Shown here piece after piece: positions 1-46,681 of a stretch of 46,681 nt of DNA. Every line of letters starts with the position of its first letter. Position 1 is the stretch's first letter. Both the position numbers and the translations under genes were made by a program. This DNA comes from Candidatus Sumerlaeota bacterium. Lineage in GTDB: Bacteria > Sumerlaeota > Sumerlaeia > MWCT01 > JAUWMI01. The DNA lies in the NCBI GenBank assembly GCA_030613245.1, contig JAUWMI010000034.1, positions 1 through 46,681 of the forward strand, given 5' to 3'. Below the pieces are notes generated by a model. It was given only the letters and a program-made list of their open reading frames with translations. It had not been told where the DNA came from and made no database searches.

Positions 1-176
1 GGCAAGTGTACGGCAGTTGCTTGGATCTGTGCCTCATTACGTAATGTGCCTGCTGTGTATTCCCTCTTCACCAGCCAACGGGATGAGTAGGGGCGTTTAA
101 TTAAACGCCCCTACTATTCAGCCGACCTTTTTCTATTGTTACGATGAAAAAACGCTAACTCATTTGACAAAGAGCC
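1..176 (-). repeat. MITE-like dispersed repeat, copy cut by window start
   Basis: This segment is a reverse-complement copy (estimated above 90% identical by eye) of 16835-17015. Its outer end, at 176, is the terminal inverted repeat read on the minus strand as GGCTCTTTGTCAAATGAG. Inside it, 87-114 is a perfect 28-bp palindrome with outer arms GTAGGGGCG and a TTTAATTAAA core. The other end lies beyond the window. No gene is visible in it. Confidence 0.85.
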
Positions 177-322
177 TCTTTTCCTATGATCTTGTTAATG
201 CATTCATAGCCCCCTCACCCCTTCCCTCTCCCCACTGGGGAGAGGAGTAAGGTGAGGTTGAAAATGCGCCTTGTGCGTAGGGATCATCTCTCCCAAAAGG
301 CTAACTCGTTTGAGAAAGAGCC
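177..322 (-). repeat. Second MITE-like copy, abutting and apparently interrupted
   Basis: The right end at 322 is again the terminal repeat (GCTAACTCGTTTGAGAAAGAGCC spans 300-322). The interior (217-300) has a CCCTCTCCCC/GGGGAGAGG hairpin and the family block around AAAATGCGCCTTGTGCGTAG, as in 44617-44970 and 46559-46681. No left terminal repeat is present. The copy starts directly after the 176 boundary of the neighbouring copy, which suggests that one element inserted into the other. Confidence 0.75.
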
Positions 323-514
323 TAAAAAGGAAATAATCACCCAAAGCTAATTGCGATTTGTATACATGAGGGTACCATTCGAGAAGGTAGAGGTGTAGCG
401 GCCCCAAATCTGGCCCCAAACATACAGCAGATACAACATTTTGTACAAAAAAGCGGCGGATTTCCCTGAAAGATGATACTCGTAATTTTAGGCGGCAAGG
501 GCATAACAAAAGTA

Positions 515-544
515 TTGACAAAAAGGAAGCAATGAGGTTAATAT
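515..544 (+). promoter_or_regulatory. Sigma70-type promoter of the prepilin gene
   Basis: TTGACA (515-520) is followed at 17-18 bp by TTAATA/TAATAT (538-544). The predicted transcript starts near 551, giving a leader of about 60 nt before the prepilin start at 612. Assigned by consensus match only. Confidence 0.55.
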
Positions 545-611
545 CGTCGATTAACCATTAACGGAAAAAGGGTAAAAATTCCTTCCGCATATAGAAAAGG
601 GGGTGATATTG

Positions 612-1262
612 ATGAAGCGCGACAAAGCATTTACACTAATAGAATTGCTGATTGTGGTGGCAATCATTGCCATTCTGGCGGCTATTGCAATTCCGAACTT
701 TCTTGAGGCACAGACACGTTCCAAGGTCTCGCGCATGATGGCTGATATGCGCAGCGTTACTGTTGGAATTGAATCCTACTATGTTGATAATAATAGCTAC
801 ATGCCGGGCTATGGTATTCCACCGTGGAATTCTCCCGTTCACTACGGTATCTGGGCATTAACTACTCCGCTAGCTTACATTACCCAAGGAAAAGTTAAGG
901 ACATCTTCGATCGCAATCCCTATCAAACTCAAGCTGGATTGCTGATCTGGGATCTTTTTGACGCCAATCACGTCATTATCGAATCTTCAACAGGCGCCTC
1001 GGGTGGACCTCCTACTTCCAACAACAAGGGTGTCTACTGGATGATGTGGAGCCGAGGGCCGGATCACACTTCTGGCTTCTACTCTACAGACCCTGAGTAT
1101 GATATTCGCGATAAGATTACTCTGGCGGAAACGGATCTCGGGGAGTTTCTGAACACCATTTACGATCCAACAAACGGCACCGTGAGCACTGGCAATATCT
1201 ACCGCTCTGGTGGCTCGTCACAGGGTGCTGCGGCTCGATACGTTGGGTCTGGACTTCGCTAA
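612..1262 (+). CDS. Type II secretion/type IV pilus prepilin-like protein
   Basis: A 216-residue pseudopilin-type protein. The N-terminus has the prepilin peptidase signature, a short basic leader (MKRDKA) followed by FTLIELLIVVAIIAILAAIA, which forms the hydrophobic assembly helix. The residue before the cleavage site is Ala rather than the usual Gly, a tolerated variant. After the helix comes a segment (MRSVTVGIESYYVDN) typical of the short GspG/PilA-like proteins that are abundant in Sumerlaeota/Hydrogenedentota-type genomes (recalled from the family, not searched). The C-terminal ~150 residues are a Gly/Ser/Tyr-rich globular domain that I cannot assign. An in-frame GTG at 603 exists, but AAGGGGG at 597-603 sits correctly for ATG 612. 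The gene stands alone; a PilT ATPase lies at 43.4-44.5 kb. Confidence 0.9.
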   Translation: MKRDKAFTLIELLIVVAIIAILAAIAIPNFLEAQTRSKVSRMMADMRSVTVGIESYYVDNNSYMPGYGIPPWNSPVHYGIWALTTPLAYITQGKVKDIFDRNPYQTQAGLLIWDLFDANHVIIESSTGASGGPPTSNNKGVYWMMWSRGPDHTSGFYSTDPEYDIRDKITLAETDLGEFLNTIYDPTNGTVSTGNIYRSGGSSQGAAARYVGSGLR

Positions 1263-1416
1263 GGATTATCGTGCGCCATTAATCGCCTCGGGGTGCTGAC
1301 GGCAAGCATTTGCCCACTCCCTGATTGTGGCTGCATCTAGAATGGCCCCCTTCTACGGCTGGAGATGTCTGTACATTATAGGCATCTTCGGCTGTTTTTT
1401 TTCGCTATTATAAATT

Positions 1417-1908
1417 CTGAACTTTAGAACTTTTTCCAAGTAGCCCAGGTGCGGTGAGGCTTTAAGAGCTCCATCAAGGGCGTTAAGATACGCGAATTAT
1501 CCACGATGCCTTTGTTTGAGGCCGCCTTGAGACGGTCTCTTCTCTGCACCCACCTTCAGGTGGGGTGAAAGCGGATGTGGGCAAAATAAAAACTACCAGG
1601 GTTCACCCTGAAGGGCGCTTTAGCGTCGCTTATCCACCCGCGGCTTTAGCCATTGCAATCTGAGCCACTGCGAGAAGCTCCGCCTAGGCGGACTAAAACC
1701 TAAAAGCCCAGCTGCTCCTCAGAGCAATGTGGCGAAAGCCTCATAGCTAAGAATCGACGGCTCTGGCAATTTCGTTCAGCTTGCATTCAGGGCTTAAAGT
1801 GAATGAAATTCACTGCGCCAAAGGCGGGTAAATCGCCTCGATGACATTGCCCAAGCCTGATAAGAGCTTCTTAGGGGCTGAAGCATTCAAAAAAGTTCTA
1901 AAGTTCAG
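1417..1908. repeat. ~490-bp segment bounded by 19-bp perfect inverted repeats
   Basis: CTGAACTTTAGAACTTTTT at 1417-1435 recurs as its exact reverse complement at 1890-1908. The interior has no convincing gene but several hairpin-forming stretches, such as CACCTTCAGGTGGGGTG around 1549-1566 and CCGCCTAGGCGG around 1680-1691. This could be a second MITE-like family or a decayed insertion. The remainder of the 1263-2257 gene-free gap holds a G/C-rich stem followed by TTTTTTTT near 1375-1402 that could end prepilin transcription, and otherwise nothing I can name. Confidence 0.5.
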
Positions 1909-2257
1909 TATAAATTGCACACGCCAATCTGGGGGTAATCGCAGAGCCCTCACGTTCACACAAAGTCGTGCTTCAGCCACCCTTACCAGACTTCATATCG
2001 CTGGTTCTCCAGCATTTTCCGCTCTATTCTGTGCCTATTGCGTAATTAGAAGTTGGATGGTATACAATCTCGTGGCGATGAATTTGTCTGAAGACAATTC
2101 CCTCTGCTGGGATGCAAGGATAACGTCCCGACATGAGGCAGTACGCTGCCAAGGCGAGCGCTCCGTGACATTATTGCATAGTGAGGATATGCTGTTGTAT
2201 AAAGCCAGGATGGGAAAAGATGGCTGTCTCGGACGGGATGAACCGCAGGGGAAAAAT

Positions 2258-4669
2258 TCAGGAGGATATGCTGCCACGGTTAGACTGAGCCAGGAGAGCC
2301 AGGAGCTGATCTAGTATTCGTTCCTCTTTCGGGGTCAATGTTTCCTGATTATAGCGTACCCGGTAGTAGGACTCCGTGACATGGATCAAGTCGCAGTAGA
2401 GTGATTGAAGTGAGACAACTCGGTGTGCAAATTCGCGCGGCGTCTGTTGAGACTGTCGTGTAAAGCCCTGAGCGATGAGTTTCTCGAGAATAATGTTATA
2501 GAACGCCACTCGCCCTTCACCTTTATAACCGGGCAGCGGTGCCTTTGCCGCGCGGGCCCGAGTCAGCTTTCGCACCAGCAGAAACAGTACTACACCCAAC
2601 GCCCCGACTAGCACAATGAGTAGAAACAATGCAGACAGGCGCACCTCGCCAAACTGCTGAGGGCTGAGCGTCAGCGTGAGCATACGCACGGTTTTGAGCG
2701 CATTTCCTACCGTGCCCCACAAGGGTGCTGACCACTTCCGAACCCAGCGCGTCAGATTCCTCTGATCTCTAAAATCATAATCAATAACATACCTATACCA
2801 GTGAAACCGCAGAGAATCGAAGAACCAGAGAATTTGCCGTATCAGAGGCATCGGCGCAATGTGGCGTCCAACGACAGTTGGCGGCGACGGGTCAAAGGTC
2901 ATCCACCCGAACTTGTCGAACCATACCTCCACCCAGCTGTGGGCATTTTGCTGGCGTACTACAAAATAATTGCCATAATCGTTCCATTCACTGGAGTAGT
3001 AACCTATGACGATACGCGCAGGAATGCTAAGACTTCGGAGCATATAAACCATTGCAGTGGCGAAGTACTCGCAGTTGCCTGAGCGCTGTGTGAAAAGAAA
3101 CTCTTCCAAGAAATGCTCTGAATCGCGAATCTGCACATTCATCTGGTAAGCGAAGTTCATTTGCAAGTATGCCTCAATGATGCGCGCACACTCGAAGCTA
3201 GTCTTTGCTGTCTTAGTTATCTCGCGTGCAAACTCGTGGATACGCGAATAGGACTCATCGGGAGGAAGCTGAAGATAGAGAAGCTGAATCCAGCGGCGTA
3301 TCGTTGAGCTCACCTCAGGGCGTGCCTGGCCCATAGCACCAGGAGAAGTCCCTTGCCCAGGCTGCCGATCGGTAGCTGTTGAAGGTATTGCCCCTTGGGT
3401 AATTGATAGTTGCTCCACGGATGTGGTCGAGGAAGCAGCCAGGCTGTTGGTTGACGGTTGGGCTGCCGCACGGCTCTTTGCCGGGAGATCGGGGTCACTA
3501 CGCGGCTCGGGTTCAAGTAGTGAAACGGCCTCGTAAAAAATGGGAGTGTTGCGGTTTTCGAGAAGCTGGATCGAGTCGCTCTCTTCGTCCACCAGTATTG
3601 CCATGGGCTCGCGAAACCGATAAATCACTGGATATCCCATGGCAAAGACGTAGGCCGTGGGCATTGGCTGGAGGAACACATGCTGTCTAATAGACGAACC
3701 GCCGTCAAACGGCAGGCTGGCAAACTTATAGTGTGGGGTTCTGTCTTCGATAGCAAACTCTCGGAGGTGTGCCAGAGGTCCGCGCACCCATTCGCGGCCG
3801 GTGTATTGGTCCAGTGATGTGCCGCGTATCCGAATCGCAGACAGCCGGCTCGGCTCATCGGCTTCCGTTAGCGGCTGAATCCGCATCACTACCGTCGGAT
3901 CAGTTCGCAGCTTGCTCATTGATCGAAAATCTATTCGATCGCTAAATCCAGTCAGCCGCCCCCTTTCGAGTCGCAACAGCCCGCTGATTAATCTCTGAAT
4001 CGAATACCGGGGTATTAACACAAATAGAAATGAGGAGAGAAAGACCACAACTGCCGTAATGCTGGCTACCTTAAGAAAGAAATCGATAGTGAGAATGGTT
4101 CCCGTTGCTTGATTACTCGTCTCCTTCGGTGCGGACGCTCGCCAGCGCCGTACCGGTGTAGCGCTGATCTGCTGTGCTCGCTGGCCCGCCTGCCGCTTCG
4201 CCAGCTGCGCATCACGCTCAACCGTCAGCAGAATAAGACCCGCCACCATCAGGAAGATGTAGCCAATAGAAATAATGACGAAACTAATTGAATCGGTAAG
4301 AATTGCAGCTACTACAATCAGAACGAAACTCAGCGTGAACAGCTGGATCACATCGCGAATCCGCTGTGGTTGGAAGAGCTTATTCAGCACCAAATAAATG
4401 AAAAAGTACAATAACCCTTCCACAATGTTATAGTAGGCAAGTCCCACGGTAATAAGCAGCATGAGCATTGTTATCAGATGCCAGCTGCTCCGTGAGAGAT
4501 CGAGCCGGAGGGCATGGCGAAACCAACTCAGCACGATCAATACATAGACAGCTACCGCGATGTTTGGATTCAGCGCACCAGTACTCACCAGGGCCGAATA
4601 TGCCCACAGCACGATCAGGTACGAGATCACCTTAATCGAAAATGCAGAGCGAGTCATGATATGTTCCAT
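2258..4669 (-). CDS. TgpA-like membrane transglutaminase (DUF3488/transglutaminase core/DUF4129)
   Basis: An 803-residue membrane protein of the TgpA/DUF3488 type. The N-terminal ~210 residues contain several hydrophobic helices. A periplasmic region follows, then a transglutaminase-like core with the Cys-His-Asp triad: C533 in GNCEYFATAM, H577 in NAHSWVEVWF and D593 in MTFDPSPP. Another membrane helix lies near residues 679-700. The cytoplasmic tail (~700-803) resembles DUF4129. Pseudomonas TgpA shares this layout and is a periplasmic transglutaminase; the substrate here is unknown. The region between ~400 and 460 is Ser/Thr/Pro/Gln-rich and probably a flexible linker. It is downstream of and co-directional with the DUF58 gene (84-bp gap), the usual pairing. 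The stop lies ~1 kb from the convergent prepilin gene. Confidence 0.88.
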   Translation of the reverse strand: MEHIMTRSAFSIKVISYLIVLWAYSALVSTGALNPNIAVAVYVLIVLSWFRHALRLDLSRSSWHLITMLMLLITVGLAYYNIVEGLLYFFIYLVLNKLFQPQRIRDVIQLFTLSFVLIVVAAILTDSISFVIISIGYIFLMVAGLILLTVERDAQLAKRQAGQRAQQISATPVRRWRASAPKETSNQATGTILTIDFFLKVASITAVVVFLSSFLFVLIPRYSIQRLISGLLRLERGRLTGFSDRIDFRSMSKLRTDPTVVMRIQPLTEADEPSRLSAIRIRGTSLDQYTGREWVRGPLAHLREFAIEDRTPHYKFASLPFDGGSSIRQHVFLQPMPTAYVFAMGYPVIYRFREPMAILVDEESDSIQLLENRNTPIFYEAVSLLEPEPRSDPDLPAKSRAAAQPSTNSLAASSTTSVEQLSITQGAIPSTATDRQPGQGTSPGAMGQARPEVSSTIRRWIQLLYLQLPPDESYSRIHEFAREITKTAKTSFECARIIEAYLQMNFAYQMNVQIRDSEHFLEEFLFTQRSGNCEYFATAMVYMLRSLSIPARIVIGYYSSEWNDYGNYFVVRQQNAHSWVEVWFDKFGWMTFDPSPPTVVGRHIAPMPLIRQILWFFDSLRFHWYRYVIDYDFRDQRNLTRWVRKWSAPLWGTVGNALKTVRMLTLTLSPQQFGEVRLSALFLLIVLVGALGVVLFLLVRKLTRARAAKAPLPGYKGEGRVAFYNIILEKLIAQGFTRQSQQTPREFAHRVVSLQSLYCDLIHVTESYYRVRYNQETLTPKEERILDQLLALLAQSNRGSISS

Positions 4670-4753
4670 TCTTCGGCCACACAGGCGAAAACGCAGACTA
4701 GCCCGCCTCCTCTACGGCTCAGTCCGCTGCACTCATGGCATTTTGGCCCGCGA

Positions 4754-5947
4754 CTATACCTTGACCAGCTTTCCCTCCTGAACCTTCCACTGGCTGACGT
4801 CAATAATCCGGGCCGAAAAAGCATACAGTTCGGTAGCACTGCTGGTGGGATCAAAATGCAAAAAGAGATTCTCGGAATCGGCATCCGGGGGAGATGGCGC
4901 AAGCTGCCTGGCCTGCGGCGCTAGCAGCTGTATCATTGCAAGCGCGCGCAAAATGCGATAGAGGTGATTGATACCCGTGGCAAATGGAATCTTGCCCGAT
5001 GCCGTGAACAGCTGCACCTGATATTCGTTATATATCAGGTGGTGCGCGATTGACGCCACCATAACGATTGCTTTCTCGAACTGCTCTTGAATGTGTGGAT
5101 CCTTATGGTGCGCCGAGCTGTTGCTCAGGAAGAGGCTCACCTTATGCTTCTCCTCGCGCTCGAATTCGCGAATCATCAGCTTAGCACTCTTTGCTGATAC
5201 CTTCCAGTGAATAAAACGCGCACTGTCGCCACTCTGGTACTCACGCAGACCGTAGAGGCTTGTGCCCGGCCCTTTACGACCCCGATCGTGTTCACCAAAA
5301 TCCACGTGCGACGCCTCCAGTAAATGCGTTATGTTAAGTATCTGGGGATAAACAATAATCTCGCGCGGTCGGATAAACGTAATACTGCGCTCGAAGAATC
5401 CAAAAGGAAACCGCGAGGATACCTGCAAAGATTTGAGGGTGTAGACACCACGGCGTGGAAATGCACAGAAGTAAAACGTCTTTGCCTGCTCCTGCCTGCC
5501 TACCTTCATGAGAAATGTTGACCCGATACATTCGTGCGCATCCAGATGGTCACTAACTCGCAAAGAATAGGAGGCGAACAGCCGCTTGCGGTTGTGAATG
5601 AGCAGCTGGATCGGAAATTGCTCCTCTGCGGCAATGTGATTCGGCACAATACGGTCTACCTCAATACTGCGCAGCGTCACTGTGGAGAGCACGCCTGAGG
5701 TAATCAAAAGCGAGAGCATTATTGATAGAATTAGATAGAGCAGATTCGTACCGGTGTTCATTGCGGCAACGCCAATAAAAAACGTTATCCCAATGAAGAG
5801 GGCTCCCTCTAGCGTCAGACGCCGGCCCCTTCGCTTTCCCGGCCACGCCTTCACCCACCGCCGAATCGTAGCAATGAAAACTTTGGGCAGCTTCACCTTA
5901 TCATCCAATTGTCGGAAGAATTCAACTTGCTGAATCGCTACGCACAT
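4754..5947 (-). CDS. DUF58 domain-containing protein
   Basis: A 397-residue protein of the DUF58 family, found in MoxR-DUF58-TgpA clusters. Two adjacent hydrophobic helices lie near residues 45-90. The diagnostic DUF58 block GLREYQSGDSARFIHWKVSA is present, followed by KLMIREFERE. The C-terminal third has the weak von Willebrand A-like fold (VSLFLSNSSAHH and following). MoxR-associated DUF58 proteins are thought to act with AAA ATPases in assembling or quality-controlling envelope complexes, but the molecular role is not settled. It is the first gene of a two-gene minus-strand unit with the TgpA-like gene. No moxR is visible upstream, where only repeats lie. No Shine-Dalgarno is evident at this start, so the exact N-terminus is uncertain. 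Confidence 0.85.
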   Translation of the reverse strand: MCVAIQQVEFFRQLDDKVKLPKVFIATIRRWVKAWPGKRRGRRLTLEGALFIGITFFIGVAAMNTGTNLLYLILSIMLSLLITSGVLSTVTLRSIEVDRIVPNHIAAEEQFPIQLLIHNRKRLFASYSLRVSDHLDAHECIGSTFLMKVGRQEQAKTFYFCAFPRRGVYTLKSLQVSSRFPFGFFERSITFIRPREIIVYPQILNITHLLEASHVDFGEHDRGRKGPGTSLYGLREYQSGDSARFIHWKVSAKSAKLMIREFEREEKHKVSLFLSNSSAHHKDPHIQEQFEKAIVMVASIAHHLIYNEYQVQLFTASGKIPFATGINHLYRILRALAMIQLLAPQARQLAPSPPDADSENLFLHFDPTSSATELYAFSARIIDVSQWKVQEGKLVKV

Positions 5948-5961
5948 TTCCAGACGGAACA

Positions 5962-5990
5962 GTTATAATCATGTCACAGAACGTGCACAA
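5962..5990 (-). promoter_or_regulatory. Possible promoter of the DUF58-TgpA unit
   Basis: Read on the minus strand, TTGTGC (5990-5985) and TATAAC (5967-5962) are separated by 17 bp. Transcription would start only about 8 nt before the ATG at 5947, so the message would be nearly leaderless, consistent with the lack of a Shine-Dalgarno. The -35 match is weak. Confidence 0.3.
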
Positions 5991-6036
5991 TGACAATAGA
6001 AAATTCCCCAACCTCCGCAAAGACGTGCACGTCGCC

Positions 6037-6059
6037 GTAGGGGTTTAATTAACCCCCAC
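6037..6059. repeat. GTAGGGG palindrome, TTTAATTAA type
   Basis: GTAGGGG is followed by TTTAATTAA and CCCCCAC, giving a 6-bp GGGGTT/AACCCC stem. It is a shortened relative of the 28-bp palindromes at 87-114 and 16906-16933. Confidence 0.7.
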
Positions 6060-6090
6060 CTCTTCGTCGGGGAAATTAGCATGTAATAAT

Positions 6091-6174
6091 CTCACGCCAA
6101 GACGCCAGGAGATTACAGTGAATTATGCAATCTTAAATCGTGGTTCTCTTTGCGTCCCTGCGCCTTTGCGCGAG
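6091..6174. repeat. REP-like inverted repeat, CTCACGC type
   Basis: CTCACGCCAAGACGCC (6091-6106) is the approximate reverse complement of CCTGCGCCTTTGCGCGAG (6157-6174). The flanks (TTAGCATGTAATAATCTCACG) and interior match 20611-20713, so this is a dispersed intergenic repeat. Similar CTTTGCGTCTTTGCGTGAG repeats occur between genes in many unrelated bacteria (recollection). The rest of 5948-6511 shows no gene except the short leader ORF at 6430. Confidence 0.65.
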
Positions 6175-6429
6175 GTACAGTGAAGAGCGAGTCTCGGCAT
6201 AAGCAGAGCGAAGCGAAGACACGCATGTCCTCTGTCTTTCAGCAATAACTTCTACGAACAAGAATGATGTGCGCCACGCGACCAGTGGTTGCTAAATACT
6301 GCTTGACTCCATGGGCAGGTTAATCTTAGTATAATTGGAAGATAGTCTCTGTACGGCGTGCGATTTGGGGAAATAAGTTGCCTGTATCTTATTAAATTCC
6401 AGTCAGAGACTCTGCGTAGAGGAGGTGAG

Positions 6430-6459
6430 ATGAGTTTCGTGCAGGTCGTGGTTACCTAG
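6430..6459 (+). CDS. Possible 9-codon leader ORF
   Basis: ATG at 6430 is preceded by a near-perfect Shine-Dalgarno (GAGGAGGTGAG, 6419-6429) and encodes MSFVQVVVT before TAG at 6457-6459. It lies in the long leader of the beta-helix gene starting at 6512. The next ribosome site (GGAGAGGAGGGG, 6497-6508) can pair with TCTCC at 6488-6492 just upstream. The ribosome site is strong, but a translated function is conjecture. Confidence 0.25.
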   Translation: MSFVQVVVT

Positions 6460-6511
6460 AACACAAACGCGCAATTATACGACATAATCTCCTTAGGAGA
6501 GGAGGGGGAAT

Positions 6512-7915
6512 ATGCGACAAAAAAGAAGAATTTGCATTGTTGGATTAACTGCACTCGCGCTCCTGTTATCAGCAATGGCGAGTGCACAGACGGTCACAGC
6601 AGGCGGCGGTGGCGATTTTGACACGCTAAGTGCAGCAATAACCAGCTTTCGCTCAGGCGGTTCGAATGCCGGGAATGCCGACCCGAATGTGATCAACCTG
6701 CTGGATGCAAGCTACGACGATACACTTCCTACAATTGACGTGCAGCTCACGATCAACGGCCGCACGGGCCGCTCGACTGTAATGGTGACAGAGGCGATGT
6801 ATTCTGCCAACGCGATCCTGGTGTCGCCACCGGCCGGCCAGGAGGTGGTCTTTAACGACCTCATCTTGATTCCGTCTAGCGCCCACGGTGGCAATTTCAT
6901 TAGCAGCGGCAGCGGTGAGGGCACTATAACCCTTAATAACTGCATTCTCTCGGAAAATTACAGTGCCGCGCCTGCGAGCCTGGATGGGCTGACGGCTCCA
7001 GCTGGTTCACCCACCCAGGTCATGATGGACGATGCCCTGGTCTGCTATGGCACGTATACTAATAAGGTGATCAACCTCAACAACACCATCATCACTGCAG
7101 TGAACGGACCAAGTGCGAACCCTGAAGGCATCTGGCTTAGTGGGTCAGGCATTACCCTCAACGTCGGGCCAGGCTGCGTCATCTCATTTATCGGTGACCG
7201 GGCAATTTCCGCAAATGGGTCAAACAATGTCAACCTGATCGGCACAAAAGAAGAACCGATTCTCATTTATACGAACAATACAAATGACGACCCGGGTACA
7301 GCAGGAGATTGCGGCGGCATTGCCAAGTTCGACAGCGGCGGAACACTCGAAATGCAGTACGTGATTTGTGATTCCAACCTCAACGATGCGGTGACGGGCG
7401 AAGGCGAGTGGGACTCGGTCACAATCAGCAACTGTATCTTTGCCAACAACACCGACTGCGGGATTGACTTTGTGATTGGACCTTCAGGCTCCTTTACCAT
7501 TTCCGACTGTACGTTTTTTAACAACGCGACAAAGCAGCTGGAGGCGGAGAATCCGACGAATCCGATCACTTTTTTTAATACGATCTTTGCAGGCGCGGGG
7601 AAAACCGGGATCAACCTGCTCACTGCAGGGACGATCAACCTGAGCCGCAGCGCGCTGGTGACCGCGGGACCAAATGCCCTGAGCGTGGCTACGCAAGGCG
7701 AAGGCGCGATTAATATAACGGACGTGATTGGCGCGGATCCGGAATTCGTATCCACCGCATTCCTGGTTAGTGGGGCAGTGAATGACGATTTTCTGGACGT
7801 AGACTCGTCGGCCTACTCCGCAGCTGCAGTTGGGAATCAGCCGCTGGCTGGTGGTGCAGACTATGTCGGCCCACCCCCAACCGCAGCTCAAGGCGTTTGG
7901 ATGCTGTATCAGTAA
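6512..7915 (+). CDS. Secreted beta-helix-like protein
   Basis: A 467-residue exported protein. A Sec signal peptide (MRQKRRICIVGLTALALLLS followed by AMASAQ) ends near residue 26. Mature sequence opens with VTAGGGGDFDTLSAAITSFR, the typical start of secreted right-handed parallel beta-helix (pectin-lyase-like) proteins. The body is rich in short Asn/Ile/Gly strands such as ITLNNCILSEN, VTISNCIFANN and FTISDCTFFNN, consistent with beta-helix rungs. No catalytic residues of a known lyase or glycosidase were recognised. It lacks the tandem C-terminal domain found on the large secreted proteins downstream. The start has a strong site (GGAGAGGAGGGGG, 6497-6508), and a strong terminator follows at 7965. 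Confidence 0.8.
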   Translation: MRQKRRICIVGLTALALLLSAMASAQTVTAGGGGDFDTLSAAITSFRSGGSNAGNADPNVINLLDASYDDTLPTIDVQLTINGRTGRSTVMVTEAMYSANAILVSPPAGQEVVFNDLILIPSSAHGGNFISSGSGEGTITLNNCILSENYSAAPASLDGLTAPAGSPTQVMMDDALVCYGTYTNKVINLNNTIITAVNGPSANPEGIWLSGSGITLNVGPGCVISFIGDRAISANGSNNVNLIGTKEEPILIYTNNTNDDPGTAGDCGGIAKFDSGGTLEMQYVICDSNLNDAVTGEGEWDSVTISNCIFANNTDCGIDFVIGPSGSFTISDCTFFNNATKQLEAENPTNPITFFNTIFAGAGKTGINLLTAGTINLSRSALVTAGPNALSVATQGEGAINITDVIGADPEFVSTAFLVSGAVNDDFLDVDSSAYSAAAVGNQPLAGGADYVGPPPTAAQGVWMLYQ

Positions 7916-7964
7916 GAAGCATCTCAGCTGGCAACGTGGATGACAGATGAAGAAAGTATTGTTC

Positions 7965-7998
7965 GAGCCGGGCTCCATTGGGACGTCCGGCTCTTTTT
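7965..7998 (+). terminator. Intrinsic terminator after the beta-helix gene
   Basis: GAGCCGG (7965-7971) pairs with CCGGCTC (7987-7993), followed directly by TTTTT. It lies about 50 bp beyond the stop codon at 7915. Confidence 0.85.
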
Positions 7999-8115
7999 AT
8001 TTCCCTGGTTACCCAGTGAGAGTGAAATTAGCATTTAATCCACCGTAGGCCGCTAGAGGTTGTTCTATAGATAAAACCGTTTCAATGTTTTATAAGTTTG
8101 GCAACAAGTGTGATC

Positions 8116-8143
8116 GTAGGGACAGATTATAATCTGTCCCTAC
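8116..8143. repeat. Perfect 28-bp GTAGGG palindrome, ACAGATTATAATCTGT type
   Basis: The outer arms are GTAGGG and CCCTAC; the inner palindrome is ACAGATTATAATCTGT. It lies in the 506-bp spacer between the beta-helix and superoxide reductase genes. That spacer also holds the terminator (7965), a small AGTGCT/AGCACT hairpin (about 8172-8190) and the promoter at 8220. Confidence 0.8.
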
Positions 8144-8219
8144 AATTTAAAAACGAGCACTTTAATGTACTAAGTGCTGAAGTAAAGCACTCACCGTCTT
8201 CATTTCTGGCACAAACCTC

Positions 8220-8248
8220 TTGCCAAATATTATACAAATGCGTAGTAT
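8220..8248 (+). promoter_or_regulatory. Candidate promoter of the superoxide reductase gene
   Basis: TTGCCA (8220-8225), a 17-bp spacer, then TAGTAT (8243-8248). The predicted leader is about 170 nt. Found by consensus inspection only. Confidence 0.45.
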
Positions 8249-8424
8249 CATTTTTGTGACGGGAAAATTTCTGCGTACGTCATTTAGTTAGTCCTGGCAA
8301 ACTCAACTGGAGATGCTGATGGCTCGCCTCTCCAGTTAACTACTTTTGCTGATAAGATGAAGCATGGAGAAGACCCACGGGCTATCATAGAAGATGTGGA
8401 AATGATGAAAAGGAGGTAATAGTG

Positions 8425-8823
8425 ATGAAACTGGGACAACGGCTTCAGGAAGCGGACTGGAAAACGGAAAAGCACGTGCCGGTCATCGAGTGTCCTGACC
8501 AGGTGAAAGCAGATGAGCTGTTCGAGGTGAAGGTCAGCCTGGGGAAAGAGATCGCCCACCCGAACACAACCGAGCACCATATCCCCTGGATCTCGCTCTT
8601 CTTCCATCCGGAGGGCGAAAAGTTCACCTATCAAGTCGGACACTACGAATTCAGAGCACATGGCGAGTCCGCGCAGGGAGCGAACAAAGGGCCCGTCTAT
8701 ACCCACCATGGGGTCACGGCCTCGCTCAAGATCGGCAAGCCGGGCACACTGTATGCCCTGGCTTTATGCAACATCCATGGTCTTTGGCAGTCGGCTAAGG
8801 AGATCAAGATCCAAGCCAATTAG
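8425..8823 (+). CDS. Superoxide reductase, neelaredoxin type (class II)
   Basis: A 132-residue non-heme iron superoxide reductase, which reduces superoxide to peroxide using rubredoxin-type electron donors in the cytoplasm of anaerobes. All expected centre II residues are present: the E15-K16-H17-V18-P19 motif (acid-stable EKHVP loop), H45 and H51 (six apart, AHPNTTEHH), and C115 with H118 in LCNIHGLW. The N-terminal desulforedoxin domain of class I enzymes is absent, making it neelaredoxin-like. The start is ATG 8425 rather than GTG 8422, because AGGAGG (8411-8416) is 8 nt away. It is convergent with the minus-strand gene ending at 8917. It implies occasional oxygen exposure of an anaerobe. 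Confidence 0.93.
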   Translation: MKLGQRLQEADWKTEKHVPVIECPDQVKADELFEVKVSLGKEIAHPNTTEHHIPWISLFFHPEGEKFTYQVGHYEFRAHGESAQGANKGPVYTHHGVTASLKIGKPGTLYALALCNIHGLWQSAKEIKIQAN

Positions 8824-8861
8824 ATCAAATGGGACGAGGCAGATTCGGCCTCGGTCTAATT

Positions 8862-8889
8862 GTAGGGGCACGCAGCAGCGTGCCCCTAC
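8862..8889. repeat. GTAGGGGCACGC palindrome between convergent genes
   Basis: GTAGGGGCACGC (8862-8873) and GCGTGCCCCTAC (8878-8889) form a perfect 12-bp stem with loop AGCA. A second stem, CGAGGC (8835-8840) with GCCTCG (8848-8853), lies just before it. Lying between two convergent stop codons, the hairpins could help end transcription both ways, but there is no clear T-run. Confidence 0.75.
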
Positions 8890-8916
8890 CTGGAAAACTT
8901 GTCCGCCGAAGGCGGA

Positions 8917-11286
8917 TCAGGGTAAGGCTGGAAGTTCGAGGGTCTCGATTGTAGCGCGGTCGAGGATGAGGGTCGCGGTTGGTGCATCTTCGGGTGAAAA
9001 GTTGAGTATGTCGAAGGAAACAATTAGCCCTTTGCCAACGCAATTGGCTGGAGGCAAGAAATAGAGCCGGTCATAGGTAGTGTTTGTGGTGCCTGGGGAA
9101 TTTGCTCCATCGCCTGAGCTTGAGATTTCGAGGGTGCGCGCGGCTTGCATATTCGCGGTGTTGAACCGTAGGCGCATCTGCGGCACACGACTTCGCTCAG
9201 TTTCGTCTGTTCGCACCTCAAACGTCCCGCGATACAGACGATCCGCTTCAACAATTATATCTACTCCATCGCTATGCCAGAACCCGAACGTATTCGTGTT
9301 TGTCGCTGATCGAAGATGGAGCGCTCCCTCATCCCAGATAAACTCAGGATCAGTAAATGCAAATGTACCATCACCGGGGAACCAGAATTCCTGACTCGTC
9401 TCAAAATCATAGCTCCAGGTGATTGTCGTAGATCCATCCAGCGTATCCAGTCTGAAGCGCTCAACCAGTACGCTCTCCAGACAGAGTTCTGCCCATGCTG
9501 CATCGTAAGGGTTAAAGTTGAGCAGGTCAAAGGCAAGCATACAAAAGTCATCATTAGCTGGCGGGACGAAATAAAGGTCGTAAGTTGTCCCCTCGGGTGT
9601 AGGCGATGCGCCGCCGTCGCCATTGCTATCAATGGTAATGCAATCCGCCTGTTGAAAGTTTCTGGAATTCACGCGCAGACGAATCTGCGGCACAATTTCC
9701 GGCTGCGCCATATCAGTCGAAACCGTAAACCGCGCGCGATAAAGATACCCTTCGCTCACCGGAATAGCATTTCCCGGACTAACCCAGAAGCCGAAGGTGT
9801 TCATATTGTTCTGCGAAATCAATTTCAGGCTTCCCGGCTCAAACACCCACTCCGGCGCCGAAAATACCTCCGCTGTACCAGTTGTCCATCCTTCGTCGTC
9901 CGTGATGAAATCATATATAGCAATATAGGCAGTGCCGATGAATTCATCAGCCCCGATATCAAAGTCTGAGCCGTCTCCGCGTGGTTCGGCGATACTATCG
10001 TAGCCTCTTGGATCGCCATCAAAATCCTGGGTTAGGTCGCTAACGTAGCAGCCCGCATCGATGCATAAAGAGGTCGGCTTCAGATGGAAATCACCGTTGT
10101 CAGGGTCAACTAATTGGGGATCAGAGGAAATATTTCCGGTTCCTCCCCCGGTCCAATCCTGAATGCAACTGTATGAAGGCGTTGAGCAACCATCAAGTTG
10201 GGCATCTGATAAGGCAGTATTTTGCCAGATAATACAGTTTCTGATGGTGCCATTGCAACCGATGAGCCCACCGCCCTGGCCAGTCCCCGAAACTGTGTTG
10301 CCGTAAATGGTATTATTCTGGATTGTACCGTCACACCCGACGAGCCCAGCACCAGTGCCGTACATGCCCGACACCCAGTTTCCAGAAATTATATTGTTCT
10401 GAATGGTGCCGTTGCAATTATAGAAACCGCCGCCCACACCATTCTGAATTCCATTACTGTAATTTTCTAAGACCCTATTGTTCTTGATTGTGCCATCACA
10501 GCCGTTAAGTCCTCCGCCGGCGCAGACATATGCATGCGCTCTGTTTCGCTTGATGGTATTGTTCTGAATAGCACCGTCGCAGTCGTACAGCCCGCCGCCC
10601 CATTGTGCCGAGTTGCTGGAGATGGTATTGTCCTGAATCATGCCGTTACAATTGTATAGCGCGCCGCCCCGTCGTGCCGAGTTGCCTGAGATAGTATTGT
10701 TCTTGATGCTGCCGTCGCAGTTGTAAAGCCCGCCGCCCTCGGAATTTGAATAAGATGAGTTACCCGAGATAGTATTGTTCTGAATGGTGCCGTCGCAATC
10801 GTAGAGCCCGCCACCATATTCAGCCTTGTTGCCAGAGATGGTATTGTTCTGAATCGTAGCGGGTGTGCCGAAGGCACTGATTCCACCGCCTCTGGTAGCC
10901 CTACCGTTAGTGAGAGTAAAACCGGATAGGACGCAAGGGGGTTTGGCTCTTGCCCAGAACCGCACGACGGGGCCAGTTCTTTGCCCATTTATGATGGTGC
11001 TGGCAACAACATCGGGGTCCGTTGGGTCGGTGGAGCGAAGGATGATGTTCTTGCCCGGAAAGTAGATGTTCTCATAATAGGTACCCGGCGAGACGATGAT
11101 TTCGTCCCCGTCAGCGGATGCGTCCATGGCTGCTTGAATTGTTGAATAATCTTGAGGAACCTTAATTACCGCTGCAGGGGATACCAGGGAGAAGCCAAGG
11201 AAGCAGATTAGCGCTAGAAGAATTGGTATTTGGAGCAAAGCCGGTTTGCATATTACCAATCGGCTCTGAGAACGAAGCTTCTGCAT
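8917..11286 (-). CDS. Secreted Cys-ladder beta-helix protein with tandem C-terminal domains
   Basis: A 789-residue exported protein. The signal peptide (ILLALICFLGFSLVSPAA) ends near residue 39. Next is a parallel beta-helix entry region (KVPQDYSTIQAAMDASADGD, IIVSPGTYYENI), as in DUF1565/polymorphic outer-membrane-type proteins. Residues ~150-355 are eight irregular repeats of 23-28 residues of the form GGGLYDCDGTIQNNTISGN, each with one Cys at the same place (C164, 190, 213, 236, 263, 291, 318, 344). A short region with FDIGADEF follows. From ~456 to the end are two copies of the ~160-residue domain shared with the neighbouring proteases (motifs [42 protein letters not shown]). The start is ATG 11286: GAGGGGG lies 7 nt upstream, so the more distal TTG at 11301 is rejected. 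The function is unknown; binding or cell-surface display is plausible. Confidence 0.82.
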   Translation of the reverse strand: MQKLRSQSRLVICKPALLQIPILLALICFLGFSLVSPAAVIKVPQDYSTIQAAMDASADGDEIIVSPGTYYENIYFPGKNIILRSTDPTDPDVVASTIINGQRTGPVVRFWARAKPPCVLSGFTLTNGRATRGGGISAFGTPATIQNNTISGNKAEYGGGLYDCDGTIQNNTISGNSSYSNSEGGGLYNCDGSIKNNTISGNSARRGGALYNCNGMIQDNTISSNSAQWGGGLYDCDGAIQNNTIKRNRAHAYVCAGGGLNGCDGTIKNNRVLENYSNGIQNGVGGGFYNCNGTIQNNIISGNWVSGMYGTGAGLVGCDGTIQNNTIYGNTVSGTGQGGGLIGCNGTIRNCIIWQNTALSDAQLDGCSTPSYSCIQDWTGGGTGNISSDPQLVDPDNGDFHLKPTSLCIDAGCYVSDLTQDFDGDPRGYDSIAEPRGDGSDFDIGADEFIGTAYIAIYDFITDDEGWTTGTAEVFSAPEWVFEPGSLKLISQNNMNTFGFWVSPGNAIPVSEGYLYRARFTVSTDMAQPEIVPQIRLRVNSRNFQQADCITIDSNGDGGASPTPEGTTYDLYFVPPANDDFCMLAFDLLNFNPYDAAWAELCLESVLVERFRLDTLDGSTTITWSYDFETSQEFWFPGDGTFAFTDPEFIWDEGALHLRSATNTNTFGFWHSDGVDIIVEADRLYRGTFEVRTDETERSRVPQMRLRFNTANMQAARTLEISSSGDGANSPGTTNTTYDRLYFLPPANCVGKGLIVSFDILNFSPEDAPTATLILDRATIETLELPALP

Positions 11287-11414
11287 TTTAATCCCCCTCA
11301 AAAAGCCTGATTCTTGGGAATTCGCTTCTCCAGATTTCTTATTTCACTGCTCCCAAACAGAATCAAGTTTTTTCGCAGATAATCTGAATGGCGAGTGTGA
11401 GAGGAAAACCAGTA

Positions 11415-11436
11415 GGGGCACGCTGCAGCGTGCCCC
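11415..11436. repeat. Perfect 22-bp palindrome, GTAGGGGCACGC type
   Basis: The 22-bp palindrome has GGGGCACGC arms and a TGCA centre, flanked by GTA and TTTAC. It lies between the truncated matrixin gene and the beta-helix gene. The sequence after it (AACTTGTCCGCCGAAG) also follows the palindrome at 8862-8889, so the repeat and the 3' ends of the two genes are duplicated together. Confidence 0.75.
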
Positions 11437-11479
11437 TTTACGTGCGAAACTTGTCCGCCGAAGCTAAGGCGGAGGCGGA

Positions 11480-14400
11480 TCACGGTAAGGCTGGGGGTGA
11501 GAGAATTTCGATTATTGCCCGGTCGAGGATCAGGCTCGCGGTTGCGGCGTCTGCGGGGTTGAAGCTCAGTATGTCAAAGGAGATAAGTAAGTCTTCGCCG
11601 ACGCAGTTCGATGGTGGCAAGAAGTAGAGCCTGTCATATGTTGTGTTTGTGGTGCCCGGGGAATTTGCCCCGTCACCAATGCTTGAAATGCCGAAGGTGT
11701 GCGAGGCTTGAAAATTCCCGGTGTTATACCGCAGCCGCATCTCTGGAACCAGCGCCGGGTTGGTCACGTCGGTACGCACTTCGAATGTCCCCCGCTAGAG
11801 TTTGTTCGCCTCAATAGTTATATCCGCCGGATGGTTTCCCCAGAAGCCAAACGTATTCGTGTTGGTTATTGCCCGCAGCTCAAGCGCACCGCTAGAATAG
11901 ATATACTGCGGCGGGCCGAACGCTATCGGTGCGCCTCCGGTTGTCCAGCCGTCCTGGCTCAGCTCGAACGTGTAATCCTGAACAACTGTCGGAGTTGAGA
12001 GCGAATCCAGGGCAAAGCGATCAACAGTAACCGTATCCAGCGAAAGTTCTGCCGTTGCCGCATCGTTGGGATTAAAGTTAAGCAGGTCGAATGCAAGCAT
12101 AGCGGCAGTATCATTTGCCGGTGGCACAAAGTAGAGGTCGTAATCCGTGCCCGACGGAACGGGAGACGCACCGCCGGCACCCGCGCTCTCGATCGAGAGC
12201 ACATCATATTGCTGCAGATTCAGCGAGTTTGCGCGAAGGCGTATCTGCGGAACAAGTAGTTGATCCGTTATATCGGTCGAGACCGTGAACCGGGCGCGAT
12301 AGAGATAATCCGCATCCGCAGGGATTGCATCCTGTGGGCTCTGCCAGAAGCCGAACGTATTCGTATTCGTTGATGAGGTGATCTTCAGGTAGTCGGGTGC
12401 CCATGAGAAACCAGGCACACTAAAGGCAACCGGCGCGCTACCGCTGGTCCACTCCTCACGAACCGGGACAAAGTCAAAGACAATCTGCCACGGTGTAGGT
12501 GAGGGTGTGGGCGTTGGAGTCGGGGTAGCTGTGGTTGTTGGCGTAGGGGTTGGAGTTGGAGAACTAGTTGGCGACGGTGTCGGAGTTGGAGTTGGAGTAG
12601 ACGTCGGGCTAGCCGTAGGTGTAGCGGTCGGGGTTGGAGTCGGCGTTGGGGTAGCCGTAGGTGTTGGGGTCGGAGTAGGAGTAGGTGTTGAAGTAGCTTC
12701 TGTGAGCTCAAATGCCATATCCATGGATAGTCCCTCAAGACGATGTCCGGGCGGCCAGCGTAACTCTATCCAGGGTTCACCAACAGTCAAGCAAAGACTT
12801 CGGTCGTAACCGGTAGCGTTGAGAGTAGCTCCATCCCACTGGTAGCTTGCCCCGTCGCCGGTTCCGCTACTCATCCACAGAAACCAGCAGTAGGGCTGAC
12901 CCGGTTCCTTGTGTCCTTCAATGGAAATCCAAGCTTCAGAGACATTAACAGGGGGGACAAGATCCGCTTCGAAATACCAGAGAGGGAACCCCGCAAAAAT
13001 TTCTCCTGTGTCTGATTTACCAGGGTGAACCACGCGAGTTGCCAGCACAGTGCCAGTGTCAGGTACTCCTCCACCAGTATCTGGATAGAACTTGATGGTA
13101 TAATCAACATCCTTGTCGCACAGAGACCAGCCGCCATCAGAATCTGCGATTAAACCCCACCAGTGAACATCATGCATGGGTGCAGTAAGACCGGAGAAGT
13201 ATTCGTATACCACGTATGAACTTGCCAAATCGCTGACGGCTGCGGACCAAGAGCCGCCTGAATCATGACTATTTTGTCCATATAAGGTGTCGGAGGGACA
13301 CTCAAGTGGGTCGGGCGTTTCAGTTGATGAGGTTACTGCATCGTCGTTCCAGTGGAATTCGGAATTTTTCCAACCCCAGGCATAGTCGGGAGTGGGACTC
13401 GCAAATACCGCCTGAATATTGAGGAAATATTTGTTGCCTGCTTCCTGGGCCCATGGAATAGAAAGATCCTGGTCATAGACGTATTCATGCTCCCACTCTC
13501 CTGGTGGAGCATCCCACAGTGGCACAACACCGTACCATTCCTCTGTAAACTCAGTGCAGATCTCTTCCCAGATCAGGTCGCCTGGCATACTGTAAGGTGG
13601 ACCGGCGAGATATTCGTGCCAGCTGAGGATAAACGCAGACGGACGCATAGTGGGCGGCGGAACCGGGTTAGGCAAAAGATCCTCCCAGCCTATGTAAGAA
13701 CCCCACCAGCGGACATGAATAATGGGAAGTCCAGTGGTGCATTCCCAGTCATCGGCGACAATATAGTACGGGAATCCACCCTCCGAAGTCCAGGATGGTA
13801 CATCAAAACCATCTGTCATATTGGGTGGTTGTGACCATTTACGCTCTCCGCAGTCAATCTCTAAGACATATTGCCAGGGTCCGGGACAGGGATAACCGGA
13901 GAAGACCTGGGGTGCCACGAACAGCCAATGGACCCCTGGTCCCAGATAAGCTTGCACAGAGATCTCCTCACACGGGTCACCCATTGCGTAAGGGTCTAAA
14001 GATCCTATAACATCTGCACAATCGCCCGAACCAGGTGGGTTCGTTTCAACGAACCCTAGTATCACAGGAAATTCTGCCGTAACGGTAAGTGTGACGGTGG
14101 TGGGTTCAGTCAGCACTATTTCATACCAGTCCGTATCGCGTACGCTGCCATCCGCCCAGGCTAAGCCGCAAATGACATCTTGGCAAGCAACCTGAGAGAA
14201 GGTAGGTGTTGTCATGTTGCATCCGCCGTTGGTGTCGGCACCGCAGGGTTCATTCTCCATACTGGCCCCTGGTGGACATTCCACAGTACAAGTTGGAGTT
14301 GGTGTAGGTGTCGGTGTTGATGTACCGGTTGGAGTTGGCGTAGGTGTCGGTGTAGGGGATGTAGTGGTGGTTATGTACGCAATGATATTCTGAAGCAGAA

Positions 14401-15823
14401 GTTGGTTACTGCCATAAGTGATGGGATAGTCCGAGCCAGCACCAGAATCTTCCCATAAACTTGAGTCACTCACAATAACGACATTAGCTGCCCCGGCAGT
14501 GCCATTGACGGCTGCAAGAGCGTCATCTGCTCCCCCGCCGGTGGTAAGGTCTATAGCAGGAGCAACGATAGAAACCAGACGGCGCTGATAATCGACTCCA
14601 ATAGAAGAAATACCAGTGGTGACGTCGTGTGCTACGAAAGTACTAATTACGTGCCCACTTGCTTCTGAGGCTGATGAGGCAAACATTACTCCATAGGGTG
14701 CCGCAAGTAAATCGAGGTTGCTGACGAGTGCATCGCTACCACTTCCCCCGTCTGCCACGATGAGAAGACCGTTTCCATTATTGACAAAATTATGAATAGC
14801 TGTGATCTCACTGGTCGAAAAAGGTCCAGGGCTATTCTGAGTGTAGGGCTGTTTGAGAATCAATGCATTCAAGCCCGTGAGGTCTCCTGACTCGAAAGAA
14901 GACTTTTGTACAATGGTGTGTCCAGCTGCAATGATCGTTGCTCGAAACGTATCGAAGTCAGACCCAGTTGCCAAAAAGGCTGTAGAATCATAACCGTGTC
15001 GGTCATCCACACCAATTACCGCAGTTCCTGTTGGCGTCGGTGTTGGAGTTGCGGTCGCAGTTCCTGTCGGAGTAGGCGTAGGTGTCGCCGTTGATGTACC
15101 AGTTGGGGTCGGTGTAGGCGTAGGAGTCGGCGTAGCTGATGGCGTTGGCGTGGGACTTGGCGTTGGCGTTGGGGTTACCACAGCGCCATAAAGAAATTGT
15201 GCGCCGTTAATATCGTCCGAGTGCAGGGTTTGTTTCTTGGTCTCACCAGAGTTTATGTACCCATACATTGTCTTTTCCGCGTCGCCAAGGTCGTAAAGGT
15301 CTAACAACACCAAAGAATGGCCCGTCTCATGGGTCGCTACATTTTCTACATCCATTTTACCACTCTCACCGCTGGAAGACCATGTCCAGTCCTCTCCGTT
15401 GTAAATTATATCAGAGTCAGTGACCCAGGTTTCGGAAACATTCCAAGAATACCAATAGCTATTAATAGCTATTGTGCCACTGCCAGCTCCAGTGACGGTA
15501 GTCCAATTGGTTTCGCACCACACGTTTATATTTATACCATTATTTACGCCCCAATCAGCGGGCACATAGCTGCCAGTACCGCCATAGGTCCAATCTATTC
15601 CGCAGTAATTTTCCCACGTTTGATATGCAGTCTGAATGGCAGTAAACTCACTGGTAGTATCCGGAGTCCCGGTATTATCGATTCTAAAAGTTACCGGGAT
15701 GTCTGCAGAGCGCCATTTGACAGGACGGTTGTATGTGGGGTCATATTTAAGCAGGTAAGCAAAACTAGAGGCAACTAATAGAAAAGTCATGAGGAGCATA
15801 AAAGCTACAGTCTTAGATTTCAT
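11480..15823 (-). pseudogene. Secreted matrixin-type metalloprotease, multidomain, with in-frame TAG
   Basis: The gene reads 1342 codons from ATG 15823 to TAG at 11797-11795, then 105 more sense codons in the same frame to a stop at 11480. Layout: signal peptide (1-22); matrixin zinc protease domain with H165-E166-x-x-H169-x5-D175 ([11 protein letters not shown]) and Met-turn M186; Thr-Pro linker; a GATase/DUF4350-like region ([10 protein letters not shown]-type opening, [10 protein letters not shown]); second linker; a Cys-rich prepeptidase-C-terminal-like region (residues ~525-680); a further beta-rich region ([20 protein letters not shown]); third Thr-Pro linker; then from ~1112 two copies of the shared ~160-residue C-terminal domain. 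TAG falls in the second copy between ANKL and RGTFEVRTD, where other copies have LYR, so it replaces an invariant Tyr. Genuine genes here also end in TAG, so general recoding is unlikely. Either a recent nonsense mutation, a sequencing error or read-through explains it. A truncated but exported protease would still contain the catalytic domain. Confidence 0.8.
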
Positions 15824-15863
15824 CTCATTTCGCCCCTTTCTAATCCCAGCAGGTATCTTTATT

Positions 15864-16448
15864 TCATTTCTCTTGCTTATTAATAATTTCCTCTACGTTT
15901 TTCACAAAATCTTCCAGCGGTACTCTATATTCCTTCACTTCTCTGATCTTTAGTGTTTCCGGATCAGCCAGAATTTTCGCAGCACCTTTAATCATCTTCT
16001 TTGCGCTCTCTTTGTCTTCGATTATCGAAAATTTACCCTGGAAATCGGCGGTTACTTTGAAAATATCAATCTCTTTTTCTTTTTGGAGAAAAAGAAGGAC
16101 TTCTTCATCGACGTCAAACCTTGGGGTATCAGAGCGACCCATTCCAACTCCGGTACCGTCGCTTCTAGCTATTTCGCCGCCAGGATACTGTACTATTATA
16201 GATTTTTCCGCTTTACCTTTGACAGCTTTATCAATCTTTATAGTCACATCAGTAACAATGGCAGTCTTGTCCTTGTTCCAGTGGGAAGTCGTTTCAACTA
16301 CTTTTCCAGTAATTATATCCGTTGACTCCTTCACTAGCTTATCAAGGTCGTATTCCACCATTAAGGCCTGGCAGCTGAGTGTAGTGATCACAAAGAAAAA
16401 GACAATCAGGCCATAAGTACAGGGTAGATTTTTTTCTAAACAGCGCAT
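15864..16448 (-). CDS. Small secreted protein upstream of the matrixin protease
   Basis: A 194-residue exported protein. Hydrophobic segment ~11-29 ([20 protein letters not shown]) is a signal peptide. The mature part begins [20 protein letters not shown], followed by [21 protein letters not shown] and [14 protein letters not shown]. This beta-rich pattern (a surface exposed ITGKV strand, then KG and a GEEVLLFL-like strand) is one I recall as a hypothetical family often encoded beside matrixin genes; that link is recollection, not a search. The start is supported by AAGGAGGCGATCT just before ATG. It is 40 bp upstream of the matrixin gene on the same strand, so co-transcription is likely. Possible roles are inhibitor, chaperone or partner of the protease. 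Confidence 0.75.
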
Positions 16449-16834
16449 TTTAGATCGCCTCCTTCGTGGACTTTTTTGTATTTTTTTGGTGACTAAGAAC
16501 CCTTAATCCTTAAGCCAGAAAATGTAACAACGAATCTATTTTTCAAATTCTGCATTGTCCTATTTCCCCCTTTCTTCCGGCAAACTGTGCATACATTGAA
16601 AATAAGTGTCAAACGAAAAATTAATTCGGCAGACAAAAAGTAGGATTCGCGTTGCCTGGTTCGCGGGAGAGAAAAAAAATAGCAGCCCCCTTCCACTGCC
16701 TGACAAGAGAACATCATGTCTCCAGTGTACCGTCAACTCTGCAATGATGCATGTAACGCCGCCCGCAATCCCTCCTCTGTACATCGCTCTATGCAGATAC
16801 GGGTACCTGGAGCCCGCATCGCTTTAAAATAAGA

Positions 16835-17088
16835 GGCTCTTTGTCAAATGAGTTAGCGTTCTTTGATCGTAACAATCGTAACAATAGAAAAAGGTCGGCT
16901 GAATAGTAGGGGCGTTTAATTAAACGCCCCTACTCGTCCTGTTGGCTGGTGAAGAGGGAATACACAGCAGGCACATTACGTAATGAAGCACACATCCAAG
17001 CAACTGCCGTACTCCTGCCGAGATATGAAAACACTAAAGTTATTCAATGCATCAGAGGCTTTCTTGCTAACCTATCTGACAAAGAGCC
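16835..17088 (+). repeat. Complete MITE-like element (254 bp)
   Basis: The left end GGCTCTTTGTCAAATGAG (16835-) and right end, whose reverse complement is GGCTCTTTGTCAGATAGG, match at 20 of 23 positions when extended through GTTAGC. The interior carries the perfect 28-bp GTAGGGGCG/TTTAATTAAA palindrome (16906-16933). The element is the near-identical counterpart of 1-176. No obvious target duplication and no transposase. Other parts of the 16449-17230 gap show nothing beyond the palindrome at 17166. Confidence 0.85.
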
Positions 17089-17165
17089 AAATAAAAAATC
17101 AGGTAAAAGATTTTAAGTCTATCTCTTACCTGACGTGATCATTGTATCCAGTTTTTTTCAGCCAA

Positions 17166-17192
17166 GTAGAGCGTATTGTAATACGCCCCTAC
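17166..17192. repeat. GTAG...CCCCTAC palindrome, GCGTATTGTAATACGC type
   Basis: GCGTATTGTAATACGC with a CCCTAC right arm; the left arm is decayed (GTAGA). It is the same inner sequence class as 20742-20769. Confidence 0.65.
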
Positions 17193-17230
17193 TCAGTATC
17201 CCGCGGTTAGCTCAATTGATTTCGACTATA

Positions 17231-20200
17231 TCAATTAGGAATCGCGAGATAATCAATTGCAACGCTGTCCATGTAGATGGTGCCACCCTGCGCTGAGCTG
17301 AAGTCGAGCAGGTCAAGCGTCACGATGAACCCATCCTGTCCAGCCGTTGGCGAGCCGGGCAGCGCTGGCGTCTCGAAGTAGACGTCGTAGTCGATACCAC
17401 CGGTCGTTGGCATGGCTCCCGGACCGGTACCTTGGCTGTTCAGCTCCATGGTCTGCGTCATCTGGCCGTCTTCATTCTGGCAACGCAGTCTGCCCTGTGG
17501 CATGTCGTTTCGCGCCGCCTCAGTCGGGCACCTCAGCGTATATGTCGCCCGGTAGAGCTTATCCGCCACATATGTCAGCTCATTTGCCGTTCCGCTCGAC
17601 TGCCAGAATCCATAATTGCTGGCGTTAGCAACGGTGGACGTAATGGAGAGCGTGCCCGTGCCTGCTCCGCCTGAGGTAACTGGGCCAAACCCTACGTTGG
17701 TCACGAATCCCCAGTTGGAAAAGTCAGCTGAAGAGGTATACGTCTTTACTGCTGTGCCTGCTGCCGGATCTGGGAACCGCTCGACCGTAATCTGATCAAC
17801 ATAGTGGTTCCCATACTGCGCTGCGCTGAAGTCAAGCATGTCAAAGGCAACACCCAGGTTGCCGCTCACCACTGGCGCAAAGTAGCAGCTATATGTGCTC
17901 GTTGTTGGGTCAGCTGGCAAGGAGTTGCTTCCTGAGCCTGATGCGTTCACCACCTGTGTTGCGGACTCGAGCGATTGATCATGGATCCAGCGCATGCGGA
18001 ACTGCGGATTAAAAGACCAAGCAGCTTGACTGGAGGAGACCAGGTACCTTGCCCTGTACACATTACCCGCCACGTAAGCAATCTCCGTTGGCCCGTTCCA
18101 GAATCCCACACGGCTCGTTGAATCATTGGCTGAACTGATGCCCAACCGGCCACCAGTATAGCTTGACGATGCTCCGGAGAACCCCGAACCACTTAACCCC
18201 AGGAATCCCCAGCCCTCAACGGATGAATCAAACGTATATTGATTGACGAGTGTAGTTGTCGTTGGTGTCGCCGTTGGCGTCGGTGTCGGAGTTACTGTTC
18301 CTGTTGGAGTTGGCGTCGGAGTTGCGGTTGCAGTTCCTGTCGGGGTTGGTGTGGGCGTAGGAGTAGCCGGTGGGATGGGGTTGCCTTCCCATACAATGTA
18401 ATTGTGCTTGGATACGGTAGCATACACATTTCCATCAGTAGAAGGCGAAATGCTAAACACCGCCTTACCTTGAGAATCCGTCTTCTTGGTCAGGAAGAAC
18501 TCAGGCGAAACGGAATCTTTCGGCTTCTCGATTGTCACTGTGACACCTTGCACAGCCCCACCGGCATCATTCACCGTAACAGTATAGGAGGTAGTGGCAA
18601 CAGTAATTGGATTGGGGCCGGTAACTTGTGTAAAAGATATGGGAGTAGCCGTGCGAATCTGCATGGAGGGGTCGCCAAAAACACAATATATATACGCATT
18701 ACTTCTTGGATATTGTAACTGACTCGGCTTGGTTGCCTTATAATGTTTTAGAGTGGCGGCATGGGCAAAATTACTCACCGCGGAAATGCAATAGGTGCCC
18801 ACATCGAATATCTGTTTAAAAATCTGGCGGTCATATTCGTGATTTGCAAGACAGCAAGAGACATCAGTGGCACCGAGATGTGCCACGGCGCCTTTACTAT
18901 TGCCACTGTTACGCAGGAGCCAGCGCTCACCTATGCATTCCGTCTCATCAAATTTGTTGTTAAGACAAGAAATGCTGAATACCACTGGCGTGTAATCTCC
19001 ATTGTTGATGGAAATAACATCAGAATAATTGAAATATTGACCGCCTTTATTCCAATTGGTCCAGGCATCTTTACTTCCATGCCCCCGGTAATTGACAATG
19101 CCATAATGTGGCGAGGCAATATAGTTTACCACCTGGGAATCGGTGGCATAAGGCGAAGCGCCTCCATAAGCCTTGGTAAAGGTTGGGCCACCGAGGCTGT
19201 ACGCCGCGCTAGCAATAGAATTCTTGCAGGCCGTATATTTGCCTGAGTATCCTTGCCTGTGTGCCGCCAGTATCGAGCGGGTAAGCCAGTTATCCTGCGG
19301 AGGCGACTTTTCATACTTCATGATCTTGTCCAGAATATCAGTCAATTGAGAATCACTATCAGCAGGGATACGCCCGATAAAGAGGTCGGCATACTCATCA
19401 TTTCCCTTTACACAGGCGTATTTATAATCAGAAAGACCGATTCTATTGCCAGAACAGAAATAAGAATGCGTCTTCGGCACGATTTGAGCATAGTCGCCGA
19501 TAAAGAGAACAAATATGTCCCAACAGGGATTTGCATTATAGTAACTTGTGATGTCATTTTGAATGTCTGTAGTGTTATTAGCAACGTCTCCGCCACTTCC
19601 TACGGTGCGAACCGTTACCTCATAGCCCTGGCGTCGCTTCCAGAATTTAAAATCTCCGAGTCTGGCATTAGTTTCCAGACCCTTTGCCACATAAATTCGG
19701 AATTTCTCTTTGTGGGTGGTCACTGGGGGAGGCAAGAGATTTTCAATAAAAGGGTAATTCTCAATCTGGCTCTGGTAGACATTATGCCATAGCTGCGTGC
19801 AAACAAAAGTTATCGGTGTGTCCCCACCCACCTGGTAATGATCAAACTGAACCTCGAAGTCCGCTAACACATCCATCGTCTGTGATCCTGGTTGGACAAA
19901 GAAAGGATAAAGCTCCACCACCGTCACACGGAGATGATGCCACTCATCAACCGAAGACTGAATGTCGGGGGTGATATAATAATCAAAAGGATAATAAGCG
20001 GTGCTCATATAATGAGTGTCATCTCGTTGGAAGGGCTCATAGTATTCCTCGCCTCTCGCCTTCTGATTGGGATAGATGGTATAGCCTGACGAAGTTACCT
20101 TATCATGCACTATAATACTTTCCATGGTCACAGTTGTAGCGTTAGACATTATTCCAAGATAAAGCCTGATCACCGGGACTCCACTCAACCCTAGGTCAAC

Positions 20201-20488
20201 GGTGGTTTGATACGCCCCTATACCCTCGCTGGTGCCATCGTCAGAGGTGGCAGGTAGATAAATCTGCTTATAGGTGTGACTATACGTGGTAATCTCATCT
20301 TCCCAGTAACCCGGTATCACCACATTGATAGTTGTTGTGTCGGTAGTGCTACTTAAAACATTAACTACCGGGGGAGTGCCGGCTGGAAAGCCAGTATTAA
20401 TCTCCCTCCAGATGGGCACGGCAAAAACATTAGCCGCGACGGCAAAGAAAATTAAACATGCGATAATAAAATTCTTGGAGTTTCTCAT
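17231..20488 (-). CDS. Secreted C25 (gingipain-like) cysteine protease with tandem C-terminal domains
   Basis: A 1085-residue exported protease. The signal peptide (FIIACLIFFAVAANVFA) ends near residue 23. An N-terminal propeptide-like beta region (to ~250) precedes the C25 catalytic domain (~260-620). Its catalytic dyad is H470 in IVNYRGHGS and C508 in VVFSISCLNN, with the subdomain sequences LFIGDYAQIVPK and ADLFIGRIPADSDSQ typical of gingipains. An Ig-like module (TVTVNDAGGAVQGVTVTIEK) follows, then a Thr-Pro linker (~720-745). From ~748 to the end are two diverged copies of the ~160-residue domain shared with the matrixin and beta-helix proteins (GFW, YRARYLVSS, FRMRW, FDMLDFS). Gingipain relatives in Bacteroidetes use a type IX sorting domain; that domain is not seen here, and the tandem domain may serve instead. 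AAGGAAGTGA supports the start. Confidence 0.88.
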   Translation of the reverse strand: MRNSKNFIIACLIFFAVAANVFAVPIWREINTGFPAGTPPVVNVLSSTTDTTTINVVIPGYWEDEITTYSHTYKQIYLPATSDDGTSEGIGAYQTTVDLGLSGVPVIRLYLGIMSNATTVTMESIIVHDKVTSSGYTIYPNQKARGEEYYEPFQRDDTHYMSTAYYPFDYYITPDIQSSVDEWHHLRVTVVELYPFFVQPGSQTMDVLADFEVQFDHYQVGGDTPITFVCTQLWHNVYQSQIENYPFIENLLPPPVTTHKEKFRIYVAKGLETNARLGDFKFWKRRQGYEVTVRTVGSGGDVANNTTDIQNDITSYYNANPCWDIFVLFIGDYAQIVPKTHSYFCSGNRIGLSDYKYACVKGNDEYADLFIGRIPADSDSQLTDILDKIMKYEKSPPQDNWLTRSILAAHRQGYSGKYTACKNSIASAAYSLGGPTFTKAYGGASPYATDSQVVNYIASPHYGIVNYRGHGSKDAWTNWNKGGQYFNYSDVISINNGDYTPVVFSISCLNNKFDETECIGERWLLRNSGNSKGAVAHLGATDVSCCLANHEYDRQIFKQIFDVGTYCISAVSNFAHAATLKHYKATKPSQLQYPRSNAYIYCVFGDPSMQIRTATPISFTQVTGPNPITVATTSYTVTVNDAGGAVQGVTVTIEKPKDSVSPEFFLTKKTDSQGKAVFSISPSTDGNVYATVSKHNYIVWEGNPIPPATPTPTPTPTGTATATPTPTPTGTVTPTPTPTATPTTTTLVNQYTFDSSVEGWGFLGLSGSGFSGASSSYTGGRLGISSANDSTSRVGFWNGPTEIAYVAGNVYRARYLVSSSQAAWSFNPQFRMRWIHDQSLESATQVVNASGSGSNSLPADPTTSTYSCYFAPVVSGNLGVAFDMLDFSAAQYGNHYVDQITVERFPDPAAGTAVKTYTSSADFSNWGFVTNVGFGPVTSGGAGTGTLSITSTVANASNYGFWQSSGTANELTYVADKLYRATYTLRCPTEAARNDMPQGRLRCQNEDGQMTQTMELNSQGTGPGAMPTTGGIDYDVYFETPALPGSPTAGQDGFIVTLDLLDFSSAQGGTIYMDSVAIDYLAIPN

Positions 20489-20568
20489 GATCGCTCACTT
20501 CCTTTTTTGGATTTACACTCTGTATAATGAGTACTTTAAAAATTTGTGAAAGTCAATGCTAATTCTTA

Positions 20569-20769
20569 GGCTCTTCCTCAAATGGGTTAGCATTTCAGGT
20601 AGAAAATTGGCATGTAAAAAATCTCACGCAAAGCCGCTAAGTCGCCAAAACATTCCGGTGAATTGTGAAACCTTAAAGTGTGTTTTCTTTGTGTCCCTGC
20701 GTCTTTGTGTGAGCTACGGCAAGCAACCAGAACCGGCGCAAGTAGGGGCGTATTGCAATACGCCCCTAC
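20569..20769. repeat. Composite repeat: single MITE end, REP-like repeat and 28-bp palindrome
   Basis: GGCTCTTCCTCAAATGGGTT at 20569 is one MITE terminal end; no partner end was found. From 20623 to 20713 is a REP-like inverted repeat (CTCACGCAAAGCCGC and GCGTCTTTGTGTGAG) matching 6091-6174. At 20742-20769 is a perfect 28-bp palindrome with arms GTAGGGGCG and centre TATTGCAATA. Confidence 0.7.
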
Positions 20770-20785
20770 AATAATCCATTATTAA

Positions 20786-20958
20786 CTCAAAGTGCCCGTC
20801 TTTTGGAATGCGTAAGCGAAGCGATAGTCCGCCGCGGCGGAAAAGCGGTAGCTCCACTACGTTGCGCTACCGCACTCCAAGTTTGTAGCACCTAGGGTTA
20901 AAGCCAAATTGTTCCAATGCTGGAGCTATGCGCATCAGAAATTTTCGGGCACTTTGAG
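20786..20958. repeat. Inverted-repeat-bounded element, CTCAAAGTGCCCG type
   Basis: CTCAAAGTGCCCG at 20786-20798 recurs as its exact reverse complement at 20946-20958. Between them lies an imperfect hairpin (GGAATGCG..., GCACTCC) and GCCGCGGCGG. The downstream stretch 20962-21120 has a short open frame with plausible but unassigned protein-like sequence (see findings). The rest of 20489-21377 shows no gene. Confidence 0.55.
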
Positions 20959-21256
20959 CTACTAAGAAGAACGACGTGGACGCCAATAAACTTAATCGGA
21001 GAACCTGGAGACGAGCGGATATTTTTTATAACCGCCAATATCCGAGGTTGTCCCATGTCTGCAGCTTCTGTTCCTGTAGCTGCTGATGTGGAAGAACTCT
21101 TCAGGCCTTTTCGTTAGGTCTTGTTCAAACCCCAATATCGTTATTTTCAGTCCTTTGACATCAGACCTTAAGTACTAGGTTCAGCGGGTTTCCTGTCTGA
21201 CCAGTTAAATTCCTAATGAATTGTGAGAAATTGCCGATATATAATAGATATTCTGC

Positions 21257-21286
21257 TTGCATTGTGCGAAATTGTTTCGATAGAAT
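21257..21286 (+). promoter_or_regulatory. Possible promoter of the YhaM-type gene
   Basis: TTGCAT (21257-21262), 18-bp spacer, TAGAAT (21281-21286). The leader would be about 85 nt. Weak consensus evidence only. Confidence 0.3.
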
Positions 21287-21377
21287 TTTTATTCCGATTT
21301 TGAACTACTTTGTTTCTGCCTTATTCTGTTTCCGAAATCCCTGACAGGTCGCGTCCGTAAAGTTTAAGGAGAGAAGC

Positions 21378-22412
21378 ATGGAGCACATAAAGATTTCCGA
21401 GCTTGAGCCGGGCACACCGGTGAAGTCGGTTTGTCTGATCCAATCACTGGAGAAACGGCAAAAGCGAAGCGGGGAGATATACGTGACACTCGTGCTGCAG
21501 GACAAGAGCGGTACGGTGCAGGCGGTGATGTGGGAGAATACGGGGAAGTTTCTGCGAGGCGAGATTAAGGCGGAAGATTTTGTCAAGATTTCCGGCGACG
21601 TTGGTATTTACAATAATCAGATTCAGCTCACGCTGCGTTCAGTAGAAAAAGTAGCGGAGGATAAGGTTGAGCTAGAGCAGTTTTTGTCGCACTCAAAGCG
21701 GTCGGTTGAGGAGATGCACGGGGAGTTGCGCAAGGCGGTCGAGTCGGTCAAGACGCCGCACCTCAAGGCATTGCTCAAGTCATTTTTCGACGACGCAGAG
21801 TTTCTGGATGCGTTTTCGCGAGCGCCATCGGCGATGTCTATGCATCAGGCATATATCGGAGGGCTGCTGGAGCATACGCTGGCAGTGCTACGCGTGGCTC
21901 ATGCGATTGGCGAGCTCTACCAGCCGTACGATCACGATCTCCTGACCACAGGTGTGCTGCTGCACGACATGGGAAAGATTCATGAATTCGCATATCGGCG
22001 GGCAATCCGGTATACGAGTCTTGGGCGGTTGCTCGGCCACATCACTATCGGCTTTTGCCTGGTTGAGAAAAAGATTGAGGCCATCCCGGATTTTCCCCAG
22101 GAGGCCAAAATTCTGCTCCTGCATCTTCTGCTCAGTCACCATGGGCGCAAGGAGTGGGGTTCACCGCGGCGGCCCAAGACGCTAGAGGCGCTGCTGCTGC
22201 ACTATGCGGACTATATTGACGCGTACCTGAGCACGTACAAAGAGACCACTGAGAAGGCGCGCGAGCGTGGAGAGCTCTGGACAGGATGGCAGCGGATGTT
22301 CGAGCGCTTCTTGTTTGCGGGTCTACCTGAAGACCTGGATGAGGCCGAAGCTGAACAGCGATGGGAGGAGTTGCGGCGCGAATGCCCGGGCAATGACGAA
22401 ATCCCGACTTAG
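21378..22412 (+). CDS. yhaM: 3'-5' exoribonuclease YhaM family (OB fold + HD domain)
   Basis: A 344-residue cytoplasmic nuclease of the YhaM/CBF1 family, which degrades RNA (and DNA) from the 3' end. An OB-fold nucleic-acid-binding domain covers ~15-95 (VTLVLQDKSGTVQAVMWEN). An HD hydrolase domain follows at ~155-300, with H166 (LLEHTL), H196-D197 (LLHDMGK) and a later HH in LLSHHGRKEWGSP and HYADYIDA. Length and domain order fit the family. GGAGAG lies 8 nt upstream of ATG 21378. It is convergent with the DUF6391-like gene. Confident at family level; substrate preference is not visible in the sequence. Confidence 0.9.
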   Translation: MEHIKISELEPGTPVKSVCLIQSLEKRQKRSGEIYVTLVLQDKSGTVQAVMWENTGKFLRGEIKAEDFVKISGDVGIYNNQIQLTLRSVEKVAEDKVELEQFLSHSKRSVEEMHGELRKAVESVKTPHLKALLKSFFDDAEFLDAFSRAPSAMSMHQAYIGGLLEHTLAVLRVAHAIGELYQPYDHDLLTTGVLLHDMGKIHEFAYRRAIRYTSLGRLLGHITIGFCLVEKKIEAIPDFPQEAKILLLHLLLSHHGRKEWGSPRRPKTLEALLLHYADYIDAYLSTYKETTEKARERGELWTGWQRMFERFLFAGLPEDLDEAEAEQRWEELRRECPGNDEIPT

Positions 22413-22548
22413 AATAGTGCACGTTAGCGATCTTTTTTGTGCTGGCTAGTATTCCATTTCATCGTGGCCTTCTTGCGTTGCATGAAATTGGCAGCAGCAG
22501 TAGTTGAGCAACAGAGCCACAGTGAGCCCAAGGCTCGTGAAAGTATTG

Positions 22549-22621
22549 AATTGTAAGTTGCAAATTGAAAAGTGCAAAATGGAAATTTAAAATTTAGTAT
22601 TTGCAATTAATTTTACAATTT
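22549..22621. repeat. A/T-rich imperfect inverted repeat
   Basis: AATTGTAAGTTGCAAAT (22549-22565) is an imperfect inverted match to ATTTGCAATTAATTTTACAA (22599-22618). With GAGCC/GGCTC (22514-22536) just upstream, it could act as a weak bidirectional terminator between the convergent genes ending at 22412 and 22707. Otherwise the 22413-22706 gap is empty. Confidence 0.4.
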
Positions 22622-22706
22622 CCCCCCTCTTTATATCTCTGTGACAGTCTTTAATATTCCTCAGGCTCATCAATCAAAATAGGCCCCAAGGCATTATTTC
22701 AACATT

Positions 22707-23426
22707 TCACTTTTTCAATCCTTCGGTCAGCAAGGCTTTCTTCCTGCGTTCTGCCCGCTCGTAATACCCTGTGCGAATGTAGTAGCGCAGCGGCTGGAAT
22801 AAGGCCAGCACGGGATGCGTACTCTGATACTCGACATCAATGTCGCTGATATAGATATTCTTTACGTCGGTGCTGGTGGTTAGATACTTCTGGACCATGA
22901 ATCCTAATGGCCTGCCTAAGATGAAAGCCAGCAGGATGGCCATTAGAATGGTCATCATGTTAAAGCGGTGTGATGCAACAAGCAGCAAGATAAAGAGCAG
23001 AGAGAAGAGGAAGTTGGAGACGAGGAGCGAGGTGCCACAGCGGGTGTGGATGGCGAGATTTCGTTCGCCTCGCTGGAGCCGCTCCAGGCCTTCCTGGGCT
23101 GCTTGCATCACAATCTCCGGTGGGATAGGTTGCGGCGCAATCAGCTTATACCCATCGCGCACAGCATAGCCAGCTACGCGCGACTTCCCAAATCGCTCCT
23201 CCAGCACGTTCACGGTGGCATGTTCCAGTGCATGATTCCGCTTCACCACTCGGTTTGTCGCAATCTGAATCAGCGAACGCGGGACCAGCACAAGCGAGGC
23301 CATTGAGTGAACGAAGAGTTGGGTCATGAGGAAAAGGCCGAGAAGGAAGAGAATCGGCACGATCAGCGCGGCAAAGACTCCCGGCGCCAGGAGCATGAGA
23401 ATCAAAAGCAACAAAATGACTTCCAT
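22707..23426 (-). CDS. DUF6391-like membrane protein
   Basis: A 239-residue membrane protein. Hydrophobic helices lie near residues 3-30, 34-52, ~150-168 and ~172-195. The conserved central block includes NHALEHATVNVLEERFG, a GYKLIAP loop, RLQRGERNLAIHTRCGTSLL and a C-terminal charged tail. The NHALEHAT and HxRCGT-type motifs resemble DUF6391 proteins known mainly from cyanobacteria and Chloroflexota; the family name is my recollection and the function is unknown. Conserved His/Glu/Cys in the cytoplasmic or membrane-edge segments could bind a metal. It stands alone; no operon partner. Confidence 0.6.
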   Translation of the reverse strand: MEVILLLLILMLLAPGVFAALIVPILFLLGLFLMTQLFVHSMASLVLVPRSLIQIATNRVVKRNHALEHATVNVLEERFGKSRVAGYAVRDGYKLIAPQPIPPEIVMQAAQEGLERLQRGERNLAIHTRCGTSLLVSNFLFSLLFILLLVASHRFNMMTILMAILLAFILGRPLGFMVQKYLTTSTDVKNIYISDIDVEYQSTHPVLALFQPLRYYIRTGYYERAERRKKALLTEGLKK

Positions 23427-23725
23427 AAATGGCTTCCTTTTAAAAACTCAGTCAGGGTCGAGCAACGTCGTGCAATCTCTCTGGCACTTCTTGCTAGAGT
23501 ATTCGGGAACGCCCCGCGCGAGTTTCATCCTCGCGTTTTTGAAATTAATCGCCGCAATCAATTGCGTTTGTTTTGCATTGGATTTAAACAATAATTAGAA
23601 ACCGGAGGAGAAGAATCAAGCTTTTACCGGGGCAAACGGCGCCTGGTCCGCATTATTAAGAGCCCATAACAAAAAGATATCAAACCACGACGGCACGACG
23701 TGTACTACATTAAAAGCAGAATGTT

Positions 23726-23750
23726 GGGCGACCCACCGGGTCGCCCCTAC
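23726..23750. repeat. GTAGGGGC-family palindrome, GGGCGACCC type
   Basis: GGGCGACCC (23726-23734), loop ACC, GGGTCGCCC (23738-23746), then CTAC. The left GTAG arm is lost. Confidence 0.7.
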
Positions 23751-23789
23751 TCCCGTCGTGTTCGTTGTGTGGTAGTGGTCAAGACTTAA

Positions 23790-24024
23790 GGCTCTTTCGC
23801 AAATGAGTTAGCATTCTAGGTGGTGAAATGGAAAGACAATCCCCCCTCACCTTCATCCCCTCGCCTAGGCGAGAGGAAATGATAAGGGTCAAGACGGCTT
23901 TTTTATACAGAGGATTAAACATAAGAGATATTGCACGTAGCGGAATTTGTTATGCAAGTCTAAAAAAACTGGAGTTGCTATATATGTTAAGGCTTTATTC
24001 TGCTAACTGGTCTGACAAAGAGCC
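23790..24024 (+). repeat. Complete MITE-like element (235 bp)
   Basis: Left terminal repeat GGCTCTTTCGCAAATGAG (23790-) and right end GGTCTGACAAAGAGCC (24009-24024). The interior includes a CTCGCCTAGGCGAG hairpin and AAATGATAAGGGTCAAGAC, as in the copy at 25601-25856. The short open frames within it are not convincing genes. The rest of 23427-24243 shows no gene apart from the palindrome at 23726. Confidence 0.85.
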
Positions 24025-24243
24025 ATATTTAATTCTAACAGTGTCTCTAAAGAAAAAGTGGTGTGAGTGGCTAGAAGGGTAGGATTACATTTTTGATTGA
24101 CTTTCGTCCGCTCATCCAAAATTATTGTCAGGCATTTTGTCGCAGGAGATGTGTGAGAGTCACGGAGATATTTTTCTGCATTATCCCGCTTTTTTATGTG
24201 CTAAAAACTTCATTTCTTTCCACAATAAGGAGGACCCCGGGCG

Positions 24244-25467
24244 ATGAATCCCATGAATATGCTCAAAGATCTGGCGCTTAAAACAGATTCCAAGATTGTC
24301 TTTCTGGTCATTGATGGTGTGGGTGGCATTCGGTCAGCCAATCGCCAGAGGACGGAGCTGGAGCTGGCAATCACGCCGCATCTCGACGACCTTGCGCGGA
24401 GCAGCATCTGTGGCCGTATAATGCCTGTCTGGTACGGAATAACGCCGGGGAGTGGGCCTGGCCACCTGTCTCTGTTCGGCTATGATCCGCTGGAGCCGAA
24501 ACACGACATAGGCCGCGGAGTGCTTGAGGCTCTGGGAATTGATTTTGATTTACAAAAGACCGATATGGCAGCGCGTGGTAATTTCACGAAGGTTGACAAG
24601 AAAGGCATCATCATGAATCGCCGCGCTGGACGTCTGCCTACGGAGAAATGCATTGCTCTCTGCGAGAAACTTCAGGCGAAGATCACAAATATTGACGGCG
24701 TAGAAATTATCATTCGTCCTGTGAGAGATTACCGGTTCGTTGTTGTATTCCGCGGTGAAAATCTCTCCTCTTCCATCACTGATACGGATCCCCAGAAAGT
24801 TGGGCTCGCACCACGCCATCCCGAGGCTACCGAAGATACGCCAAGCGCGCGATTCACCCAGCAAGTTGTCGCCAAATTCGTCAAACAGTGCTTCGCCATT
24901 CTCAAGCACGAAAAAGACGCGAATGCCATGCTGCTGCGTGGCTTTTCAAAGGACCCGTGTCTGCCAAAACTCCCGGAGCTCTATAAATTAACACCTGCGG
25001 CTATTGCCAACTATCCACTGTATCGGGGCGTGGCAAAACTGGTCGGCATGGACGTGCTCAAAGTAGAAGGTGAAATAGAAGCAGAATTCGATTTGGTCGA
25101 AAAGGTATGGCCAAAGTACGATTTCTTCTTCCTGCACATTAAGAAAACCGATTCATACGGCGAGGATGGAAACGTCGAAGGTAAGATCATCGTCATTGAG
25201 CAGGTAGATGCGCTGCTGCCGAGGCTTATGGCGCTTGATCCTGACGTGGTCGTGGTCACGGGCGATCATTCCACCCCCACCCAGATACAAGGCCATAGCT
25301 GGCATCCAGTGCCCTTTATGCTCTACTCAAAGGTCTGCGATGCGGATGAAATTGGTGAGTATTCCGAGCGCGCCTGCGATCAGGGAAGCCTGGGTGTGTT
25401 TCCGGCCACAGCGATTATGTCGCTCGCACTTGCCAATGCAGGGAAGCTCAAAAAATTCGGCGCCTAG
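24244..25467 (+). CDS. apgM: 2,3-bisphosphoglycerate-independent phosphoglycerate mutase, archaeal type
   Basis: A 407-residue enzyme of the alkaline phosphatase superfamily, ApgM branch, interconverting 3- and 2-phosphoglycerate in the cytoplasm (glycolysis/gluconeogenesis). Metal-binding D24 lies in LVIDGVGG. The catalytic Ser is probably S70 in TPGSGPGHLSLFGYDP. C-terminal metal ligands are in VVVTGDHSTPT and GHSWHPVPFML. Length and motifs fit. AAGGAGG (24227-24233) precedes ATG 24244; a second ATG (24253) is in frame but the first is better placed. No operon partner is adjacent. Confidence 0.92.
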   Translation: MNPMNMLKDLALKTDSKIVFLVIDGVGGIRSANRQRTELELAITPHLDDLARSSICGRIMPVWYGITPGSGPGHLSLFGYDPLEPKHDIGRGVLEALGIDFDLQKTDMAARGNFTKVDKKGIIMNRRAGRLPTEKCIALCEKLQAKITNIDGVEIIIRPVRDYRFVVVFRGENLSSSITDTDPQKVGLAPRHPEATEDTPSARFTQQVVAKFVKQCFAILKHEKDANAMLLRGFSKDPCLPKLPELYKLTPAAIANYPLYRGVAKLVGMDVLKVEGEIEAEFDLVEKVWPKYDFFFLHIKKTDSYGEDGNVEGKIIVIEQVDALLPRLMALDPDVVVVTGDHSTPTQIQGHSWHPVPFMLYSKVCDADEIGEYSERACDQGSLGVFPATAIMSLALANAGKLKKFGA

Positions 25468-25600
25468 CTGAGGCTCCGACCATCACGTGCTACTCATGCC
25501 ATTTGTGTGGCGTCTCTTTACATCCAGCGATTCCCTCACATTTGAAGAAAAAAAAGTGTCATGACAGAAGTCAGTATGCCGTGATAAGCAAAACCAAGCT

Positions 25601-25856
25601 AGCTCTTTCTCAAATGAGTCAGCATTTTAGGTGGTGAAAAGGAAAGACAATCCCTACGCACAAGGCGCATTTTCAACCTCACCTTCATCCTCTCGCCTAG
25701 GCGAGAGGAAATGATAAGGGTCAAGACTGGTTTTTTTATACAGAGAATCAAACATAAGAGATTTGGCAAGGACCGGAATTTGTTATGCAAGTCAAAAAAA
25801 GACTAGAGTTGCTATGTGTTAAGGCTTTATTCTGCTAACTGATCTGACAAAGAGCC
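25601..25856 (+). repeat. Complete MITE-like element (256 bp)
   Basis: Left end AGCTCTTTCTCAAATGAG (25601-) and right end ATCTGACAAAGAGCC (25842-25856). The interior has the family blocks AATCCCTACGCACAAGG, CTCTCGCCTAGGCGAGAG and AAATGATAAGGGTCAAGAC. It is a close relative of 23790-24024, which lacks ~21 bp of the interior. The remainder of 25468-26162 shows nothing else recognisable. Confidence 0.85.
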
Positions 25857-26162
25857 ACAAAGCTTAACGTTGAAGATGCCATGGTGAATCTTGTGCTGTG
25901 TCTTGTTCCTCGCATGAATCCTTCGCAGTTCGAGGATTCTTTTCTGCATTACACCATGTTCTCTCGCTGAAGTTTTAAATTCCCACAACTATCGTCAAGG
26001 AATTTTTCCGTCGGATATTCCTAAGAAATGGTGGTACAATTAAGACAAAATGGTCAGAAAATTGGCTGTGGAAAAAGCTCTGTTTTTTGTGTCAAATGTA
26101 TACACATGGTCGGTGCTAAGGTTACTAAAAACAGGTGTGAGTAAAAAACATTATTTTTGCCT

Positions 26163-26215
26163 TGACTTACAATATCTGGTATTGTAATTACTTTTAAATA
26201 CAATATCTTGCTGTC
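26163..26215 (+). promoter_or_regulatory. nrdJ promoter with paired ACAATATC boxes (NrdR-like spacing)
   Basis: TTGACT (26163-26168) and TAATTA (26185-26190) frame a near-ideal spacer that is occupied by the 17-bp inverted repeat ACAATATCTGGTATTGT (26169-26185, overlapping the first base of the -10 hexamer). The half-site ACAATATC recurs at 26200-26207, exactly 31 bp away. NrdR repressor boxes commonly occur in pairs about three helical turns apart and resemble A/T-rich palindromes of this kind, so an NrdR operator is likely but unproven. Confidence 0.5.
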
Positions 26216-26244
26216 CATTCCCATTCCCTAAGGAGCGTGTAGTC

Positions 26245-28575
26245 ATGGAAGAGACTGTTGATGCGGGTATGAAGCACGCTGGTGCTGACGCTGCCGTCTC
26301 ACGCTCCTCCGCTGTTCCCTTTTCAGACGTGATCGCTGAGACGGAGAAGGTCACGCCGTGCTTCAGCGATAACGCAATGACGGTATTGCGCAAGCGCTAC
26401 CTCAAGAAGGATGATAAGGGGAATCCAGTAGAGACGCCGGAGGAGATGTTATGTCGGGTAGCGGAAAACATTGCTCAGGCGGATAAGCTTTACGATCCTG
26501 ATGCTGATGTAGAGGAGACTGCGCTCATCTTTTACAATATGATGGCGCGACAAGAGTTCATGCCAAACTCGCCGACACTGATGAATGCCGGTCGGGAGCT
26601 GCAACAGTTGGCAGCCTGCTTCGTGCTTCCAGTGGACGATTCCATGGAGAGCATCTTCCAGGCGGTCAAAGATGCGGCGCTGATTCACAAAAGTGGCGGT
26701 GGAACCGGCTTTTCTTTCTCCCGCTTGAGGCCCAAGAACGATATGGTGCGGACGACGAAAGGTGTATCGAGCGGGCCGATTTCGTTCATGACCGTGTTCA
26801 ATGCCGCCACAGAAACGATCAAACAGGGCGGCACGCGGCGTGGTGCTAACATGGCAATCCTGCGTGTGGATCATCCCGACGTCCTCGAATTCATTCACTC
26901 CAAAGAAGATAATGTTGCGCTGAGTAATTTCAACATTTCAGTCAGCATCACCAACTCCTTTATGGACGCTGTGCTCGATGATAAAGACTACCCACTGATT
27001 AATCCGCACAGCAAGCAGATTGTAGGCACCCTCCACGCACGCGACGTCTTCAATAAAATCGTCAATATGGCGTGGAAAAACGGCGATCCTGGTATCATAT
27101 TTCTTGATCGCATCAATGCCGACAATCCAACACCTGCGCTGGGTGAGATTGAGAGCACGAACCCCTGCGGCGAACAACCGCTCCTTCCCTACGAGGCGTG
27201 CAATCTGGGTTCTATTAACCTGGCCGAGATGCTGCGGCGGAAGAATAAGCGCTGGGAGATTGATTTTGAAAAACTGCGCCGCACGGTTCATACGAGCATC
27301 CACTTTCTCGACAATGTCATTGACATGAGCAAGTATCCGCTGGAGCAGGTGAAGGAAATGGCCCACGGCAATCGAAAGGTTGGGCTGGGGGTAATGGGTT
27401 TTGCGGATATGCTCTTTCGCCTTGAGATTGCCTGTAATTCTGATCAGGCGCTGGATGTAGCAGAGCAGGTAATGTCGTTCATCAGCACAGAGGCGCGGTC
27501 TGCCTCGGAGCAGCTGGCTGCGACGCGTGGAGTGTTTCCAAACTTTGAGCAGAGCATATATGCCCGGCCCGGTGGTCGCCGCATGCGCAATGCAACCGTC
27601 ACTACAATTGCGCCCACTGGCACAATCAGCATCATTGCGGGCTGCTCAAGCGGGGTTGAGCCTCTCTACGCGCTCTGCTTCTATCGAAATGTGCTCGACG
27701 ACCAAAAACTCGTTGAGGTGCACCCGATTTTTAAAAACGTTGCCCAGGAGCGCGGTTTCTTTAGTGAGCAGTTGATGGAGAAGATCGCTCAAACAGGCTC
27801 AATCCAGGAAATGACTAATATCCCGGAGGACATTCGCAGGGTCTTTGTGGCAGCCTATGACATAACACCTGAATGGCACGTGCGTCATCAGGCTGTATTC
27901 CAGAAGTACACCGATAACGCAGTGTCCAAGACCGTGAATTTTCCCCATCATGCCACGCGCCAGGACATTGCCGATGTTTATATCCAGGCCTATCAGCTTG
28001 GTTGCAAAGGCGTGACAGTATATCGCGATGGCAGCCGCAATATCCAGGTGCTGAACGTTGGCTCCGGGTCCAGCGGTAGCCGGCAGCGAGAGCAGGAGAC
28101 CGAGTCCAGCACATTGCGAATCACCAGATCAACCGAGGGTTATCGTGCTACACCGGTTAAAATCCCTCCGAGTCAATCCAAGCCAAGCATGCCGGTCGGA
28201 TGTGGCAAGCTGGCCCTGATGGTTTCCACGCCTTTTCTCGATGGCAACCACAAGACCCAACAGTATCTTACTCCAGAGGATCTTGCACAGCTTTCCAGCA
28301 AGCTGCGTGAATGTCTTGCCCAGAACCATCAGCCATCCCAGGAACTCAAGATGCGTTTTCCCTTTCTCCAACAGGTGGATGACGACAGTCTTCCGCAACT
28401 GCTCTATTTGCTTGACCGCGAAAATGGACGTGTGGCCTCAAGTGGTCAAAAGCCTCTGACCCTGCACACACTGCTTCATCACTCCATGCTCTGTTGTCCC
28501 GAGTGTGGCATGACGATGGAGACGCTGGAAGGATGCCTGACGTGCCGCAGCTGCGGCTTCTCGCGCTGTGGCTAG
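26245..28575 (+). CDS. nrdJ: Adenosylcobalamin-dependent (class II) ribonucleotide reductase
   Basis: A 776-residue class II reductase that makes deoxyribonucleotides without oxygen using B12. The 10-stranded barrel carries the active-site Cys C308 and E310 in STNPCGEQPLLPYEACNLGS, a redox Cys C125 in LAACFVLPV and the loop IAPTGTISIIAGCSSGVEP. The C-terminal region (~640-776) has the family extension ending in a zinc-ribbon-like Cys cluster (CPECGMTMETLEGCLTCRSC). The N-terminal ~35 residues are a variable leader, not the ATP cone of class I/III enzymes. AAGGAG (26230-26235) supports ATG 26245. No class I genes or cobalamin riboswitch are visible; regulation is probably by the paired boxes upstream. 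Confidence 0.95.
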   Translation: MEETVDAGMKHAGADAAVSRSSAVPFSDVIAETEKVTPCFSDNAMTVLRKRYLKKDDKGNPVETPEEMLCRVAENIAQADKLYDPDADVEETALIFYNMMARQEFMPNSPTLMNAGRELQQLAACFVLPVDDSMESIFQAVKDAALIHKSGGGTGFSFSRLRPKNDMVRTTKGVSSGPISFMTVFNAATETIKQGGTRRGANMAILRVDHPDVLEFIHSKEDNVALSNFNISVSITNSFMDAVLDDKDYPLINPHSKQIVGTLHARDVFNKIVNMAWKNGDPGIIFLDRINADNPTPALGEIESTNPCGEQPLLPYEACNLGSINLAEMLRRKNKRWEIDFEKLRRTVHTSIHFLDNVIDMSKYPLEQVKEMAHGNRKVGLGVMGFADMLFRLEIACNSDQALDVAEQVMSFISTEARSASEQLAATRGVFPNFEQSIYARPGGRRMRNATVTTIAPTGTISIIAGCSSGVEPLYALCFYRNVLDDQKLVEVHPIFKNVAQERGFFSEQLMEKIAQTGSIQEMTNIPEDIRRVFVAAYDITPEWHVRHQAVFQKYTDNAVSKTVNFPHHATRQDIADVYIQAYQLGCKGVTVYRDGSRNIQVLNVGSGSSGSRQREQETESSTLRITRSTEGYRATPVKIPPSQSKPSMPVGCGKLALMVSTPFLDGNHKTQQYLTPEDLAQLSSKLRECLAQNHQPSQELKMRFPFLQQVDDDSLPQLLYLLDRENGRVASSGQKPLTLHTLLHHSMLCCPECGMTMETLEGCLTCRSCGFSRCG

Positions 28576-28934
28576 ACGCTGAATCTTCTTCTGCTTCGCC
28601 GTAAGCTCGAACAGAGCCTCACGATTCTCCTGGTTCAGCAAGAAACCTGGGCCGCGATTCCTGCCAAACCGGCTGAGCCTGGCCAACCCACAGCAGATAA
28701 GCACGCTGCTCCTCCATCACGCAAGCTAACAGAGCCGCCGCCTTGTCCACACATCGGCCCACCATCCTGGTGTATTGCATCGTTTCACGCACGGCCATCT
28801 GCAATTAATCTGCGCGACATGAGCGCCCTTGCAGCCGCAAAAGAGCCCGCAGCGCTCACGCTTTCCTCTTGCCTCTCTACTTCGGGAATGATACTGATAA
28901 AATATCAGCAGTAATTGCAGAGGGACATGGCTCG
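28576..28934. other. Gap between nrdJ and ruvC, no gene assigned
   Basis: A 359-bp spacer without a clear hairpin, promoter or gene. The minus strand has two overlapping short open frames with helical, Glu/Ala-rich sequence (for example EALFELTAKQKKIQRLATAR at ~28550-28625) in different frames; see the rejected list. Confidence 0.3.
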
Positions 28935-29504
28935 ATGAGAATTCTTGGCATTGACCCGGGGCTGGCGACTGTTGGCTTTGGCCTGATTGAGTACATCGAG
29001 GGCGAGGCTGGTGAGGTACACTTCGGCCACATCAGTACGCCATCCACACAACCTATGCCCGAACGCCTGCGGTGCATCTACCGCGAGGTTAAAAAGCTGG
29101 TGTCGCGTTTCGCACCAGATATCGTAGTGGTGGAAGAGATTTTCTTTTCCAAGAATCGCAAGACTGCTATTCAGGTGGCGCAAGCACGCGGTGTTGCAAT
29201 TCTGGCCATGGCTGATCGAGGAGTTGCACTGTTTGAATACACACCGATGCAAATCAAGCAGGCGGTGGTGGGCTACGGCAACGCCTCCAAGCGCCAGGTG
29301 CAGCAAATGGTGAAAGCCTTGCTCAAGCTGAAGGTTGTACCGACGCCTAACCATGCTGCGGATGCACTGGCTGCCGCGATATGCCATGCCCAGTCACTCG
29401 GACCCATACGCAGCCTTGAGGCGTCGCAGTCAGCGGGGCGATCAGCACCACAATCAACACAAACCGACTTTCGCACAAGCAAGGCAGGAGAGAAACGCAC
29501 GTGA
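28935..29504 (+). CDS. ruvC: Crossover junction endodeoxyribonuclease RuvC
   Basis: A 189-residue Holliday-junction resolvase. The RNase H-like fold starts at MRILGIDPGLATVGFG (first catalytic Asp D7). VVVEEIFFSKNRKTAIQVAQ carries the acidic pair, and HAADALAAAICHA carries the C-terminal acidic pair region. An upstream in-frame ATG (28869) would add 22 residues not seen in RuvC, so ATG 28935 is chosen. It overlaps ruvA by four bases, so translational coupling is likely. Resolves junctions made and migrated by RuvAB during recombinational repair. Confidence 0.95.
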   Translation: MRILGIDPGLATVGFGLIEYIEGEAGEVHFGHISTPSTQPMPERLRCIYREVKKLVSRFAPDIVVVEEIFFSKNRKTAIQVAQARGVAILAMADRGVALFEYTPMQIKQAVVGYGNASKRQVQQMVKALLKLKVVPTPNHAADALAAAICHAQSLGPIRSLEASQSAGRSAPQSTQTDFRTSKAGEKRT

Positions 29505-30100
29505 TTGAGTACCTTCGTGGCAAGCTTCTGGTTAAAGACGCCGAACATATCCTGATTGAAGTAAATGGCGTGGGCTATGGACTGGATATTCCGCTTTCAA
29601 CCTACAACGTGCTGCCGCGTGCGGGTGATAACGTGGAACTTTTTGTCTATACGTACGTGCGCGATGAGGCCTTCAGGCTCTTCGGTTTTCAGAGCGAGGA
29701 AGAGCGCGACATCTTCGAGGTGCTCATTAATACTTCAGGCATTGGGCCGAAGATGGGCCTGGGTATTCTTTCCAGTTTTTCAATTGGCGACTTTGCCACT
29801 GCAGTGCTGAACAAGGATCTGGGGGCGCTCACGCGTATCCCCGGTATCGGGAAAAAGACTGCTGAGCGCCTGGTGATCGAGCTGAAAGACAAAATGGAGC
29901 GCTTTTCATTCAGGCAACCTTTGGCGCTGGCGAAGATTGGCGATGCCGCACGCCAGCGCATTCGCGAAGCCATTGCTGCACTCGAAGCGCTCGACTGTAA
30001 GCCCTACGTGGCATCACGTGCCGTAGCGAAAGCCTACAAGATTGTGGGCGAGGATGCCTCCCTGGAATCGCTCATCAAAGAATCGCTCAAACATCGCTAG
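29501..30100 (+). CDS. ruvA: Holliday junction branch migration protein RuvA
   Basis: A 199-residue RuvA. The N-terminal OB fold opens with MIEYLRGKLLVKDAEHILIE and the VNGVGYG turn. A tandem helix-hairpin-helix region follows (LINTSGIGPKMGLGILSS, LTRIPGIGKKTAERLVIELK), then a short acidic-poor linker and the C-terminal RuvB-contacting domain (REAIAALEALDCKPYVASRA). It starts at GTG 29501, overlapping the ruvC stop by four bases. RuvA binds the four-way junction and loads RuvB helicase. The partner ruvB is not next in line: a glycosidase-like gene intervenes. Confidence 0.95.
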   Translation: MIEYLRGKLLVKDAEHILIEVNGVGYGLDIPLSTYNVLPRAGDNVELFVYTYVRDEAFRLFGFQSEEERDIFEVLINTSGIGPKMGLGILSSFSIGDFATAVLNKDLGALTRIPGIGKKTAERLVIELKDKMERFSFRQPLALAKIGDAARQRIREAIAALEALDCKPYVASRAVAKAYKIVGEDASLESLIKESLKHR

Positions 30101-30212
30101 GATGCTTTACGCACTTGCGGCCCACCTTGACATTTCACATGTTTAAATGCCACGCTGGCATAGGGAAAAAAAGAATCTCGGCCTTTTTCAGTACTCTATT
30201 GAGTACTCTCCA

Positions 30213-32942
30213 ATGCTGACTCTCTTTAGGTCACATAACGTTCGTATGATCTGCCCTGGCGTTCTCGTTATTCTCATCGCCTCTGCTATGGTGGTATGCG
30301 TGCAAACGGCAGCGCAGGATTCAGCGAAGACGGGGGGCTTGATTCTGATTCCTGCGGAACGCACAGCGCCGCAGGCGTGGCGCATCATGCTTGAGGAGGT
30401 GGAGCGTGCGTTTGGAGGTGAGTGGGAAAGTGCGGAGGGGCGTATTGCGGCGGCTGATAAGGTTGGCGCGCGCCTGATTGAATTTCGCTACCTGGAAACC
30501 GAGACCAGTGCTGGAAAGTCCAGGAGCTTCAGAGAAAAGCAGCGAATTGATGCTTACGTGATTCGATCTGGCGGCTCAGGCGATGAGAAACATCTGCGGG
30601 TTTTTGCAGCGCAAGAGCAGGGCTTGCTCTACGGCGGATTTTATCTCGCAGAACGTGCCCGCATTGATCCGCAGCAGGTCTGGGTGCTCAACGTAACGCG
30701 AGTGCCAGCGTATTCCGTACGTCTGGCCAGCGATTCGCCCATGAATGCTCTGCGCCTTGGCTATAACACCGTGTTTGCGGATGCTACACCAGCTTCCTTG
30801 GCATTTTTTAAGGACGCGAAACCGGCGATTCTTCCTCCCGGGTCTATGGGTTTTGAACGTACGCTACGAAATCGCGAGTGGTTTACGGCGGAGCTACGCG
30901 AGCACGACGCTTACCTCCTTGACTCCTGCATCGTGACTGACGAATTCCTCTTCCCTCGCGAACTTATCTTCTCACCCTATCGCGCTGAAGTTACAGAGCG
31001 TGATTTTCAGGAATCCGAGCTGGATAGCAGGCTTGGTCTCGGCCGCATCTTCTGCTTTGCTAAAGAGCGCCTCTGGCAGTTCTACCGCATGAAATATCGG
31101 GAGGTGCTGAAAGACTTTCCGCAGCTCGATTACGTCATGCTGCGGCTTGGCGAGCATCGCACTGCGGGCAAAGACGCAGCCTATGTGGGCAACAGCGTTT
31201 ACGCGCTGGGCTCCAACCTTTACTGTGACGACTGCCGCTCGATTTCCTACGAAGAACGCATTGCGCGCACAATCCGGGAGACGTACAATGTAGTGGTCAG
31301 AGATTCCGGACGCCGTTACATCCACCGTACCTGGGATCTTCGCACCGATGGTTTCAATAATAATCCCGCGGTCTTCCGCTCGGTTCTAGCGCGTCTGCCG
31401 GACACTCAAGGTTTGATCTTCTCCAGTAAATATACCTTTGGCGATTTCTGGGAATATTTTGACTTTAATCCCACCATTGCGGTCGAGCACGTGCCTCGTA
31501 TGGTTGAGTTCCAGTGCACGCGCGAATACGAAGGCAAAGGGGCGTTTCCGAATTTTCTCGGCGAGGAGTTTGTAGCAACCTATCAGTACCTCAAGGGAAA
31601 ACCCGTGATCGGCATCTGGAACTGGCATCACGGAGGTGGGCAAGGTGGGCCGGTGGTTGCAAACGATCTCTGGAATCAGGCGAACATCTACGCTGCGGCA
31701 CACCTGATGTGGGACCCACACATCTCCGCGGAAACGTTAGCCACTGAATGGGCAACGCTCTACTTCGGTTCTGAGGCCGCACCTGTGATCGCACGGCTTC
31801 TGCTGCGATCCGACGACGCGGTGCGCCACTGGCGCTATTTTGGTCGCTACAGCAGCAAACATAAGAACTGGACACCTGCTGAACTCTGGGTACGCGACGA
31901 CAAGATTCGTGGCGATCTCGCACTCTATCCTATCTACCGCGAGTGCCGTCACGTGATTGACGAGTTAATTGAGGAAAAAGACCTGGCACTGAAGGAAATC
32001 GAGATGATGCGCCACCTGCTGAGATTTGCAAAGCTCTCCGTTTGCGCACGCGAGCAGATTTACCTGCCCTGGCTCGGCAATCAGCCTCCTGCGGAGCGCT
32101 TCATCTCAGGGTCGGATCTCTGTGCAGTTGCTGAGACCTCGCTCCAGTACGAGTATGTACTTGCTAGTGTGCTCCGCAACTACGCTGCCTCATATTTTTA
32201 TACCCAGAGCTACCGCGATACTGCCAATCCGGCGATGAAAGAACGCGCTGCCACTGCCCTTGCTGCCTGGCAAGACTCCTGGACTTCCTATACCACAACC
32301 ATTCCGCAGCTGCCCTTCGCTGCTTCGCTCTACACCGACGATGGCATGATCGCCACCATCGAGAAGCTGCGCTATTACCTTGAGCACCCTGTGCGCCTGG
32401 ATCTCAGTTGGTGGATAATCGGGCCGTTCGACAATCGCCAGAAGCAGGGCTTCGATGCTGTGTATCTACCGGAGCAGGAACTTGATCTCTCGGCTGAATA
32501 TCAGGGACTCACAGGAAAGGTACGCTGGCGCTCGCTACCCGCAGAATGTGTGATTGATGATTTTATAGCTATGGATCCCGCGTTTACGCCGGACGACTGG
32601 ATTACCATGTACGCGGTCACGCAGTTCCATGCCCCACAGGCGCAAGAGGCCGAGCTGCGCGTTGGCAGTGATGATGCGATTAAAATCTGGCTTAACGGCG
32701 AGCTGGTGCATCAGAATAACGTTTACCGAGCAGCCAAGCCTGGCGATGATGTCATTCGCGTCCAGCTACGCCGAGGCACCAACACCCTGCTGATCAAGCT
32801 TATGGAAGGAATTCTTGGGTGTGGATTCTACGTTCAGTTTACCACTCCGGATGGCGCAGAAATTATAGGCTTGAAACCGATCACTCACGATGCTATATTT
32901 CGCACATTAATTAGTGAGGTAGCATGCAGCCAGAACCTGTAA
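30213..32942 (+). CDS. Exported glycosidase-like protein (alpha-glucuronidase-like fold) with C-terminal PA14/carbohydrate-binding-like domain
   Basis: About 909 residues from ATG 30213; the start is uncertain because the frame is open from 30147 and another ATG lies at 30246. Signal peptide [20 protein letters not shown]. The N-terminal domain ([12 protein letters not shown]) resembles the N-domain of GH67/GH20 enzymes. The central part contains [66 protein letters not shown] and EWATLYFG. These resemble GH67-type alpha-glucuronidase barrel sequences; E in RLGEHRT is a possible catalytic acid. From ~740 ([17 protein letters not shown]) is a PA14-like domain ([20 protein letters not shown]), common on secreted glycosidases. 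It lies between ruvA (112-bp gap) and ruvB (46 bp). Confidence 0.55.
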
Positions 32943-32988
32943 GATCCGGGGCTGTGTCCAATGCTCCGGCTTTCGTTCACCCTTTCAT

Positions 32989-34023
32989 GTGAGGATTGGC
33001 CTCTTGGTCGAAGATATCCTTTCACCGTTTCGTTCCGAAAAAGAGCTCATAGACGAAGAAAAGCTCCGACCCCAGCGGTATGAAGAGTTCATCGGACAGA
33101 CCCAGGTGATGGAGAACCTCCTGATATTTATGGAGGCAGCTCGCCAGCGCGGCGAAGCCCTCGATCACGTGCTGCTTTACGGTCCGCCAGGGCTGGGGAA
33201 AACCACGCTCGCCAATATTATCGCCAATGAACTCGGCGCGAATATCAAGAGGACGTCTGGCCCGGTCATCGAACGAAAAGACGAGCTTGCGGCAATTTTG
33301 ACTGACCTGAAGGAGGGCGACGTCCTTTTTATTGATGAAATTCACCGCCTGACCCGGGTAGTCGAGGAATGTTTATATCCAGCGTTGGAGGAGTTCAAAA
33401 TTGACATCCTTATTGGCGAAGGGCCGCACGCCAAGGCGATCAAGCTTGATCTGCCGCACTTCACTCTGATAGGAGCGACCACTCGCGCCGGCATGCTTAC
33501 CTCGCCACTTCGTACGCGCTTTGGCATTACCAGCCGCTTGCAGTTTTATACGAAAGACGAGATGTTTCAGATCGTCCGGCGCTCGGCACGGATTCTCACA
33601 GTAGAAACAGACGACGAGGGTGTACACGAGCTGGCGCGGCGATCGCGCGGCACGCCACGCATTGCCAATCGTCTGCTGCGTCGGGTGCGCGACTATGCGC
33701 AGGTGAAAGGCGACGGCCGCATAACGGGTGATGTTGCCAACGCGGCGCTAAAGATGTTTGAAGTGGATGAAATCGGGCTGGATATAATGGATCGTCAGTT
33801 GCTGCTGACAATTATCGAGAAGTTCGGCGGTGGGCCGGTTGGAATCAACACAATTGCTGTGGCATTAAGTGAAGATAAAGAAACGATTGAGGACATCTTC
33901 GAGCCGTTTCTCATTCAGATTGGTTTTCTCAATCGTACGCCGAGTGGTCGCATTGCTACCCCCCGCGCCTATGCTCACCTTGGCAAGAAACCTCACCCTC
34001 ACCAACCTGAAGTATTCCACTAG
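32989..34023 (+). CDS. ruvB: Holliday junction helicase RuvB
   Basis: A 344-residue AAA+ motor that drives branch migration with RuvA. N-terminal [12 protein letters not shown] is the RuvB entry motif. Walker A is [12 protein letters not shown], Walker [11 protein letters not shown], then sensor [11 protein letters not shown] and the arginine finger LRTRFGI. The C-terminal winged-helix region includes [14 protein letters not shown] and PRAYAHLG. The start is uncertain: GTG 32989 is given, but TTG 33004 with GAGG 9 nt upstream (32991-32994) is equally possible and would remove five residues. It is separated from ruvCA by the glycosidase-like gene. Confidence 0.95.
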
Positions 34024-34108
34024 GGGCGGCCGCATTGTCATCAATTTGTTCTATATTATTAGGATTATATTGCTTCGCGTGGTGTGGCATTGGTTATGAT
34101 TCTCGGGT

Positions 34109-34166
34109 GTAGGGGCACGCCGCGGCGTGCCCTATTATTCTGGGCAACCACGAGGATTGCCCCTAC
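34109..34166. repeat. GTAGGGGC palindrome plus second hairpin
   Basis: GTA is followed by the 20-bp palindrome at 34113-34132 (GGGCACGCCG arms around its centre), then GGGCAA (34142-34147) pairs with TTGCCC (34157-34162) and CTAC. It reads like two members of the family fused head to tail. It lies in the 195-bp gap between ruvB and the CoA-disulfide-reductase-like gene. Confidence 0.7.
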
Positions 34167-34218
34167 AATTATTATGCCGTTATTGTAATAGAATGACTAT
34201 TCGCAAGGAGGTTGTAAT

Positions 34219-35949
34219 ATGGTAACTAAGCCAAAGCGGCTCGTTGTGATTGGTGGTGTGGCTGCTGGAACAAAAACTGCTGCAAAGGCGCGGCGCGAAG
34301 ATCCCTCGATGGAAATCACGATCCTGACTGACGAGCCATACATTTCTTATGCGGGATGTGGCTTGCCTTATTACATCGGTGGATTGGTAAGGCGGCGTGA
34401 CCAGCTTCTTGCGCGCACGCCAGAATATTTTAAGAAAAGGGAGAACATTGATGTGCTGACGCGGCACCGCGTTACCCGCATTGATGCAAAAGCGAAGCAG
34501 GTGACTGCAACGAATCTGGAGACACAGGAGACGAGCACGTTTTCGTACGATACGCTGGTTCTGGCCACTGGCGGGCAGCCCTTGATACCGCCGCTAAAGG
34601 GCCGGGAGCTGGAGAATATCTTCACGCTACGTTCACCGGGTGATGCGATCGCGATTCGCGAGCTGATCGAGCAGCAGTCACCGAAAGAAGCGGTGATTGT
34701 CGGAGCCGGACTCATCGGCCTGGAGGTAGCGGAAAATTTTGCGCTGCGCGGACTCCGGGTAACCATCGTTGAGCTCCTGGATCAGGCAGTGCCACCGCTG
34801 GATAAAGACATGGCGGAACTCGTGGAGAAGCATCTCAAGGAGAAAGGTGTTACGCTGCTTACATCTGAACAGGTCAAGGGGTTTGAGAGTAAGGACGGCA
34901 AGCGGGTGAGTAGCGTGGTGACAAGCAAGCGCACCCTGCCTGCGGATATTGTTCTTCTGTCTGTCGGTATTCGACCACGAACGCAACTGGCCGCAGAAGC
35001 AGGCATCGAACTCGGCGTCAACAAGGCAATTCGCGTGAATGATAAGCTGGAAACAAGTATTCCTGGCATATACGCAGTGGGTGATTGCGCAGAAGTTCGA
35101 CATCTGGTTACTGGAAAGCCAGCGTGGATTCCGCTCGGCTCCACAGCGAATAAGCACGGGCGCGTGGCTGGAGTGAACGTTGCGGGCGGCAACGAACGCT
35201 TCGAGGGAGTCGTAGGCACGCTCATTGTCAAGGTGTTTGATCTCACAGTTGCAAAAACCGGTCTCTCGGAAAAGGAAGCCCATGCAGAGAAACTCGATTA
35301 TGATGTGGCGCTGGTTCCAACGAGCGACATTGCACACTATTACCCGAATCATAAACGGATGGTCATCAAGCTGCTCGGTGAGAAGGGAAGCGGTCGGCTG
35401 CTGGGAGCGCAGATCGTTGGTGAAGCAGGTGTGGATAAGCGCACTGATGTAGTGGCCACGGCACTGGCATTTCGGGCAACGGTTGAGCAGCTGTCGAAGC
35501 TAGATCTGGCATATGCCCCGCCGTATGCGTCGGCAATGGATGCGATTATTGTGGCAGCAAACGTCCTGCGCAACAAGCTCGAGAAGAAGCTTGAAGGAGT
35601 GACGCCGGCACAGTTTCGTAAGGAGCAGGAAGAAGACTGCGTACTGCTGGACGTGCGCAACGTGCCGGAATACTGGAGCGGGATTATTCCGGATGCACAA
35701 TGCATTCCGCTGCCAGAGCTGCCCGACCGGGTCAACGAGCTCGATAAGTCAGAGGCGATTGTGGCGTACTGCGATAGCGGCTGGCGCAGTGCGAAGGCAT
35801 ACCGCATACTTAAGCAGGCAGGATTTCCATGCGTGAGACATCTAGACGGCGGCATACGAATGTGGCATTACGGATTAGAAATGCAGAGCGAGAGAAAACG
35901 GCGAAGGAAAAAGGCAAATAATAATGACTCGTCAATACAGAACAAATGA
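34219..35949 (+). CDS. CoA-disulfide reductase-like flavoprotein fused to rhodanese
   Basis: A 576-residue fusion. Residues 1-~450 form an FAD/NAD(P)H pyridine nucleotide-disulfide oxidoreductase: FAD motif VVIGGVAAGTKTAAKARR, the single redox Cys C47 in YISYAGCGLPYYIGG (the CoA-disulfide reductase/NADH-oxidase site), NAD motif AVIVGAGLIGLEVAENFALR and GIYAVGDCAE. The C-terminal ~100 residues are a rhodanese domain with active-site Cys in YCDSGWRSAKAYR. This architecture is that of CoADR-RHD and Npsr-type enzymes that reduce CoA disulfides, CoA-polysulfides or elemental sulfur. AAGGAGG before ATG 34219 decides the start. It is alone, upstream of a convergent operon. The basic, Ser/Asn-rich tail is unusual but short. 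Confidence 0.9.
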   Translation: MVTKPKRLVVIGGVAAGTKTAAKARREDPSMEITILTDEPYISYAGCGLPYYIGGLVRRRDQLLARTPEYFKKRENIDVLTRHRVTRIDAKAKQVTATNLETQETSTFSYDTLVLATGGQPLIPPLKGRELENIFTLRSPGDAIAIRELIEQQSPKEAVIVGAGLIGLEVAENFALRGLRVTIVELLDQAVPPLDKDMAELVEKHLKEKGVTLLTSEQVKGFESKDGKRVSSVVTSKRTLPADIVLLSVGIRPRTQLAAEAGIELGVNKAIRVNDKLETSIPGIYAVGDCAEVRHLVTGKPAWIPLGSTANKHGRVAGVNVAGGNERFEGVVGTLIVKVFDLTVAKTGLSEKEAHAEKLDYDVALVPTSDIAHYYPNHKRMVIKLLGEKGSGRLLGAQIVGEAGVDKRTDVVATALAFRATVEQLSKLDLAYAPPYASAMDAIIVAANVLRNKLEKKLEGVTPAQFRKEQEEDCVLLDVRNVPEYWSGIIPDAQCIPLPELPDRVNELDKSEAIVAYCDSGWRSAKAYRILKQAGFPCVRHLDGGIRMWHYGLEMQSERKRRRKKANNNDSSIQNK

Positions 35950-36009
35950 GTGCAAGAAGATATAACCGGTACGAAACTCGTGAATAGTTCTCTAGGAATG
36001 TTCATTATT

Positions 36010-36046
36010 GGTTCTGCAATTACGCAGAACCCTGACATTTGTCAGG
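36010..36046. terminator. Back-to-back hairpins between convergent units
   Basis: GGTTCTGC (36010-36017) pairs with GCAGAACC (36024-36031); CCTGACA (sharing a C) pairs with TGTCAGG just after (36031-36046). No T-run follows, so termination is inferred from position between the convergent genes ending at 35949 and 36153. Confidence 0.4.
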
Positions 36047-36152
36047 CCAGCTTTCTACTTCAGCATGAAGGGGAGGCGACAAATCGCAAGGCCTAGAACA
36101 ATTTTAAAGGAACTGACTGCTGAGTACCGCTCTGAGGAAGACTAACATTTTG

Positions 36153-36713
36153 TTAGGATAAAATTTTGTAAGCCTTAGCAAGAAGCAGCTGATTACTAGC
36201 TATCAGATTAACCTGAGAATCTTTAAACCCAGCTCTGGTGAGCAATGCCTTCACTTGAGCAAGGGTGAAGTATTGCTCATCCCAAAGCTCCTCAGCCAGA
36301 CTATGGCAGGGAAAATCCACAATTACTACATATGCCCCGGGCCTTAATACCCGGTGAATCTCTTTTAAAACTAATATCGGATGCTGAAACTCATGGAGGG
36401 CATACGTGCTTACAGCAGCATCAATAGACCTGGCTCTAAATGAATTGAGATTTTCGGCATTGCCTTTTCTACAGTTAACTAGAGCTGTGACGCCTTGTCG
36501 TCTTTTTTGCCGAGCTGTGGGGAAATCGACATCAGTGATATCTATTCCTGTTACTTTGGAACGGGTTCGCTGAGCGATAAACTTTGCCAGTCCACACGAG
36601 CCACATCCAACGTCCAGAATATGACGAGCATCTTTTACTTCGGCCAGAATGCGCGTATATGCTCTCTTTTTCGCCCTCTCGTAAAAGTTCTCTTTGTCAA
36701 GAGTGCAGGACAT
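36153..36713 (-). CDS. Class I SAM-dependent methyltransferase
   Basis: A 186-residue UbiE-like methyltransferase. Motif I is ILDVGCGSCGLAKFIAQ (SAM-binding), then GIDITDVDF, AAVSTYALHEFQHP and the late block HRVLRPGAYVVIVDFP. The Cys within motif I (CGSCG) is unusual. Substrate is not predictable. It is the last gene of the minus-strand iron-sulfur operon (24 bp after the FmdB gene), so it may act on a small thiol- or metal-bound compound handled by that operon, but this is inference. Confidence 0.85.
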   Translation of the reverse strand: MSCTLDKENFYERAKKRAYTRILAEVKDARHILDVGCGSCGLAKFIAQRTRSKVTGIDITDVDFPTARQKRRQGVTALVNCRKGNAENLNSFRARSIDAAVSTYALHEFQHPILVLKEIHRVLRPGAYVVIVDFPCHSLAEELWDEQYFTLAQVKALLTRAGFKDSQVNLIASNQLLLAKAYKILS

Positions 36714-36737
36714 ATCTTCTCTCCCAACGAATATTGC

Positions 36738-36941
36738 TCAGGGGAGCGGGCAGGTGCCGGTAGGACAAGATCCATCCGAGGTGCCGGTATCGCCTTCGGA
36801 GTGCGAACTGAATGAGGAGAGCAATTTTTGCAGGTTATTTGAGCCGCACTTTTTGCAGGTTAGCTTTTCAGGGCTGGTTCCTAATTGCAATACCTCCATT
36901 ACCTGGCTACATTCCCTACACTGATATTCAAAAATAGGCAT
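36738..36941 (-). CDS. FmdB-type zinc ribbon protein
   Basis: A 67-residue protein. MPIFEYQCRECSQVMEVLQ with CxxC, then CKKCGSNNL with CxxC, is the FmdB/CxxC putative regulatory zinc ribbon. The tail is Ser/Gly-rich and ends CPTGTCPLP, as many FmdB proteins do. The start is ATG 36941, not the upstream ATG at 36956, since GGAG fits. FmdB proteins occur beside many different metabolic operons and their role is unclear. Here it follows the MvhD-ferredoxin gene by 37 bp. Confidence 0.85.
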   Translation of the reverse strand: MPIFEYQCRECSQVMEVLQLGTSPEKLTCKKCGSNNLQKLLSSFSSHSEGDTGTSDGSCPTGTCPLP

Positions 36942-36978
36942 TTTTATATTCTCCATTTCGCCTTTTCATGATGTCTCT

Positions 36979-37944
36979 CTATACGCCAAGCGGCTCAAGG
37001 TTGAAGATCTTCTTTAATTTATCGGCGGCTATAGTTTTCTTACATTCAGGACAAATTGTATACGCATCATCAGGCAGATGTAAGTCTTCGGTTTTCTTGA
37101 TATCCTGCATAAGAACGTCAGGGGCAAAACAATTACCGCAGACAGAGCATTTTCTCAGTTCCAGGTCGAGGTCTTTAAAGATGGTTTTATTCATAAAGGT
37201 CTGGAGATTAAATCCCTGCTCTACCTTTACTGCCTCTTTATAGCAAATCTCCTCACAGATCTTACATGTTATGCAGCTCCAATGGTAATGGCTAAAGGCT
37301 CGGATTGGCCCGGAATCTGTCATCTGAATAACATCCTCGGGGCAGCTTCGATAGCAAGCACCACAGCCAATGCACTTTTCGGTATCGTAAACCGGGGCAC
37401 CGAATCCTTCCATCAGTTCTTCTTCGGAGGATGGTTGCCAGGGCTGAGGCTCGGTTTGCGTACGCTCAAATATGAGCGAGAGATGATTAAACAAGATTTC
37501 CCTTTTTGTTCTCCCTTCCACCGTATCTGGCATTTCATGAAATGGGCTAGGGCCCAGTGATTGAATCTTTTTACTAAACCTGTTCATCTCTTCCTGAAAT
37601 TTGGGCGGCTCACCCGCTGCAATGAACTGCATTTCTAATCTTTCTTCAAACCCGGTATTGGCCAGAATAGCTCTAAGAAAATTGATCCTTTTTTGTGCAT
37701 CAAGATTTCCCTTTACATAATGGCAATCTCCGGGATGACAACCGATCACCATAACCCCGTCGACACCTATTCGAAAGGCATGGAGAATAAAAAGTGGATC
37801 GACCCGGCCCGAGCACATGGTGCGAATAATTCTAAAATAAGGAAGCATCTTTTTCCTGGCGATTCCAGCAGCATCAGCCGCAGCATAACCACACCAGGTG
37901 CAGCAGAAAACAATAATATGGGGTTCAAACTCTTTTTCATTCAT
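36979..37944 (-). CDS. MvhD-like/4Fe-4S ferredoxin fusion electron-transfer protein
   Basis: A 321-residue protein (start ATG 37944, AAGGAG 8 nt upstream; the longer frame to 37971 is rejected). Residues 1-~140 match the MvhD (hydrogenase/heterodisulfide reductase delta) domain: FCCTWCGYAAADAAG, IIRTMCSGRVDP, VMVIGCHPGDCHYVKGN. MvhD carries a [2Fe-2S] centre passing electrons to HdrA. Residues ~190-321 hold ferredoxin-type Cys clusters: CIGCGACYRSCP and CITCKICEEIC (two [4Fe-4S]), then CSVCGNC and CPEC, a zinc- or cluster-binding end. No HdrA, HdrB/C, MetF or hydrogenase catalytic gene is present in the operon. Likely an electron carrier subunit for a partner encoded elsewhere. Confidence 0.85.
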   Translation of the reverse strand: MNEKEFEPHIIVFCCTWCGYAAADAAGIARKKMLPYFRIIRTMCSGRVDPLFILHAFRIGVDGVMVIGCHPGDCHYVKGNLDAQKRINFLRAILANTGFEERLEMQFIAAGEPPKFQEEMNRFSKKIQSLGPSPFHEMPDTVEGRTKREILFNHLSLIFERTQTEPQPWQPSSEEELMEGFGAPVYDTEKCIGCGACYRSCPEDVIQMTDSGPIRAFSHYHWSCITCKICEEICYKEAVKVEQGFNLQTFMNKTIFKDLDLELRKCSVCGNCFAPDVLMQDIKKTEDLHLPDDAYTICPECKKTIAADKLKKIFNLEPLGV

Positions 37945-37973
37945 GTTCGCTCTCCTTAGGCAACACAGCAACC

Positions 37974-38474
37974 TTAGAAGGGTCCGGCGTAAATACCAAG
38001 TTGCTTTGCAGCAGATTCTAGTGTCATACCTTCGGCAGGAGGTTTTAGTCCTGTCTCCTCAAAAGGAATGCTTAGACGAAGCGTATGCCATTCAGTGGAG
38101 AGGATACCAAGTCCTATAGTCTTTGGCACGTCAATAATCTTCTTATCTTTAAAAATATATTTAAGGTTTTCATAACCATCCTCGCAGGTCAGCGGGATTA
38201 TCACCGTAGCCTCTTCGAAAGTCTTCTTAGTAGCTTCCTCAATAGCACGAAGGTGGACAAGGTCAAGCACGCAGGACATACCAATCAGCTCCCGGCGAAC
38301 GACGTTATAGCCATCGGTTTTTAGCTTTTCGGCTAAATTGTTCATTGTCTCTCGGCCGCCGAACTTGTCACAGAACTTGACACAGTTATTGCAGGCCCAG
38401 ACCACAATTTTATCTTCCTTACTCAGCTGATTTTTTAGCTCCTCGTAGGTTAGCTTTCTTAAGCTAATTATCAT
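37974..38474 (-). CDS. MetV-like (MTHFR C-terminal domain) protein, second copy
   Basis: A 166-residue paralogue of the adjacent gene. Cys motif WACNNCVKFCDKFGG followed by GMSCVLDLVH and IIPLTCEDGYENLKYIF. This is the MTHFR C-terminal/MetV-like pattern (CxxCVxxC plus later Cys), in which MetV pairs with MetF in acetogens and binds clusters or zinc; the identification rests on motif recall. It overlaps the previous gene by four bases (ATGA), so translational coupling is expected, and precedes the MvhD-ferredoxin gene by 29 bp. The catalytic MetF partner is not in this window. Confidence 0.75.
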   Translation of the reverse strand: MIISLRKLTYEELKNQLSKEDKIVVWACNNCVKFCDKFGGRETMNNLAEKLKTDGYNVVRRELIGMSCVLDLVHLRAIEEATKKTFEEATVIIPLTCEDGYENLKYIFKDKKIIDVPKTIGLGILSTEWHTLRLSIPFEETGLKPPAEGMTLESAAKQLGIYAGPF

Positions 38475-38953
38475 TTCTCGACCTCCAGATTAATAACTCT
38501 CTCTGTCTCAGGTTCACCAGTGAGGAGTCTAAACTCATCGCCGACTCTGTTATTATAGGCCTCAAAGGTCTTCATTAGTTTAACTACCCCCTTACTGGGA
38601 CTAACGATCATAATTCCCAGCGTCTCATTACCCTTGATGACCTCAACATTGGGCAAGGCCTGTTTAATACTTGTCCAGCCTCCATCACAAGTGAGAGCGA
38701 TGACTTTAGTAATCCCACTACTCAATCGGGAGCGCTCGGTGTAGTCCCGGACACAGGCAGCGGTAACCAAAATTTGATCGGATACAGAGAATCCATCCAT
38801 CCTCAAGCGATGTGCCAACTCGTCAAGTTTATCCACCCCGCCAGTGCCGCAGAACCTCACGCAGGTGTTACAGGAAATGATGGCAATTTGGTCAGCTTTA
38901 GTAAGTTGTGCCTCAATTTCTTTTATATCACGTGCTTGGGTGACTGCTCCCAT
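38471..38953 (-). CDS. MetV-like (MTHFR C-terminal domain) protein, first copy
   Basis: A 160-residue protein starting at ATG 38953, with AGGAGGG 7-8 nt upstream; the longer frame to 39109 overlaps the ferredoxin gene and is rejected. Motifs IISCNTCVRFCGTGGVDKL, TAACVRDYTE and ALTCDGGWTSIKQALP parallel the second copy at 37974-38474. In acetogens MetV sits with MetF, HdrABC and MvhD in methylene-tetrahydrofolate reduction; here two copies sit with a polyferredoxin and an MvhD fusion. One base separates it from the ferredoxin stop. Confidence 0.75.
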   Translation of the reverse strand: MGAVTQARDIKEIEAQLTKADQIAIISCNTCVRFCGTGGVDKLDELAHRLRMDGFSVSDQILVTAACVRDYTERSRLSSGITKVIALTCDGGWTSIKQALPNVEVIKGNETLGIMIVSPSKGVVKLMKTFEAYNNRVGDEFRLLTGEPETERVINLEVEK

Positions 38954-38954
38954 T

Positions 38955-39452
38955 TTAACCCTCCTGTGGCATAAGAATTTCCCTGAGGTAACTTCCGGCC
39001 TGAAGAATACGTCGGGCGGCACGTTCCCGTTTTGGTGCCTCGTATTCTTCAATTTCATCAAATTGTAGTGCCAGGGTAGGACAATTACGAACACAAACAG
39101 GCTCCTCACCCTCTTTTTGTCTGTCTATGCACTGGTCGCACTTAACCATTTTCTTGCTTGCCTCTGAGAATAAGGGAATCCCATAAGGACAGACAAGAGC
39201 GCAATTTCCACAGGCGATGCAGACATTTTCGTCTATTACTACGGCGCCTTCTTCCGTTTTCTTTATAGCCTCCACCGGACACACTATACTGCAGGGAGCA
39301 TTCTCACAATGAGCACAGCGCAACTGCACTGCATAGACCATATCTATCCATAGCACATAGTTTCTTCCCACCCAATCATGCTCTTTGGCACAGGCCTCAA
39401 TGCATTCTTCACACCCCAGACAACGATTGGGAATGAGATAAACTCTCTTCAT
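38955..39452 (-). CDS. Four-cluster ferredoxin (HycB/CooF-like)
   Basis: A 165-residue iron-sulfur protein, second in the operon. Four [4Fe-4S] motifs are visible: CLGCEECIEAC (11-21), CAHCENAPCSIVCP, CIACGNCALVCP and CDQCIDRQ...CVRNCP. This is the CooF/HycB/DMSO-reductase-B type of electron wire, with a ~35-residue basic helical tail (ERAARRILQAGSYLREIL). No signal peptide, so cytoplasmic. It follows the ArsR gene by 35 bp and precedes the first MetV-like gene by one base. It probably passes electrons between the MvhD-ferredoxin and MetV-like proteins. Confidence 0.9.
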   Translation of the reverse strand: MKRVYLIPNRCLGCEECIEACAKEHDWVGRNYVLWIDMVYAVQLRCAHCENAPCSIVCPVEAIKKTEEGAVVIDENVCIACGNCALVCPYGIPLFSEASKKMVKCDQCIDRQKEGEEPVCVRNCPTLALQFDEIEEYEAPKRERAARRILQAGSYLREILMPQEG

Positions 39453-39487
39453 CGTCTCCTCCTTGCCCGAATAGCCATTGCACGGAG

Positions 39488-39829
39488 TTACGGGCTTTTG
39501 CCAGCTGCCCGTCTTTGCTTATAATGGCTAACTTCTGTACCTCTGGCAACCGGATAGTCTTTTCTTAAGAATTCAAACAGATCTCTCACCAGTTCAGCCT
39601 TTGCAATAAAATAGCACCTCAATACTCCATCTTCGGTGTAATCGATTAATTGATAACGCCGAAGTAATAGAAGGTGCTGCGAGATATTGGACTGCGGTAC
39701 CCCTAGCAAGTCCTGAATGTCAGAGACACATTTTGTTCCCTTGGACAATTCTTCAAGGATGCGAAGACGCACCGGATGCCCAAGAATACGCAGCAACTCT
39801 GCCTTCTCTCTGAGTTTAGCCTTTTTCAT
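39488..39829 (-). CDS. ArsR-family transcriptional regulator
   Basis: A 113-residue winged-helix protein, first gene of the operon. EKAELLRILGHPVRLRILEE, then the recognition helix region VSDIQDLLGVPQSNISQHLLL. The metal-site-like segment is TKCVSDI: one Cys is kept at the position of the ArsR CVCDL site, the second is Ser. So metalloid sensing is possible but not typical; redox or cluster sensing by Cys is another option. The promoter in front has an exact repeat overlapping its -10, fitting autorepression. It probably controls all seven genes. Confidence 0.88.
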   Translation of the reverse strand: MKKAKLREKAELLRILGHPVRLRILEELSKGTKCVSDIQDLLGVPQSNISQHLLLLRRYQLIDYTEDGVLRCYFIAKAELVRDLFEFLRKDYPVARGTEVSHYKQRRAAGKSP

Positions 39830-39838
39830 GGTTCAAAG

Positions 39839-39889
39839 TATTAAAATATTATTATATTAAAATATATTTAATTAAATCTTTTTTGTCAA
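39839..39889 (-). promoter_or_regulatory. Promoter and candidate ArsR operator of the iron-sulfur operon
   Basis: On the minus strand, TTGACA (39889-39884), 17-bp spacer and TATATT (39866-39861) make a consensus sigma70 promoter. The direct repeat TATTAAAATAT occurs at 39839-39849 and 39855-39865 (16-bp period); its second copy covers most of the -10 hexamer and the start site. The repeats are A/T-rich near-palindromes suitable for an ArsR dimer. The rest of the 39830-40164 spacer shows no gene. Confidence 0.6.
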
Positions 39890-40164
39890 GCATTATTTTA
39901 TTATTTTGATTAAGATTCTTTTGGCCCTAAGGATTATCCTATACCAAACAAATCCTCCTAGATTGGATGGGGGTAAAGTACGGGTAAAAGCGTCTATTAA
40001 ATCCTCGTACAATCCCTCGCCTCGAGACATTTATAAAAGCCGCAGAAAATTGGTTTGCGTTGGAGGGCTTGGGTGGTATGATCCATCCAGTTCTCTGGGC
40101 AAAATGAGATGATTGGATACCTGTTTTAAGTGTACAGATATGACCATAAAAAGAGGATTTAGGG

Positions 40165-41031
40165 ATGTGCGGAATGATGAGACGACCGGGAATGCTTGTC
40201 ATGATGGTTAGTTCGATTAGCCTTGCTGCCTATTGCATGGCATGGCCGGCTATGGACGATGTATCAACAGAGAACAAGACCTTCAGGGACGGGCATGCTC
40301 TTCTCAGTTTGCCGGGAGCAAAAGACTATATAACGGCAGCGATCGCATCGGACGATAAGGCGAGTACAGAGCCAATCGAAGTGACGCGCACGCTTGGGCA
40401 GGGTGATTGGCTGCGGTTTCAAGAGCTATCGCTTCAGCTAGTTAGCGTAAATGAGAATGAGCGAGAGGATTCGCTGGACGATAGTGTGGAACTCTACGTG
40501 AGCCTGCCGGAAGAGGCCAAAATACTGCGCGTTACGGAGATGTACTTTGAGCAATTTGGGCTGTACGAGATATTCGTAAGACGTGCCGTGCCGTCGGACG
40601 AGACAGCACATGCCACGGCAACCATTCGCATACGACACCGACCGTTTTATATTCCCCGGTACCGGCTGGCGCCAACGCCACTGCCTCCGGCGAAGTGGCC
40701 CGAGAAACCCCGGCCGCCCGCGCCACCACAACTATCTACCATGGGCCGGGATATCCTTTTGATTACCCGCTGGATGCGCGTTGGCAATGACCTGAGGTTT
40801 CGCGATCTCGCGCTGCGCCTCGTGCGCGTGTATAAAAACAATCCTAATGATCAGCGGGACGATAGCGTGAGACTGATAGTGCGCACACCTATCAGGAGCC
40901 GCGACTTCCATATCATGGAGTATCATTCGGAGTTTCTCGAAGATTACGAGATTGCAGTGGTCGAGGTTGAGCCGTCCGGGCGGCCCGGATATGGAAAGGC
41001 AAGGATTCAGGTGCGCTACTGGAGACGGTAA
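40165..41031 (+). CDS. Secreted protein with duplicated beta-domain
   Basis: A 288-residue exported protein of unknown function. Signal peptide near MLVMMVSSISLAAYCMAWPA. Two similar ~75-residue modules: the first around LRFQELSLQLVSVNENER and DDSVELYVSLPEEAKILRV, the second around LRFRDLALRLVRVYKNNP and DDSVRLIVRTPIRSRDFHI. A Pro-rich linker (RLAPTPLPPAKWPEKPRPPA) separates them. Each has the form LRF-(x)-LxLxLV-(x)-DDSVxLxVxxP. The duplication is clear; I do not recognise the family. It is 20 bp upstream of recO, on the same strand. Several nearby ATGs make the exact start uncertain (40165, 40174, 40177). Confidence 0.7.
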   Translation: MCGMMRRPGMLVMMVSSISLAAYCMAWPAMDDVSTENKTFRDGHALLSLPGAKDYITAAIASDDKASTEPIEVTRTLGQGDWLRFQELSLQLVSVNENEREDSLDDSVELYVSLPEEAKILRVTEMYFEQFGLYEIFVRRAVPSDETAHATATIRIRHRPFYIPRYRLAPTPLPPAKWPEKPRPPAPPQLSTMGRDILLITRWMRVGNDLRFRDLALRLVRVYKNNPNDQRDDSVRLIVRTPIRSRDFHIMEYHSEFLEDYEIAVVEVEPSGRPGYGKARIQVRYWRR

Positions 41032-41051
41032 GGGAAAATAGCGAGTGATTT

Positions 41052-41807
41052 ATGGGAATTGTAAAGACTGAGGCGATTATACTGGATAGCGCAGAGTATA
41101 GCGAGACGTCAAAGCTGGTGCGCGTGTTCAGTCCTGCGCGGGGGAAACTGAGTGTACTGGCGAAAGGTGCGCGGCGCAAGGGGAGTCGCGTGGGCGCGGG
41201 TCTGGAGCCATTCACGCACGTGAATCTGACGTTATATTTAAAAGAGGCGGCAGATCTGGGCACGCTGAAGGAGTGCGAGGTAATCGAGTCGTTCGCGTAT
41301 CTGCGCGAAGATCTGATAAAGCTGGCGCTGGCATCGCTCTATATTGAGGCGATCAGGATTACGCTGGCGCCGGGGGCGAGGAATTATTCGCTATTCAAGC
41401 TGACTCTGGCATATCTACATGCCCTGAGGAAATGCCGGGATTCGACTGGCATGACTGTACACTTCTTGCTGAAGCTGTTGAAAGATCTGGGATTCCAGCC
41501 AGCACTGAAAGGATGCGTGCGGTGTGGAGCAACGGAGCGGATCAGGTATTTTCATCTGCGGCGCGGCGGAGTAGTGTGCGCGGCGTGTGCAGGTGAGACG
41601 GCGGAACTCGTGGCACTGAATCCAGGCGAGTATCGTGTACTGAAGAAGAGTGTCGAGACGCCGGTCAAGTCTGTAGTGCGCATCCGGCTAAGTCGTAAGC
41701 AGAGCAAGGCGCTGCTGGAATTACTCATCCGTATGCTTGAATATCATCTGGAGACGCGGCTTCGGAGCGTACGCTTTCTCGACCAAATGATGCTGGAAAT
41801 ACCGTGA
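41052..41807 (+). CDS. recO: DNA repair protein RecO
   Basis: A 251-residue RecO. The N-terminal OB fold begins KTEAIILDSAEYSETSKLVR and SVLAKGARRKGSR. The central helical part follows, with a zinc-binding Cys set CVRCGATERI and CAACAG. Works with RecR in loading RecA during gap repair. Downstream lie inverted repeats and the convergent DUF1016 gene. The ribosome-binding site is weak, and the start relies on the family N-terminus. Confidence 0.93.
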   Translation: MGIVKTEAIILDSAEYSETSKLVRVFSPARGKLSVLAKGARRKGSRVGAGLEPFTHVNLTLYLKEAADLGTLKECEVIESFAYLREDLIKLALASLYIEAIRITLAPGARNYSLFKLTLAYLHALRKCRDSTGMTVHFLLKLLKDLGFQPALKGCVRCGATERIRYFHLRRGGVVCAACAGETAELVALNPGEYRVLKKSVETPVKSVVRIRLSRKQSKALLELLIRMLEYHLETRLRSVRFLDQMMLEIP

Positions 41808-41849
41808 ATACGTTAGTTTACGAGGACCTATACGTTATGCATAGAAACA

Positions 41850-41893
41850 GCCCCGAAGGGGCCATATATAGAAGCCCAGTGCGCAGCACTGGG
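41850..41893. repeat. Two REP-like hairpins after recO
   Basis: GCCCC/GGGGC with loop GAA (41850-41862) and CCCAGTGC/GCACTGGG with loop GCA (41875-41893). Pairs of this look occur between genes in many Bacteroidota/Verrucomicrobia-like genomes (recollection). They may end recO transcription. Confidence 0.6.
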
Positions 41894-41976
41894 TTATCTT
41901 GAAAGGGCATAATATTGTCAATTTAAATGACCGAAATTCGTGCCAAATATGCATAATCTGTATGGCCACGTCCATA

Positions 41977-42002
41977 GGGCAGACACGCGGGTCTGTCCCT
42001 AC
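41977..42002. repeat. GTAGGG-family palindrome, GGCAGAC type
   Basis: GGGCAGAC (41977-41984), loop, GTCTGTCCC (41991-41999) and TAC. One bulge breaks the stem. It is a relative of the family at 8116-8143 (ACAGAT inner arm). Confidence 0.6.
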
Positions 42003-42061
42003 GCCACGCATCACGTCACCGCTACTGCATGAATATCCTTAATGGTGTGTGAAATACCTGT

Positions 42062-42091
42062 GTAGGGGCGAACCTATGTGTTCGCCCTTTT
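42062..42091. terminator. GTAGGGGCGAAC palindrome with T-run, overlapping the 3' end of the DUF1016 gene
   Basis: GGGCGAAC (42066-42073) pairs with GTTCGCCC (42080-42087), followed by TTTTTC. The DUF1016 gene (minus strand) reads into this palindrome and takes its stop codon (TAG, 42076-42074) inside it. Oriented as a plus-strand terminator facing from recO. Confidence 0.6.
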
Positions 42092-43219
42092 TCTTCCCTT
42101 CTTTTCCCCAGTAACGATTTTCATTTGCAGAAGTCTTTGTCGCTCATGTTCTATTTCAGCTTTCAGGACTTCAGGATCAGGCAACCGTAACTTATACTTT
42201 GAAGTAAATATTCTGTTACTCATTCCACCAAGAGCATACTCGACAACAGTTTTCTTTTTGTCCGTGCAGAGAATAATACCAACAGGATCATTTTCTTCGG
42301 GTAATTTTTCCCTGTCCTTAAGATAATTCAGGTAAAGGTTCATCTGTCCAGCGTCTGCGTGCGAGAACTCGCCAATCTTCAAATCTATTGCCACGAGGCA
42401 TCTCAAGAGTCGGTGAAATAGGAGAAGATCGAGACGGTAATGACTTCCCTCAAGAGTAATTCTCTTCTGCCGGGCAACAAAGGTAAAACCGATTCCCAAT
42501 TCAAGAAGAAAATGTTCCAGGTGTTGGATTAATGCCTCTTCTAACTGTGATTCTGAATACTCATCCTTCAATCCAAGGAATTCCAGAATATAAGGGTCTT
42601 TGATTTCATCTTCAGGCTTGAGAACGACAGACTTTTCGTGGGCTTTGGCAATAACAGCCATCTTGCGTTTGGATAATGCCGTTCGTTCATAAAGCATGGA
42701 TTGAATTTGCCTGTCGAGTTGCCTTACCGACCAGTTTCCTCTGATACATTCTGCCTCGTAAAAATCCCGTTTGAAGGGTTCATCAAGACGTGGCAATAAC
42801 CGATAGTGAGACCAAGAAAGTAGAAATCGTTCTGAGTATTGACGGATTGCCAAGGAGGTTGAAGAATTCCGAGACGCTGTTTCGGTTTTCTTTCCGTTCA
42901 ATTTCCGAGACACTGTCTCGGAAATTTCACTTTTGTACTCCAAATAAAAGCGGCGCATTGATTCAAGATTATCCGGCGAGAAGCCACGGCCAAATGTATG
43001 CGTCAGGTCTTTCGACAATTTCTTCAATAACTCCTGCCCATAGTCCGCGCGCCCTTTCCCCTTCTGTTCATATTCTACAACCCTTCTGCCTATGAGCCAG
43101 TATGTGGCCACCAGAGCGGTATTCACATACCGCACCGCTGCTTTGCGCCCCTACTCAATGAGAGAAGCAATCTCAGTAATGAGCATCGAGTAATTCTGTC
43201 GCTTTCTAATCTTTTTCAT
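42074..43219 (-). pseudogene. DUF1016/YhcG-like PDDEXK nuclease gene with in-frame TAG near the start
   Basis: From ATG 43219 the frame reads 22 codons (MKKIRKRQNYSMLITEIASL then IE), then TAG at 43153-43151, then continues in the same frame for ~358 codons. The expected family N-terminus is ...LIE-Q-GRK..., so TAG probably replaces Gln (CAG to TAG). Downstream: VATYWLIGRRVVEYEQKG (DUF1016 N-domain), FSPDNLESMRRFYL, and the C-terminal nuclease domain with RLDLLLFHRLLRCLVAIDLK and GIILCTDK. Translation could restart at GTG 43135, losing the first ~28 residues. Whole-gene use is therefore doubtful. The family is often carried by mobile DNA; base composition seems more A/T-rich than its neighbours. 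Confidence 0.75.
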
Positions 43220-43419
43220 TTGACAAAAACTCTTATCTGCCAGGTTGACGTCCAATGAGCACGACTAAATTCACTGCTAATCAATCTTCATTCTTTCTTG
43301 AATGATAGCAAAAATAAGGAGAGTCTTCAGCAGAGCGTACAGCAGAAATATTTGTCTCCTGGCGTAAGATACAAAGCGTCAGCGCTTCGGTAAGGCAAAT
43401 CACTTCCGGGAGCGGTGCT

Positions 43420-44517
43420 TTACGCCATGGCGGTAATAGCGCCGCGATCGCCGGATGCGGCCATGCCTGCAATAAAGCGCTTGTAGGCATAGAAGTCATC
43501 GCAGGCCTTTTTGCCATCCTCGAAGGTAATTATCTTGTCGCGCACGAGGTCGGCGAGCGCCTGATCAATTGTCTGCATGTCATTCTCGCGACCGCGGATA
43601 ATGCCGAAGATGTCGGGGACGCGGTTGTCTTTAATCAATTTCGCTACAACGGAATTGACTAGCATGATTTCCATCGCAGCGATCCGGCCTTTGCCGTCAG
43701 CCGTTTTGACAAGACGCTGAGTAACAGTGGCCTTGAGATTGAGCGCAAGCTGCTCGCGCAGGAGCTCGTGCTCCCCTTCTGGGAAGTGGCCTATGATGCG
43801 CTGGACAGTGTGCAGAGCGCCGGTAGTGTGCAGGGTGCTGATGACGAGGTGGCCGGTTTCTGCTGCTTTGATGGCGACGCGGATGGTCTCGACATCGCGC
43901 ATTTCACCGATCATGATGACGTCTGGATCGCTGCGTAAGCTCTGGCGTAGCGCAGTGTTAAAGTCTGCGACGTCTTTACCGATTTCACGCTGACTGATAA
44001 TACTTTTGACGTTCTTGAATTTGTACTCAATTGGGTCTTCCACAGTAATCACGCGCCGGGCTTCCAAGAGGTTCAAGTGATTGATCATAGCGGCCAGGGT
44101 TGTTGACTTGCCGCAGCCCGTAATACCGGTGACCAGCACCAAGCCCCGCTGGAGCAGTGCAATGCGCTTGATCACCTCGGGCATGCGGAGATCATCAATA
44201 GTTGGAACACGATAGGGAATCCAGCGCATGGCGATGCTAAGCTTGTCTTCCTGGAAAAAGGCAATGCAGCGATATCGAGCCTTTTCTTCTAGCTGATAGG
44301 AGAAGTCAACACCACGCTCGCGCTGGAGCACGTCGTTCAGATGTTCGGGCAAGATTGTTCGGAGTACTTTTGACATGTCATTGGCTGTAAGCTTTGGCGC
44401 ATCAACACGGCGCAAGTCGCCGGTAATCCGCAGATAGGGTTTTATCCCTTCAATAAGGTGAATATCCGAGGCCCCCAATTTCACGGCCCCGTTCAATAAT
44501 GATTTCAAGTTTACCAA
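43420..44517 (-). CDS. pilT: PilT-like twitching motility ATPase
   Basis: A 365-residue pilus retraction-type ATPase. N-terminal LGASDIHLIEGIKPYLRITG, Walker A GITGCGKSTTLAA, Asp-rich VEDPIEYKF, Walker B-like DPDVIMIGEMRD and His box GHLVISTLHTTGALHTVQRI. It starts at TTG 44517: AAGGAG (44531-44526) is 8 nt upstream. The frame extends to 44556 but that start lacks a ribosome site and the family N-terminus begins here. Powers pilus retraction if a type IV pilus exists; only a prepilin (612-1262) is otherwise seen. PilB/PilC are not in the window. Confidence 0.93.
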   Translation of the reverse strand: MVNLKSLLNGAVKLGASDIHLIEGIKPYLRITGDLRRVDAPKLTANDMSKVLRTILPEHLNDVLQRERGVDFSYQLEEKARYRCIAFFQEDKLSIAMRWIPYRVPTIDDLRMPEVIKRIALLQRGLVLVTGITGCGKSTTLAAMINHLNLLEARRVITVEDPIEYKFKNVKSIISQREIGKDVADFNTALRQSLRSDPDVIMIGEMRDVETIRVAIKAAETGHLVISTLHTTGALHTVQRIIGHFPEGEHELLREQLALNLKATVTQRLVKTADGKGRIAAMEIMLVNSVVAKLIKDNRVPDIFGIIRGRENDMQTIDQALADLVRDKIITFEDGKKACDDFYAYKRFIAGMAASGDRGAITAMA

Positions 44518-44616
44518 GACATCTACTCCTTTCTGAGAAAATAATTGTCTTCCCAAATCGCAAGGCGCGAGAGGGCTTTTAGCGAATTAGGCATGCCAGA
44601 TCAACAATAATTTTTA

Positions 44617-44970
44617 GGCTCTTCGTCAGATAGGTTAGCAAAATAGCGATCGAAACACATAGGAAATACAGGTTCGTTAGGCTTTTGCAGAGAGGATTGC
44701 GTTCATAACAATCTGTTCTTGTAGCCCCCTCACCCCATCCCTCTCCCCCCAGGGGAGAGGGAAGTAGGGTTCTCCGTCTGCTGAAATATCATCTCCTTAC
44801 GAATGTCAGTGATTTTGTCTGTCATGGTTTGGCTGCGCGAAAATGAACAGCAGTCTGCTCAGTGTTTTTTTCTCTCCCCTGGGGGGAGAGGATCAAGGTG
44901 AGGTTGAAAATGCGCCTTGTGCGTAGGGATTATTTCTCTCCTGAAATGCTAACTCATTTGACAAAGAGCC
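44617..44970 (-). repeat. Complete, composite MITE-like element (354 bp)
   Basis: Ends GGCTCTTCGTCAGATAGG (44617-) and TTTGACAAAGAGCC (44957-44970). Interior has two CCCTCTCCCC/GGGGAGAGGG hairpins (around 44738-44760 and 44873-44891) and the conserved block around GGTTGAAAATGCGCCTTGTG. It is longer than the 235-256-bp copies and could be two elements fused. Confidence 0.8.
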
Positions 44971-45073
44971 CAATTTTTATGGCGGACCGAACTTTTTTGT
45001 GTTGCTCTTTTGCGTCCGCGCGTGGGACGTCCGTGCCACGTCTTTATTAAATTTCCGCTCTCTCCGGAGGCTA

Positions 45074-46291
45074 TCATTCCAGCACGGGCCGTTTGGCAAT
45101 GCAGAAGGCATTGGTCCAGAACTCTGTATAGTTTGCCGCCTTGGGGTCAAAGCTACTGACCTGATAGCGAGGCGGCGAAAGATGGATGAACTCCTGTTTG
45201 CCTTTATAGATACCGGTATGCATGACACTGCCAGTAAAACCGACGAAGTAAAGGAGGTCACCGGGCTGGATTTCTTCGCGAAACCAGCGCATGCCTGCGA
45301 GTTCGCCCACCAGCACCTGTTGCTTGGCATCGCGTGGCAGACTCAGGCCTAGAGCCCTGAATATAGTCCACACGAATCCCGAACAGTCGGCCCCGGCAGT
45401 GGATTTAGCGCCAAACACATAAGGGGTATCACGAAAATTCTGCGTGATTTCAAGCATGCGGTTGCGGAAATTTTTTCCGCCCAAGGAACTCCGGCTGACT
45501 ATCTCCATCGGCACCACGATGGTTCGATCGTCGGGAAGCATGACGCGCAGCCGTTTAGTCGCCGGCTTGGGCTGTTCCCGCGCAACGCGAAGCTTTGCGC
45601 CGAACGGAATGCTCCTCTCTCCATCTCCATAATCCTTCAGAAACACAACCTTTGGAGCACGCTGGAAGGCCTGAAATTCAGCTTTGGTCATAAGTCTGAC
45701 AGCATCGGCCCGGATGTAGCCGAGATAGCCGATCGGGCTGTGACAGAGATAATAACCCGCAGGATCGTAGCGGAGCAGGTAGATCGGATCCCCAAAAAGA
45801 CACTCCGTCATTAGGCCCGACTTTGGATCGGGTTTCGCGTAGGTCAACTCTGCAGGCGTGGTGACCAGACCGAATAGCTTGTTGCCGAGATTTTCTGATG
45901 GCAGCACTTCAATCTGATCGTCAATATTTCTGAAACCCAAACGCTCGAGCGCGCCGAGATAGCTCTGCTTCAGCTCGACGAAATTGACGCTGCCGCTCGC
46001 CACCACCCTTCCGTTCACGGCCGTTGTCTGTACGTCCCAGTAAAAGAGCGTGCGGTCAAGCTTGATCGCGTCTGGAAAGCGCTGTGCATAGCGGCTAAGT
46101 TCTGTCACCCGGCCAACGCCGTCGGGCTCAAGCTCGTTCGTGAGCCCTTTAAAAAAACGCTCCTGCCATTCCAGATACTTTGGCTTCTCATCAGGACTCG
46201 GGAAAGAGGTCTGCTGGGCGAGGAGATAGCCTCCAAGGCCAACCAGTAACAATACGATACTGCAGGTACAAAACAGGTGACGTTTCGTCAT
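45074..46291 (-). CDS. NlpC/P60 peptidoglycan hydrolase-like protein, exported
   Basis: A 405-residue exported cell-wall hydrolase. The signal peptide (CTCSIVLLLVGLGGYLLAQQ) ends near residue 26. The N-terminal ~250 residues hold one or two SH3-like beta domains (YYLCHSPIGYLGYIRADAVR is typical of a bacterial SH3 strand). The C-terminal NlpC/P60 domain has C303 (ADCSGFVW), H358 (SVMHTGIYKG) and H370 (FIHLSPP), the expected Cys-His-(polar) triad. It cleaves peptide bonds in peptidoglycan stems. AGGAGG before ATG 46291 supports the start. No operon partner. Confidence 0.92.
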   Translation of the reverse strand: MTKRHLFCTCSIVLLLVGLGGYLLAQQTSFPSPDEKPKYLEWQERFFKGLTNELEPDGVGRVTELSRYAQRFPDAIKLDRTLFYWDVQTTAVNGRVVASGSVNFVELKQSYLGALERLGFRNIDDQIEVLPSENLGNKLFGLVTTPAELTYAKPDPKSGLMTECLFGDPIYLLRYDPAGYYLCHSPIGYLGYIRADAVRLMTKAEFQAFQRAPKVVFLKDYGDGERSIPFGAKLRVAREQPKPATKRLRVMLPDDRTIVVPMEIVSRSSLGGKNFRNRMLEITQNFRDTPYVFGAKSTAGADCSGFVWTIFRALGLSLPRDAKQQVLVGELAGMRWFREEIQPGDLLYFVGFTGSVMHTGIYKGKQEFIHLSPPRYQVSSFDPKAANYTEFWTNAFCIAKRPVLE

Positions 46292-46558
46292 TAGCTCTTC
46301 CTCCTTCGGCGGACAGGCCCTCCTGAATGTAGGGCGTCACAACTCCTATTATTGGTGGTTAATTGCGTATAGTGCGACATGTGGTTTGTTGAAAAAGGTT
46401 AGCCGCGACAATTGGACTTATTAAAGCATCACGAGAGCTTAGCGTCAATGGCGAAGTAAGACGACTTCCTGGGAAAGTCGAATCGAAAATTGAAGATTGT
46501 AAAATGCAAATTTTAAAACAAAGAAGGAAATTTTCAATCCAATGTTTACAATCTATAT

Positions 46559-46681
46559 GGCTGTTTCTCAAATGAGTTAGCATTTTGGGAGAGATAATCC
46601 CTACGCACAAGGCGCATTTTCAACCTCACCTCGCCTGAGGCGGGTAAACCTTACTCCTCTCGCCTAGGCGAGAGGGAAGGG
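46559..46681 (+). repeat. MITE-like copy cut by window end
   Basis: Starts GGCTGTTTCTCAAATGAG and continues through AATCCCTACGCACAAGG and CTCTCGCCTAGGCGAGAG, matching the 25601-25856 and 44617-44970 copies. The right end is outside the window. The preceding stretch 46292-46558 is A/T-rich with no gene. Confidence 0.85.

Follow-up and report, generated by a model that had tools for sequence, protein, structure and literature searches.

Some sixty predicted secreted proteins of one Candidatus Sumerlaeota genome share one common handle, a C-terminal tandem pair of homologous domains of about 160 residues each, and this handle would predict where those proteins go. The pair is read here as a swappable tether that binds a single conserved ligand, probably a glycan, of the surface or matrix, and we put the probability of this reading at about one half. 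The DNA from which the analysis started, here called the window, is a contig of 46,681 nucleotides (C31) in an assembly of 4.29 Mb and 97 contigs. To our knowledge, very few Sumerlaeota have been cultured, and the papers searched do not mention a domain of this kind in the group.

Six homologous units in the window

The first-pass annotation had reported six related units of about 160 residues at the C-termini of three neighbouring ORFs, which encode a beta-helix protein, a matrixin and a C25-peptidase protein. When the ORF translations were read and aligned, all six units proved to be homologous and to lie where they had been placed, and the HMM matches agree with the alignment (Table 1). Copies in the same position in the beta-helix and matrixin proteins are 60–63% identical, copy 1 and copy 2 within or between these two proteins 42–47%, and the C25 copies 28–33% identical to the other four and to each other. 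Recurrence of the unit is far beyond chance, with 135 matches in the genome, where E values reach 1e-115 for the query's own match and 1e-89 for other copies.

The greater divergence of the C25 copies had been taken to mean that the units are not just a local duplication, and this is borne out: these copies belong to a second tail subfamily, which is found on about ten other proteins too. A Thr-Pro linker had been described in front of every pair; the beta-helix protein has none, and genome-wide a linker precedes 18 of 64 pairs. The tail is indeed common to the three neighbours, but they are a small sample of about 63 such proteins.

Each of the three genes has the two copies ascribed to it. 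The matrixin ORF, however, does not run down to position 11480 as had been annotated, but ends at residue 1342, where an in-frame TAG cuts copy 2. This codon stands in the place of the Tyr in the "LYR" of other copies and is one base from a Tyr codon; the remainder of the gene (11480–11794) is intact and in frame behind the stop. Recoding was rejected, as there is no indication of it: TAG is an ordinary stop here, terminating 230 of 686 genes in this genome. The codon is either a nonsense mutation or a consensus or assembly error.

Table 1. Tail copies, heads and an alternative tail in the window, with strand and the evidence for each
Feature	Position	Strand	Evidence
Copy 1, beta-helix protein (8917–11286)	9445–9918	-	HMM match, 205 bits; alignment; AlphaFold pLDDT 95.9 for the pair
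Copy 2, beta-helix protein, ending 3 residues before the stop	8929–9414	-	HMM match, 209 bits; strand order as in copy 1
Copy 1, matrixin (ORF 11795–15823)	12005–12481	-	HMM match, 210 bits
Copy 2, matrixin, N-terminal part (profile 1–60) as far as the in-frame stop	11798–11977	-	HMM and reading of the ORF
In-frame TAG inside matrixin copy 2, at a conserved Tyr position	11795–11797	-	Sequence
Copy 2, matrixin, part behind the TAG (profile 62–160)	11492–11794	-	HMM, 122 bits
Copy 1, C25-peptidase protein (17231–20488), second tail subfamily	17765–18241	-	HMM match, 148 bits
Copy 2, C25-peptidase protein, ending 1 residue before the stop	17237–17743	-	HMM match, 146 bits; own AlphaFold model, pLDDT 89.3
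Head, beta-helix protein: Sec-like signal peptide; Beta_helix/NosD; weak choice_anch_Q match adjoining the tail	9919–11286	-	Profile matches
Head, matrixin: Peptidase_M10, DUF7901, Thr-Pro linkers	12482–15823	-	Profile matches
Head, C25 protein: Peptidase_C25, Thr-Pro linker	18242–20488	-	Profile matches
Beta-helix-like secreted protein that lacks the pair and has the alternative short tail ...GVWMLYQ (codons 7898–7912)	6512–7915	+	Sequence

Other features of the same DNA were recorded alongside. DUF7901 in the matrixin head (residues 662–834, window about 13320–13840) is common to another pair-bearing protein of unknown function (L053:6339–7844). Between the matrixin and C25 genes, the minus strand encodes a 194-residue, secreted-looking protein (15864–16448) with no Pfam match over the cut-off. 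An Rfam match to Acido-Lenti-1 RNA (RF01687) lies on the minus strand at 41849–41893, with 40 bits for a gathering score of 37. PorU identity was considered for the C25 protein and rejected, the score being 55.9 bits against a cut-off of 420.

Extent, pairing and position of the tail in the genome

An HMM was built from the six window copies and iterated over the genome, which gave 135 copies in 73 ORFs; a single copy used as the query gave 132 matches. Two matches fall in 62 ORFs, and in 58 ORFs they form an adjacent pair; in C7 7836–10922, the two copies are non-adjacent. A head of at least 100 residues is present in about 63 proteins. Eleven ORFs have a single match: about half of them are the split matrixin or fragments at contig edges, and five appear to be true single-copy tails. 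Between the last copy and the end of the ORF lie 0–6 residues in every one of the 71 ORFs that match strongly; contig edges or the TAG account for three of the ends. Across 1.2 Mb of the genome, the pair was found in 21 of 207 predicted secreted proteins versus 2 of 572 other genes (Fisher p = 6e-11).

G000 contigs C2, C13, C56, C72, C74 and C87 end inside the tail domain, as if near-identical tail copies had broken the assembly at those points. Joins of head and tail that lie near contig ends within tails are to be treated with care.

Heads and the exchange of tails

A signal-peptide-like N-terminus was called by a crude hydropathy rule in 60 of the 63 proteins whose heads reach 100 residues or more; of the remaining three, two begin at a contig edge and the other does not satisfy the charge rule. 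The heads have very different folds and range in size from 81 to 2502 residues. Their Pfam matches include beta-helix/NosD, subtilase, FG-GAP, fn3, carboxypeptidase-regulatory, LVIVD, C25, matrixin and M28 domains, among others; most are not carbohydrate-active, and a few act on carbohydrate (polysaccharide deacetylase). The earlier suggestion of a common C-terminal module on proteins with different heads is supported. A Sec signal peptide combined with one and the same module at the very C-terminus of heads that are unrelated, as marks a general C-terminal sorting or anchor module, was found in this genome, and for a genome of family f14 this refers to the tails only.

Choice-of-anchor models, so named by NCBI, describe domains that stand beside different kinds of C-terminal anchors. 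NCBIfam models of this kind gave 19 matches among the 63 heads (16 to Q, 2 to B and 1 to E).

Heads that are 35–75% identical on tails below 40% identity were found in 22 protein pairs, which mostly involve two proteins, C42 44595 and C40 34174, and so amount to about five separate exchanges. The heads of C13 68623 and C92 24116, for example, are 75% identical over 260 residues and their tails 26%. Where tails are at least 60% identical, 148 of 174 protein pairs are without detectable head similarity. Judged from these comparisons, tail and head are independent of each other, with related tails on unrelated heads and related heads carrying different tails. In a tree of 55 copies, which has modest support values, first and second copies form strongly separated lineages, with 8 label changes versus about 18 after shuffling; the pair is thus old and is passed on as one unit.

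A second, short tail

W-x-[LIM]-[YF]-x is the ending of many secreted proteins that lack the pair, among them the one at 6512–7915 in the window. Such an end was found in 16 of 207 predicted secreted proteins versus 3 of 572 others in the same 1.2 Mb of the genome (p = 2e-7), and for the strict form, 15 cases were observed versus about 0.2 expected by chance. The motif also terminates proteins in other families of the class. Related heads can bear either ending: C65 68563, with the pair, and C65 82366, which ends in ...RWTLYE, are 68% identical over 277 residues, and weaker cases of related heads with the pair or the short tail follow the same pattern. None of the 207 secreted proteins has both, which is not significant by itself (p = 0.17). 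The short tail is possibly a second sorting tag.

Distribution in other genomes

Profile matches were found in 32 of 291 searched genomes, all within the class of the window, and those with names are Candidatus Sumerlaeota or BRC1; outside the class, 0 of 252 searched genomes matched. This shows the domain to be restricted to one class among the genomes searched. Pair-rich genomes occur in several families of the class, and other genomes of the class have no match or one; most of family f6 is pair-poor, as are genomes G009, G011 and G014. Among 33 ORFs that could be read to a stop, at loci mostly from relatives with a few from the own genome, the last copy lies no more than 11 residues from the stop in 31. 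It is also terminal in all complete proteins sampled from the f14 genome. In 400 kb of a genome of family f9, 3 of 5 proteins have the pair in an internal or N-terminal position: in two it is flanked by a head-like segment on either side, the two segments being similar, and in the third it follows the signal peptide immediately. These pairs weigh against a strict C-terminal export signal and favour binding.

Known sorting systems and the sorting-signal alternative

Searches for SprA (PF14349) gave no match in the own genome or in any same-class genome searched, and found it in genome G040. Por_Secre_tail (TIGR04183) likewise had no match in the own genome, the same search giving 82 in G040, which has SprA. 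With neither present in the own genome, identity of the pair with the T9SS C-terminal domain (CTD) was rejected, and a T9SS connection, which the first-pass annotation had proposed to check, is not supported. The exosortase model (PF09721) had no match in the own genome and is present in 4 other genomes of the class, so PEP-CTERM was rejected for this genome. Secretins are found throughout the class, with 10 matches in this genome, and a type II-like exit may be available.

The main alternative to the tether, possible though doubtful, is that the pair is a sorting or export signal for a dedicated outer-membrane machine, with T9SS-like logic in a genome without T9SS, and that it may be cleaved after export. 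Such a signal would fit the N-terminal signal peptides, the choice-of-anchor heads and the position at the very C-terminus, both in this genome and in the complete f14 proteins, as well as the swap with the W-x-[LIM]-[YF] tail on related heads; nor was any T9SS or exosortase match found that would do the job. Two folded CBM-like domains of about 330 residues together are, however, big for a signal, no machine that might act as its partner was found, and the non-terminal pairs of the f9 genome speak against it. Were the pair such a signal, it would point to an export system that has yet to be described, in a lineage lacking T9SS and exosortase matches. It is also conceivable, although we consider it rather improbable, that Sumerlaeota have their own sorting pathway for secreted proteins, in which the pair and W-x-[LIM]-[YF]-x would serve as two interchangeable C-terminal tags, each recognised by a machine or surface receptor with no relation to T9SS, sortases or exosortases.

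Predicted fold, family and conserved residues

AlphaFold predicted the pair of the beta-helix protein with a mean pLDDT of 95.9 and a pTM of 0.92, and strand order is alike in its two halves. Copy 2 of the C25 protein, the most diverged copy in the window, was modelled alone with a pLDDT of 89.3. Foldseek placed the pair closest to a tandem CBM22 structure (4xup; E = 4e-10, probability 1.00) and C25 copy 2 alone closest to CBM4 (1gu3; E = 2e-5, probability 1.00). The predicted models thus have a beta-sandwich fold of the carbohydrate-binding module (CBM) type, which the first-pass annotation had named as its main alternative to surface docking.

By sequence, the window copies have no match in Pfam or NCBIfam, in keeping with the initial view that the domain is unclassified. 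Any match to CBM_4_9 (Pfam PF02018) at E up to 0.1 was seen for 4 of 57 pairs in the genome; one of them passes, marginally, at 27.9 versus 25.9 bits, and none of the window copies reaches the gathering cut-off. A search of PDB by sequence gave one chance-level match (E = 0.31). The unit is thus an unclassified family with a CBM4/CBM22-like predicted fold.

Three residues do not vary in 50 copies of less than 65% mutual identity, namely W14, W50 and R88 in the numbering of C25 copy 2; R90, Y67 and D147 are conserved at 96–98%. Mean identity per column over these copies is 34%. Such a near-invariant W/R/R/Y/D set would fit one ligand or site common to all copies, but its polar residues could instead form a structural salt-bridge network.

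That the pair is an ordinary CBM, targeting secreted proteins to environmental polysaccharides, seems unlikely. The predicted fold, the one CBM_4_9 match over the cut-off and the few carbohydrate-active heads would agree with this, but most heads are of other kinds. CBMs on carbohydrate-active enzymes also vary in number and place, where here a fixed, mostly terminal pair is found, and environmental targeting would be expected to diversify a putative site that is almost invariant. Beta-sandwich caps at C-termini are common, and the model of the pair as a unit of two domains is a confident one, but a ligand-free structural cap or assembly domain that stabilises or dimerises secreted proteins is highly improbable for a module common to heads of such different fold and size, the more so as related heads manage without it by using the other tail.

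Proposed role as a tether

In the reading that we prefer, the proteins would take the Sec route, for which nearly all of those whose N-terminus is intact have a predicted signal peptide, and would then presumably leave by a general exporter; secretins are present. The pair would bind a single conserved ligand of the cell surface or matrix; we infer that binding is non-covalent, that the location is the surface and that the ligand is most likely a glycan, although we know of no surface glycan of these bacteria. The two ideas of the first-pass annotation, sorting or surface attachment and a carbohydrate-binding fold, can be compatible, because a CBM-like fold can serve as a tether. In favour of the tether are the predicted CBM-like fold and the internal and N-terminal pairs of the f9 genome, positions in which an export signal is rarely seen. 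One point against it is that simple binding does not call for the near-exclusive location at the very end of the protein that is found in most families. The genome itself holds natural controls, in the form of the same heads with either tail.

Comparison with known systems

Tandem CBM4/9 and CBM22 modules (PF02018; 1gu3, 4xup) resemble the pair in their beta-sandwich, predicted here, in a size of about 160 residues and in the possibility of a tandem arrangement. Unlike them, the family described here has nearly no profile matches, is not tied to glycoside hydrolases, forms a fixed C-terminal pair and has a near-invariant W/R/R/D/Y set.

The T9SS CTD (TIGR04183) likewise stands at the C-terminus of many secreted proteins that are unrelated to one another and begin with a signal peptide, and its substrates include beta-helix and protease heads, as here (compare PMC11969387). 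It is, however, one CTD of about 72 positions, whereas the tail described here consists of two CBM-like domains of about 160 residues. The tags of the PEP-CTERM/exosortase, LPXTG/sortase, myxosortase and rhombosortase systems share with the pair the slot behind choice-of-anchor heads; PEP-CTERM, LPXTG, myxosortase and rhombosortase tags are short and tripartite, with a transmembrane helix.

SLH domains, too, are folded repeats that sit at one terminus of numerous exported proteins, and SLH repeats tether proteins non-covalently to a surface polymer, the mode of attachment with which the proposed tether would compare. They differ in fold, being alpha-helical, and usually come in three copies where two are found here. 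If the pair is a tether, it would be a CBM-like analogue of SLH repeats.
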